DNA from: Clytia hemisphaerica
Lineage: Eukaryota; Cnidaria; Hydrozoa; Leptothecata; Clytiidae
Assembly: GCA_902728285.1 (NCBI GenBank)
Contig: CACVBU010000538.1
Location: 313,599-377,598 of the forward strand
Direction of reading: 5' to 3'
DNA: 64,000 nt
Shown here piece after piece: positions 1-64,000 of this stretch. The position numbers and the translations under genes were made by a program. A model generated the notes under the pieces. It had not been told where the DNA came from and did no database searches. It saw only the letters and a program-made list of their open reading frames with translations. Numbering within the stretch: position 1 is the first letter of the stretch; the number at the start of each line of letters is the position of its first letter.

Positions 1-19
1 AAAATTTGCCTTGACCAGG

Positions 20-105
20 GGGTGAATTTGCTCTGTCCGGGGGGTAAAACCCATTGTCCGAGGGGCCAAAAGTCACTTTGTCCGGGGGGTAAATCACTGA
101 AAATT
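20..105. repeat. short degenerate G-rich tandem repeat
   Basis: Three loose copies of a unit built around TGTCCGGGGGGTAAA lie in a row. The open frame across them is low-complexity and looks like a by-product of the repeat. It sits in what should be a downstream intron of PSMB3. Confidence 0.55.
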
Positions 106-647
106 GTTATATCCTCCGCCCCCCATATTCAATTTTTTTTCTGGAAAAGCCCAATTCAAGATCAACATAATAAAAATAGATTATTTCTTCCCCGATCTTT
201 CAAGATAATACACATATAAAAGTCTGTCTCAAAAGTATGTGGACACTTCAGTTTTGGACTTTTTCTCAGCATACATTTATGCTATGTTAGAGAGTTATAC
301 ACCGTTGGAAAGATATTTCCAAGGAGTATAATCTAAAAGATAAAAGATATTTGAAAAATTCAAAAATGAAGAAGAAAAATGAAGATGAAAAAAACGGCCA
401 AAAATCACCAAAAACAGCAAAACTGACCAACTTAGCAGTGCTACAGCACTTTATCTATGAAAGATATGAAAAATCTAAACACAGATATTTGAAATCAACA
501 AGGTTTTAATTTTCTAAATATGCAGGAAGCTTCAGGATGTCAAGAAGCGACCCATCTAAGAAGGGGAAAAGACACCTTTCTATACTCTCTCTCAGTTTCT
601 AGCTAGTGTATGTTTAAAAATAAGCAAACAAGTGTTGCCTAACTTAC

Positions 648-3600
648 ACTGTCTGGATATCCGTTGCCAAGCCAGACAAACCAAGATATAATTTATCACT
701 GATTTGGAAAATCTTTTCAAAATCAAAAGCAACAGTCTGTAATTGAATACCGTATCTCAAATCAGATGCGATAGCGACACAGTCTTTGCCTTTCATTGCC
801 ACTAAGGCTGAACCATTGTAGCTCATAATACTCTGAAAATAAAAAGAAATCAATCAAAATTATTTGAATGCTTAAAATAATATCAATAACGAGAAGCTCA
901 TCCACAGGTTTTCACCCAAGGAACAAGTGTTCAAAATTTCAGCCGAATCTGACCGTTATCAGAGTCTCTATGCTGATCCAATATTTATGACTCGTTATTG
1001 CCTTATGGTCCTTGACTCAGCTCAAGCTCCTGCATGGCTCCCGAAAAATGAGTCTACTAAGTGACGTGCCCTAAATGCCCTCATCTGAAGTGCTTGCGTG
1101 TTTAAGTGCCCTCTGAAATTTGACACGTCCAATGTGCCTAAAAAATCGCACCCTTACAGTGCAGAAAAAAAATTGGAGAAATTCATACCCTCACAGTGCA
1201 TTTGCTCAAATTTTAAATTCTTTTAGAGCAAAATAATCAAGATTTTCGACCAAAAATTTGCAATTTTTCCTAGATTTGCTGAAATTTCCACCCATACAGT
1301 GCATTTATCAAAAATCCACCCTTACAGTGCATTTCTGATATTTTGAAAAACACACCCTTAACCGCCGCACATAACTGTCAGTCAATTTGCCTGAGTGCCC
1401 CCCACCCCGGATTGGTGGTCAGAAAAATAGAACATTGACATGTGTTTGTATTATAAAGGATTTTACTGTTGGTAATGGTAATATGTCAAAATACATCAAC
1501 AAACTTGACATCATTTTTATGATACACTTTTTTAACTGTTTTAAATGTCTACAATACAGCTAGGGATGAAGGAAGTCAGAGAATTTGAACGCAACAAACA
1601 CCACGCAGGTGAAAAAAAGATAACTTTTGAACTTAAGGAATCAATTACATGTATGAAGAAAACAAATACTAGTCTATAATTTTTTTAAATATGGGGCCAT
1701 TCAAAAAGTACGTTCGTCCAAATTTCCCTATTTTCAGACCCCCCCTTGTTCGTCAGCGTTCGTTTTGAAGTACCCCCCCCCCCTTTTTGTACGTTCGTTT
1801 TTATCGTTTTTATCTCAAAATTTTTAAACCCCCCCCCCCACTTTTTCCTTTGAAGATAATTGGAGAATTTAGACAAGGCAAGTTCAAAGAATATGATTTT
1901 AGCGTTATTCTTTAATCTTATCGCACCTTAAAGTTTTTGCTCTCTAATTATCTAATAATTGCTAAACAATTATAACATACACAATTGTTTAGGAGATTAA
2001 CAATTATCTTCGGTTATCGATTCAAAGAAAAAATGTAATTAGGAGATAGATAGAAAAAGATTTTTCATAGACTAAGTTAAAAGTCACGCTTGTGACAAGC
2101 ACTCCCCCCCCCGCAAAAGCGAACGTACACAGATCGACTTGACCCCCTCTCCCCTCCGTTCGCTTTTCGTTTGCTTTTTTGCTGACCCCCTCCCCCCCTC
2201 GGCAACGAACGTACTTTTTGAATGGCCCCTATGAAGAAAAACTATTCACCTGTACAATGCAAAAAACTAGAAGTCCATAATTGCTTTCATCGTCTAATAA
2301 TAAGTCTTTTATGCTTCTGTTTGCACTGTTTTTCTTTGTGTCCTAGTCCTTCTAATCTTACTTGATACAGTAAAAAAGTATTTTTTTCATATCATCAACT
2401 GCTCCTTGGGAAATCTTTGAAATCTGACATTTTTTATAGCTGGTTGACAACTTTTCTTACCCACGTAGACAAAAACCAGCTCCTTAGCTATACGAGTCAT
2501 GTGACCTTTTTCATAATATTTTTTGCTTCGATGGTGTGCTTTAGGTTTAGCTTGACTTGCTGTATTGGACAGTGAAAGGTAAGATATTAACAAATTCTTT
2601 TTGTTATAACTTTTGAAATACTCAACCATTTTGGACAAATGACCCCTTCCTTGGTGGATTTCTCTGAATGTGAGGGCTTTCAAATGAGCCTACAATTATT
2701 TATTTTACTTTAGATCATTTTAAAATTTTGAGTGTCTACCCTAATACAGCCGAGAAACAAGTCACAGATTTTTTACTTTTTACCGTCAACAGTTCTAACT
2801 TCTTGGGACGATTGGTCCAAACAACATGGGACTGTTGATATCTGGCCTTTATTTTCACTTACTGTTATCTCTTTGACAACAAATTTGTTTTGATAACTCC
2901 ACCAAGTTTATCAATCATACTTTCTGTCATAACATGTCACGATAATTTTCACTGATAGCGCACCCTTTTTCACCAAATATGCGTTTCCCGTAATTTTTGT
3001 ATGAAGATTCAAGTAGGACCCTGCCGACGCACCGGACTGTCCGGTGTATTCGTCCGGTGGCAAAAAGTGTCCTTTCGCTACACCGGACGCAATTAGTCCG
3101 GTGTCAGTCCGGTGTTGCATACAGGGAATTTTGGACACCGGACGTTTATAAAACAAAAAATTAAGAAACACCGGACGCACCGGACTAGTCATGCATGTCC
3201 GATATGTTTTGATTGTCCGGTGGGAAAAAATATCCTTCTCCGACACCGGACATCTGACTTCCTTAAGTCCGGTGCAGAAATTGTCCGGTGGTAAAAAAAA
3301 TTCTCATTTTACACCGGACTTTCGCGTGTCCGGTGTTCGTTAAGTCCGGTGCGTCGGCAGGGTCCTATTCAAGTCTACACTGACGATATTCCTAATTGGG
3401 TATGGTTCGAATCGAATGACTTGCCAGGATCGCTTGGCAATTCTTATACATATACACTAGTTTGATTGCTTTTGATTGTGTTCAATTGATTCGGCTTTCG
3501 ATCAATTCGAATCTCTGGGGAGATGAAATGGTTGTGGCAAAATTGCAGGCGTCCGCATTCAGTACGATTCTGTCATCCAAAGGACAGCCACATTTAATCA

Positions 3601-3668
3601 AATATTAATAAGCAAAATATTTGAGACACAGGAATTAACTCTTAATTAAAAGAAAATTTACATACCAT
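648..3668 (-). CDS. PSMB3: Proteasome subunit beta type-3 (PSMB3), 5' part: exons 1-2
   Basis: PSMB3 is a non-catalytic beta subunit of the 20S proteasome core. Coding exon 2 (832 down to 648) encodes [20 protein letters not shown] and runs on through [16 protein letters not shown] and [13 protein letters not shown], a close match to the N-terminus of animal PSMB3. It starts after a pyrimidine-rich acceptor ending TTTTCAG and ends at a GTAAGT donor in phase 2. In the family the protein begins M-S-I-M-S, so exon 1 should supply only the ATG. An ATG followed directly by a GTATGT donor lies at 3668-3666 and fits. Intron 1 (3665-833) holds two MITEs. About 62 of roughly 205 residues are present; the remaining exons must lie left of the window. 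Identity is near certain; the exon 1 position is inferred from the splice signal and phase. Confidence 0.88.
905..960. repeat. dispersed repeat fragment (also at 60745-60795)
   Basis: The stretch containing TTCACCCAAGGAACAA and AATTTCAGCC.AATCTGACC recurs at about 60745-60795, with a weaker trace at 60629-60664. It lies in PSMB3 intron 1. No termini are visible, so the class is unknown. Confidence 0.55.
1085..1380 (+). repeat. dispersed repeat with CCTTACAGTGCATTT motif
   Basis: The motif CACCCTTACAGTGCATTT or a close variant occurs four times in about 200 bp, separated by AT-rich spacers. The reverse complement (GCACTGTAAGGGTCG) is clustered at 10085-10325, and a related CCCCTACGGTGCATTTT lies near 35210. 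It appears to be a mobile repeat family with internal motif iteration. Ends and duplications were not resolved. Confidence 0.55.
1693..2229. mobile_element. MITE with GGGGCCATTC termini
   Basis: The ends are inverted: GGGGCCATTCAAAAAGTACG on the left and its near-perfect complement on the right, with TAT on both sides (1690-1692 and 2230-2232). The interior carries runs of C and further inverted copies of GTTCG. No transposase is encoded. The terminus resembles the GGGGCCATTCA ends remembered for ISL2EU/PIF-type elements in many animals; that assignment is tentative. It lies in PSMB3 intron 1. Confidence 0.75.
3015..3366. mobile_element. hAT-type MITE, copy 1
   Basis: Terminal inverted repeats begin AGGACCCTGCCGACGCACCG, and the element is flanked by a perfect 8-bp duplication ATTCAAGT (3007-3014 and 3367-3374), as expected for hAT transposition. 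The interior is filled with CCGGAC/GTCCGG motifs in both orientations. A second copy lies at 4311-4649. Open frames across it on both strands are repeat artefacts. It sits about 300 bp from PSMB3 exon 1. Confidence 0.92.
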
Positions 3669-4037
3669 GATTGCAGTTTTGGAGTGAAGCAAATTCCTTC
3701 TAAAAATTTAGTATTTGCAAAAAGTTTTTGCGATTTACTGCTTGCTCACGCTCCGCTACTTTATCCGCCGTGTTTGTTATTGACTAGATCATATACGATT
3801 GAGTTCTTCTTGAAAATTACGGAACAGAGAGTAATATAAGAAATACTAATGAAATAAAGCGTTCTGCAAAATACATGTTCTGCTTCTTCACTATACCGTA
3901 ACAGGCAGATAAGCCGATATTTGGCGAGGTTGGAAAGTTGAAAATCTTCAAGTGAAAACCAGATGCATTTTTTTCTTTAGGAGGTGCTGTATTTCTGTTG
4001 AAATTATCGATAATTAGTAATACTACACAATAAGAAG
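3669..4037. promoter_or_regulatory. putative bidirectional promoter between PSMB3 and PIP4K2
   Basis: Only 369 bp separate the divergent ATG codons of PSMB3 (minus) and PIP4K2 (plus). This interval must hold both 5' untranslated regions and probably both core promoters. No convincing TATA box at a fixed distance was seen for either gene. The role is inferred from geometry alone. Confidence 0.6.
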
Positions 4038-7000
4038 ATGGAGGCTATTAAAGATACATTTACAAAATCCAAAAAGAAAAAGGTGAAAGCCGTTCACCAA
4101 AAGGTTAAAGTTTTTAGAGTCCATGATCCAAAGATGGCTGTTTTAATGTGGGGTGTGACACATTCGGTGAGATTTTCTTTTATTACCGGAAACTTTAGAG
4201 GAGAACTACAAATACAAATATAAAACCGTCACAACTGAACTTGAGACATTTAAAGAATTTAGCTAGCCAAAGCTAGCTGCCAAGCTCAGTTTTTCAAATC
4301 CTATTGGTTCAGGACCCGCCCTGCCGACGCACCGGACTGTCTCGGTATTTGTCCGGTGGTAAAAAGTATCCTTTCGCTACACCGGAGGCAATAAGTCCGG
4401 TGTCAGTCCGGTGTTGCATACAGGTAATTTTGGACGCCGGACATTTATGAAACAAAAAATTAAGAAACACCGGACGCACAGGACTGGTGTTTTGATTGTC
4501 CGGTGGAAACAAATATCCTTCTCCGACACCTGACATCCGACTTCTTTAAGTCCGGTGTAGAGATTGTCCGGTGGTAAAAAAATTTCTCATTTTACACCGG
4601 ACTTTCGCGTGTCCGGTGTTCCTTAGGTCCGGTGCATCGGCAGGGTCCTATTGGTCCTTGTCTTTTTATTTCAACTCACAAAAATTTTAGGGACCTGTCA
4701 AATACTGTAAGTTCATAGTCATAGTGGACATCCCAGCCTCATCTTATTCTGACACCCTTCTTTACTTTTATAAGAGTTGGAAATAAAAGGAGGTCAGATC
4801 ATATAGATTGATTTGGTGTTTGCTTTAATAGCGTGGTTAGAGAGGAAAAAATTCAGTCAGTCACACTAGCGTCCCGCCAAAATGCGTAGCAAAGATTAAT
4901 GATGATGCGAAAGTGCTATAATCTTTAACTTGACTTGCAAGCAAAATAATGTGCCGTAAAACTTCTAAAGGGATTCATGAAAAAATAACCTGGCGCTTTT
5001 TAATGAAATTAACATTTACAAAAACAATGAGAAATTGCCAATTGCCATTTGAGCCATAGATGAAAAAATTTGAGCCAAGCCAACCTTAAAAACTAGTTTG
5101 AAGATCAACTTCCCAAGAAAAAGATCTATGGGGGAGAGAAAACCCACCTAGATCCGCGCACCGCAGAATAAGCTATTTCCTGGAAATTTTGCCAGACCTC
5201 AAACAATGGCCCATTTACATGTGCAGAATTATTTTTGCTTTAACGATAATCAAGGCCTAACAAATTGAAGCGCTGTCTCAGGAATTGAATTACAAAATTT
5301 GGTTGGCTGATTGGCTGCTGCACGTTTAGTAATCGGTCATTTTGTTCATAGTGTCCTCCCCCCCCCCTTTATAAAGGGGGGGGAAACCAATTTTCCAATT
5401 TTGAATGGGTGAGGGGGGAAAATGAAAATTTGAATAGTAAAGGGGGGGAAAAAAAGAGGGGGGAAAACATCGATAGTTGGCAAATTTGGTGGGGGGAAGT
5501 ATGAAATCACTTCAACTTTATCTCAGCAACCAAGGTAAGTCCACATGATATCATGTGATTAGATCATGATTGAAAAATTAACCAAATTTTGTTCTATTTT
5601 GTCCAGTTTTGTCTAGTATTCCTTTTGCAGCAAAATTTTACGTTTGTGTCAGGTTGATATTTGAGAAATTTATACGGGTATATGGGGGCAACTGATATTT
5701 TCAGAATTTTCTGGGGGGAAAGCAAAAAAGAGGGGGGAAACTAAAAAACCAAAAAGTCATAGGGGGAAAAAAAAGAGGGGGGAGATTTAAAAAATTCAAG
5801 AATTTGGTGGGGGAACAAACCCTGGAGGACACTATGATTTGTTTCATTTGAACAAGTCTTAATTAATTGTCTTGGGATCTTGAACTTGATTCAGGTAACT
5901 CTCATCATTGTTGTTGCAAATACATCCTGTAAATGACTGATGTGGTTTTTTCTAAAAGCTTGAAAAAATTTGGGGTATTTACGGGACACTTTTACAATAA
6001 TTTTTAGGAACATCTACTAAATTTCATGGAAAAGTAATAAATGTTGTATAAAGGTCATACTTTGACAAATAAAATATCAAAATATCAGATCTCTAGGATC
6101 AATACTTTCAGAGTAATGCTCAAACAAGTCAAAATTGTTCCGTAATTACCCCAGATGACTATATTCCTATCCCTTTGATAAAAGATTTTTCTAGTCACAT
6201 ACAGTCACCTTTAAAATAACACTATCACACACTGTCGTAATCTTAGTATACTAAGACATAAAAGCATCATTATAACATATTTTAACATTCAATAATTCAT
6301 GTATATAACCTTGCAGGGTAACAATGAGAAATGCCCCTAAATTTGTATAGGGATTGCAGCGTAAAGAACGAGTCTACCAGAACAAGCTACTATCTGCTCT
6401 TGATCTACCTGTTGATTGAAATATTTCTATCCCAAATATCTTAGACTGCAGTAAAATCAGGACCTGTACAATTGATTGGAGGTAATATACTAAGAAAGGT
6501 TATAAAAATTTACTCCAACAGAGTCTTCTTCGCTGATCAAATCATCATGCTCTTTTAGCATTCTAAGACATCAATCTCTTTTCAGCATACTATGACATCT
6601 TATCTTAGTATACTGCAACCTAATACAAGTCAAATATTTCTTAGTATATTAAGAGGTTGCAGTACACTCTGTGGTCTTAGTATGCTACAGTTAAACTTGA
6701 CTGCATACTATGTTGAATAAAACTCCAGCATCAAAAAAATGATAAATAAAAAATTAATATACACACTTATAATTACTATACATTAATGTGTTATTGTTTT
6801 AATGCTAGAGTTTTTGATTATTCAACACAACATTCTGACTAGCAAAAGGTCTAATAAACCAGCCGAGGCTGGAAGGTCAGCCAATAGAGCTTAGCTAGAT
6901 AGCTTTAATAAGTGGGTTAACAGATGTAAGAGATGTACTGAAACAGAGTAGACTAATAATGTTGAATAATGTACAAAATGTGAAACATTTGATAACTTGA

Positions 7001-10000
7001 TTTAAGATTATTTAAAACAAGCCTGAGAGCTCCTCCAACCCCCCAAACCCCCACCCGCCACGAGAAGCTCAAAGTATACTTCTCTTTATAGCATTGTAGC
7101 ACTGTTTCTATGACATCAAACAATTAAGCTATAGTTCATTACTGTAAAATAAAAGAGAAACATAGTGTTATTGAACTTTTTGTTAATTTCATTACAGTCA
7201 GTTATGATACATTTTTTCTGTTGGATGTAGACAATATCCATACACTCATTTTGTTTTATAAGCATAACGTTTATAAGCATACTGAAGCTCAAATTTCCAG
7301 TAAAATTAAGCATATGCTAAGCATACCTTGAGGCTCAGCCAAAGAAATTTTTAGAATCATAATTTCCAAAACTTTAGAAAATAACAGAAGAAAGAATCAT
7401 ATATCATATATCATATGGTAAACATTCGAAAACAATAGAATGTCTTCATTTCTCTCAAGATTAAAGAGAGGGGAAAATGCGCGAAAAACTTCCCCCCCCC
7501 CCTTCATATTTTTTTTACCAAGCATAGGGTTAAGCATAGTCGAGGCTCAAAATTGAGCTTTACTTAAGCATAGTGAGCTTCAGCCGAAATTTACCGTATG
7601 CTTATAAAACAAAATGAGTGTATCTGACCAAAGTGTTATGCTAGAAATAAATAAGAAAATTGCCAAAACGTCAGAACCAAATAAAGATATCTACTTTGCA
7701 CTTGAAGCAAAATCACAAAATCTTGAAAAACACAATTTGCATCCAGTCTGCATAAATAAATTTTGTAGTTTAGTACCGTCAAGTTACACAACATGCACAC
7801 AACCATCTTGAAGACTTTGCTGGTCGCAAATGATAATGGAAAGCAAAACTTAAAATTCATAACTTTGCGGGGAAGCTTATTTTCCCCCGTTTTGCTTTAA
7901 ACTCGCTTTTAATTGGTCTATGAGAATTTGGGCGATCGCTTTACTGCCTTGGCGGAATAAACACACAAGCATAATAAATAAATTCAACAGGGCAGCGGAG
8001 TAGCAATTAATTTCAACTGGCAACTGGGAGTCCTCTCTTCTGTGCCAAGCACTGCCAGTGTTTTTTAAACTTTGAAACAATGTTAAATGAAGACCAGATG
8101 GATCTGTTGTTGTGTAACTTGGCGATATAATTCATTAAATTCTAGAAACCATTTTTCATAACTTTCTGCAGTCCGCTTTCTGCAAGTCTGATAAGAGATA
8201 TGTAAACTGTTATCGCCATTCATTCCATTTCCATTATTCGGTCAAAAGTGCGCCAAGGTTAGGAAGGAAAGGTTAGAAAAACACAATCTGCGTCCGGAAC
8301 TGTGTGAAAAATAGTTTGATCAATTTCAACAAGAACTGCATATATTGATATTAATATAATTGATCAAATTCCAAGACCATTTGTCATAATTTTGCAAGTC
8401 CAATAATAGGGATGTGATGTCATCATTTGGTTCCCGTCATCTGACCGACCCTGATTTACGGTCAGCAGGTAGAGTTGGAGTCGGAAAGCTTTTCGCTGCT
8501 TTGCTGGATTTCCACTGCTCCACCTCTGCACGCTCTGTGTTTACAAGTTTTCAATCGAAAGTAGCAAGCACATGCTAATGGAGAGCAAACCGGAAAACCA
8601 GTTTATCCCGGTTTCTCAATTTCTTACTTTGGATCAGTCACCACAACGGATCCCTTTTCAACAAGATGTAGCTGCTTCTTAAAAGAAAAAATATTTTCAA
8701 CCGATGAACGAACGACCCCCACTTTTAAAGTAGAACGACGGGAACCCAAACAATTTTTTGAGATTCGCCTTATGTCCAAAAAAGCACAATTGCATCCAGT
8801 ATTTCTCAAATTTAGACAGTAGCTGTACTTTTGTAACTTTATCAAATTCCAATAACATTATAACACCACCAATCCCACCTAGAGGCAAACAAGAAAAATA
8901 GTTTTTATTGCCAANNNNNNNNNNNNNNNNNNNNNNNNNNNNNNNNNNNNNNNNNNNNNNNNNNNNNNNNNNNNNNNNNNNNNNNNNNNNNNNNNNNNNN
9001 NNNNNNNNNNNNNNNNNNNNNNNNNNNNNNNNNNNNNNNNNNNNNNNNNNNNNNNNNNNNNNNNNNNNNNNNNNNNNNNNNNNNNNNNNNNNNNNNNNNN
9101 NNNNNNNNNNNNNNNNNNNNNNNNNNNNNNNNNNNNNNNNNNNNNNNNNNNNNNNNNNNNNNNNNNNNNNNNNNNNNNNNNNNNNNNNNNNNNNNNNNNN
9201 NNNNNNNNNNNNNNNNNNNNNNNNNNNNNNNNNNNNNNNNNNNNNNNNNNNNNNNNNNNNNNNNNNNNNNNNNNNNNNNNNNNNNNNNNNNNNNNNNNNN
9301 NNNNNNNNNNNNNNNNNNNNNNNNNNNNNNNNNNNNNNNNNNNNNNNNNNNNNNNNNNNNNNNNNNNNNNNNNNNNNNNNNNNNNNNNNNNNNNNNNNNN
9401 NNNNNNNNNNNNNNNNNNNNNNNNNNNNNNNNNNNNNNNNNNNNNNNNNNNNNNNNNNNNNNNNNNNNNNNNNNNNNNNNNNNNNNNNNNNNNNNNNNNN
9501 NNNNNNNNNATATCACATAAGTTAAGCTTGTATTATGAAGATTTCCCAGACTGGCAACAATCTTAAGCTTGACATCCATATGAAAATGAAGATTTCTATC
9601 TACTCCACCTAAAATTTATATTTTCGGAAACTTTGAACCTGGCTGATTTCAAATCATTGCATGAAACTAAGAGAGATATTGTCAATTTTTTTTGGAAATA
9701 CAGTCTATTCAGAATTTTGTCAATTTTCAATGTTCAAAGCCAAATTTTGGTCTAAAAATAATGGAACCAAAAATTTGAAGAAAGAAAGCCATATGTGAAA
9801 ATATTTTTTGAAGTTATGCTGAACTTTGCCTTGATCAGGTAACAATATTACTTTCATGTAACATCATGTTGCCTTTTTTCCAACTTGATTTTGTAGGTAC
9901 AAATTCTTTTTTCCTTTATTAAAAATGAAAGAAATTAAAACTGATTAAAAATAAAAATGCCATTTTTTTAGCGGCTGGTCATTTAGGAGCAGAGGGAGGG

Positions 10001-13000
10001 GGTTCATACTAAATCTCAGTCGTCATGTTGTTTAGTCTGGGGAGGCACTCAAGGTAAGTGACCTACCGTTGTGCAACCAGTGCGTTTTCAGGCCTCCAAG
10101 TGCACTGTAAGGGTCGAAATGAGTAAAGATGAGAGATGCGCTTTATAAAGGGTTAATAAATAGCCTTGGCAAAGTTTTTTGGGCAAAATTTCAGATATGA
10201 TCTAACATTTTTTGCCTAAAAAAAATGGACAAAAATTTTCCAGAAAATGCACTGTAGTAAGGGTCGTTTTTTGCCTAGATTTACTCAAATTTGGCTAAAT
10301 TTTCTGTGCTGTAAGGGTCCGATTTACGGCCAAATCTTGGGTTGCACACAGTTCACTTTTTGATGTCTATTTAAAGATGTACAAAAAATCAAGATTATAT
10401 CCTATGTTCTCAGAAAATGTACATATTTTTTCAGGTGTCGCAATTGTCTCATGTCCCACAACAAGTTATGTTGCTCAAAGACGACTTCAAAGCATACAGC
10501 AAAATCAAGATAGATAACCATTTTTATAACAAGTAAGTTCGAATTTGTAAGTTTTTATATTCATACGAATACCTGCCCTTTTAATTATTGTAGACTTTCT
10601 GAAACTTAAAGGTTTTATTTTTAAATAAGAGTGATATCGTTTGCTTACTCTTCAATTTTAATTTACAAGCTTTTTGATATTGAATTGACACGGATTTTGA
10701 GCAAGATTGGTCAGAAAGAGGAAAAGAAAAACATTTTTTTGCTCATATCAGAATAATAGGCAGACTCTGACCTGGTATGAAACATGTGCCTGATATGAAA
10801 CGGGAATGCTTATGTAAAAATAAAACCTTTGAATCAAATCGCAATTTAGGAATTTGCTATAATAGCCTGTACCAGAACATTTTCAAATTTGTGACAGAAT
10901 AGCTTGGCACTGTTTTAGATCAGCGTGTGGTGCTTTTTATCCAACCTTCTAGCGAATGGTCCGTGGTTTGACTCGCGTTCTTTTCTTTTGTGTTGAAATA
11001 AAAGCTCAATCGATTTAGTCGTCACAAGACCTGAATTTCCAGATCTTAAGTCATAATTGCTTTCTTGGCGTTATTATTGTTAATGATTATGAATTTTTCT
11101 TATTCTAATTTCTTTCAAATAATTGATGTGGTTATAACTAGCTCATTAAAAAAGTGATATAGTCATTTTAAACTTATGATTCATTGAGAATGATCAAGCC
11201 TAGTTTTATGGAAACTCAGTCACAGATTCATTTTGTTAATCTAAAACTATTTTCTTCATGAATGTGTCACAAGGCTGGCCGTTCAGAGTATGCCTTCTCT
11301 TGTTTCTGACTCAATGTTTTGATAATTGAGGTTCATACTTTTGACGAAAAATGTAAAAGTATTTCCCTAACCTTTCTGCTTTCCCTTGGTCGCTTTTTTA
11401 CTAACGGAACACGTTTTTGTGTTTTCATAACGTTAACACTATCTTTTATCTCGACTGAAATGTTTGCTTTCTAAATTCTTAGAAATGAGGTTGTTTTTTG
11501 AAAAAATATGTTTGTCAGAAAGGGATTTTCCAGTTGTACAGTTTTGTTTTTTTCCACGAGGAAAATGATAAAAAAACCTATCGAAATTGTGACAGGATTA
11601 GAAATTGAATTTGAAAGATATGAAAAATGAGTGAAAAGTAACGAATATCAATAATGAATTGGATATGACATATTATTTCCCACCAATAGAATCGGCCCAA
11701 AATTTGAATAGCAAGTCAATGAGATTTGCTTATTTCGAGAAGAAGTATTTAAATTATTTATCAACATTAAGGCAAATTCTCTATATACATTTTATTTTAA
11801 GGTTCAATATCGATTTCTGTTATGATAAAGGTTTAAAGCATTTGAAGAAAAACATCAGAATTGAAAACCCCAAAACGCTTAAGTCGACGAAACGAACTTC
11901 ACATCAATATTATTGTGATAAAGATTAAGAATCATTATTAGCAAAAGCCTTGTACAATCTTTTATAAGAAAAAATCGATTCTTTGTGATTTGGCTGTCAA
12001 AATTAAGGTACTCTCATCCAAATCTTACTACTTGACCCAAAAATGCTTGAATTTCAGCAATTGCAGTATCAGCATTCTTCTTAAAAAATTATTTTTTAGT
12101 CTTAGTTATTCTTTTGAAGATTTTGAGCCTCACTCTTTCTTAAAAATATGAAATTGTTCTGATAAAAAAATGTTAATTATTTTAATAAGTTTTCACAAGT
12201 AAAAATTCCAGACAGGTTATAAAAATTGACCTGTCAAATAATGTCTATTACAATGTCGTGTATGAAAACATAATCCTATTATTCGAAATAACATGTCTGT
12301 CATCTTATACGCCTTGCATCTGAACTCTCCCTTGTATTACTGTCTGAAAACAAGAACTATCATAAAATATTTTTTAAACATCCCTTTTCTTAGCTCCAAG
12401 CAACTCTTTTCAAGTTTTTCCGTTTTTCGTGAAAGAAAATTGTTTCTTTGGTCCATCACCGCCATCACCAAAGAAGCTAGGACAAATAAGATAATCTCAG
12501 TCTCAGCTTTCAGAATTTACCAAGAAAATGCTTTTTTTAGCCCCTTTGAGGCTAATAAGTACATTTTCTGATCATTTAATTTTTTAGATTGCGGGGCTTA
12601 GCCAAAGCTTTGCTCCTATTGTCTTTTAGGACTTGCGATGGACTGTAATTTTTTGCCATGAATTAGCGTGGAGCAAAATATTGTATTGTCCATTATCGGA
12701 AATCTCTACTCTTACCCCACATTCGTAAACCTTTTTGAAATCTCAAAGAAGAATATACTCTTATAAAACAATTAGAGTATTAATGATTAAAATTATACTT
12801 GTTTCAATTTCCCTCTACTGTTTTTAATGTGTTTTCTTTGTAGAGAACACATGCCTGGTCACTTCAAATTCAAAGAATATATGCCGTTAGTTTTCCGGAA
12901 CCTAAGGGAACGATTTGCAATCGATGAAAAGTTATATGCAGTAAGTACAACATAATATACTCCTCATGACATCGTGATTTTAGGGCTGCTCGGTTTTCTG

Positions 13001-16000
13001 CTATAGAAAATCCCAATCCTGATTTAAATATTCTTTGGAAAGGAGGTTTTTTTTTTGTTTTCAAGCACCTTTCTTACTTGCTTTCCCAAACTGAATAAAA
13101 GCCTCTTCACTTTTAAAAACTATTTTCTTGTTTAGTTAATATTGATGTTTATGAAATTTCAATATTTTCTTCCTTTTTAATAGGCTTCATTTTTAATCCA
13201 ACCGCAACTCAGTAAAGCACAAGGGAATAGCGGTGCAAAATTTCTACTGACCACCGACAAGAGATTCTATATCAAAACATTGCAGAGCGTTGAAGTGGAA
13301 ATGATGCATCATATAATGCCTAGTTACCACAGAGTAAGTTTGTTTGTTTGCAAAGATTTTGTTTGAAAATCCTCCTTCGTCGTCACAGCAGCATTTGCTT
13401 TTCCTTTCGTCAAGTGTCCCATCGTATCTCTACTAAGCCTAGATTACACTTTGATTTGCTAAAGCTTACTTCACACTAACTGTGCAGCAAATATAGTTTT
13501 AAAAACCCTCCGAGTACCTTCTTTTGGGCCCCACCCCATTCAGACCATCTGTATCTTGTATTATTGAATTGATCGTTTTTAATCTCTGGGAGCTAACAAA
13601 CAACTCCCATTGGTTAAGTTGATTTTTGTAAAACAAGGCGGCATTTTTATTTTAATCTCCACAACAATTAGTGTTCGAAAGTATTTCCACCTACCTAGAC
13701 TATTCCAGACCCTCTTCTATTATGTACGCTAAATATAAACCTTCCACCGTTCACAAACCAATGGTGAGTTTATGTATGAGTGTTTTTCTGGATTTGTTAG
13801 ATCCTGACTGACTGAGGACGACGGTAAATAGGCACTTTTACAAATCGTTTCAGTCGCTCCGCCGTCCTCAAAATTGCAAATACATCAACTCGCTAATAAC
13901 TGGGGAGGGGGCGATAGGAATAAGAATGGCTGGACAAGATGTTGGGTGAAGTGTTTATTAGACTAAAGTGTCTCCAGATATAATTGGCAGTGGAAACAAG
14001 AATGCCTGTAACTTTTGATAGTTTTTATTAAAAATAGCGCTTTTGATTCTCTAAAACAAGCAAAAGAATTTCCGCAATTATGTTTGACTATCAAAAGTAT
14101 TCTTGTTTCCACCGCCAATTATCTGGATAGACTTTAGAGACCGTTCTTCAAGGCGTTTTAATTATTGTTTTTCATTTTTAGTATATCGTCGAATCACACT
14201 CGGACACACTGTTACCACAATACCTTGGTATGTATCGGACGACGTTGGACAACAAAGAATATTACTACCTCGTTGTACGAAGTGTTTTCAGCTGCAAGAA
14301 GAAAGTACAAAAGAAATACGATTTGAAGGTACGAAGATACAGCTGAGTCACTGTTTTTCCTTATTATAGAGAAATTTTTGTTCTTTGCCCTTCTTTATTT
14401 AAAGATATTAAGATTAGCCCGCTGATGGGAGAAGAATCTCTCGAAACGTATCCGAACGTAAAATCTCTTTCGTGGGGCAAACCACGGTGGACTTTCAATC
14501 TGATTTTTTAATTACTTATCTTTTCTTCATCACAGGGCTCGCGAATCGATCGAGAAGCCAAAGACTCTGAGAAGGTTTGTAGTTAGAATATAGCTTGCTT
14601 CTTGAACTCGCCTTAATATTTTTGTGTTGGCTGGTTTGGGCTACTTGAAACATTGGGTTCACTCGGAAAACTTTTTTGCAAACCTTTTTTAACTTGGCTG
14701 AATTCTGCCTCGCAACACTTTCGTACGGTCTTGAGTTCATTTCACAGGTTTTCAATGCTTATACGGACCAATTTTCACCCTCCGGAGTAAAGGCAAGCTT
14801 AAACAGAAAAAGTAATTTAATCAACTTGAATTAGATTATTTTCTGAAGCTGTCTGAGGTAACAATATATTTTTCAGGATAAGGAAAGTGTCACTTTCAAA
14901 GATAATGACTTCACCAAAGAAAATGCCAGGATATTCATTGGTGCTGAACAAAAAGAAAAATTCAAAGATAGGCTAACTAAAGACGTCAACGTAAGTGTAT
15001 TTACTATGAAAGTGTATGGGCCGAGGCTGTGAGGTGTACATAATGTAAAATGACATTTGCATAGCATTACGACCAGACTCGCTGCTATTCAATCAGCCAT
15101 CCTCAGTTGATAACCCAGTAATGTAGGACTTTTAGACGATTGAGAGTATTTGTTTTCATGGGGTCCATGACCATGAACATGAACATGAACATGAACATGA
15201 ACATGCGAAGAAGTGGGGTTCAGGGATTAAGGGGGTTGTGGCATTGAGACGTCTAGATCATTCCATCACCGCTCCTAAAAAACGAATTTTATTTTGCTTC
15301 AGTTTCTGTCTGGTCTGAACATAATGGATTACAGTTTATTGGTTGGTATTCACGACACCGAACACGTCGACTCTTCCGAACCGGAAGACGAACAAGACGG
15401 TGAAGGACCTGACGGTGGCACTACCGGTGACGAATCTGGCGACGGCCTCGAAGAGCCGGCATCTCCTACTACTGACGGAGAAACATCTGCCGCTACCCCT
15501 GAGACGCTTGCAGCACGTCGCCAACGTTACTCGCGAACGGAAAGTGTATCCAGTAGCGATGGTTACGAATCGGAATACTTTGCGCTCCCGTCCTCTGACG
15601 GTTTGTATTTTCTTCAACCTAAGAAGTGTATAGGCTCAGAAAACATCACTCACTCTTTATGGTATCCTTTACTACAGTACCTGAAAATGTTAATTTCAAA
15701 TTTTTTCTTTTAAAGAATCACTTCATTCCGTATATTACATGGGTATCATCGACGTCTTAACGTATTACGGCGCCACCAAAAAAGCGGCACACGCGGCAAA
15801 GACAGTGAAACACGGGGTATGTTTTTTTACGTGCTGTTATTTTAATTAGTGATTTTTTTTTTGGTTTGAGGGATTTTATGCACTTGAAAATCTCTGTAAA
15901 ACCTTTATGTTTGTATTGCAGACGTTGGGCTTACATTATTAAAGCTATAATTTTTAGTTTGTTAAAATTTGATTGTTTGATGCTTGGTTGTGGAAGCTCA

Positions 16001-18342
16001 AGTTGATTTCTTCGAAGCTGATCAAACTCGTTTTTTAGATGTCCGAAAAGGAAAATTTCTAACAAAAATAATGACAAATTCGCCTAGGGTGAGTCATTAG
16101 GATTAGAAGTTAAGGATCGGCTTATTTCAAAGTAAAAGTCGTTACCTTTCCAACTGTTTCGCTTTACTGTTGGAAACCGCTAACGTTTTGTATAGATTTG
16201 AAAATCGATATTTGAGGTTTTAAAGTAACAAGATGTTTGAATAATTCATTATGCGAGATGAGAGAATTTCAAAAGATTCTTTTCATGCATTCTTGTTGTG
16301 GGTGTTACTAAGGAAAATATTATGCAAGGTTCACTTTCAAAACGTATTCAATTTCAAAAGAGGGTGGTAACGAATTATTTTCTCAAAGAATTTTCGTTAG
16401 GTCATCATTAAAGTAAAATGGTAAAATAATTGTGAAAGTGGGCTGGTTTCTATTTGTTAATTTTATTCGTTTATCTGTTGGGTAAATGAACATTCAACTT
16501 GTTGTACATCAATTTTCGATATTGCATAGTTTCTAGAGGGGTCAAGACCCCCCCCCTTATGTAAGAGGACCCCCCTTAAGTGCTAACCCCCCCCCCCTTA
16601 GGAAATCCATTTAAAATTAGAAACATGTAAATGATTTTTAAAGTTACGTTTAAATTTTTAGTATGAAATAATTTTCCTGTTAAATCGAGAAATATAAAAG
16701 AGTTGATACTAATATTAGACGAATATGCTAAATTTTATACACTTTAAAATAAAATATAATCGACGTAATTTTGTTCAATCATTCCAGCTTAATTATAAAC
16801 GCTCGGGCTAAACCAATCTTATTTAAATTTTCTCACGAATAAATGAATTAAATATTTTTTTAATCTCACTAATCATTTTGATTAATAGGTGTTAAACATA
16901 AAACGGCGTTCGACAAGCGAACCCAATATGCCCAACATGAAACTCAGCATGGAGTTTAATAAGGTAATGTAATAATGTAACACTCTTAATTGATCCTTAA
17001 ATAATGCTTTAAAAATTAACTATAATGTAAAATTTTAAATTGTAATTTGTTAAAATGGATAGCTGAGAATTTCTAACCACGGTACCAAAAATTCCAAATT
17101 TCAAATTTAAGTCTTTTTGGGAAACTGGAAATTGTTTTCAGCTGAATGGGCTTTGATTTTTGGATTTACATATAAGTTATATATGATTAAGACAAATCTC
17201 AAAATCAAAGATCGGGGAACAAAAATTAGCTCTTTCGTCTTTTCTTCTCAGCGAAGTCTAGAAATTTACCGAAATTCAATAGATTGAAATAGATAGTCTA
17301 AGATAACTTTTTTTATAGAGTTATTTTTTGTCTAGAACAAAAGTCTTGTCTGCTAATTATAACCTGATAACAGATTGTGTATTTTCTGGCCCAGTACGCT
17401 GAAGCTCTAAAGACGTGGGCGAAAATATACAATCTGAAGAATATGGTCGCGCGCCTGTACGCGGACCGCGTAGAATTTTATTTAAGAGGAACAGGTCCGA
17501 GTGCAATGTCGACAGGGAAGGGTGTCATGGCCGACAACTTTTGGGTTGGGAGATATGTTAAGTTCTCTCAAAGCAAATTCAGAACTTTTTTGGAAAAGAA
17601 GCATGCTAAACATTATTGTATTTCACAGACAAGGTTCTTTAATGGATGAATATATGCTCAAAAAAGAATCTTTTTTGCTTTAAACTAATCACAAAAGAGA
17701 AAACAAAGCATAATAACATCATACACAAATATCACTTAAAAAGAAAGGAAAATCATAAACAAACATCTTTATATTATCAGTAGAAGAAAACTGAAGCTAT
17801 AGAAAATGAATACAAACCATTACTGAATACTTTTATGAAGTTTATAAAGTATAAAGACCAAAAAACTTGAGTTTCAAAACAATAACAAACATCCATTTTC
17901 ACCTTCCGCCTCCAATTTGAAACCTTTCCACTCGCAAAGCATTGTGGGACAGAATTTTAATTCCTATCTATAAAACGCACTTTTCATGGAGCGCCATTTT
18001 AATTTTTAAGTTTTCGGCACTAAACAAAAAGTTGACTCAAAATTTCTGTAGAGATAGGGCCATTTTCCTCAGATGTTAGTTTTCAGCGATCTTTAGAGCT
18101 TTAGCGTGTCGCGTAGAAAACTCCACAGCTGCTATCAGGTTAGCTAATTATAGACGTTTTGTCACTATGGTTATTGTAAAAGAAGTTAAAACGATCGACT
18201 TATCGAGTTTTCCGCTAGCAACGCTAAATGATTGACCGTACTTTTATAATGTATTTTACAGGCAGGTGCAGAAATATCCACAGTCAAACCACATCTTTAC
18301 GCCACGAGGTTTTTAGAGTTCATGGATTCGGTCATGGAATGA
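4038..18342 (+). CDS. PIP4K2: Phosphatidylinositol 5-phosphate 4-kinase type-2 (PIP4K2)
   Basis: PIP4K2 phosphorylates PI5P at the 4-position to give PI(4,5)P2. Ten exons join in phase: 4038-4166, 10435-10532, 12844-12940, 13184-13333, 14182-14328, 14536-14574, 14877-14990, 15303-15600, 15716-15816 and 18262-18342, giving 417 residues (the family is about 400-420). Diagnostic stretches in order are [48 protein letters not shown], the [12 protein letters not shown] segment, the catalytic [12 protein letters not shown] (about residues 265-276), [13 protein letters not shown] and the C-terminal [20 protein letters not shown]. The last two are type II hallmarks. Exon 8 carries an acidic, Ser/Thr-rich insert of roughly 80 residues after GIHD, matching the variable insert of the family. 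Intron 1 is 6.3 kb and contains the assembly gap. Two optional in-frame exons are listed separately. Confidence 0.95.
4311..4649. mobile_element. hAT-type MITE, copy 2
   Basis: Same family as 3015-3366, with the CCGGAC/GTCCGG-rich interior and AGGACCC...GGGTCCT ends. The left end has a 3-base insertion after AGGACCC. The flanking 8-mers ATTGGTTC and ATTGGTCC differ at one base, as expected of an older insertion. It lies 144 bp inside PIP4K2 intron 1. Confidence 0.9.
5351..5832. mobile_element. G-run-rich TA-type MITE
   Basis: Short inverted ends GTGTCCTCC...GGAGGACAC are each bordered by TA. The interior has alternating runs of G or C with GGGGGGAAA motifs. It is non-coding and lies in PIP4K2 intron 1. 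Class is inferred from the TA duplication only. Confidence 0.65.
6228..6720. repeat. cluster of CTTAGTATACTAAGA-like palindromes
   Basis: CTTAGTATACTAAGA and degraded forms (CTTAGTATACTGCAAC, CTTAGTATATTAAGAGGTTGCAG, CTTAGTATGCTACAG) recur through about 500 bp of PIP4K2 intron 1. This resembles decayed subterminal repeats of a transposon. No clear ends or target duplication were found. Confidence 0.4.
7243..7620. mobile_element. TA-type MITE (CACTCATTTTG ends)
   Basis: The first 24 bases, starting CACTCATTTTGTTTTATAAG, are repeated inverted at the right end, and TA flanks both sides (7241-7242 and 7621-7622). Inner short repeats (AAGCATA with GAGGCTCA) also pair. No coding capacity. PIP4K2 intron 1. 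Confidence 0.85.
8915..9509. other. assembly gap (N run)
   Basis: 595 unknown bases inside PIP4K2 intron 1. Any open frame drawn across them is meaningless. Confidence 1.
10085..10325 (-). repeat. dispersed repeat with GTGCACTGTAAGGGTCG motif
   Basis: This is the inverse-orientation relative of the cluster at 1085-1380: GCACTGTAAGGGTCG, GCACTGTAGTAAGGGTCG and GTGCTGTAAGGGTCCG recur with AT-rich spacers resembling TTTTTGCC(T/C)AAA. It ends about 110 bp before PIP4K2 exon 2. Confidence 0.5.
13800..13905. repeat. dispersed repeat, copy 1 (second at 43199-43345)
   Basis: A segment running from GATCCTGACTGACTGAGGAC to AACTCGCTAATAACTG recurs with substitutions in the multicopper oxidase intron at 43199-43345. 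It carries inverted GAGGACGACGG/CCGTCCTC motifs. Probably a small MITE; its edges are not certain. Confidence 0.5.
13963..14145. mobile_element. hairpin MITE next to PIP4K2 exon 5
   Basis: Two arms of about 50-55 bp pair: CTAAAGTGTCTCCAGATATA through GGAAACAAGAATGCC on the left and the near-complement ending CTGGATAGACTTTAG on the right. The loop is about 70 bp. The right arm ends only 36 bases before the exon 5 acceptor. No clear target duplication was seen. Confidence 0.7.
15166..15205 (+). repeat. (CATGAA)n microsatellite
   Basis: About six tandem hexamers CATGAA/ATGAAC, roughly 100 bp upstream of PIP4K2 exon 8. Confidence 0.9.
16535..16605. repeat. C-run-rich stretch in PIP4K2 intron
   Basis: Three runs of 6-9 C alternate with CTTAWG motifs, resembling the interior of the G-run MITEs elsewhere in the window. 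No inverted ends were found here. Confidence 0.4.
16889..16963 (+). CDS. PIP4K2: possible cassette exon A of PIP4K2 (25 codons)
   Basis: A 75-base open segment follows an acceptor ending TTGATTAATAG and stops at AAG|GTAATG. It is phase 0 at both ends, so inclusion keeps the frame. It would encode [20 protein letters not shown] plus MEFNK. The RRSTS piece resembles a basophilic kinase site. Insertion would fall between KHG (exon 9) and AGAEIS (last exon), inside the activation loop. Not present in the vertebrate proteins I remember. Transcript evidence is lacking. Confidence 0.5.
17374..17556 (+). CDS. PIP4K2: possible cassette exon B of PIP4K2 (61 codons)
   Basis: The segment lies between an acceptor ending AACCTGATAACAG and a donor GTTAAG, phase 0 at both ends. 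It encodes [20 protein letters not shown], then [17 protein letters not shown] and ending [10 protein letters not shown]. Its GC-rich codons (GCG, CGC, GTC) resemble PIP4K2 exons 8-9 and differ from the AT-rich surroundings, which argues for coding. I do not recognise the sequence as a known domain. It could be an internal cassette (with or without exon A) or part of an alternative 3' end, since the frame stays open to a stop near 17649. Confidence 0.5.
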
Positions 18343-18798
18343 AAATAATTTTCGTCTGTTTGATTTTCAATACTTACAAATCTTGCTCTTTTAAATTACG
18401 TTGATAAAATGTAACGAAAGAACATTGGTGATTTGGTGATACGGAAATCTGACCGAACCCCCAACAACCTGGCTGTGTTGGGTGATCGATTCGAGTTTTG
18501 ACGCCTGGTGACTATGCTGCTGAATCTCGGATTATCAGAGCTCGCTTCAACCGTCTTGCTCACCAAACAGAAAGAAACTGTACGCATTTAAACCAGTACG
18601 AGGGTCACAATTTGTTAAAATTGTATAAATTGTACATCTTGCACACGTTAGAGGATCTCGAGAAAATGGATTTGGACCCGTTTCACAATGCTGTTAAGTT
18701 TATGTTCAATTTGAGATTATTTTACAAGTCTCGATATTTGGTTGTTTAATGATACAAAGAGTTAAGTCTCGTCCAATCTGAATTTTAACTCATATATA

Positions 18799-18804
18799 AT
18801 AAAA
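18799..18804 (+). terminator. PIP4K2 poly(A) signal
   Basis: AATAAA lies 457 bases after the PIP4K2 stop codon, the first canonical signal downstream. The intervening open frame at 18498-18749 is most likely 3' untranslated sequence. Confidence 0.55.
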
Positions 18805-19620
18805 AAACACTAACCCCTGGTAAAATTCTTGACTTAGGCTATACCCGCCATCTTTAGTCAGAGTTATACTTTTGAAATGGGTACCCGTAAAGAAGACATT
18901 GCATTACAACTTTCTCTGATAAAAAACGATGCTACATCACAATTGTCTAACGACAAGTATATCTAGCGCTCTCAACGCATTCACATCACTGTCGAGTAGT
19001 GACATTATTAGGGTACTACTCCGATCAAAGGTTTTGGATTGAGAAACTTCCCAGGGTTTATATAAAGTTCAGTGGAAGAAAAACATGTCTTGAAGTCATG
19101 ATATTGTAAAGATATTTCCCACTATACTTTCATTCCTCCACTTTCGGGATTAAAGATAGCTTAGTACTTTTCCCTCTATGTATCAAGTAATTAAAGAATT
19201 TATTTTGCATTATTTTAAAAAACCCGATTTACCAGAGAATTTGTAATTGTATGTCTTAAAATCTTTTTAATGAGGTTTTTGACAGTATTGTTATTTTTAG
19301 GTTAGCTTTATCTTTCTTATTAGAGCGCGAAATTTCCCTCCTTAAAATTTAATTAGAATTTAGATGATCTATAATCTCAACTAGATGGTATTCTTCAAAT
19401 TCAATTCTTAGCTTAGAAGCCTTTACCCAAGCATTTTCAATTTAATTTTAGCTCATAAAAAAACCGCTAAAGGGCGTGCTAGAAAGTGCTTTTCAATGGT
19501 AACACATGTTGGGCTGCACCTTGAAAACTTTATAATTATGTATATTTTGAAGCAAAGAATAGCATGTTTTTTGTACATTATTTCGATAAATTTTGACCTT
19601 ATTTTATTCATGCGGGCCTA
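18805..19620. other. intergenic, no gene seen
   Basis: AT-rich sequence with no convincing exon, splice pair or repeat end. Confidence 0.6.
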
Positions 19621-19622
19621 TA

Positions 19623-19862
19623 CAGAGAGTGGACAAATCTTTATGTAAAGTAAAATCCTTACCTAAAATCAAACCTTAAACTGGGCTTAGAATAATTGGA
19701 ATAAATTACAATTCTTTTTGTAATAAATAGATATTCAATCCCCAAGATGATTGAATAGGTTCTTGAGATGAAAATATTAAGTAAAAAAGTCATAATATTT
19801 GGCATCAATTTCGAGGATTTTACTTTATGTAAAAAATGTTCCTCTTTTTTCGGGACACACTG
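19623..19862. mobile_element. mariner-like MITE, degraded
   Basis: Bounded by TA (19621-19622, 19863-19864). The right end read inward is CAGTGTGTCCCGAAAAAAGA, the typical mariner MITE terminus. The left end (CAGAGAGTGGACAAATC) is diverged, but the next 18 bases (TTTATGTAAAGTAAAATCCT) match the inverse of the right arm. Confidence 0.7.
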
Positions 19863-20494
19863 TATTGTTTGGATATCTTAAATCTTAAACTTAACTGTCT
19901 GATTTAGTATGAAAAATCTATAAATGTGGCTATACTAGAACTACTACGTATTGAGTTTTGATCAAAGAAATTTAACATTTAGATTTTTTACATTTCAAAG
20001 CCTTGAGATCCGCAAAGATACTTTATTTTTTAGTTATATTTTCCCCTTTTGTTTTTAGTACAGTAATAATTTTTGCTCTTATTGTTTTTTAACAAATTGT
20101 CAAAAAGATTATTTCAACATATTAAAAAAAACTCTACAAAATTTTTATTCGCAATATTTTTTAGCATTTTACTTTAGTTATTGTGTCTGTATATTGGCGT
20201 TTTTCCCAAAAAACGCAAACTTGGCGGAAGTAATTTTACCGTATACGGCTAATTTTTAAGGGGACTCGTCAATTCTCGCCAAAGTTTCCTATCGCTCAAA
20301 TTTCTTCTCTAAAGGCATATTGACTTGCCCCAAATTTGAAACAAGTTGATTTGTAAATATTTAAAAAGATCTCCAAATATTTGGTAAAACTGGAATTTCG
20401 TCTTATTTACAGAGGTGTTTATCTAATACTGTGTGTATATAGTGTGTATAATGTGCATAGTAAATTCCCATGAGTAGACAGCACCTGAAAAGTG

Positions 20495-21280
20495 GGGAGT
20501 TTCTAAACATCGACCAGAAATGGCGACCACGACCAGCGACCACGACCGGCGACCAGATAAATTTGGGTTATCGAGTTTTTCCTCTTTCTCCACCTTAGAG
20601 TCTTTCTCCTATAATCATTTATTTATCGAATTGAAGAGTAAAAACTCACCCCTGTCTCTTCTACAGTAATTATAAAGCCACGTGCAAAACGTGTAGAACA
20701 GCCATTTTAACGCTCTTGGAGCTTAAGAATGGGGTGTCAATTTCTATCCTTTTGTATTTTCGGCATCAAATTAATTAGTGGCAAATTTTTTGCTGAAATT
20801 CATTTAGGAAGCTTTATATTTGATCATCAGATCATTATTTTGTCAAAATAAGTCATTTTGACAATGTAAGGACAATAGAATAATTGATGAGATTGATATC
20901 TCTAAAACTGCCCTTCCCAGCTTTTGCCTGCTGACAATTTCTATCTATTCATACTAAAGACATCTCATTCAGCATAATTAAAATATTTGGTGTAATAAAG
21001 TTTACAGGCATCACACTTAATTGCCCTGTCGAAATTTTTGTCAAAAAGTGTCACTTTGTCTAGAAAATGACTGGTAATGTCAAAGGTCACTTTTGGTATT
21101 CTAAGCTAGAGTAATTCTCAGCCACGTGCTCAGTGGTTCATTTGAAAGCCACATCAGGACTCGATTTGGATGCCCTCTACGGTGGAGAGAGCAGATAAAC
21201 TCGATAACCCAAATTTATCTGGTCGCCGGTCGTGGTCGCTGGTCGTGGTCGCCATTTCTGGTCGATGTTTAGAAACTCCC
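20495..21280. mobile_element. Mutator-like (MULE) MITE with 84-bp perfect inverted ends
   Basis: The first 84 bases (GGGAGTTTCTAAACATCGAC...) are repeated perfectly inverted at 21197-21280, with weaker pairing for another 20 bases. The element is flanked by a perfect 9-bp duplication TGAAAAGTG (20486-20494 and 21281-21289), the size expected of Mutator-type elements. The arms contain tandem GACCACGACC(A/G)GC units. The interior has no transposase. It ends 67 bases before the SAAL1 ATG and 58 before the acceptor preceding it. Confidence 0.93.
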
Positions 21281-21347
21281 TGAAAAGTGTTATCAAAACA
21301 TGATTAGGTAGATCAAATTTCTAACTATCCCTTTTCTATTGTTTCAG

Positions 21348-22658
21348 ATGAAAATAGAAAATAACGAAAATAACGAAACCGTGGAAAACGAGTCGTATCG
21401 AAATCCATCACCTCCACCATTAACAGATGCTGAAAAGGAAAGTGTAACTGGAGACTTAATTGGCAATACAATTTTCAGTCAGCGATGGGTACTTGATGTG
21501 CTACTTAAATTGTATAAGCACGAAGAAGACACTATTTATACATCGCTGGTTGAAAACATCAAAAACGAGGAGAAAGAACAAGGGTCTGAACACACTTCAG
21601 ATAATAATGAACGTTTTCTGAAAGATGATTTCGAAAATGACCTTTGTCAATTATGGGACATGACTGCGAACAGTGAAGTTGCTTTGTTTATTACCGAGCA
21701 TGATTCAAAAAATATTCTTCTAGATGCGTTGAGACAGACACAATCCCCACGTTTAATGGAGATTTGTTTCGGAATTCTTGGGAACTTATTTTGTGTCAAA
21801 GAAATAGGTTCTTCGTTAAGTCAAGATGGGGAAATGAGATGTGAGATTTTAAGCTATTTAACAGTTATGGATGCGTTAAGCCTTGTGGAGCTTACACGAT
21901 TGTTGTGCACGTGTTTATCATGTCATTCGACACTGTTGCTATGGGTAAACGACTGTTGCCAAGGCAAAAACCTTGAACATCTTTTGTATCTATTGAATAA
22001 TACACTGAACGTTACTTTGCTTTGTCATGTTGTTAAAAATTTGGAGATTATTTTTGACGAGTGCGAGGATCCACTTGACTCGTTTATTACCAGTGAATTT
22101 ATTGATGGAGTTATCGAGTCATTTGACTCGCTAAATGAGAAAGGTGACCGAGTTGAGTATTTAGTCTCGATGATATACTTATTACAAATTCTAACAACTA
22201 ACAATAAAGGTAATGAGATAATATCGAACAAGAAAGAAACCTTATTACACTTATTTTCGAAATATTATCATTTGGCTGATGTAAAAGGAGGCTGTGAAAT
22301 GACCGAATCTAATCGGTTAACTATCTATGCTTCTATTTTATCCATTCTCGATTCGTTGGTGTCTGAGCATAAAGAGATCGTCTCTGAAAAGAATCGAAAG
22401 TTCGTTCAACAAAGTGTAGAATATTTTTCTCGTTATATTACTGACGAGCTACAAGACGAAAATACTAACGAATTTCAAGTTGTGGTTTTATGTTTCGAGC
22501 ATTTAGCCTCGTTGCTGACAAAATTGGAGAGCGGTGTGCTAAATCTTTATAAAGAAGCAGTTGACAAACTTATGAATGCCATAAAATCGAGTAAATTCGC
22601 ATCGACATTTTTAGGATATTTTACAAAACCAGTTTTATTAGTAGAATTTCAATCGTAA
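21348..22658 (+). CDS. SAAL1: SAAL1 (serum amyloid A-like 1) homologue
   Basis: A single open frame of 436 codons. The N-terminal YRNPSPPPLTDAEKE, then GDLIGNTIFSQRWVLDVLL, NDLCQLWDMTANSEVALFI and PRLMEICFGILGNLFC match the order of conserved blocks in animal SAAL1. The rest is alpha-helical, in keeping with the armadillo-like fold attributed to the family. Human SAAL1 is about 470 residues, so this is near full length. The ATG at 21348 directly follows a strong acceptor (CTATTGTTTCAG), implying a noncoding 5' exon upstream. The coding region has no intron although neighbouring genes are heavily split. No poly(A) tail or target duplication marks it as a retrocopy. Confidence 0.9.
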   Translation: MKIENNENNETVENESYRNPSPPPLTDAEKESVTGDLIGNTIFSQRWVLDVLLKLYKHEEDTIYTSLVENIKNEEKEQGSEHTSDNNERFLKDDFENDLCQLWDMTANSEVALFITEHDSKNILLDALRQTQSPRLMEICFGILGNLFCVKEIGSSLSQDGEMRCEILSYLTVMDALSLVELTRLLCTCLSCHSTLLLWVNDCCQGKNLEHLLYLLNNTLNVTLLCHVVKNLEIIFDECEDPLDSFITSEFIDGVIESFDSLNEKGDRVEYLVSMIYLLQILTTNNKGNEIISNKKETLLHLFSKYYHLADVKGGCEMTESNRLTIYASILSILDSLVSEHKEIVSEKNRKFVQQSVEYFSRYITDELQDENTNEFQVVVLCFEHLASLLTKLESGVLNLYKEAVDKLMNAIKSSKFASTFLGYFTKPVLLVEFQS

Positions 22659-22741
22659 TCTCTCACAAAATTTTGTAATTTCTTCATAAATTTCAATATA
22701 CAAGTTTTCAGTAAAACACTTCTTCTACTTTTCCAGAATTA

Positions 22742-23859
22742 TTTTTGGACCTACCCCGGTGGGGTGGAGGTCCTATAAATTCACCTCTGTCCGTCCGTCC
22801 GTTCGTTACCAGCTTTTCTCGAGATTGAATCATAGGAATCATCTGATTTTTGGTACAAAGGTGCAAAATGGTGGTGGCCAAAATGTAGCAGAGTCCGATT
22901 TTCGAAAAAAAAATTTGGGGGCCAATTTGGGCCAAAAAACGGCTAAAAAACGGGTTTTTTGGACTTTGTGAAAAATTGGATCATTAATTTTTTCTGATTT
23001 TTTACATGAAAGTATGTACCATCATAGGTAAAAGATGGCTCAAGCAGATTTTTGCAAAAAAATTTATTTGGCTTAAAAAACGCATGTTTATCTATAAGAA
23101 TCACTATTAATAAGCATACATCAATGTTCTTAGTCAAATTACTCAATTTTTTTATGAGATATATGTTTTTTTTTGCTCAAAAGGGCTTACTTTTAAAGAA
23201 TATGTGTGTTAGCCATGAAATTTTGGTTGCTTTGGGTGTTTTTATAGAAAAACTGGCCAAATTCGATATTTTTTTATAAGCACATTATCAATTACTTAGG
23301 TATTAGCTTTTCTCGAGATTGGCTCTTTCATTCTTTATGACTTTTTGCACAAAGATGCACAACTATAAACCCTCGAATGTGACGGAGCCCGATTTTCGAA
23401 AAAAAATGTTTTTGGGCAAATATGGGCCAAAAAACGGCTAAAAAAAGGGTTTTTTGGACTTTGTGAAATATTGGATCGTTGATCGTTTGATTTTTTGCAT
23501 GAAAGATGGGTCAAGCAGATTTTTGTAAAAAAAGAACTTTTCAGCTCAAAAAACGCATCTTTATCTATAAGAATCACCATTAATAAGCATACATCAATGT
23601 TCTTAGCCAAATTACTCAATTTTTTGATGAGATAGATGTTTTTTGCTAACGAAGTCTTGAATATGAAAGAATATTTGAAGAGCATGAAATTTTGGTTTTT
23701 TAAACGTTTTTTTTTTTAATAAGAAACAAACAAGTAATTTTAATAAATCGTCACTATTTGTGTTCTGAATGACTGTTTAACGTTCATATGCTCACGTAGA
23801 TATCAATTATATATGTGTTAAATGCATAACCAGGTAGGGCCATAAAAGTATCACTTGTT
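22742..23859 (+). mobile_element. GGACCTACCCCGG element, copy A
   Basis: Begins TTTTTGGACCTACCCCGGTG, whose first 27 bases after the T run form a hairpin, followed by (TCCG)n. It ends CATAAAAGTATCACTTGTT. Between lie two tandem units of about 490 bp, each with TTCTCGAGATTG, CGATTTTCGAAAAA and TCTATAAGAATCAC blocks. An inverted relative with more units lies at 39650-41622, and a 3' fragment of the same orientation as that one at 44380-44909. No transposase; small open frames inside are by-products. Confidence 0.8.
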
Positions 23860-23967
23860 TTTTTTTTTGGGGGGGGGGCGGAGCTTGGCTTTGCCCGGTT
23901 TTTAAGTAAAATGGAAAATTTACAACATTATTTCATTAATCTTATTTAAAAAAAAAACCTACCAGTA

Positions 23968-24137
23968 CATTTGAGTGTCTTTAACTCGAACCTCTATAAC
24001 TAGAATGTCTCCTTAACTCGAATAAGTTTAACGGTACCTTCAAGTAACAATTATTAACCTTACTCCATAACTCGAAATCCCCTTAATTTGAACACATTGC
24101 GCTTCCCGTGCGTGTTCGAGTAATGGAGACTCCACTG
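23968..24137. mobile_element. pogo/Tigger-like MITE fragment
   Basis: The right end read inward, CAGTGGAGTCTCCATTACTC, and the left end sharing ACTCGAAC are bordered by TA (23966-23967, 24138-24139). The CAGT...GAG...TAACTCGAA terminus is that remembered for pogo/Tigger elements. Copies of CTTAACTCGAA recur inside. Confidence 0.65.
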
Positions 24138-24139
24138 TA

Positions 24140-25600
24140 TCATAAATAAAAAACAACCCCTACCCCATCTTATCAGACTTTATATAAAAATGGATTTAAC
24201 TCCAAACATCCGGAAAACTTGGGAACTTTTATTAATGGCATTCTTGCCTAGCCAGGGTATGGATGTCTTTTCGGTAGATTTATTTCTTGTAACTTAAACA
24301 ATTTTGCGACCACCTCCTTCGTTTAGATTTTTCTATGAGTGTGGTCACTAGTTTTGTTAAAGACAAATAAATAAACACTACCACTCTCTCCTGAGACACA
24401 AAACACGGGAAAAGTGTTTATAATAAGAATTCTCATAAAAACAGTACAGCACCTGATCCCGAGAATGTAGGTTTCTCATTTTCAAGCATTGTAGCCTTAA
24501 CGATAGTTCAACTTCATAAAAAGTTGTATCAGGGCATACTGTTACATATTACTTATTATTTCTAGACATGAAATTTTAACTTGAATTAATTTTTTCCAAC
24601 GGAAATCTGAATCGAAGTTGACTGGATACTACCCGAATTGAGACATTTTTTAAATAAATCCGCTCTAAATCGAAATCTATTGGAATTAAGTTATGATGAT
24701 AAGGTATTTTCTTATTCCTAATGAACTAAGGAAATGGGGAAAATAGTCCATTTCAATATTTATTGTTCTAGGTTAGATATTTTGACGAAAATGTTTGACC
24801 TACCTTTTGGGGTTAGTTGACCTACAATTTGGGGCCCTTCATAACCTGACATGAAAAGTCTGTCAATAGTTATATAAAACTTGTTTTTTGTACTTTCATT
24901 AAATGAAAGTACTACCTGAGAGATAATTAATGTTGACATTTTGAGCTTTTACGACGTGTCCCAGACCTACTGGGACCCAAGCCCAATCAGAAGATTTGCC
25001 TAAGTTTGGAACCCTAGAATTTCCATCCCCATTAGGACTTCAGTAGAAATTTTTGTCCCGCTGTGGGAAAAAGTTCCACTGGGGCTGTGAGGTAGGGGTG
25101 TTGCCATTCTTAGGGCATTTTTTTTCGAGACAAAAACGTGAAAATGGGTCTCAATTCAAAATTGAGATAAAAGATTTAAAGGTAAAGATATCAAAATATA
25201 TTCAGAAATTTCTCAATGACAGGATAATTTCCATATGAACCTGATGATACACCGACAAACTTCGAGAAAAAAATAGTCCAAGTTCTTCTTAGTAGGCCTG
25301 ATTGGTGTAATTATCGTGCAAATTTGGAACAAAGCACCAACTTTGAACCTGACATGCCTAACACCCTATGGATTGATTTTAAAAGGACGACCCAGAAAAA
25401 TTTTAAGGGTAGCTCTTATTTTTGGACCCATCTATCGAAAAACTAGCCCAAAGACATCACAGACTGGAGACGTTGTTGCTGATATACTGATTATCCATCA
25501 ACCTGGAAATCGAACGAAATCACCTTGTATGTGATATAAGAACATTTATTTGTCTCGGAGTGAGGAACTGACCTAACACACTCCTGATATTTTGGGTCGA
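24140..25600. other. no recognised gene or element
   Basis: AT-rich sequence with short frames only. The final part may be the 5' region of the LINE that follows. Confidence 0.5.
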
Positions 25601-25620
25601 ACAACTTTCTTCATCAATCA

Positions 25621-28600
25621 ATGGTTAACAAAAATCACCTTCATCAATGGCGAATCGGTACTGTAAACATTCGAACTGGAAAAGATGATATAAAGCTAGA
25701 GAACTGTATTACTGAAATTGCTAAAGCTGACCTTTCTGTATGTGCTTTCCAAGAAGTCCGTCGTCTCAATAGTAACTCGGTGAAAATTGAACCCAAGATA
25801 AACGATAAAAACTATAAATATGAACTGTACTGGTGTGGCTATTCTATGAAAAGACAGCATGGAGTTGGTATTGCAATCAAAATCGAAAATGATATTGAAA
25901 TAGAGGAAGTGCTTCCAGTAAGTCCGAGAATAATTACTGCAAACATTACCATACGTGGCTGCTCCCTTCGAATAATTTGTTGTTACGCTCCGACTGAGGA
26001 CGATTCAACCTCATCCAAAAACCTCTTCTACGCCAACCTAAACAAACAATTCATCTGTGAAAAGACACGAAAAGTAATCTGTCTTGGTGATTTTAATGCT
26101 ACCTCATCAGCCACCTTATATAATTCTTCCCTTCGTGAAAACACCCTGATCGATGACCTTATAGTAAATAACAATGGTCTTCGCTTTCATGAATTTTTCA
26201 ACCGTAATCGACTATCTGTTCTGAACACTTGGTTTACCCACAAAAAGTGCCGTCGAATCACCTGGCATTCGCCAGATGGAGTTACCAAGAAAGTATACGA
26301 TTTTGTATTATGTTGTAGCTGGCTTCGCCAATATGCCAATAACTGTCGTGTGTACAACAGTTTTGACTTTGACTCTGACCATCGGTTACTTATAGCAGAC
26401 ATCTGTACACCAAGCTCAAAAATTGGTCGATACATTTCAAGAAATAGGACACCGAAAAGTATCAAGCTGAACTTGAAGTGTCTACAGGATACGCAAATTT
26501 ATAACGCATTTCTCGAAAATACCGTTACTAAACTGGAACAAATCGATTTACTTCAAAATAATAACTCTATCATCAATGAATCGTTTATTACGTATATAAA
26601 TTCATCTGCAGAAGAATCTATTCCCAAAATTGAGAGATCAAGATTATACCAACCATGGCATAACGATGAGGAATTGAAACGTCTGTACGGATTGAAAGAT
26701 GAATTAACTCTTCGTAACAATAGTAAGGGACTATTTACTATTAGAAAGAGGATACGATTACGATCAAAACATCTCAGAAATCAGTATTATAAATCAGAAG
26801 CTGAAAAGATCAATCAATTTGCCATCAATAGAGAACTCGACAAACTCTTTTCGAGGGCTAAAAACCAAGAGACAACCCTTAGAAGCACAACTGCAAAATG
26901 CCCCCCAGAAATGCTTCTAAAACACTTCCAAAAACATTTCAATCCTAGCCGTGATAATCTCATAATCCCTGAAGAACTCTCGACTAACGTGCCAGATTTT
27001 ATAAATGATCTTCGTAACATTTCCACCAACATCCCTATAGACACTGATACCCGTCCATCGAGGAAATTCAAAAGCACCTTCATCAACTAAAATCAGACAA
27101 AGCTAGCAATGACATTGACCCTGAAATCCTCAAAAAAATGCGAGCACCCGTTATGCTCCAAGTTATCCAAAAATTGGCAGAAAATCTTTGGTCTAATCTG
27201 GATCTACCAAGCGCCTGGGGAAACTCGAGATTGAAAACGCTTTGGAAAGGGAAGGGTTCCAAATCCGACCCAACCAAATATCGGGGAATCAGCATTGGCT
27301 CGACTGTATGTAAATTGATGATAAATATCATACTGGATCGAATCAGACCGTGGTATGAGGCACAAATCACAGATGAACAAAATGGATTTAGAAAAAACAG
27401 AGGTACAACAGACGGAATTTTCACTATCAAAAGAACACAACAAATATCCAATCGAAAAACGCAACCACTCTACTTACTGTTTGTTGATTTAACGGCTGCA
27501 TTTGACCATATACCCAGAGACTGGCTATTTCAATCAATCAGAATTCGCTTTCCTGATAATGCTGACCTAAAACTATTCGATATCTTAGAGAAGTTATACA
27601 GTCAAACATCCTTGACCTTCCATGAAGCGAACACTTCATTCCATGTATCATCAGGCGTTCGTCAAGGAGGACCTGAGAGTCCTCTGTTGTTCAACCTCTA
27701 CATTGACTACGTCATGCGAGTTTTTATTAAAAAATGTAACTTTACTGACGAGGTTAGTTTCTTTAAACATAAGTATCGAATCAATCCAAGATCGATCTCT
27801 AGAGCAGAACGACTTCGAATGCGAAATCAGAACGGGAAGCTATCAGGTGAATCATCACTCCCATGGTGTGGGTACGCAGACGACCTGATACTTTTCTTGA
27901 CTGATCTTTCATCTCTACAATCAGCGTCAACACTTCTAGACAACTTATTCGTTAAATTTGGTCTTCGAATCAACGAAACCAAAACCGAGACGATGATTCT
28001 CAATCACTGCTACCTCGAGACAAACTATCCTGATTAGCATCATTAATATTCGCAATGTCCCGTTGAAAAATTCAGGCCAGTTCAAATATCTTGGTTCGCA
28101 CATCTCTCCAAATGCGCCTAATACCGGAGACATTGAAATCAACTATCGCATTCAGATGGCACTTGGAAAATTCGCAAGTATGACAAACCTCCTTCAGAAT
28201 CATGGAATTCATCTATCTACAAGAGTTAAATTTTTTAACTCCTTTGTGAGAAGTAGACTAACGTACTCTTGTCAGAATTGGAATCTGACCGCAGCGCAAT
28301 TTGATAAGCTTGATTCAACGTACAGAAGTCTACTTCGCAAAATGATACGACGTGGTTTCAGTCGAGTCAATACTGAAGAAGGAGACTTTCGATTAAAAAT
28401 TAATAACGCTAAGCTCCATTCTATATGCCATACTGAAGACGTCAGTAATTTCATTCGAAAACAGCAAAAGAATTATGCAGGACATGTCGTTCGAATGTCT
28501 GTAGATCGTGGTATTAAACAGTTAATGTTTAATTCCGATAAATATCATAGAATCGGAAGAACAACTCCCTCTCTCCTAGAGCAGGTGTTGTCAGATAACA

Positions 28601-28740
28601 ATTTGACTATCGACAGATTTATAAATTTGAATATGAAATAGTGATTTTTACCTAACAATTTTTTATGATTAAAGTTTGACTTAGGTCCCATTTACTAGTT
28701 ATAGTTTATATGGTAAAATAATATATATATATAAAGGTCC
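25621..28740 (+). mobile_element. RTE-like non-LTR retrotransposon, frameshifted
   Basis: The frame from 25621 begins with an apurinic-type endonuclease: GTVNIRTG, FQEVRRL, YAPTEDD, LGDFNA and DSDHRLL. After a linker it passes into a reverse transcriptase: KYRGISIGSTVCKLM, DEQNGFRKNRGTTDGIF, LFVDLTAAFDHIPR, SSGVRQGGPESPLLFNLYID and the catalytic GYADDLILF, then a C-terminal FKYLGSHISP...YAGHVVRM region. Two shifts break it, one near 27055 and one near 28034; a single base change at each would account for them. The endonuclease and the YAGHVVRM tail favour RTE or a relative. A short (TA)n tract at 28722-28734 may be the 3' tail. Inactive copy. Confidence 0.85.
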
Positions 28741-29390
28741 GATTTCTATGGAAATTACAAACTCATTTTAGGCCAAAACCAATTATAGAATTTGAAAGCT
28801 TTCGAAAAACTAAATAAACTATATAGAAGACTTTTAAGCGAGTATGGTCGATACTTAACATGAGTTATTTGATGAAGAAGTGGTGGTTTCCCCCTCATTT
28901 TGGTCATAAATTGCTAATAAAATGACATCCCGTTCAGTACAGAAGTATTGGTTAATGTTCAAGCTCCTTTAACCTAAGTAATTCCAAGAAATAAAATTGT
29001 GACGGAATATTGTCGGATTTTTTATGCCAATATTGAAATACAGGCGGCAACGAAGCTCGCTTCAAAGACACAATGGAAGATAGACGTCCAGTCGTTTATA
29101 TGTTCATGATAAATCCAATAATCAACGAAAACCTATTGAAGGGGGGGGGGCGTACGGGGTTTGCGATTTCCAAAATACCGAATAATTTTACCAAAATTTC
29201 CAAAATTCTATAAAAAAATAATTGCAATTCCGATACCGATTTTTTTTTGGTATTTTTCCTTGTTTTGACTAATTTTTCATCAAATTTGATTTTTCATGTA
29301 TGAACTCCGAAAAAGGGGGATAAAAACTTTATGATACCGAAATTTTAAAGCAAAAATTCATGGATTTCCGATACCGAAACAATTTCAGAA

Positions 29391-29612
29391 TTCCAATGCT
29401 TTTCTTTTTTAATGATTTTCTTAATTACTTTGAGTCATAAAATTTGTTCATGAAATCGAAAATAGATTAATTTAAAAAAATTATTTGATGTAACAACAAA
29501 AGCGACAAAAAAAAATCAAACTTTGAAAGCAAAATTTGAAAAAAAAATCTACCGTGGTATAATATTCATGGTACATCAGGAATTATTCAATGGCTGTTTT
29601 GCCTGCAGGTAT
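29391..29612 (+). repeat. dispersed repeat, copy 1 (second at 49230-49445)
   Basis: About 215 bases starting TTCTTTTTTAATGATTTTCT and ending with ATCAGGAATTATTCAATGGC recur at 49230-49445 with few changes. Both copies are preceded, at some distance, by AACGAAAACCTATT. Class unknown. Confidence 0.7.
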
Positions 29613-29947
29613 GTAATAATTAAACTTAAACATATAAGAAACTTAGAAAAAGTTGTTAAAGACTATAAAACAATTATTTTACAAATTAGAAAAAATTTCA
29701 TAATAACGTCAAAATTTTGTTGTGAACCACTAAAATACAGCTAAGTGTAAAAATATTAAAAAAGAGTGCAGAACCCAGTTGGCGTAAATTTCACTTCGGA
29801 AAAGAAAAAATTTGCGAAAGATAGCCTCTATTTCAATCCCTGTGTCTCGCAAATCTATTATAGAGAATGTTGAATTTAACCACAGATATCGAAAGATGAA
29901 GGGTTCGAGCTTCTATACATCTACAAATTGACGCATTTTACTTCACT

Positions 29948-30525
29948 CGACATTGCTGCTAGGGGATTTTGGATTCCTGGCCAGAAGGCATTCTTCGACG
30001 TAAGGGTTTTCAACCCAATCGCCAAAAAGTTCAGGAATTCTACTGTCTCCAAAGCATGCGATGCAAACGAAAGGGAGAAAAAGAACGTTTACAATTCAAG
30101 AATCATGAAAGTTGAGCACGGCTCCTTTACCCCAATTGTTTTCACCGCAATGGGCGGAATGGGGAGAGAAACGAAACATTTTTACAAAAGACTATCAGAA
30201 CTTTTATCTGAAAAACGAAACGAGTCCCTTGCCATCACGACAACTTGGGTAAGAAGAAAGATTAACTTTGCTCTCTTGAGTTCGGTTCTCCTGTGCCTCC
30301 GCGGCAGCAGAACTCCATGGAGCAAAGATAGTCTTTCTTCTTCGCTCTCACATAGTTCTAGTGATTCTGAACTTTTGTGTTCCTGTTAGATTTTCGACAA
30401 AACTTATTTTATTTAACATATCTAATATTTGGCGTGCCGGGACTGCCTCCGTGCAAAAATTGTGTAGTATATATGTTAATTTGGCGTGCCGGGCCTGCCG
30501 TGCGAACCCCACACTCCTCCGAGTC

Positions 30526-30552
<27 letters not shown>
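29948..30552 (+). mobile_element. 5'-truncated retroelement with poly(A) and 12-bp target duplication
   Basis: TTTTACTTCACT occurs at 29936-29947 and again at 30554-30565, immediately after a 27-A tail (30526-30552). Such a structure is left by target-primed reverse transcription of a truncated RNA. The insert encodes the end of a protein (stop at 30389): DIAARGFWIPGQKAFFDVRV, then NEREKKNVYNSRI, EHGSFTPIVFTAMGGMGRE and LLSSVLLCLRGSRTPW. I remember this block as the C-terminus of many invertebrate mobile-element proteins. The D-x(n)-DVRV pattern looks like a PD-(D/E)XK nuclease core; that is inference. Then about 135 bases of 3' untranslated sequence. Confidence 0.85.
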
Positions 30553-30556
<4 letters not shown>

Positions 30557-30808
30557 TACTTCACTGTTCAGTGCAATATTTCTATTTGAATTTTCTGACG
30601 CAAACTGGAAAATCTAAAGTGATCCTCAAACCGTTATATAGAAAAAATTAAATCAAACTGAATAAATCAAATTAGTGTTTTTTACTCCCTTTTAGTGACC
30701 ATTTGAATGCGAAAGAAGTCCCAGCAGATATACTGCAAATACACTTATATATAAACGGGAATCTTTATAAATTCACGCCAACTGGATACCCCACTCTAAA
30801 CAGCAAAC

Positions 30809-30814
30809 TCTTTT
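30809..30814 (-). terminator. multicopper oxidase poly(A) signal
   Basis: TTTATT on the plus strand reads AATAAA on the minus strand, 47 bases beyond the oxidase stop codon. Confidence 0.65.
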
Positions 30815-30860
30815 ATTGCAATCGTCTCGACTCTATTGTAATATTGTTGATTCAACATGG

Positions 30861-33800
30861 TTAAGACATTCGGAGGTTTTCTTTACTGTCTTGAACACGA
30901 GCACGTTGTGAACATTTGATGACAATAAGTGCAGTAAGAAGAACAATGACGATCACTGCCAGTACGATACACACAATCAGTAATGATTGATTCTCCGCGC
31001 ATACTTCAGATTCTAAAATATAAAAAAATCAGAGAATTGTTTTAATCCCAGTCGAAGCACACATTTTAAGCGATTTCATATATTTTCGTTGTAAGGTGGT
31101 TTTAAAATTTTCTTTTCGGCTTGAACAGTACTTGGCAGCACTTGATGGTTTCTTTCGAATCTGAAAGTACCTTTATGTTCTGAGCTTGGTTGAGGTCGAA
31201 AAATCGCTTGATGCCTGGAAACGAAATGAAACACCCCTTCTCGTTTTCTATGATTCTGATAACGCTCACAAATGTATCACGTCCATCAGTAAAACCAAAA
31301 GGTGGTGCTAGTGCCTCTTGATACGAGAATAGCAAAACATCAAAAGGTCATTTTCAATATGCAGACGTCAGCATATTCTTTAAACTCACCTTTATGTGGG
31401 ACATATTTCACATCTCTTTCACGATCATTGTAAAAGTTTTGACATACTGGAAAACCATGAGGGGGCGTTTTTTGTTTATCAACGCCTTCGTTAATAAGCA
31501 TCGCCATCCCATCCAGGGAATGTACTTCAATATGACAATGCAAGAACCATTTTCCTGGATTATTTGATCGAATCCTTATCACAGCATACGCACCGGTCGG
31601 GATAATCAAAGTATCTTTACGAGGTGGGTTAACAAGATTAAGTCCAGGGATGTTTCCATTTGTCCATGAAGAATTCCTCCATTTTGCTTCGTTACAGAAT
31701 TGTTTACCTCCACCGCAGTCCACATCTTTGTTAAACAATTCATTCTCCATGTCCGAAATGGTTGCTAGTTTACCGCTCGTCTGATTCTGTGGTGGATAAG
31801 ACATTTTCAGGACGTAAAAACTGTGGCCATGTAAATGCATTGGATGACCCCAACCAGCCCCTTTTCCAACATTCATCCAAATCATCTGAATGGTTTTATC
31901 GGATGGTATCTCTAACTGATAATGACAATAACAAATCTTATCGTGACCACATTCGTGACGATCGCAATCATACTTTCCGATTTGTTCGTTCTGTGTCAGC
32001 GAATTGACACCCGGAAATTCAAATTTCCGGCCATTTACACTACCCGGCGTTACAGATTCACCCGGGAATGCAAAATTCAGGAAATGCTCCTTGCTGTCAT
32101 TTTCTATGAATTCAGGAGCTGGATCTGATGAATCTGGTGACGTCAAATCAGACATCAAAACGCATTTAATGTTCATTTCTGTGGGGAAATAAGTGAACGG
32201 GCAGTTAACGACCGTACATTCGGATTGAGGACAATTCTGTCGGTCAGTATTCGGTTCATCGTCAGTATTCGCTCCTTCGTAATGTAAAATGGCCTTTTCA
32301 CTGTGATGCTCGACATTTGCCTGTGGAGAAAAATATTTGTTCAATGAAAAATTAAAGGGAATCTTAAAACATGGAACTGGTGGCAAACGCCTGGTTTTTC
32401 GTGTGTTTTTGTATGAAAGATTACGTCATAAATATCAAGAATTTATAGCCAGCAAGAAAATACATGTTTTAGGATCTCCTTAGGCTGCAGGCATCCACTA
32501 ACGGATTCGTGCCCCTATACTACCTGCTGTTTTGTAGAGGGCTGCGATTCCGACTAAGATCTCCTTTAATTTCACGATACCTCGAATCTATACTTCGCTT
32601 TCTCTTCGCAAATGCAACGAAAAAAATGATTCCCTATTATCTTCAATCAAAGTCTGAGATTGATAAACAAGAAAAATAAGGAGTGACTTACTTCCATACT
32701 AACAATTCGAATCCAATAATTCTCGATTGTTTGATTTGTAGTCAATAGGAAATCGAACCTCTCCCCGGGATTGATTATAAACGACTCGCATTGAACAGGG
32801 GCTAAATCGTATCCATCTGAGGCTACAACTGTTAGAGTATGACGGTCAACTGATACACGCAACGGGTATATTGTGCCAGCTTGGATGACACGGAATCGAT
32901 AAGTTTGATTTGGTTTGACTTTAAAACGTTCGAGTGGTGCTGGAATAGTTTCATCTGTACAAAAAAGAAAGTGTTAGAATGCTTTGATTATAGGGACAAG
33001 CTGGAGTTTTTACAAGCTCTTATTTGATTTGGTTGGTCGTTAAGATGTAATAAGAGAATCTTATTGCTTTTTCTAAAGAACGCGTCATCTCTATCACTTT
33101 AAATGACTAATTAGTGAAGTATCTTGTAAAAACTCCAGCTCATCCCGGATTATAAGATAGAAAATGTTCTATTTATTACAGTATAAGGAAAAAAAAATTC
33201 GAAAGAGTATCAGTAAAAGTCCCTTTGTCTGAGGAATGTTTTTTTTATTCAATGTATTTTCATTTTTTCAAAACCTTTTTCTAATCTTGTCGCACTTGTT
33301 TTTACTACATCAGCATCATAAAAAAGTTACCTTTCAATCAAAACAAAACCTTTAAATCAGTTGTGACAAAAAAAACATTAGAAAGTAAAACCAATAACAA
33401 AAGGTCTGAAATGACATTAAATTTCAAGTTGGCAATATCTGTATAACTTTTCTGAGAAGAACTAAAATTATTATAGAAATAAAACTCACTGTTGTCCGGA
33501 TTACGATAGCGGCCCTTTCCGTTGATTAATGCGCTGACCCACGGAACCCCTGAAAATCGTCCACCGTCTAACGTTTTGGTTGTCTTGAACGGAATGCGTC
33601 CTTTGAAGTTCCCGTAAATCATCTTGATGTAGACCTGAAAAAATGGAAATTTTTCTGATTGGGTTTTTATAACTTTCTTTCAAATCCGGGAATAAACATT
33701 GTTGAGTGATTTGACAGACTATCGAATGCATTATCGGGGGGAAAATGTCGGGGGAAAGTGACGAAAATTTTGAGGGGGTGACGAAATTTTCCCTCAGCGA

Positions 33801-36800
33801 ATTTTCCCCGATATTATATCACCTGACCAAAACTTTTACCCGATTTTTTTATCCCCGACCAAAACTTTTACCCGATTTTTTAAACCCCAACAAAAAATCA
33901 AATTCAAATTTTTTACACCTTTATTAATCGAAATTAGTGCTATAACGTCAAATTACAAGATCTTTTTTCGAGCTAGTGAAGGAAACCATTTTATTTGGAC
34001 AATTTAGTCGGGTGAAAGTGACTAAATTGTAAATTTCCTCGGGGAAAAAAGTGACGAATATGAAATTTTGGTAGGGGGAAAGTGACGAAAATGCCCTCTA
34101 GGTGACGAAACTTTTCCCCGACGAAAAAAAAAACCGACTAAATAAAACTCCGACATTTTTTTCCCCTTATATTTCTTCAAGAGCAATTTACCAAAATTTA
34201 CCCATCGCCAATTTTTGTTAAACCAGACTCACATCTGATAATAAGGAGCAGCCCCCTGATGGAAACCCCCGTGGCAAGTTCCAATTCCCTGAACCGGCGA
34301 TGCAGGACCCGTAATCGGGCCATGCTTAACTCAGATCGTTAGCCCTGACACCAATGTTAGTTGATCAGACAAACTATTGCCCGACGCGCCGGCCGTTACG
34401 CGCCGGAAAGGGAAACCCTCAAGTGGCCACAATCTATGATGAAAGTTTGTGCAAATATAACCAGAACACTTTTGGTTGTAAGATTTCTTGTGGTACTCGC
34501 AAATGATAAACATTGCAGAAGATGAGTGTTTTTCAAACAAAAATATCTTTGCTTTGTGTAGATCGAATGTGGACTGAGAGTTTTGGTCTGGAAATGTTTT
34601 AAATTTAGATACTGAATTTTCCCTGAAAATCTTCATCTAGCACGAGCAGACACCTCGATAAAGCCACAAATCCTATAAAAAATTAAAGCAATTATCTGCA
34701 CTGATGTTATGTCCACTTCGTATGACTATTACAGACTTCTTTCAAATTCTATTTCCGATTCCTTGATGTTAATGACTTTGCAGAAGCGCTCGTGTCTCTA
34801 GATAAATATAACACAAACGAATGAATATATTTCATAGCCACGGTTTCATCCTTCCTGAAGTCGAACAATCATTATGATGACAGAAAAACAAGTACGATAT
34901 TTTTATTTTTTAGCATGTACTACATATTTTCTTTTTGATAAGCAAGTATCTTCCATTCTTATGCTTGGAATCCATTGTTCTTAAACAATTGAGCCATTGT
35001 TTAGGTACCAATGACTGAGCCTGCATATTCTTATAAAAGTTATAATATAAGAAGAAAAAACATGTATGTGGCCTTTTATTTTGAAATCGTTTAAATAAAA
35101 ACCCGTATTACTTTTCCAACTTCTATATATTATAGCACGACTGGGTCGGTGCCAAGGGGTGGGGCACTTGAAAATGAAAAATGGTGAAACATCTGGGTGA
35201 AAAATCGACCCCTACGGTGCATTTTCTTGAAAACTTTTGTCCATTTTAAAAACAAAAGTTTGCAGATTGTCCAAATTTAGCTGAAAGAAACTTCATTTTG
35301 TTCATTATTTACACCCTTATGATAACACACTCATCCTGGTAGGCTGTGGTTCTCGTCGAAATAGGTATGGCTGAAGAAAAAAACAATAACCTAAGATTGT
35401 AGAAGAACCTTCAATTAATAAAGGACTTTTTCAAAGAAAGTAATATATCAAACAATTCCTGCCCTTCCTGTTATTGTATTTCTAAAAGAATATTGAGAGA
35501 CTTCATGGAAGGATTTCCATATCCCTTTTAAGGTGAAATTTGAAGAGATGGAAGAAAGAAACAGGAGACAAATTATACTTTTCCTGTTTATTTCCTATCT
35601 AGAATACTGAGGACTTGTTTTGCATGTGGTTATGGGTATAAATTGAAGTCCTTGGACACGGTTTGAGCACACAACAAAATCAAGAAGCAGCCAAGAAGTA
35701 GCCAAGAAACAAAAATGAAGTCAATGTTGGTTATAACTCTCCTTCTCATTGGGGGTAAGTTCGTATCTTGTATGTATTTATACTTTTGTGAATGATCTAC
35801 TTCGTCCAGATCATAGATTTCTGCAAAGACCGAAGGGCTAGATCTAGATAGAGTGTTTTGGCTGAAAAGTGTGCCGTGGTTATGTTGGAAATCCTATCTA
35901 GGTCACGTGACATTACAATAGAATTTTTAGCGCTTGACCAATCAGAAGCTTCGCGGATTTTCGAAAACAATAGCATTAATATCTTTTGCTATATTCACTT
36001 TTTTTTGCTTCAAAATGCCTAAAGCAAGCACTCCAACTAGGCTTTCGGGCTTTACAGAAATTTATGGTCCAGATACTTAAACTTCGGGATAACAAAATAT
36101 TTGGAATATGATCATTGACAGTCTGTGCCACTAACTCGATCGGGAAGATTCTTCCGAAATGGGAAGAACCTTCCCGAACGGGAAGAACTTGCTATAATTT
36201 TTTCTGCCCGTTCGGAAAGATACTTCCTCTTTGGGAAGTTGAAAATTGACTGAATCTTCGGCGAAGCTGTACGATGACCGGCGAAAGTTGAAACGTTTTT
36301 GGAGGTGAAAAAGCATCAAATTTTAAGTTTTTTCACCGAAAGAAAAGTAATATATATCCTTATTTTCCCGCTTCTTCCCGATCTGAAAGTCCGTTTTCTA
36401 ACTCTTACCCGTTTGGGTGTCAAGTTAATTTCCCGTTCGGGAAGGTTCTTCCCGTTTCGGAAGAATCTTCCCGATCGAATTAGTGGCACAGACTGATTGA
36501 TTTAACTAACATTCGACCGAAAAAGAAATGTATAGCCTATTAAAGGTGTGAGCATTTAAAAACTTTTTCAGTTTGTCTTTTTTTTCAGTTTTTTTGGCCT
36601 CGAAGCCTTTTTTTATTATGTACTTTTGTTCTTATTAAACGTCTACAGTTATACATAATTTCATTGTTTTATTAATCAATTATAATATTTTCATTTCAGC
36701 ATCTTTAAGTTCAGTAATTGGTCAACTCAGACCACAACCAAGAGTAATAAACGTGAATGATATTGATCTACCAGCGGGGATATGTGAGGATAACTTTTGT

Positions 36801-39800
36801 GCGGGCAAAGCAGAAGGTGGACATGTATTATTCGATGGTTCTTTAGTTGTTGAATGTGGTCCAAATTGTAATGTATTAGGATGTTTCATATGTGCAATCC
36901 CCGAAAGTTCTTCCACATACTTCATAACGGCTAATCCTACCGCGTGCGGGCCTCTGTGAATGGCCCAACTACTGAACCATTCAAGTAGAAGTATGAATCT
37001 TTAATGTAGCACTAGATTAACCTTTGCCTCTTTTTCTACCCTTCAGGTTCTTTACTTTATTTAAAAAGGCATACATTTTCACGGACTACTTGTTACTTTC
37101 ACGGTTTTGCCCCTTTTCGCGAGATTAGGTCAGACCTGAAATCATGAAGAATTTTTGAGAAAATTGATGTGGCTCTTAATTTTGTTGAAATTCAGTGTTT
37201 CTTTATCAAGAATTCGCAAAACTTTTTCTTAAAGTCTAAAGTAATAGATCAAGTTACGTCGTAAATATCTATTTTCTTAACCTCGCCTTTCATATACGAT
37301 AAGTATTTAAGACCCTATTTTATTTTGAATTAATTTAACTAATTGTAATAATTTGGAATGGTTATCGTGGAACTTTTTTTCTATTCTGCTTTGTTATTTT
37401 TTGGAAAAAATTATTGATATTGATAACTTTTTTATAAGAACGTTCAATTTTTTTTGAAGCCTTCGGAGGTTCTTAGCTTCTCGAGTTTTCAGCCTAAAAA
37501 TGTTCTTAAAATGTTCTTATTTTCAACATTTTATGAGCATACTCGTGCAATTTCTTAAGAAATAGGGTGTTTTAGAGTCAACAAAGTCTTAACAATGTTC
37601 TTAACTTGTTCTTAATATTTTTATCATCAAAACCTTATGTTCTGATATAGTTTGTTCTTATAGAATAAAACTTTTGTGTATTTATTTCTCACTTTTTGAC
37701 GCACTTTCACTATCCATGTCATGTCAAATATTTTATATACCTAAATTTTCATTATTTCTATTAAAGTTATCGTTAAGTTAAGCCGGTTGCTTTCCAGTAA
37801 AATTAGATGTCTTTATTCGAGAACCTGGCGGTAAATCTTAATAATTTAGCATTTGTATGCAAAGCACGCGAGCCAAGCAACTTATGTAGGAATCCAGCTG
37901 AAAACGCAATTCTTTTAAAATCTGAAAAATGTATAATAACTAAAAAGTCTCAATGTATTTGGACCATGATTGTACGAGAAAAAGCGATTGCTAGCGTCGT
38001 ATTTAAACTCTCTAACAATACACGTACTTCCTTTTTTTGATTCATGTAAAAAAAGTCACGAAAAAACGTCGAGTAAAGCTCTAATTGGCTGAATATTGCA
38101 CACATGTGCATATTCTTTTCCAAATGTCCAGAACATTAGGTAATCTTTGCATATCTCAGCCAATCAGAGCTTTAATCCACGTTATTTCGTGACTTTTTTA
38201 TATGAATCTGCTGATAGGAAATTTGTGAATAAGGAGAGGCCAATTTAGTTTGTTGTTTTACGGGCAAAGCTACCCAAAATAGAGGGTCGGTTGGTCGGTG
38301 AAAAAATAAAAAGGCAGCAAAAACTGCAACTACTAAAAATGCAAAATAGAAAATAAAAAGTTCTGTTAAAAAGTTCAAATTTATGGATAAAATGAAAAAT
38401 CGAACATTAAATTCTCAAACCATTGGAAAAACTACAAAAAAATTGAAATTTTGTATTCTGTAAAGCAATGAAAATAAAGAAGATGTACTGCCAAAATTAA
38501 TCGTATTTTTATTTCGATATTTGGAATTTCATGGTCGACATGGCCCGCAAAACAATTGATCAAATTGGTCTCATTTTGAACGTCTTTTCAAGACTGACAA
38601 ATGCCCAAGAACAACCAACCAAGAAAAATATTGAAGTCATCTACATTGAAACACTAATATAACTCAAACTGAATGAAACAAATAAGAAATTTTGACATAA
38701 AAGCACAAACACACAAAAAGTGACGATGACTGGCTTCTCTTTACAAAGGATGCCTAGTTCTGTATTGAGCGGTCTAGAAGTTGTCTCTTTAAACCCGTCT
38801 TACGCTGTAGTTTATACTGCCTGCCAGCTCGAGAGATATTGACACACAGTTTTTCGGATAAAGTACTTTAAACACAAGGGAGCAAGACCAGCGCACTCTC
38901 TTCTCATCTACAATATATTGTGGAATCGATACCTAGCACAGTAACCGACAGGTTTCTTAAGTTTCTGTCTACCCAATTCCCTAGATATGACATGCAATGT
39001 TACATTCATTTGCCAAGTGAATGACAGCACCGAGTGGGATCGAACCCCAACCCCCTGGACGGCAGTGAAGATTGATAACCACTACACTACTTCACACAAA
39101 AGGTACGACCAGTTCAACAAAGAAATCATACCTCTTCTGAACTCTCGTGATGCCAGTCACCAATCACCATGATTTTTTCTTCGTGTTGTTCCTTCACATT
39201 CTCTGGTTTCTCTTTTATGATCAAGGCTCCAAACAAACCATTCGATCGTTGTGCACCCACGTGACTATGGTACCAGAATGTCCCTTTTGGTGACGCCTAT
39301 TCGAAGAATATATACAAGTATAAATTAATCATTAAATATACATTTTTCTTTTAGAACAAACACTATCATAAGGAACTCGAAGCTAAAAATGGTCCGAAAA
39401 ATAACTAACTTTTACGATTGTTCCGCCTAGTATGTTTATTCCATCGTTGTACTTATACATAGTTACATACTTCGTAAATACAATCTTAACAGTTTAGTAA
39501 ATAAGGAACTCGATAAGGAACTTTGAGGATAAAATTCTCTGGAAATATAAGAAACTTAAGGCTCGGAGCTTATTAAATGTTCCTTATAAAAAACATTCAG
39601 GTTACTGGATAGCTCAATCTCAGCGCTAATGGAGGGGCTAGAGAAAGTGAACAAGTGATACTTTTATGGACCTACCTGGTTATGCATTTAACACATATAT
39701 AATTGATATCTACGTGAGCATATGAACGTTAAACAATCATTCAGAACACAAATAGTGACGATTTATTAAAATTAGTCGTTTGTTTCTTATAAAAAAAACG

Positions 39801-42800
39801 TTTAGAAACCAAAATTTCAAGCTCTTGAAATATTCTTTCATATTCAAGACTTCGTGAGCATAAAAAGACATCTATCTCATCAAAAAATTTAGTAATTTGG
39901 CTAAGAACATCGATGTATGCTTATTAATAGTGATTCTTATGGATAAAGGTGCGTTTTTTGAGCTGAAAAATTTTTTACAAAAATCTGCTTGACCCATCTT
40001 TTACCTACTTTCATGCAAAAAATCAGAAAAAAACAACGATCCAATTTTTCACAAAGTCCAAAAAACCCTTTTTTTAGCCGTTTTTTGGCCCAAATTTGCC
40101 CAAAAACATTTTTTTTCGAAAATCGGGCCCAAAATTTCATGTCTAAATACACATATGCTTCAAATGTAAGCCCTCGATCGTGAGCAAAAAAACATTTATC
40201 TCATAAAAAATGAGTAATTTGACTAAGAACATTAATATATGCTTATTAATAGTGATTCTTATAGATAAACATACGTTTTTTGAGCCAACAAATTTTTTTG
40301 CAAAAATCTCCCTGAGCCATCTTTTACCTATGATGGTACCCTACTTCCATGCAAAAAGTCAAAAAAAATCAATGATCCAATTTTTCACAAAGTCCAAATA
40401 ACCCGCTTTTTAGCCGTTTTTTGGCCCAAATTTGCCCAAAAACATTTTTTTTCGAAAATTGGGCTCTGTCACATTCGACTCGAATCGAGGGTTTATAGTT
40501 ATGCATCTTTGTGCAAAAAGTCTTAAAGAATGAAAGAGCCAATCTCGAGAAAAGCTAATACCTAAGTAATTGATAATGTGCTTATAAAAAAATATTGAAC
40601 TTGGCCAGTTTTTCTATAAAAACACGCCAAGCAACCAAAGTTTCATGTCTAAACACACATATTCTTCAAAAGTAAGCCTTCGTGAGCAAAAAAAACTTCT
40701 ATCTCATAAAGAAATTGAGTAATTTGACTAAGAACATTGATATATGCTTATTAATAGTGATTCTTATAGATAAACATACGTTTTTTGAGCCAACAAATTT
40801 TTTTGCAAAAATCTCCCTGAGCCATCTTTTACCTATGATGGTACCCTACTTCCATGCAAAAAGTCAGAAAAAATCAATGATCCAATTTTTCACAAAGTCC
40901 AAATAACCCGCTTTTTAGCCGTTTTTTGGCCCAAATTTGCCCAAAAACATTTTTTTTCGAAAATTGGGCTCTGTCACATTCGACTCGAATCGAGGGTTTA
41001 TAGTTATGCATCTTTGTGCAAAAAGTCTTAAAGAATGAAAGAGCCAATCTCGAGAAAAGCTAATACCTAAGTAATTGATAATGTGCTTATAAAAAAATAT
41101 TGAACTTGGCCAGTTTTTCTATAAAAACACGCCAAGCAACCAAAGTTTCATGTCTAAACACACATATTCTTCAAAAGTAAGCCTTCGTGAGCAAAAAAAA
41201 CTTCTATCTCATAAAGAAATTGAGTAATTTGACTAAGAACATTGATGTATGCTTATTAATAGTGATTCTTATAGATAAACATGCGTTTTTTAAGCCAAAT
41301 AAATTTTTTTGCGAAAATCTGCTTGAGCCATCTTTTACCTATGATGGTACCCTACTTTCATGCAAAAAATCAAAAAAAATTAATGATCCAATTTTTCACA
41401 AAGTCCAAAAAACCCGTTTTTTAGCCGTTCTTTGGCCCAAATTTGCCCAAAAATTTTTTTTTTCGAAAATCGGGCTCCGTCACATTTTGGCCACTACCAT
41501 TTTGCACCTTTGTAACAAAAATCAAATGATTCCTATGATTCAATCTCGAGAAAAGCTGGTAACGAACGGACGGACAGAGGTGAATTTATAGGACCTCCAC
41601 CCCACCGGGGTAGGTCCAAAAAGTGTTAATTAAGCGTTGATAAACAATCCACCTCCGTTTCAAAAGCAGCTTCGAGGATGAATAAATTTTCCCAACAAAA
41701 ACTTGACTAAAAAAGTCAAAGATCTCAAACTAAAGCTGTCTGTAATTTTGTTTGTCAAACTTTGAGCTTTTAAAATCAAAACTCTATAAACGCTGTATGA
41801 AACTGTTGATTTAGTACCTTTCAGCTACAATGAGTTATTTATGAACAGAAATTATGGAATTTGAGGTTTTCTACGGTCTAATGATCTTAATCTGGCTAAT
41901 TTTGACCTTTTCGTGACATCTTCAAAGCTATTTAAGCTAAACAATCGCCTTTCTGTCTGTGCCACAAACTCGAACGGGGAGAACTTACTCTATTTTTTTC
42001 TGCCCGTTTGGGAAGATTCCTCCTCTTTAGGAAGTTGAAAATTGACTGAATCTTCGGCGAAGCTGTACGATGACCGGCGAAAGTTGAAACTTTTTGGAGG
42101 TGAAAAAGCATCAAATTCTAAGGTTTTTCACCGAAAGAAAAGTAAACTTTACCGTAGAAGTTTTGTTAAATTGTGAAAAAACTGCGTAAACTTTGAAGTG
42201 TATATAGGCATAAAAAATACGCCATTCAAGACATTGCACTTTATTACCAAGCATTTCGATCAGAAATGGAAAAACAGACATACCTTAAATTCGTAGGTGA
42301 ACGTCTGGCCCGCCCCAATCGGACACTGTGACACCCATCCAACGCCATCCATCCAGGGCGTATCTTTCATGTGTAGACCATGCCAATGAATAGTGACGGA
42401 ATCACTTAGTAACAAGTTGTGGACGTGAACGACGACTGTTTGTCCTTCGTAAACAATGATTGGTGGCCCAGGAACAACTCCATTTACTGTGATAGCCATT
42501 CTATTATATCCGTCAACAGTAACAACTTTATCGATGGGAATCTGAAAGCAAAATATACTGTTTGTTCAGCAACTCCTTCTATTTCTCATACGAACAAATT
42601 TATAAGAAGAAGGGTTTGGCTTATAAATTTCTAAAATAAGAAAGAAAAGGAAACTTAGCGTTAGGGTACCTTCCAGCAAATCAAGAATTCAAGTTTATCA
42701 GCTTGGCAAGTAATGGCTTTGAAGTCCAAAGGGACCATATAATAAGAAAATAAAACAAAAACCAATATATACTACCTGTTTGGGTCAGCACTAGTCTAGA

Positions 42801-43655
42801 GAAATAGAGTGTAAAGCAAGACTCTCCAAAGCCAACTTTAAAAAAAAGATTTGAGCATACAAACTACTGATGCTTATAAAAATGATTCCTGAAAGAATGT
42901 AATTAGTTCCGTGGCTGACTCAGGAAGATAATATATTGGTTTTTGTTTTATTTTCTTATTGTATAGTCCCTTTGGACTTGAAAGCCATTTTTGCCAAGCT
43001 GATATTGTTGTTAGAGAAAATTTTTATTGAGCATTGAAAGAGGTAAAGGTGTAATTTTATGCTGACGTGCGCATTTTTGAGAAAATTTGTGATGAAAGAA
43101 ATTACTTCTAACAGATGCATCTTGAAACGTACTATCGATTAGAGGTTTAGTTTATTGGGTTTCTATGGCTAGATCTTGAGATATTTGAGTTTGAAATTTA
43201 GATCCTAATCAACTGAGGATAACGGTGAATTAGCACTTTTACCGTCCTCGAGTTTGCGGGTCAAAACTGTAGGATAAAATTCAAAATCGCTTCAGTGACT
43301 TTACCGTCCTCAAAAGTACATGAACTCACTAATTTCTGAGAATGCTTATTTAAGCAAATTTTGATCAATTTTAAGAAATGAAAATAAGCACCAGTACCTG
43401 TGTAGCATTAGGTGTGGAAGGTCCTTCATCATACTTGTATAATTTCCCTGATACAGGATACACTAAATCCTTCTTCATAATCATTGTTAAGGTTTCTTTA
43501 ATGGTGAAGTAATAAGTACATGTTGTGTTCTCTGGTGGACACTCATATTCTGGATACCGTTCAGTGTATTCTGTACCCTCAGTCTTGACAGCTTGAGTGC
43601 AGGCTAGTGTGGTGAATGCTAGCCAGCAAACAAGAGCCTGTTCCACCTCGTTCAT
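30861..43655 (-). CDS. Laccase-type multicopper oxidase, membrane anchored
   Basis: Seven coding exons join in phase on the minus strand: 43655-43398, 42541-42284, 39296-39132, 33634-33490, 32954-32692, 32320-31390 and 31012-30861, giving 723 residues. Laccases oxidise phenols or metal ions with four coppers and reduce oxygen to water. A secretory leader (CWLAFTTLACTQAV) is followed by cupredoxin 1 with IHWHGLHM (about 137-144) and WYHSHVG (about 181-187), cupredoxin 2 (LINGKGRY, RVSVDRHTLTVVASDGYD), and cupredoxin 3 with HPMHLHGHSF (about 522-531) and HCHIEVHSLDGM (about 624-635). Every copper-binding His motif is intact, and Met occupies the axial type-1 position. Exon 6 has a Cys-rich insertion of about 100 residues before the third domain. 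Exon 7 adds one transmembrane helix (LLIVCIVLAVIVIVLLTALI) and a short basic tail. An acceptor just upstream of the ATG implies a 5' noncoding exon. Confidence 0.93.
33734..34167. mobile_element. MITE rich in GGGGAAAGTGACGAAA motifs
   Basis: Loosely inverted ends (CGGGGGGAAAATGTCGG and CCGACATTTTTTTCCCC) lie beside TA dinucleotides. Inside, GGGGGAAAGTGACGAAAATT and its complement recur. It lies in the largest intron of the oxidase, just upstream (in gene order) of oxidase exon 4. Confidence 0.55.
34235..34440. other. GC-rich island in oxidase intron
   Basis: A sharply GC-richer block in an AT-rich intron. On the minus strand an acceptor-like GGTGTCAG (about 34345) and a GAT|GTGAGT donor (about 34235) bracket 112 bases containing one open frame (GPITGPASPVQGIGTCHGGF). 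Its phases fit neither flanking oxidase exon, and no known laccase segment matches. A GCGCCGG inverted repeat lies at about 34387-34406. It could be a noncoding or poison exon, or an inserted element. No function assigned. Confidence 0.35.
35141..35335 (-). repeat. fragment related to the CCTTACAGTGCATTT repeats
   Basis: CGACCCCTACGGTGCATTTT, followed by a spacer with TTTTGTCCATTTT, matches the pattern of 1085-1380 and 10085-10325. Degraded. Confidence 0.4.
35637..35643 (+). promoter_or_regulatory. TATA box of the nested secreted-protein gene
   Basis: TATAAAT stands 78 bases before the ATG at 35715, allowing a 5' untranslated region of about 45-50 bases. It is the only TATA box at a sensible distance. 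Confidence 0.6.
35715..36959 (+). CDS. small secreted cysteine-containing protein nested in the oxidase intron
   Basis: Two exons, 35715-35754 and 36700-36959, joined by a GTAAGT donor and a TTTTCATTTCAG acceptor in phase 1, encode 99 residues. The first 22 or so (MKSMLVITLLLIGASLSSVI) are a clear signal peptide split by the intron. The mature part has seven cysteines spaced as C-x5-C-x18-C-x4-C-x5-C-x2-C-x17-C and ends ...TACGPL. I do not recognise the family; it could be a secreted peptide or small adhesive or matrix protein. The gene is complete, has its own TATA box, and lies on the strand opposite the oxidase, inside its largest intron. An odd cysteine count leaves one free or allows a dimer. 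Its intron contains two MITEs. Confidence 0.8.
35812..36066. mobile_element. hAT-type MITE with E-box, copy 1
   Basis: Flanked by a perfect 8-bp duplication GTCCAGAT (35804-35811, 36067-36074). The ends CATAGATTTCTGCAAAGACC and the inverse of CGGGCTTTACAGAAATTTATG pair. A GTCACGTGAC palindrome lies inside. A second copy is at 57502-57792. Located in the intron of the nested secreted-protein gene. Confidence 0.88.
36119..36495. mobile_element. MITE with 65-bp inverted ends (CAGTCTGTGCCAC)
   Basis: Arms of about 65 bases start CAGTCTGTGCCACTAACTCG on the left and pair with the right end at all but a few bases. ATTGA flanks both sides (36114-36118, 36496-36500), a 5-bp duplication. Repeated CCCG(A/T)(A/T)CGGGAAG motifs fill the arms. 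A truncated copy is at 41955-42145. Confidence 0.85.
37424..37672 (-). mobile_element. TA-type MITE family (AAGGCTTCGATGGCC), copy 1
   Basis: Reverse-orientation copy of a family of about 235 bp recognised by TTATAAGAACAAACTAT, AACATAAGGCTTCGATGGCC and many TTAAGAACA repeats. Other copies: 44984-45215, 47946-48177, 54880-55131, 59747-59950. The ends of this copy are eroded. Confidence 0.75.
38039..38208. mobile_element. hairpin MITE with CCAAT-containing arms
   Basis: Arms of about 60 bases, GATTCATGTAAAAAAAGTCA at the left and CGTGACTTTTTTATATGAATC at the right, pair along their length, including AAAGCTCT(A/G)ATTGGCTGA. No clear target duplication. Confidence 0.75.
38968..39094 (-). mobile_element. 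tRNA-derived SINE, copy 1
   Basis: On the minus strand TAGTGTAGTGGTTATCA (A box) and GGGGTTCGATCCC (B box) lie 45 bases apart, as in a tRNA head, but flanking bases do not pair as an acceptor stem. It continues into TTCACTTGGCAAATGAA and AGGGAATTGGGTAGA, both shared with the copy at 56380-56600. Confidence 0.7.
39650..41622 (-). mobile_element. GGACCTACCCCGG element, copy B, with expanded tandem units
   Basis: Inverted relative of 22742-23859: starts AACAAGTGATACTTTTATGG and ends CCCCACCGGGGTAGGTCC followed by AAAAA. It carries about four internal units where copy A has two. Two consecutive units are exactly 505 bp apart and nearly identical (for example GAGTAATTTGACTAAG at about 40211, 40716 and 41221), suggesting recent expansion. 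The repeated small open frames it creates are not genes. It fills much of the second oxidase intron. Confidence 0.85.
41955..42145. mobile_element. truncated copy of the CAGTCTGTGCCAC MITE
   Basis: Matches the left half of 36119-36495 (GTCTGTGCCACAAACTCG, CTGAATCTTCGGCGAAGCTG, TTTTTCACCGAAAGAAAAGT) with a deletion in the arm, and has no right terminus. It lies about 140 bases from oxidase exon 2. Confidence 0.8.
42697..43003. mobile_element. MITE with 75-bp inverted arms (ATCAGCTTGGCAA)
   Basis: ATCAGCTTGGCAAGTAATGG on the left pairs with the right end GCCATTTTTGCCAAGCTGAT, and pairing continues through GTCCAAAGGGAC and AAGAAAATAAAACAAAAACC. The target duplication is unclear. First oxidase intron. 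Confidence 0.78.
43199..43345. repeat. dispersed repeat, copy 2 (see 13800-13905)
   Basis: GATCCTAATCAACTGAGGAT through TCCTCAAAAGTACATGAACT parallels the PIP4K2 intron copy with scattered substitutions. It lies about 50 bases downstream of the oxidase exon 1 donor. Confidence 0.5.
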
Positions 43656-43674
43656 AGTCCAGTATAGGTTTTAC

Positions 43675-43920
43675 GTTTCTGAAAGATGAAAAAAAGTCCT
43701 TAAATATGTGATTTTTTTTACCTCTAAAGCTGAATTTAATCCTGATTGCTCTCTCACTGATGGGTAGAAAGGATTCTAGGATCAAATTCAATTCCTAGCA
43801 TACAAGTAAAGTATGAAACTAAGATAATAAAAAAAATCCGAACAAACTCTTAATCTACCCTCAAACTCACATACCAGACAGCTCAACCCTTTCCCTATTT
43901 CAAAGGCAATATAAACATGC
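43675..43920 (-). promoter_or_regulatory. oxidase 5' noncoding exon and promoter region
   Basis: On the minus strand a donor CTG|GTATGTGAG at 43875 and an acceptor TTTCATCTTTCAG just before 43676 define a 5' intron of about 200 bases. TTTATATTGCC, a TATA-like sequence, lies about 35 bases upstream of the putative noncoding exon. Inferred from splice signals only. Confidence 0.45.
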
Positions 43921-44379
43921 TGAATGGACCTTCCTGATGATGAAAGCTAGATAATAAGGCAATAGGGAGAAAAATGAAAACAATCAGTCAGATGATATAG
44001 CGTTGTGCGAAAATGCATAACACATTAGATTTTATCATTGATTGTTGATGGGGGAAGAGGGAAGGGGAGTAGGGAAAATAGAAATAGAAAGTTCCGGTTC
44101 CGGTTCATCTTTCATCAGTGCTCAAAATTTCATAAAAAAATACAGCTCGAGAAATTCAAGAAATACTATCTTTCCGGCGAAAATAGGCTGTTCAAGCGAT
44201 TTTTGAATAGTTCCGGCTTCAAAAATCAATTTTTTTGAAAATTGAAACATGCTTGATGGTGGGCATTGCTATTAATAATGTTTTTGAATGAAAAAACAAC
44301 CAATTATAAGACAAAAATCCAATGAAAATCCAGAAAAACGGCGATTTCCGGCATATTTCCGGCATTTTCGGCCGGAAAA

Positions 44380-44909
44380 AAATGCTTTTCGAAAATCGGG
44401 CTCCGTCACATTTTAGGCGTTGCCATTTTGCATCATTGTGCAAAAACTCAGAAAAAAATAATGAGTCAACATTGAGAAAAGCTATATTTTCTTATTTGGT
44501 TAGAGGGAATTTCCCCGAAAATACGAAAATTCATTTTTTAAGGCGAATAAGAATTTTCCAGGAAAACCCACAGCCATTCTTTAGAGAATCTTGCCCTCCA
44601 TCTTTGTACAAAAAATCAGAAAAAAAGTCCTATTTTTAGGCAGTTTTTGGCCCAAATTTGCACAAATAATTTTTTTCTCAAAAATCGGGCTCCGTCACAT
44701 TTTGGGCATTGCCATTTTGCATCATTGTGCCAAAAATCAAAAAAAACTAAAGCGCCAATCCTGAGAAAAGCTGGTAACAGACGGACGGACGGACGGACGG
44801 ACGAACGAACGAACGAACGAACGAACGAACGAACGAACGAACGAACGAACGAACGGACGGACATCGGTTAATTTATAGGACCTCTACCCCACCGGGGTAG
44901 GTCCAAAAA
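44380..44909 (-). mobile_element. GGACCTACCCCGG element, copy C (fragment), with microsatellite
   Basis: Shares TTTTCGAAAATCGGGCTCCG, TTGAGAAAAGCT and the terminal CCCCACCGGGGTAGGTCC with copies A and B, but keeps only the end region. The short (ACGG)n tract seen in the other copies has grown here to about 84 bases of (ACGG)n(ACGA)n at 44780-44863, which creates spurious Arg/Ser-repeat frames. Confidence 0.75.
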
Positions 44910-44983
44910 TTTTCCATTGTAAGTATTTATTTGCCCATAGCACTGACTAGAAGTGATGATATATATATATTTTTTACAAGGCC

Positions 44984-45215
44984 AAACTATATAAGAACAT
45001 AAGGCTTCGATGGCCAAAATGTTAAGAACATGTTAAGAACATTTTAAGGCTTCGCAGACTCTAAACCACCCGATTTCTTAAAAAAATGGACAACAATACT
45101 CAAAAAAACGGCGAAAATAAGAATATGTTGATAACATTTTTAAGCTTAAAACTCAAAAAGTTTGTAAGAACATCCAAAGGCTTCAAAATTATGGATGTTC
45201 TTATAAAAAACGTGT
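44984..45215 (+). mobile_element. TA-type MITE family (AAGGCTTCGATGGCC), copy 2
   Basis: Contains AACATAAGGCTTCGATGGCC and ends GATGTTCTTATAAAAAACGTG followed by TA. The left terminus is eroded. Confidence 0.75.
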
Positions 45216-45599
45216 ATTTAATGAACCACATGGTGCGTTAAAAAGACAATCAATTAATGTAATTACCAAAGACGATTATGGTATTAAGTTTTAGATAAAA
45301 GAACAGTGTGCTAATCTCCGAGCAGATCCTGGTTACTCTGCGTATGACATGTATTCACTCTAAAAGGTCATGGTTCCGTAAGAGAATTTGTCCGGGTTAG
45401 TAGCCCGCATTGATGATTTTCATCCAGATTAGGGACAAACATTTTACAAATGAGCTTTTGAGCGCGGTGATTGGATAAACATTACGTCATTCGTTAACAT
45501 GAATCCCGTCGTTTTTCGCAAAGCAACTCAGATGATATCATCACATTTTCCACACCTCTTTTGGTGCGCCTAAACTCAAACTAAAAAATATTATGTCTT

Positions 45600-47805
45600 C
45601 GTAACTTCTCGCTCAACAACTTCAACAGAGACCTCCACGATACTTTATCCAACGAAAATATCAAGCTTTTTCGAAAAAGTTCTTGATAAACATGCTCCAA
45701 AGAAAATTAATCGTGTTCGAGGTAATCATAAACCTTACATAACTAAAGAAATACGTAAAGCAATCATGTTACTCAGCTTCTACAAGAACAAACGTAAAGA
45801 AGCAAAAAATCCATACTGGTCAACTCTCTACAAACGCCAGAGAAATCGTGTCGTCTCATTAAATCAATCAAGAAGAAAAAAGTTCTACGCTAAACTTGGT
45901 ACACCTGAACCAATGTGGTCAAACATGAAACCATACAAACTGTCGATTTTAACCACTTTCAATTACCCTGGTTGACAAAATTCGTGAATGCTATGATAAT
46001 CAATGCAACTTTCCCCTCGAGTCTTAAACTGCCTGACGTCTCTCCAGTTTTTAAGAATGATGATAAATTTGACAAAGCTAACTATCGACCTATTAGCCTT
46101 TTACCAGCATTTTCTAAAATTTTTGAACGAATAATCTATAATCAGCTGGAAGGATTTTTTCAAGATAGTTTTTCTGTGTTTTTGTGCGGTTTTCGATCAA
46201 AGCATAGTACACAGCATGCCCTTCTTCGTCCTTTTTCTGAGTGGAAAAAATCTCTTGACAACAAGGGAAAAGTCGGAACCATTTTAATCGATTTATCCAA
46301 AGCTTTTGACACTCTAGACCTACTTATTGCTAAAAACTGTCTCAAAATAATTTGCAGCTGAGACAAAAAATAGCTGTAGCTTTTGATAGAATTTGAATGA
46401 AGTTGCGATTTTGTGCTCGTTGAAAAGATTTTTGTGAGTGGAGTATTATCAAGCAAAAAAAAATTGAAAAATAAAGAAAAATGAAAATAAAAAATGAAGA
46501 AGAAAAAAATCAACTTCTTGTAGAAATGTGGTATAATTACCATTTTCACAGGAGTGATTCTTCAATCTTTGACCATCATCACTGTGAAAATATTTTTCAA
46601 AAATATTCGTTCAATCAAAAGATATCAAACATGGTTTGTCATTGGTTGATTGACAAAAGGCTGTTTTTTTGTCGTTTTTTACTACTTTATAGAGTCAACC
46701 AGCAATAATTTTTGTTTGATATCTTTGATTGAATGAATATTTTTGAATTTTTTTTTCACAGTGATGATATTAAAGGACAAGAATTGAATCTTGTTACAGT
46801 GGCTGGCTAGAAATATCTCTTGGAGTCCCACAAGGTTATATTCTTGGCCCTCTTTTATTCAACATATTTATTAACAACTTTTTATTTTTAATTGCAAGCA
46901 TCTGTAACTTTGCGGATGGTAATACTCTCTTCTCATGTGACCCAAGCATGGATAGCATTCTTTCTAACCTCACATCTGATCTTGCCACCGTCTTAGAATG
47001 GTTTAAAAACAACATGCTTGTGGCAAATCCGAAAAAGTTTCAGATGATGCTACTAGGACATAACGTTGATCAATCTATTGAAATAAAGATTGAAAATTTT
47101 ATTATCAAAAGCTCTGATTCAGTTGAGCTGCTTGGTATTGTGTTTGACTCCAAGTTATCCTTTGAATCTCATATTTCTAGTCTTTGCCATTCAGCAAACT
47201 ACAATGTTATCAGATTCAACAGAATCAGGAAGTTAATCAGCTACAAACTATCTATTTTATTATTTAATGCTTTTATCATTTCAAAATTTATGTATGCCCC
47301 TATTGTTTGTATGTTTTGTAAAAAAAAAACTTTACCTAAAAATTCTCAATTCAATCTCTCCTGAAACAGAGGATGTGCCTTTACGAAATCCCACGACTAT
47401 TTCATGAATCACACCTTCGTCAATCACTTTCTGAAGTCTTCAAATCTCAGAATCTTGGAAATCCTGTCTTCATGTCATGGATGTTCCCGTCCCGGAAGAT
47501 CGAATGTCACCTTCGTTCTAAAAATCATCTTTTAGTTCGTAAAAAAGTCTTGACGGTACGCCATGGCTTTAACTCTTTCCCATTTCGAGCTAGTATCTTG
47601 TGGAATATACTTTCGGATGAGCTTAAGAGTTCCAAAGATATTTCCACGTTTAAATCTAGTTTGCTTAAGCTTAAACTTTTAGATCTATGTACTTGTAATA
47701 TTTGCAAAATTTACTAAACTCCACTTTTTCAAATCTTTTGTTGTTGTTGGTGTAAATCAGATATTTATCTATGGTAAACTAACTTGAAATAAATGAAATA
47801 AATTT
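45600..47805 (+). mobile_element. CR1/jockey-like LINE, inactive and interrupted
   Basis: Fragments in three frames, in order: LDKHAPKKINRVRGN, KRQRNRVVSLNQSRRKKFY, ANYRPISLLPAFSKIFERII, GFRSKHSTQHALLR, GTILIDLSKAFDTL, then after a MITE insertion LGVPQGYILGPLLFNIFINN and a C-terminal ALTVRHG/LWNILSDELK-type tail. The catalytic F-A-D-D box reads FADG, so the second aspartate is lost. It has several shifts and stops. The 3' end carries TGAAATAAATGAAATAAA near 47783, resembling a CR1-type microsatellite tail. The upstream endonuclease is missing or unreadable. Confidence 0.85.
46580..46763. mobile_element. CACTGTG-ended MITE inside the LINE
   Basis: Arms of about 55 bases, beginning CACTGTGAAAATATTTTTCA and pairing with the right end ...TTTTTTTTCACAGTG, enclose a 75-base loop. 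It sits between the KAFDTL and GVPQG segments of the LINE reverse transcriptase, so it inserted after the LINE. CACTGTG recalls Transib termini, but no 5-bp duplication is clear. Confidence 0.75.
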
Positions 47806-47945
47806 TGAGCAGGGCCTCGTGTGCGCAGATTGGATTATGATGATTCTGCTTTGAGATACTCAAGAACAAACAGTTTCAGGACAAAAATAAAAAGACTTAG
47901 GGAAATTATATGAACTTGGTCAGATACTGTGAACTCAAAAACATA

Positions 47946-48177
47946 CACGTTTTTTTATAAGAACAAACTATAAAAGAACATAAGGCTTCGATGGCCAAAA
48001 TGGTAAGAACAAGTTAAAAGCACTTTAAGGCTTTGTTGACTCAAAAACATCCGTTTCCTTAGGAAAATGAGTAAAAATGGTCACAAAATGGTGAAAATAA
48101 GAACATTTTTAGGCTTGAAAAGAAGTTAAGAACATCCAAAGGCTTCAAAAGTTTTGGATGTGCTTATAAAAAAGGTG
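47946..48177 (+). mobile_element. TA-type MITE family (AAGGCTTCGATGGCC), copy 3, complete
   Basis: The best preserved copy: TA|CACGTTTTTTTATAAGAAC at the left and GTGCTTATAAAAAAGGTG|TA at the right, with TTAAGAACA-type repeats between. TA duplication and short inverted ends suggest the Tc1/mariner group. Confidence 0.82.
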
Positions 48178-48311
48178 TACAACTCTGGAGAGTTCATTAA
48201 AATAACGAGAAAACAACACGTACACACAACATACAGAAAATTTCATATACTTGTCTTATTCGATTGACCCAGTCCTGTTTTTAATACATACTGTATATAC
48301 GTCCCTGTAAG

Positions 48312-48432
48312 AGGGGCGCAAAATTTGTGTAGGAGAGCAGGTTTTTACGACACAGTAATTATCTTTTTACATTATAAATATATAATTAATGTGTCATAGA
48401 AATCTGCTCTCCTACACAAATTTTGCGCCCCT
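48312..48432. mobile_element. small hairpin MITE (AGGGGCGCAAAATTTG)
   Basis: A 121-bp element with arms of about 33 bases, AGGGGCGCAAAATTTGTGTA and onward, almost perfectly inverted. Flanking 8-mers (CCTGTAAG, CCTGTCTA) share only five bases. Confidence 0.75.
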
Positions 48433-48879
48433 CCTGTCTACACGCTACTACTAGAGTATTACTATTTGTAATCTCTCCACCCATTGAAAGATAATGTTGC
48501 CAAATATTGAATCAATCTGTTTACTTTCAGATAAAGTATTAAAAAATCACGACACAATAAACGGGGATCTCCTTAGGCGAAATACCACTTCAAACAACTT
48601 TCCACGTTTCTGTCACGAACTTATATCATGCCATGTTATGTTATGTAAAATATTTAAACACTACAGAGTGTCCCAAAAGTTTATAATACTTGAAACACAA
48701 ATACAGAAAAAGGGTAAAGGTTATTGATATTTGATCCTTTTTTGAAGGGGATAACAGATAACATGAAACCTGGATATCATCAGTTTACTTAAAACAGGCT
48801 TGGTCTACAATTGAATATCTTCTGCATCATAAATGAATAGTTAGAATATTTTTTCAAAATTTGACCCCATGGCTTCAAT

Positions 48880-49034
48880 TCATGATATTCATGACGTAAT
48901 CTTTTATACGGAAGCACCCGAGATAACCCGGAACTAGTGGCAAAATAACAAAAGACTAGTGGCAAATTTTGCCACTAGTTCCGGATTATTTTGTGTGCTT
49001 CCGTATAAAAGATTACATCATGAATATCATGAAT
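48880..49034. repeat. long hairpin, about 65-bp arms
   Basis: TCATGATATTCATGACGTAA, then CTTTTATACGGAAGCAC and CCGGAACTAGTGGCAAAAT, pair with the second half. Probably a MITE. A smaller hairpin (AACGAGGCGAAGCCTTGTT) follows at about 49083-49101. Confidence 0.7.
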
Positions 49035-49229
49035 AAGTAAAAGTTGGTTATTTAGATTTATTAACCCGAGGTGATGTAATATTCAACGAGGCGAAGCCTT
49101 GTTGAAAATATATCACCGACATAACCAACGAAAACCTATTAAATATATGTTTTTTTATATACCTATAGGCAAAAGCAAAATATAAGTTATGTAAATAGTC
49201 GAAAGATTCACATAAGCGAACGTTCGAAT

Positions 49230-49445
49230 GTTTTTCTTTTTTAATGATTTTCTTATTTACTTTGAGTCATAAAATTTGTCCATGAAATCGACGATAGATT
49301 CATTTTAATAAATTTCCTTTTGATAAACATCAAGAGCGACAACAAAATCAAACTTTGAAAGCAAAATTTGAAAAAAAATGAGCCGTGGTAATAGCAATGG
49401 TATATCAGGAATTATTCAATGGCTGTTTTTGCCTACAGATATATA
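49230..49445 (+). repeat. dispersed repeat, copy 2 (see 29391-29612)
   Basis: About 85-90% identical by eye to 29391-29612, with the same order of blocks, including CAAACTTTGAAAGCAAAATT and GGAATTATTCAATGGCTG. Confidence 0.7.
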
Positions 49446-49779
49446 ATGATGAGGATTTTCATCTAAAAAGTTTTTTATTTTTTACTCTGGTCTGTGAAAT
49501 ACATGGTTACCCCAAAAACCAGAAAACCTAGCTCAATTGACTACCTTGTTTTTTAGACCAGCCAAAGGAAATCGGATTCTAAAAAAGAGAATAACAATGT
49601 TTGATGAGATGTTAGTATCCTCTCGCCCTAAGATTATAAGGCTCTCTCTAATTCGAATTTCAAGGAACGAATAAATTTCTTCTAAATGAAATTTGGACCA
49701 GCATTCGAATCAGAGAGATAGTTGACTGTAAGTCGTGTCGAAAGAATTGCCAATTATTCCAAAACTCAACCATGCAATA

Positions 49780-50055
49780 CAGGGTGTCCCGAAAAAAAGT
49801 ATTGAGTTTGAACAAACCATTGAGTAGAAAAGTTTGCATGTGTTATCGTTAAAATATGAGAACGTACTCCATCGTACAGACTTATTACAAAAGTTAGTTT
49901 AAAAAAATATTAATCTATAGCCCTTTTTACTATTCCATTGTTACGTAATGATAAAGAAAAAAGGGAGAGCTCAAAATACAATTTTTTTAAACACACATAA
50001 AATCTTTCTACTCATAGTTGTGTTTCGACTCGATACTTTCTTTCAGGACACCCTA
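49780..50055. mobile_element. mariner-like MITE (CAGGGTGTCCCGAAAA)
   Basis: TA borders both ends. The left end CAGGGTGTCCCGAAAAAAAG pairs with the right end CTTTCTTTCAGGACACCCTA, and the inner GTATTGAG pairs with CTCGATAC. Typical mariner MITE ends; no transposase. Confidence 0.85.
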
Positions 50056-52905
50056 TACATAGACGTATATCTTATGCTTTGAAAGCGTTAAAAAGCTTAT
50101 TATGCACAGACTCAAAAGTGAGAATAATTACATCTGGTGAATCTTGGATTTTGCAACTGGCAAAATTGATATGAGACCTCACAGCAATTAGGTAATTACC
50201 TTATTACACGAATATTACTAGTCATTTTATTAACACGAATTGAAAAATTTCGTGTTATTAAAAACTTATTTAATTAAAACCAGCCGCTGTTTCCTTGAAA
50301 AAGCAGATAAAATTCGTATTAATTTTGCGTGGTAATTTCAAGGCCATTGCATACTTTCCCTAGTAATATTCGTGTAATGATTCCATTGAAATATTATAGT
50401 CGTTCGTGTTACGAACATGTGCTTGAAAAACGCACTCTTAAAGGACTGCACCTACGGAAGGTCGCTTATCTTGAGTGCCCCATCCTGGCCCCGAAGTTAA
50501 GAAAATAATATGATACACGTTTTTTTTTATAAGGATATTTTTTTGGCTGTTCCACTACCCTAATTTTTTGTTTTATGCTTAGATATTTTCACAAGTTATT
50601 CTATAGATGTGTATGTTATTGAATCAAACTGGCGAACACAAAAAAATTATCGACTCCAGTCAAATATAGAGGGACAAAGGTCGTGATAATGCAATTAGGT
50701 GACACAAAACAGCTTTTTTTCGACTCATTTAAAATACATTTTTTGAGTTCGCCAGTTAGATTCGGAAAGATTAAATAATTGGCTACATGAATAACCAAAA
50801 AAAATTGAAATATCTTAAGATATACCGGAAAACAGGGTATAAGTATGTACCCCACCTTTTTGAGTGGTCATTTCATAAAATTTCCCTTTCCAATTATCTT
50901 TGCCGAAAATCGGGCTCCGTCAGGCATCATCTGGCTCCATTCGGGACTTTCTCCGCTAAGTAAAGTTTCAAAGGAATTTTAGTGCAGAAATGGGAAATTT
51001 ATAAAAAATGACGGTAGTAACTTTAATCTCGACAAGTCCACCATTCCTCTTTTCTTCAGTATACATTAAAAGCCTAAACTCTACGCCTGTGTTGCACACA
51101 GTGTGTTGAGAGGCAAAATGTGTAAACGTAGTAACAAGATGACAAAAAAACAATACAATACAACATCAACATAGGTGATTGAATTAAAAAATCGTCAACT
51201 TTACATTTCAATCAACTCGACAATAGCATTGGTTTTGTAGAATCGAAAAAAATACAGCGCTTGAGAAATTTAAAACCAACTATCAGTGTGTCTTTTTATC
51301 TGTTCAGCAAATCCTCATTTGATAAAATGACATCAATTTTTTAATCAAAGTTGCGAAACAAACAAGGCTTTCAGTTAAGCCGTAAGTGCCATTATGGAAT
51401 TTTAATAGGATTTTGAACATATCAATGGAAATCTTATAAAAGAGCAAAAGGGCCATTCAATTTTGTATCACAAAACTTTGTCAATGGTAACGGGAATTGG
51501 ATTTTAGGATTTTAGGATTTAATCCCAATGAGAATTTGAGCTCATCAACGAACTATTTCGAAAATGATCACTTTGAAAATGTTTACTGGCTTCAAAGAAA
51601 GGCTTAGCGAGACCAAATTAATTATTGTACTACGGGCCCGACCGAAAAAATAATAATATTGAATTTGTAAAGTTGGAGGATGGACTTTATAAGTTTTTTG
51701 AAGATATTCTTAACTGAATAAGTTGAAAGAATGTTAAATCATCCCAAAACTTGGATGAATTTAAAAAATCACAAAGTGAATGGCACGAAAGTTATACCCA
51801 TCGATAAAGAGGAAAACATCTAGTGCTTCAAAACGTCACAAATTTTTTAGATCTTGATTTTCCGACCCTAGATTTTAAGAAATTCATTTTTATTATACCA
51901 ACCGACCGACATAATATTCTTGTAAAGCTCTTCCCGTAGGACAATAGATTAATTTGCTCTCACCTAGTTTGAAGGCACTTAATAATGATAAGAATACTGA
52001 TAACGTAATTCCAAATTGTACAATTCGCAGAGGAGCTTAATTAAATCCACTAGCTTTTCAAGATCGTTGAAAATAATCAGATAAACAAATCGTCACTGCA
52101 AAATATCGTGCTAGTTTTTCCATCCTCACTGAATTTTATTATGCGTTGAAAACAATGGAATTAAAAACATAGGAGTATCATAGTGTCGAGTTTGTGTCCG
52201 TTATTTTTACCCCAACTGGCAAAAAAAATCCAACCGGGTCTGTGAGAAGGGGGTGTTTTTTTTACCAACGAAGTGATGTGCTCTACCCTGTCACCATATC
52301 AAATCAAGTCAAAGTATTTCCTCTTTTACATGAGATCAAAAGCTGTACATTATGTTTGATAATAAATAAGACTTCGCAATTCAAACTGATACGTAGACTG
52401 GCACGCCAGTCGGGCTGGAACGGTATCAAGCGGGAAAAGTGAGCACAGGAATTAGGTAAGCGTAGGAAGGAATTTTGTCGGCTGCAAGGGCTGAAAGCTG
52501 TTAATCAGCAGCCTCTCACTAACTTTTTCTCGTTCTCCTACGCAGCTCCTAGTTTAGCAAACGCCCGCCGCCTTTATGTTCTCGCCCTCTGACATGATTT
52601 ATTAACAGAGTAGTTTGCTAGTCTAATTGATACGACATATCATGTTCTTAGACATTAATTCAAGAAAAATGACAAATGATTCCCTTTAAAAAAGTTTGCT
52701 TTCAGGGCGTTGATATTCAAAACCAGTGATTTAAATTGCCTGGACCGCTTCACAATTCTTATACATGTACACGCAACCTTCGCTTCTACATGATCCTAAA
52801 CTTCACATAAGGGTTCAAAAACAAAATCCGACAATTTTGATATGACAGTAAGTTAAAAAGCGGTAATTCAAGGACAGTGGCAAACAATTCATGAAATGAC
52901 ATTTA
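50056..52905. other. no gene recognised; one small hairpin repeat
   Basis: The only clear structure is an inverted pair, TTATTACACGAATATTACTAG at 50201-50221 against its complement at 50360-50379, with AACACGAATT/AATTTCGTGTT nested inside. A fragment CGAAAATCGGGCTCCGTCA near 50905 comes from the GGACCTACCCCGG family. Confidence 0.55.
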
Positions 52906-53972
52906 CAGGTCTCCCACTCTTGATTTAACTAATTTTTTATGAATTTATGACAGTTTTTAATGCTTTTTTAGGACATTTTATGACATTTTTGCGTGTAAAA
53001 TTCATGACAATTTATGACATTTCAACAAAAGTTAGGACATTTTTATGACAAAAATTCTTGCCCTCTTTCAAATTATTGTTTAACAGATTTTAAGCCCTAT
53101 GAATTCACGTCCAATAAAAAGCGGAATAGAAATGATGTAAATCAAGGCCCTCTAGCAATTGTGATACTGTAATCACTGTGTATTCATTATCTGTTTAATC
53201 AAAATAACTAAATAAACAATAACATAAAAGGAAGCATAAAATGCAAAACTTGGGTTCAGACCAGACGATGTCAACCGAACATTATCGAACCAATTTTCGT
53301 AATCGAACAATCGAATTTCATCGAACTAATTGAACGATAACTGTTCGATTACCTAACCAAATCGAACAGTAATCGAACTTTACTGGAAATTACTGTTCGA
53401 TTATAGTTCGGTAATAATATATTGTTCGAGGGTTAAGTTCGTTTAGAGTTCAAATAGAGTTCTATTAGTTTGATCTAGATCTTAAATAATGATGTTTGTT
53501 TTACGGGACGGGTGCCAACTACTTCTGCCTCACCTTGATGGTGCATTTGTGGCCGCCCCTGATAACGAGTGGAGGTTGAGGTCTATGGAATTGAAATCAA
53601 ACACATCGAACAGTTATCTAACACAATCGAACTTTACGGGGACTTCCAGGTTCGATAACTGTTCGATGAGGTTCGGTAATCGAACAGCTATCGTTCGTTT
53701 AGTTCGATGAAATTCGATTAGCTCGATTGTTCGATGGTTTGTCTGGTTCAGAAAAACTCAAACACTTCAGTCTTTAAACTTTAAAAGGGGAAAACTAAAG
53801 AATGAAACTATACAACAAGTTTTTTCAGTCTAGCATTAATATCCATCTTTTCTAAAGAATGAATTAATCAAACTAGATTGTGATGGGAAAGTTTGTAAGA
53901 AATTTATGAAATTTATGACAAATCTTCAAAATTTATGAACAATTTAGGAATTTATGACAAATGGGAGGCCTG
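52906..53972. mobile_element. MITE with TTTATGACA arrays, split by a second element
   Basis: Ends CAGGTCTCCCA...TGGGAGGCCTG are flanked by CATTTA on both sides (52900-52905, 53973-53978). Both outer parts carry repeated TTTATGACA/ATTTTATGACA. The middle (about 53253-53751) is a different element, so this one was present first. The 6-bp duplication does not point clearly to one superfamily. Confidence 0.68.
53253..53751. mobile_element. nested element with ATCGAAC/GTTCGAT arrays
   Basis: Imperfect inverted arms (GTTCAGACCAGACGATG; GGTTTGTCTGGTTCAG) lead into long subterminal arms in which ATCGAAC and its complement occur more than a dozen times, for example TTTCATCGAACTAA and CTGTTCGATTACC. 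The centre has a 50-base GC-rich patch (near 53510-53580) but no recognisable protein. Confidence 0.65.
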
Positions 53973-54040
53973 CATTTACATTTCAAAGCAAACAGTCAAA
54001 CTTTTGTATGAATAATAAATAATGCAAAAAATAACCCTAC

Positions 54041-54128
54041 CTTGAAATTTCGTCCAAGAAATCATCCACATGTGGATTGCTTGACAATTCCAAAGGTGAC
54101 ATTTTTTGTATTTTCTAATTTATCATAT
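54041..54128 (-). CDS. first coding exon of an unrecognised gene (minus strand)
   Basis: After a good acceptor (TTTTAACTTTCAG, ending at 54129), 26 untranslated bases precede an ATG at 54102 in good context. The frame MSPLELSSNPHVDDFLDEIS ends in phase 2 at a GTAGGG donor. Codon use and both splice signals suggest a real exon, with a 5' noncoding exon at higher coordinates and the rest at lower coordinates. I could not find the next exon or name the protein. Confidence 0.5.
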
Positions 54129-54187
54129 CTGAAAGTTAAAAGTAAATATTAGTTAATCGTCAATTTCTAAACAAACCATTTCTTTCA

Positions 54188-54773
54188 GGGGGGGGGGGGT
54201 CGGTAGTAAAATCTCAGACATATATGAGTAGTAAAAGGATTTTTACGAATTTTTACATACCACCACCCAGACTCTTGGAAGAGGTATTTTACTACCCTGG
54301 TAGTAAAAGTTTTTGGGACAATTTGTCATAAAGACCACCTATTTTTGGTTGCTTTTCGGACTGATTTTACAAAAAAAGCTAAAAATGATTATTTCTGTGA
54401 CACATTTTTCACTTTGTGCAAAAATTAATGTTTTGCCCTTAGAATGAAAGTCTTTTTTGTATTGACAAAAAATCTTGAGAATTTTTTGTTTGCAGCAAAA
54501 ACTTTCCAACAGAAAATTTTTCCAAGTTATAAAAATTTTCAGATTTTTTCAGAAAAGTCATCCAAAAAATTAAAAGAATTACAAAAATAGCTAAAATTTG
54601 CTAATTTTACCAGTTTTAACTACCTAGGTAATAAAATTTTTTCAACATTTAACACATAGATACCACCCATTTTAGTATTTAACTACCCTGGGTAGTAAAA
54701 GTTTCGATTTTTCGTCACACCACCACCGTAGTAAACGTCATTATGTCTGAGATTTTACTACCGACCCCCCCTG
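54188..54773. mobile_element. G-run MITE with GGTAGTAAAA repeats
   Basis: Ends CAGGGGGGGG...GTCGGTAGTAAAATCTC and the inverse TTTTACTACCGACCCCCCCTG are flanked by TTTCTTT on both sides (54181-54187, 54774-54780). GGTAGTAAAA/TTTTACTACC recurs inside. The length of duplication suggests a hAT relative. It begins 59 bases upstream of the minus-strand exon at 54041-54128. Confidence 0.8.
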
Positions 54774-54879
54774 TTTCTTTAGTAGAGGAAATTCATTGAG
54801 AAATTCATCAGAACTTAAAATATCTGTTTCAAAAATGGGATTATTGAAAATGCGAAAATAGATCACTTTGCAATGGTAA

Positions 54880-55131
54880 ACACGTTTTTTAAAAAGAAAA
54901 TCCAATTTTTTTTAAGAAGCTTTCAAATGTTCTTAATTATTTGAGATTAAAATGTTCTAAAAATATTCTCAAAATGTTCTTAATTTCACCATTTTATTTT
55001 TGTGCAATTTCCCAAGAAATTGGGTATTTTCTTAGAGCCCATAAAGCCTTAAAATGTTCTTAAACTGTTTTTATATTTCGGCCATCGAAACCTTATGTTC
55101 TTTAATAGTTTGTTCTTTACATAAAAAAATG
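54880..55131 (-). mobile_element. TA-type MITE family (AAGGCTTCGATGGCC), copy 4
   Basis: Reverse-orientation copy with GGCCATCGAAACCTTATGTTC and repeated AATGTTCTTAA blocks. The ends are partly eroded. Confidence 0.75.
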
Positions 55132-55209
55132 TAACGACTGTTTTAGAAAGATAACGATACAAAACCAGTTAATTTTGGAAAAGCCTCAATTTTTCATAAT
55201 TTTTTATAC

Positions 55210-55495
55210 CGGGTGCACCAACAAAAAAAGTATACAGGTTTGTCGAGATATTGTGAGCTTCATGATTTAAATTTTTTGTTCATTCTTTTTTTATTGTATA
55301 GAGGATGCTCTAACTTGAATTTTGAGCTATCATACATTAAATTTGAAAAAGTAGTTCGAAAGTTATTTCCAAAAAACTGACTTTTTTTCCATGTCGAAAT
55401 CTCAAAAAATCATTAAAAACAGCGAGCAAACTTTTCTCGTCCTTCTTTACACATAAAAATACCAAAGTTGTATACTTTTTTTTTGGTGCACCCGG
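55210..55495. mobile_element. TA-type MITE (CCGGGTGCACCAAC)
   Basis: TA|CCGGGTGCACCAACAAAAAA at the left pairs with TTTTTTTTTTGGTGCACCCGG|TA at the right, and the inner AGTATAC pairs with GTATACTT. Non-coding, mariner-like. Confidence 0.87.
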
Positions 55496-55729
55496 TAGAA
55501 TAACCATGAAATCTTTGAAATTATAAGAACAATGAGGCCCTTCAAATTACACAAAAGTCAAGAAAAAAATCTGAAAAGATGGCGGTTTTTTTATTGTTAT
55601 GATACAAAAATCATTCTATTATTTCTAATAAGGTAGTGGTATGTACAAAGAGAACTCCAAATTGAAATGGGTTACATCAGTCAAGAAGGCTACATTCAAG
55701 AGTGCTCTTAAAAAATAAAAATAAATTCA

Positions 55730-55809
55730 TTAGGTAGCTTTTCGAACTTTGATGTCGAGTTCAGCATCTGAAAGTGTTCCTTGTGATGCACTCCACATTG
55801 TATATAAAT
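55730..55809 (-). CDS. terminal coding exon of an unrecognised gene (minus strand)
   Basis: After the acceptor TTTATTTGTTTGCAG, the frame LYTMWSASQGTLSDAELDIK then VRKAT runs to a TAA at 55732-55730. A candidate preceding exon ends TATTTCTTGTTATGCG|GTAAGC at 55880, giving ...GYFLLCG-D-LYTMW across a 70-base intron in matching phase. The upstream side of that exon is cut by the MITE at 55914-56201. The protein was not recognised. Confidence 0.5.
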
Positions 55810-55913
55810 CTGCAAACAAATAAACACAAAATTGTTGTCAAGGAACAAACGTAACTGTAGAAATCTACCTATCGCTTACCGCATAACAAGAAATAACCCT
55901 TGGCAGTAGATTA

Positions 55914-56201
55914 CTCTCGGGTACCTAATAGCCGGGGGGGGGGGGTTGAAATAGGAGAGGGGGGTTGGAAAAATCTCAAAACTTAATAAGCGGGGGAGGG
56001 GTTTGAATGAAAATGTCCTGAGTGGAAAAAATTTATAAAGGAGGCTAATACAACAGAATTAGGACAAAAGAGGAAAAAACTTTTTCCCAAAAATTAGTAA
56101 GCGTGGGGGGGGGGGGTTTGAATAAGAATGTCCTGGGTGGAAATTTTTCGAAAAATTAACTAGCGGGGGGGGGGGGGGGCCGGCTATAAGGTACCCGAGA
56201 G
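55914..56201. mobile_element. G-run TA-type MITE (CTCTCGGGTACC)
   Basis: TA|CTCTCGGGTACCTAATAGCC pairs with GGCTATAAGGTACCCGAGAG|TA. Four runs of 8-17 G sit in similar contexts (AGCGGGGG...TTTGAAT(A/G)(A/G)), as if an inner unit was repeated three or four times. It abuts a candidate exon of the gene ending at 55730. Confidence 0.85.
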
Positions 56202-56379
56202 TAGGTACCTGAAACGATTTTGATCCGTATCAGGTCCGAAAAGGCCATAAATGGCTAACATTTTGATGCAATAGAGAGTACTCTTTAGCTCTTTAGGTGC
56301 CAAATAAACATTTCAATGTCAGTTGTTCGGTTACTTGAACAACTTAACAATAAAATGGGCAGTAAATTTGTTAAAAGGC

Positions 56380-56600
56380 GTAGTCGTAAAGTGGTCATCG
56401 TCCATAAATTTCGTGTGAGAGTTCGATTCCAAGGCCATTGTGACAATACGGTTCACTTGGCAAGTGGACACACCTTTCCCCGGATCAACTGATGCCACAT
56501 GAGGGGAATTGGGTACTATCACTTCGATACAAGAGTGTGGTTGATATGCCAGACATTGCAATGTGTTGTGACACTCATCCCCTTCTACGCTTGCGACAAG
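56380..56600 (+). mobile_element. tRNA-derived SINE, copy 2
   Basis: TAGTCGTAAAGTGGTCATC (A-box-like) and GAGTTCGATTCC (B box) are followed by GGTTCACTTGGCAAGTGGA and GGGGAATTGGGTACTATC, matching the order in the minus-strand copy at 38968-39094. The 3' end is uncertain. Confidence 0.65.
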
Positions 56601-57501
56601 CAAAATACTCTACCGCTTAGTTCAAGTGTCAGAAGCATGAATCATAGTATCTGTGTGTCGCGTGCACAGAACCAGCAGTGTCTAGACAGACAGCTTGAGA
56701 AAGTTGCAATTCCTACTTTGCAAAGAGTAGGTTCATATCATCAACTTCAAAGCATCCAGACCAAAAGAATTTTTGTTCAGTAGAATTTTAGCGTTTTACA
56801 AGGAAAAAAATCTCTAGATAAATTGCTATTAGGATAAAAAGCCTCATCGATGCACGAATGGGAAAAAGCTCCAAAGGCCGCCATTTTGTTTGGTAATTTT
56901 GACATTTTCAATACTATTCAAAGCCTTTCAAATTCAACCGTCCTACTCTACGATCTACCCACGAAGACTAAGACATATGCACAGTACTAGTAATATATCA
57001 GAACGCAAGCTGTGCAGGCAGTTCGTCATGACAGCTATGCTAATTCTCAGATTGTTGGGAATCTCTTCAGAGAAATTTCAACTAATTCTAGAATAATATT
57101 ATTTTATACATTGTCAAACATATTTGATGAAAAGGATACATATTGACGTCACACTTCCCACCAATAGACCAGACACCAGTAAATTTCCTCTCCGATATTT
57201 ACGGACCATCATTGATGGTGGTGGTGATGGATTCTTGTATTGTTTGCTTTCCATTGTTTTTTATTGTATTTTTATAATATTTGATTTTTGATATCTGTAA
57301 TTAAAAAAAAGTAATTATTAACAAAATGTAATGATTATTGACTGGCTGAGGGCGGATTTTACAGTGTAGATATACACTGATATACACACATTTTAAGGTT
57401 TTAAATCTCATATTTTTCTTGAATTCGAAAATTTGACTCGCACACCCCTGTAAAGACATTAGTTTGTAACACATTTTGTCTGGATAACAGTGTGTATAAA
57501 T

Positions 57502-57792
57502 CACAGATATCTGTAAAGCCCGAATAGGCAACTTTAAGCTTTCTCCAGCAAAAAAAAGTGAAGCAAAAATTTGACTTTTTAAATTTCGTGCCGATGGATA
57601 GGATCTAGCATTTTAATTGTTTTCGGAGCGCGAGATAAAAAAAAGTAGGCGGCAAACGCTATTTCACATCTCTCAAACCGGTGAAATTGCATATTTTAGT
57701 CACGTGACTTTGGTAGGAAATCCTTCCCAAACCTAGGCTTCACTTTTCGATAAAAGCCGCAAATCTAGCCCTTCGGGCTTTACAGATCTGTG
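57502..57792. mobile_element. hAT-type MITE with E-box, copy 2
   Basis: Flanked by a perfect 8-bp duplication GTATAAAT (57494-57501, 57793-57800). Ends CACAGATATCTGTAAAGCCC and GGGCTTTACAGATCTGTG pair. The interior has GTCACGTGAC, also in the copy at 35812-36066, and GCCCTTCGGGC. Confidence 0.9.
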
Positions 57793-57800
57793 GTATAAAT

Positions 57801-58869
57801 ACTTCGTAGGCTATATCTCATCCTCTTCCTGGAGGTGTGACTATTTTTCTCTCGGGTCTGTGTCTGTGATTTAAGCTGCGTTTTAATTATGTGGTATTAA
57901 AAACATGGTAAAACTTGCAGACCAGATATAGCGATAAAATAAGTGCATGAAAGTCATAAGTAGTCTATTATATGATAATATCGGTAATTATGTCACTGTT
58001 CTCTTTGTTAATTCAGCTTTCTAACGTAATTTTTTACAATATGAAATAATAGAGAATAGAAAACAAATCAACAAATAATGTTTGCACTACATTTAGCCAG
58101 TAAGGATGCTTTTTAAAGAAAGAAAATCATTACAATTTATTAAATAATGTATATTAGGGCTAAAATTTCATCTATTAGGAATTTCCCTTAGACCACAAAT
58201 ATAATTATTTATTGTAAAGATTCTGTTTTCAAGATTTAAATTTGCAATGCCAGCTAATTTTAAACTTTTTTAGAAAGTGTGAATCATTCTTGATGTTTCT
58301 TAAGCCTGATTTTCTCAGGTCCTCTCACGTCCATTAGAACTAAAAACGTCTCAGCGAATAGAATCTGAATATAAGCTGATGCCTATTGGACAAATTCAAT
58401 AGTGTATGCGGATTAAAGAGAGTTCCTTCCCATAGCTTTTTCAGTGAGCGGTTGCCAACAGTGTGCTTGAAACACACAGACCTAGTAACCTGTATATAGT
58501 ATAGTATAGTAGGTCTACTTTTATTTGTAGCTTTCAAATGATCATGTATTTTGGAATTCTGAAGTGTTGTCAATACAAAAATATCATAACCATGTATTTT
58601 TGAAGAAAGTCGTGATGCTTTTATTAGCCCGGGCACAAATATTAGGGATGTTTATTCTCTATTCCCATAGCAAAAATAACCCTTTGATTCATTCATGGTT
58701 GAGGAAAAAGTTTTTGAATGGTTTCCTTATTAAATATTGACGAGAATTCGAAATCAGCAAAATTCAAGTTAACCTCATAAATCAGGGTTACATTTATCTT
58801 ATTGTCATATCATGAGTCATGACAATGTTTGAGTTATTTATATACATTCAAATGGTCATTCTTCATATA
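57801..58869. other. intergenic, nothing recognised
   Basis: AT-rich, with no splice-bounded frame or repeat end that I could support. Confidence 0.5.
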
Positions 58870-59212
58870 AATTGATTATAAACCATATTTCGACCTCCTT
58901 AGTGGAGGTCTTCATCTATTTATCTCATTGATCTGGGAGGTTGACTTAATTCATGATTCCATTAATTCTTAATCTCACTGGGAATTGATTATATAAACAA
59001 TATTTCGATCTCCTTAGTGGAGGTCTTCATCTATTTATCTCATTGATCTGGGAGGTTGACTTAATTCATGATTCCATTAATTCTTAATCTCACTGGGAAT
59101 TGATTATATAAACAATATTTCGATCTCCTTAGTGGAGGTCTTCATCCATTTATCTCATTGATCTGGGAGGTTGACTTAATTCACGATTCCATTAATTCTT
59201 AATCTCACTAGA
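58870..59212 (+). repeat. three-copy 115-bp tandem repeat
   Basis: Three head-to-tail units (start near 58870, 58983, 59098), each AATTGATTAT..., containing the palindrome ACCTCCTTAGTGGAGGT and TTAATTCATGATTCCATTAA. The second and third are almost identical. The array ends 130 bases before the ATG of the PAN-like gene. Confidence 0.92.
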
Positions 59213-59341
59213 AATTGTATACTAATTTATCGAATATAGTTTAAAGCAATTTTACTACAAGAAAATAATATGACCGGTGTTCTGTCTGAAGGCTATTTCT
59301 AATCAATCTTTGACTAATTTACGGATATTTTTATCAAGAAA

Positions 59342-60379
59342 ATGAAACTACAGCAGATACACATCATTATTTCTTTGTATACCTTGACCACGAACCTTGA
59401 AATGTGTTATGGAACGACCATCAACAGTAAGGTGTTACGAAACCACACCATCATTGGAAAACATGGTAAAGAAATGAGAGTTACGTACATCAGTATGAAG
59501 AGAATTCAAAATAAACTTTTATTAGTTGTACCCATTGGAGGTGGATACGTTTCTAACAGTGACGAATGTCAAAAAAAATGCGCTCTAACCATCAATTGTA
59601 TTGCTATGAATCTTCAACCCACCGCACCAGTCAGTAACTATTCACTATGTCATTTATTGGATAAAGATCATTACAAAAGACCACACCTTTTGGTAGATGC
59701 TGAAGACTCTGAATATCACGTCGTTTCCGTAAGTTAAAATAACATACGTTGTTTTATAAGAACAAACTACAAAAGAACATAAGGCTTCGATGGCCAAAAT
59801 ATTAAGAACAAGTTAAGAACATTTTAAAGTTTTATGGATTCTTAGAACACCCTATTTCTAAGGAAACGGCATAAAACTGCTCACAAAATCAAGAGCACTG
59901 TAAGAACATTCTTAGTCTCAAAACTCAAAAAGGTTAAGAACAGCCGAAGGTATACACGCTTTTTTTTTAAAGAAACAATAAATCACTCCTGAGGCTCGTT
60001 TGCTTGTTACTTTGAGCATCAAACACTTTTCATCCCGTCCTTTTCGCTTTGATTTGCTTAAAATTCTACTCTTCCATGCAAAGCTTTTTGTTGCTAAATT
60101 GTTCAAGTTTTTTTAGCCTTATTAATGCGCTATTAAATTGTCAAAAGAGCAAAACAGTGTAGATAGTTTAATAATTCAATGACATTTCTAAAATGGCTGA
60201 TTTGAACCAAACACAAGATATTTAGTCATATCATTGACTTTCAGAGCGGATGTTTGAACAAAACAAATCCCATGTCACCAAAATGCCAACCATCAGAAGC
60301 AGGTGTTGAGAAGACAACATATTGCCATCACAACTACTCTGGAGACGAAAATTACGAATGTCGTTGTAGACAAAAATAA
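59342..60379 (+). CDS. secreted PAN/apple-like protein
   Basis: Exon 1 (59342-59728) and exon 2 (60245-60379) join in phase 0 through GTAAGT and a TTGACTTTCAG acceptor, giving 173 residues. A signal peptide (MKLQQIHIIISLYTLTTNLE) precedes a domain with DECQKKCALTINCIAMN and YSLCHLLDKDHY, the cysteine order of PAN/apple modules (C-x3-C-x5-C ... C). Exon 2 adds five cysteines (SGCLNKTN, KCQPSEAG, TTYCHHN, YECRCRQK) and then a stop. PAN modules bind proteins or carbohydrates outside the cell. A copy of the AAGGCTTCG MITE lies in the intron. The LamG-like exons 1 kb downstream may belong to the same gene by alternative splicing, but the reading frame does not connect cleanly. Confidence 0.7.
59747..59950 (+). 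mobile_element. TA-type MITE family (AAGGCTTCGATGGCC), copy 5
   Basis: Begins after TA in ACATACGTTGTTTTATAAG, 18 bases past the donor of PAN-gene exon 1, and contains AACATAAGGCTTCGATGGCC. The right end is truncated. Confidence 0.75.
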
Positions 60380-60960
60380 TTTATGCTTTCTGAATGGTGA
60401 GATTTCTTAGATCTTTGGTCTAAGTTTCTGAAAATTTCTGATTGCGCGTAACTCAGCTTCTATCGTTGTACTTAGTCAAGGGGAAAGAAAGGAGACAAAA
60501 AAATTAAACCTTGTCTACTCTTATTTTGCACGATCTTTTTATAAATCATTATTTCATTAAGAGTAATCAGTTGGTACTGGCAAAAGTGATGTCTCGCACT
60601 TAACAAATTCAATATGACCAATACCTGTCAATAAGCATGCCAAATTCCAGCCAAGTCCGACCACTATTGAAGTCTGCAGGCTGCCCCAAAGATTTAGCCT
60701 CGTTTTTGTAAAAAAAATCAAAATTTTGGAAAAATGAAAAACACCCCCAGATGTTCACCCAAGGAACAAATATGCCAAATTTCAGCCAAATCTGACCATG
60801 TTTGAAGTTTTCTGCCTACCCTAAAGTTTTTGCGACACACACGCAGATTTTCCGTCTCCGTCAGAGAACCCAATTTCCGTTATTCCGTCTAAATTTTCGC
60901 CAAATTCCGCCACTCCGTCCGAAAAAAGGGCCGATTCCGCTCCTCCGCCAACCATGAAAC

Positions 60961-61292
60961 CCCCCCCCTTTAAACTTGAAGCATGTAAACTTGTATATAA
61001 ATTCTTGAATGGTACATTAAACAAATCATCTTCAGATTTATTCACTCGTCATCCCCGTCTCCATGACATCAACCATCCAACTAGGAGAGACAGTAGCAAC
61101 AGTGTGGCTGTAACCCATTTTGATCAAACTGACTGTTCTGTTATGTACAACGCCCCCTTAGCTTGGCACCAGTTTGATTGCTACAAAACCACTAAATTCT
61201 CTATTCATACTATGAGTCATAATCTAAAAAAGGGCTTGGCCCTAACACATTGTCAGATTCTAGCTCAAGTGAAGTTGAGAATGACTTATTAA
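60961..61292 (+). mobile_element. LINE C-terminal fragment
   Basis: The frame FKLEACKLVYKFLNGTLNKS...DLFTRHPRLHDINHPTRRDS...MYNAPLAWHQF, with stop at 61292, matches the remembered C-terminus of CR1/jockey-type reverse transcriptase proteins. No other part of the element is present. Confidence 0.6.
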
Positions 61293-61356
61293 ATTCAGGG
61301 TCATGTTCGTTTCGCAAACAATTGACAATTATCTTTTAATCTTCTTGACATTCCAG

Positions 61357-62867
61357 AATTGAAGCCCGTTGTTAACGTACATTATGACCGACTACCATTT
61401 GCAAGGAACCATTGGTTTATCAAATTCAACCTCACTTTGCCATCTAATATAACAGAAGACGGACAATTTTTCCGTTTCAATAGTTATAGTGAAGGCGAAA
61501 ACCTTGGATTCACGTTGTTTTATTTATACTTGTCAAATAAAATATATGCTAATTTTCGGGAACCATCTTGGATAAGAACACCTCTTGTGGTTGATCAACC
61601 ACAACCAAACCAAGTAATGGATATTGAGGCAAAATCATTTTATAATTCTCAAACAAATAGATGGCAGCGAAAGATATATCTTGATGGCGTCCTAAAAGCT
61701 GAAGAAACAACAAGCACTACTGGAGCATTTACCATGAACGATGTTACATTCATTTTAGGGAGCACCCCAGCTACAATCACTGATTTCAAATACTCCTTGA
61801 CTGAACCAAGTGGTAAGCTCTACTTTCTACTTTAAGGGAGCTAATTTTTTAGGTAACTAATTTTTGCGCGAAATAAGTTTCGCGGGAACTAATTTTCCTA
61901 ATTCCTCTCTCTGGGTCTCCTCCTTTCTAGGCGAAATTTGTACCAGGTATGTGCAGGTAGGTAAACCTCAAAAGATTTTACCTTAAAGTGTCGATTTTTG
62001 ATTTTTTTTTGCTTGGACATACCTATCACCTGGCAAACATAGTTCCCTAAGACTCCTCCACAAGTAAGGAGCGTAACTGGTCATGTTTTTATTACAAAAT
62101 GTTTCAAAGTGATAGAAAAATTGTTATGAATAGTGGTGTGATGATAAAGATTGATTTTCAAATTGATCATGGGTAACTTTCTTGCCAAACATAATCTTTT
62201 TTTATTAATGTAGAAAATTATCCAATATCAAGATGTTAATTAATCTCCATCTACATCAATATTTGTGGCAGAACACGTATAATCTTAAAAGGAAAGTAGA
62301 AAAGCAAAATAGGGCCATAAATATACAGCAACGAGAGCAATTTTTCCCGACAATGTGATTTTAGTTTCTGTTCCTGTTGGTCAAACTTAAGCATTAACCA
62401 GAAATACTAAATTATCTTTAGAAATACCGATAGTATACCCTGGAACAAGATCGTTGATAAAATTACCAGCTCTATCTCGCAATTGGATGTTTCATTTTGA
62501 ATTCAAGCTCACCTCAGATACATTATTGTCGCCTGCATCATCAAGCATACTCATTGTAGATGCTAATGAAGGAAGCCTGTTTTATGTAATCGTGAAAGAC
62601 CCATTGACCCTTGATTTTAGTGGTGTTGGATCCTTTCAACCGCAAAAGAATGTGTATCATAAAGTTGTTATCACGCAATTTTTCTCACCGTTTCAGAACA
62701 GGTGTTTGAAGCAATATCGTATTGATGGGAAAAGAATATCTAATACTTTCTTCACAATGACCTACACAAATGTGAGCGCATATACTACTGCGACTACTGG
62801 TATGGGGGCAGCCTCAAATGTAATGATAAAAAACTTTTACTTGTTGGATCTCGACAAAGACGTCTGA
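61357..62867 (+). CDS. two tandem LamG/concanavalin-like exons (3' end of a secreted protein gene)
   Basis: Exon 61357-61812 (acceptor GACATTCCAG, donor GTAAGC) and exon 62422-62867 (acceptor TTATCTTTAG) are both entered in phase 1, and the first also leaves in phase 1, the symmetrical pattern of shuffled extracellular modules. Each encodes about 150 residues with parallel motifs: LPFARNHWFIKFNLTLPSN and RWQRKIYLDGVLK in the first, LPALSRNWMFHFEFKLTSD and LKQYRIDGKRI in the second, then (F/Y)TM, T(T)G and D/NFxYxL strands. This suggests a jelly-roll fold and internal duplication. The second ends LDLDKDV-stop. The preceding exon must end in phase 1; exon 2 of the PAN gene stops before any good phase-1 donor, so the 5' partner is unresolved. 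Confidence 0.6.
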
Positions 62868-62990
62868 GAGAAAATCATGGTCCATTTGCTGTCCAAGTGT
62901 GTACCAAATTTTGTTTTGCTTGTCATCTTTCAGCAACCAGCAACCAATGATTCAATTCTAACAAAATATATACTAAATATATACATCATT

Positions 62991-63770
62991 ATTATCCGAC
63001 GCGCGTAAATAGCGACATTTGATTGGCTTCTTTGCTGTCCAATATTTTCGAATATATAGCTTCCATGGGGGCTACATATTTCAAAAATTGACGTCACACA
63101 ACGAGTCCAATGACAATTGAGCATCTTCTTTTTGACGTTACGTAAAAAAAAAAAAAAAATAAGACTTTTTTATAAAAAACTACCAAGAAACCAGGTTTAC
63201 GAGCTTATAAATTGGAATTATGTTTGAAAACGAGAAATATTTTAGTGATGAACGGATAATAAACCATTTATTTGGACGCAGTCTCATCCAATATGAAAAA
63301 TATTGGGCTACGAGAAAAGATATTGAACTCGGCGAAGCCTCGTCCAATATCTTTTCTCGCACGCCCAATATTTTTGCATATTGGATTCGACTTTGTCCAA
63401 TAACTGCTTATTACTATCCGACGCACGTAAATAGCAATATTTGATTGGCTTCTTTGCTGTCCAATATTTTCGAATGTATAGCTTTCATGGGGGTTACATA
63501 TTTCAAAAATTGACGTCACACAACGAGTTCCATGACAATTGAGCATCTTCTTTTTGACGTTACGTCACAAAAATAAAAAATAAGACTTTTGAATAAAAAA
63601 CTACCAAGAAATCAGATTTACGAGCATAAATTGGAATTATGTTTGAAAACGAAAAATATTTTAGCGATAAACGGATAAACCATTTATTTGGACGCAGTCT
63701 CATCCAATATGAAAAATATTGGGCTATGAGAAAAGATATTGGATTCCACTTTGTCCAATAAGCAATAACT
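62991..63770 (+). repeat. two-copy direct repeat (about 420-bp period) with hairpin
   Basis: CCGACGCGCGTAAATAGCGA at 62997 recurs as CCGACGCACGTAAATAGCAA at 63417, and the following 300 bases match, including ATTGACGTCACACAACGAGT and TTTTTGACGTTACGT. Copy 1 contains a near-perfect palindrome (63287-63384, CCAATAT...ATATTGG, centre GGCGAAGCCTCG) mostly absent from copy 2. TGACGTCA, the cAMP-response element core, occurs in each. Nature unknown, possibly a tandemly inserted transposon. Confidence 0.75.
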
Positions 63771-64000
63771 GCTTAATATTTTATTGATTGGAACCAACTT
63801 TTTTTGAGTGTAATAAAAGAAAACCTAAGTTCACTTACAAGCCTCAAAAGAAGACCTAAGTTCACTTTCACTTTATATATGCTTAACAAAAGAAGCGAAA
63901 ATTTCCTTCACCGCTAACTCTGAAAATATGCGTACTTCAATTTTTTCTTTACTTTAGACATACAAACTTTCGCGAAATTTGCAACTTTTACTTTCGCGAA

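Follow-up and report, generated by a model that had tools for sequence, protein, structure and literature searches.

The last intron of the PIP4K2 gene in the 64,000-nucleotide stretch of Clytia hemisphaerica DNA analyzed here (the window) holds two open segments with splice-like borders, and these very probably have different origins, the larger (segment B) in a transposon and the smaller (segment A) remaining an open candidate for an exon. An earlier note on this DNA described two phase-0, splice-bounded segments in the interval from the penultimate to the last PIP4K2 coding exon, one with 25 codons and the other with 61, and both are present as described. Segment B belongs to a repeated transposon, of which it forms the left end, and is not a gene-specific exon. 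That segment A is a real exon is a tentative reading, put somewhat short of an even chance.

The PIP4K2 product considered here consists of nine located exons, from 10435 to 18342, which join to 374 amino acids without an internal stop; N-terminal exons lie outside the 374 residues. The joined exons match Pfam PF01504 (PIP5K) with E=3.5e-74, and the top match in the PDB is human PIP4K2B (1bo1_A, residues 54–415) with E of about 1.5e-106 to 2.6e-106. An AATAAA signal stands at 18798, after the last coding exon. A run of N occupies 8915–9509, upstream of the located exons, and the same window carries a multicopper oxidase match (PF07731, 31343–32425, minus strand, E=2.1e-27) and a PAN_1 match just over the cut-off (59318–59734, plus strand). 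The intron between KDSEK and DKESV contains a further phase-0 open AG..GT segment of 39 nt (14748–14786), the splice scores of which clear relaxed thresholds and which is either a small optional exon or chance.

The junction KTVKHG/AGAEIS, at which any insert would be placed, aligns without gaps to human PIP4K2B and corresponds to G390/A391 in PIP4K2B numbering, counted back from residue 415 in the alignment. The alanine found at position 381 in the type II activation loop is present in Clytia PIP4K2, nine residues upstream of the junction. According to published work, residues 372–391 of the PI5P4K beta activation loop are unmodelled (PMC3749867), the substitution A381E turns the preference of PIP4K beta from PI5P to PI4P (PMC10267561), and Thr376 of the alpha form is phosphorylated by PKD, its aspartate mutant being less active (PMC10753794). 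By counting, this threonine is the Thr of KTVKHG. Since residues 372–391 are unmodelled and the junction lies at G390/A391, an insert would occupy the C-terminal rim of the disordered activation loop.

Table 1. Features of the last PIP4K2 intron and its flanking exons, in window positions.
Feature	Position	Strand	Basis
Penultimate coding exon of PIP4K2, phase 0, ending in ...KTVKHG	15716..15816	+	Exon joining, PDB and Pfam matches
Segment A, 75 nt and 25 codons, phase 0/0, candidate cassette exon with RRSTSEP	16889..16963	+	Splice ranks, controls, single genome match
Other phase-0 open AG..GT segment, 25 codons, straddling the transposon border	17319..17393	+	Splice scores at least those of A; without GC contrast
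Left target-site duplication, GCTAATTA	17352..17359	+	Flank comparison
Non-autonomous TIR DNA transposon copy, 783 bp	17360..18142	+	Copies, terminal inverted repeats, duplication
Left terminal inverted repeat, imperfect	17360..17446	+	Alignment to reverse complement of right end
Segment B, 183 nt, 61 open codons within the transposon, claimed as cassette exon	17374..17556	+	Open frame, repeat family
Right terminal inverted repeat	18060..18142	-	End alignment
Right target-site duplication, GCTAATTA	18143..18150	+	Flank comparison
PIP4K2 last coding exon, AGAEIS...SVME, stop	18262..18342	+	Exon joining, PDB match

Segment A is preceded by ...TTAATAG and followed by GTAATG, and segment B is preceded by ...ATAACAG and followed by GTTAAG. 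Splice sites were ranked with consensus matrices derived from PIP4K2's own sites (nine acceptors, eight donors), and chance was assessed in 300 dinucleotide shuffles of the intron by counting those with a segment at least as long and sites at least as good. A B-like segment occurs in 9.3% of shuffled introns, or 7% using the inner acceptor of B, and segment B is thus not beyond chance. An A-like segment occurs in 3.3%, which places segment A modestly beyond chance by shuffling, and more so with further controls.

The reading in which neither segment is an exon, A being open, and flanked by splice-like borders, by accident and PIP4K2 existing in its canonical form only, is considered slightly more likely than not; it has the transposon origin of segment B in common with the reading preferred here and differs on segment A alone. 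The shuffle frequency of A-like segments is compatible with it, as is the presence in this intron of 17 phase-0 open segments of at least 15 codons with loose AG...GT borders. Two segments of the intron reach the splice thresholds of A, namely A itself and the segment at 17319–17393, which scores equally well or better. Because the latter crosses the border of a young transposon it is probably due to chance, and its passing is a warning about the splice-threshold test. Codon use is neutral for segment A: its score falls between those of coding and open non-coding sets, is matched by 24% of 2379 overlapping control segments, and gives no separation from open non-coding DNA.

Against a chance origin stands the combination of sites, frame and GC island. 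Among the candidate sites of the intron, the acceptor of segment A ranks 3 of 132 and the donor 18 of 122. Segment A has a GC content of 41%, against 18% and 20% in the sequence on either side; this contrast of 0.22 is matched by 0.5% of 48,659 overlapping control windows and by 0.7% of 5664 windows in PIP4K2 introns; the contrast ranges from 0.02 to 0.23 in ten segments comprising eight accepted exons, 14748–14786 and segment B. The control comprises 118.8 kb, that is, the plus strand outside 10401–18400 and the entire minus strand, coding parts included. A single segment in this control is open in phase 0 for 25 codons or more with both splice scores as high as those of A, and it falls in a 158-residue open reading frame (62391–62867) that has no Pfam match. 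With splice thresholds of 4 and 2 or stricter and a GC contrast of at least 0.2, no control segment is found in the 118.8 kb, so that A is unequalled there. Loose thresholds (2 and 1) admit 30 control segments of at least 25 codons, or 0.62 per intron length, and with the GC contrast added two segments remain, or 0.04 per intron. The GC and motif tests on A were picked after A had been seen.

The RRSTS motif that had been noticed in segment A is present, as RRSTSEP. The mode-I 14-3-3 consensus is RSXpSXP, and such motifs predict poorly from sequence, according to PMC8093981. RRSTSEP fits this consensus, and RSTSEP is the sole RSx[ST]xP among the 119,298 residues of the six-frame translation of the window. 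This uniqueness also speaks against a chance origin of A; as the motif was seen first and counted afterwards, it is support rather than proof.

Searches with segment A itself return little. Even with the E limit relaxed to 10, the one match of its peptide in the host genome is its own locus; the PDB yields nothing at E 10; and the A-containing isoform has no match in viral and prokaryote contigs, as expected. Use of segment A as an alternative last exon, its frame running to a stop at 16970–16972, is less likely because neither AATAAA nor ATTAAA occurs within 16964–18797. The region 10000–20000 contains no RNA family at gathering score.

Segment B is best explained by the element in which it lies. 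The transposon copy carries at each end a terminal inverted repeat, imperfect and some 85 bp long, and the two copies of its target-site duplication agree at 8 of 8 bases. Treated as single-stranded DNA, the element gives a better predicted fold than its shuffled versions (z -3.5, 20 shuffles), which is expected from the inverted repeats. The frame of segment B starts within the left repeat, at base 15 of the transposon. The donor of segment B, GTTAAG, ranks 103 of the 122 GTs in the intron and its acceptor 39 of 132; the inner acceptor, ttgtgtattttctggcccag at 17395, ranks 14 of 132. The GC-richness pointed out in the earlier note is confirmed (48%), but it reflects transposon composition.

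Segment B does not correspond to a known domain, since its 91-residue open frame and 54-residue inner form match no Pfam family and comparison with the PDB gives ten weak matches, the best with E=0.47. A fusion of A and B gives only sub-threshold Pfam matches (Ribosomal_S8, E=0.044; SidC, E=0.23). A match of segment B to viral contigs (L070, 14 residues) is taken as chance.

Copies of the element were sought in the host genome of 417 Mb in 951 contigs. The 54-residue B peptide has at least 106 matches at E up to 0.001, and at least 11 peptides, including that of the window, are identical to it, both counts coming from the 150 of 277 candidates that were scored. The loci compared are the first eight and 60 regions drawn from the other 98 match rows, all chosen by protein score. 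Among the 67 loci other than those of the window (L007 and L009), 66 have a DNA match to the element at E 1e-8, the exception being L063. The copies repeatedly start at the equivalent of 17360 and stop at the equivalent of 18142, and many span bases 1–783. Of the full-length copies aligned, L003 comes closest, with 3 mismatches in 783 bases, and by this comparison the insertion of the window copy looks very young.

Duplicated target sites recur in the family. In the fetched copies, 34 of 40 left and right pairings have 7–8 of 8 matching bases and six do not, and the same level of matching is reached by 10 of 1560 mismatched pairings. The 35 duplicated sites, that of the window included, represent 32 distinct empty sites, some copies being duplicates of each other. 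Around the duplication, and outside it, there is a near-palindromic target preference close to GYC-N10-GRC: G-C-C occupies positions -4 to -2 in 25, 21 and 23 of the 32 distinct sites; on the other side, positions +2 to +4 carry G-A/G-C in 21, 30 and 21. At one 10-kb stretch (G000:C939:476500-486499) three copies have identical flanks, and a single insertion plus its flanks is present on two contigs (L047 and L048), pointing to segmental duplication or uncollapsed haplotypes as the source of these shared-flank copies.

The frame of segment B is often open in the family: among 57 copies spanning B, the window copy included, 39 are open without indels, seven have stops and 11 have indels, which recent common ancestry can account for. 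In copies of at least 94% identity, 60 of 113 substitutions in the B frame are at third positions, with 54 synonymous changes versus 34 expected; in the 3' part of the element, used as a control in an arbitrary frame, 66 of 147 are at third positions, with 67 synonymous versus 43 expected. Because this control leans the same way and protein score decided which copies entered the comparison, no claim of selection on the frame of B is made.

A longer autonomous parent was sought in the long copies and rejected. The eight extra stretches that they contain (in L002, L022, L029, L030, L040, L050, L055 and L066) have no mutual match at E 1e-5, and those of L002, L022, L029 and L030 carry their own inverted ends, so that the stretches have the appearance of further elements nested in the copies or of inserts with no relation to them; that of L055 is partly N. 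The inserts that break L002, L022, L029 and L030 are short and differ from one another, which suggests that more than one family of this kind is present in the genome. Elsewhere in the window, the long open frames at 25588–28641 and 45574–47717 have translations that appear, by their motifs, to resemble non-LTR reverse transcriptase and endonuclease.

The most probable account of segment B is that a cut-and-paste, non-autonomous transposon of 783 bp inserted recently into the last PIP4K2 intron, and that phase 0 is by accident free of stops through the left inverted repeat and the adjoining GC-richer sequence, which were read as an exon. The transposon would most likely leave with the spliced intron, without effect on the protein. 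Intronic transposons are known to become exonized (PMC2879366), and a new exon, specific to the lineage or polymorphic, might be present in a part of the transcripts, made of segment B or of the inner form that begins at 17395. This is very unlikely: the open frame and the rank of the inner acceptor allow it, but the donor is poor, the insertion is apparently very young, and a conserved kinase core would gain 61 residues of transposon. The reading given in the earlier note, in which both segments are cassette exons that add up to 86 residues to the specificity loop and alter substrate choice, can be practically dismissed despite fitting frames, AG/GT borders and a location near Ala381, because B is a repeat and because the determining alanine is retained, at a position that precedes the insertion point, so that a substrate change is not indicated. 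What stands of that claim is segment A, a plausible candidate with 25 residues; the 61 of segment B, and with them the total of 86, do not.

The element resembles known non-autonomous DNA transposons with terminal inverted repeats in its fixed ends, its inverted repeats, its 8-bp duplication, its tens of very similar copies and the lack of a long open frame in the 783-bp window copy. A target-site duplication of 8 bp is usual in the hAT and P superfamilies. The Clytia element differs in its ends (TAACCTGATA..TATCAGGTTA), its long imperfect inverted repeats and its GYC-N10-GRC preference.

Clytia PIP4K2 shares with human PIP4K2A, PIP4K2B and PIP4K2C the catalytic core, the alanine at the A381 position and the sequence KTVKHG/AGAEIS, and would differ from them, if segment A is used, in an optional insert of 25 residues. 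In the available text of the open-licence PubMed Central literature on the activation loop, splicing and 14-3-3 binding of PIP4K2/PI5P4K, no insert at G390/A391 and no 14-3-3 control of PIP4K decided by splicing were found. A splice change of PIP4K2A that does appear in this text is the skipping of exon 5 (PMC10837360), and 14-3-3 proteins appear as partners of other phosphoinositide kinases, with 14-3-3 sigma in the PI5P4K interactome (PMC13218151). Binding of 14-3-3 in PI4KIIIbeta and similar kinases is phosphorylation-dependent, as is predicted from the motif for Clytia, whereas in Clytia it is an optional exon bordering the activation loop that would supply the motif.

If segment A is an exon it is probably optional, and its inclusion would add 25 residues at that C-terminal rim. 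These would bring a basic-directed Ser/Thr kinase site (RRSTSEP), which on phosphorylation would then bind 14-3-3. Regulation is the simplest guess for its role, and the insert would presumably be phosphorylated and act by regulation or docking instead of a change in substrate. The complete proposal, an optional exon placing a phosphorylation-gated 14-3-3 docking site at the rim of the PIP4K activation loop, is possible and on balance rather unlikely.

The larger half of the exon claim thus falls, and a segment that is GC-rich, open and splice-bounded turns out to be a piece of a young transposon, a trap for scans that read a window without the whole genome. What is left is a small candidate exon of 75 nt that could add a phosphorylation-dependent docking site beside the specificity loop of a lipid kinase. 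If this is true, splicing would set whether PIP4K can be clamped or relocated by 14-3-3.
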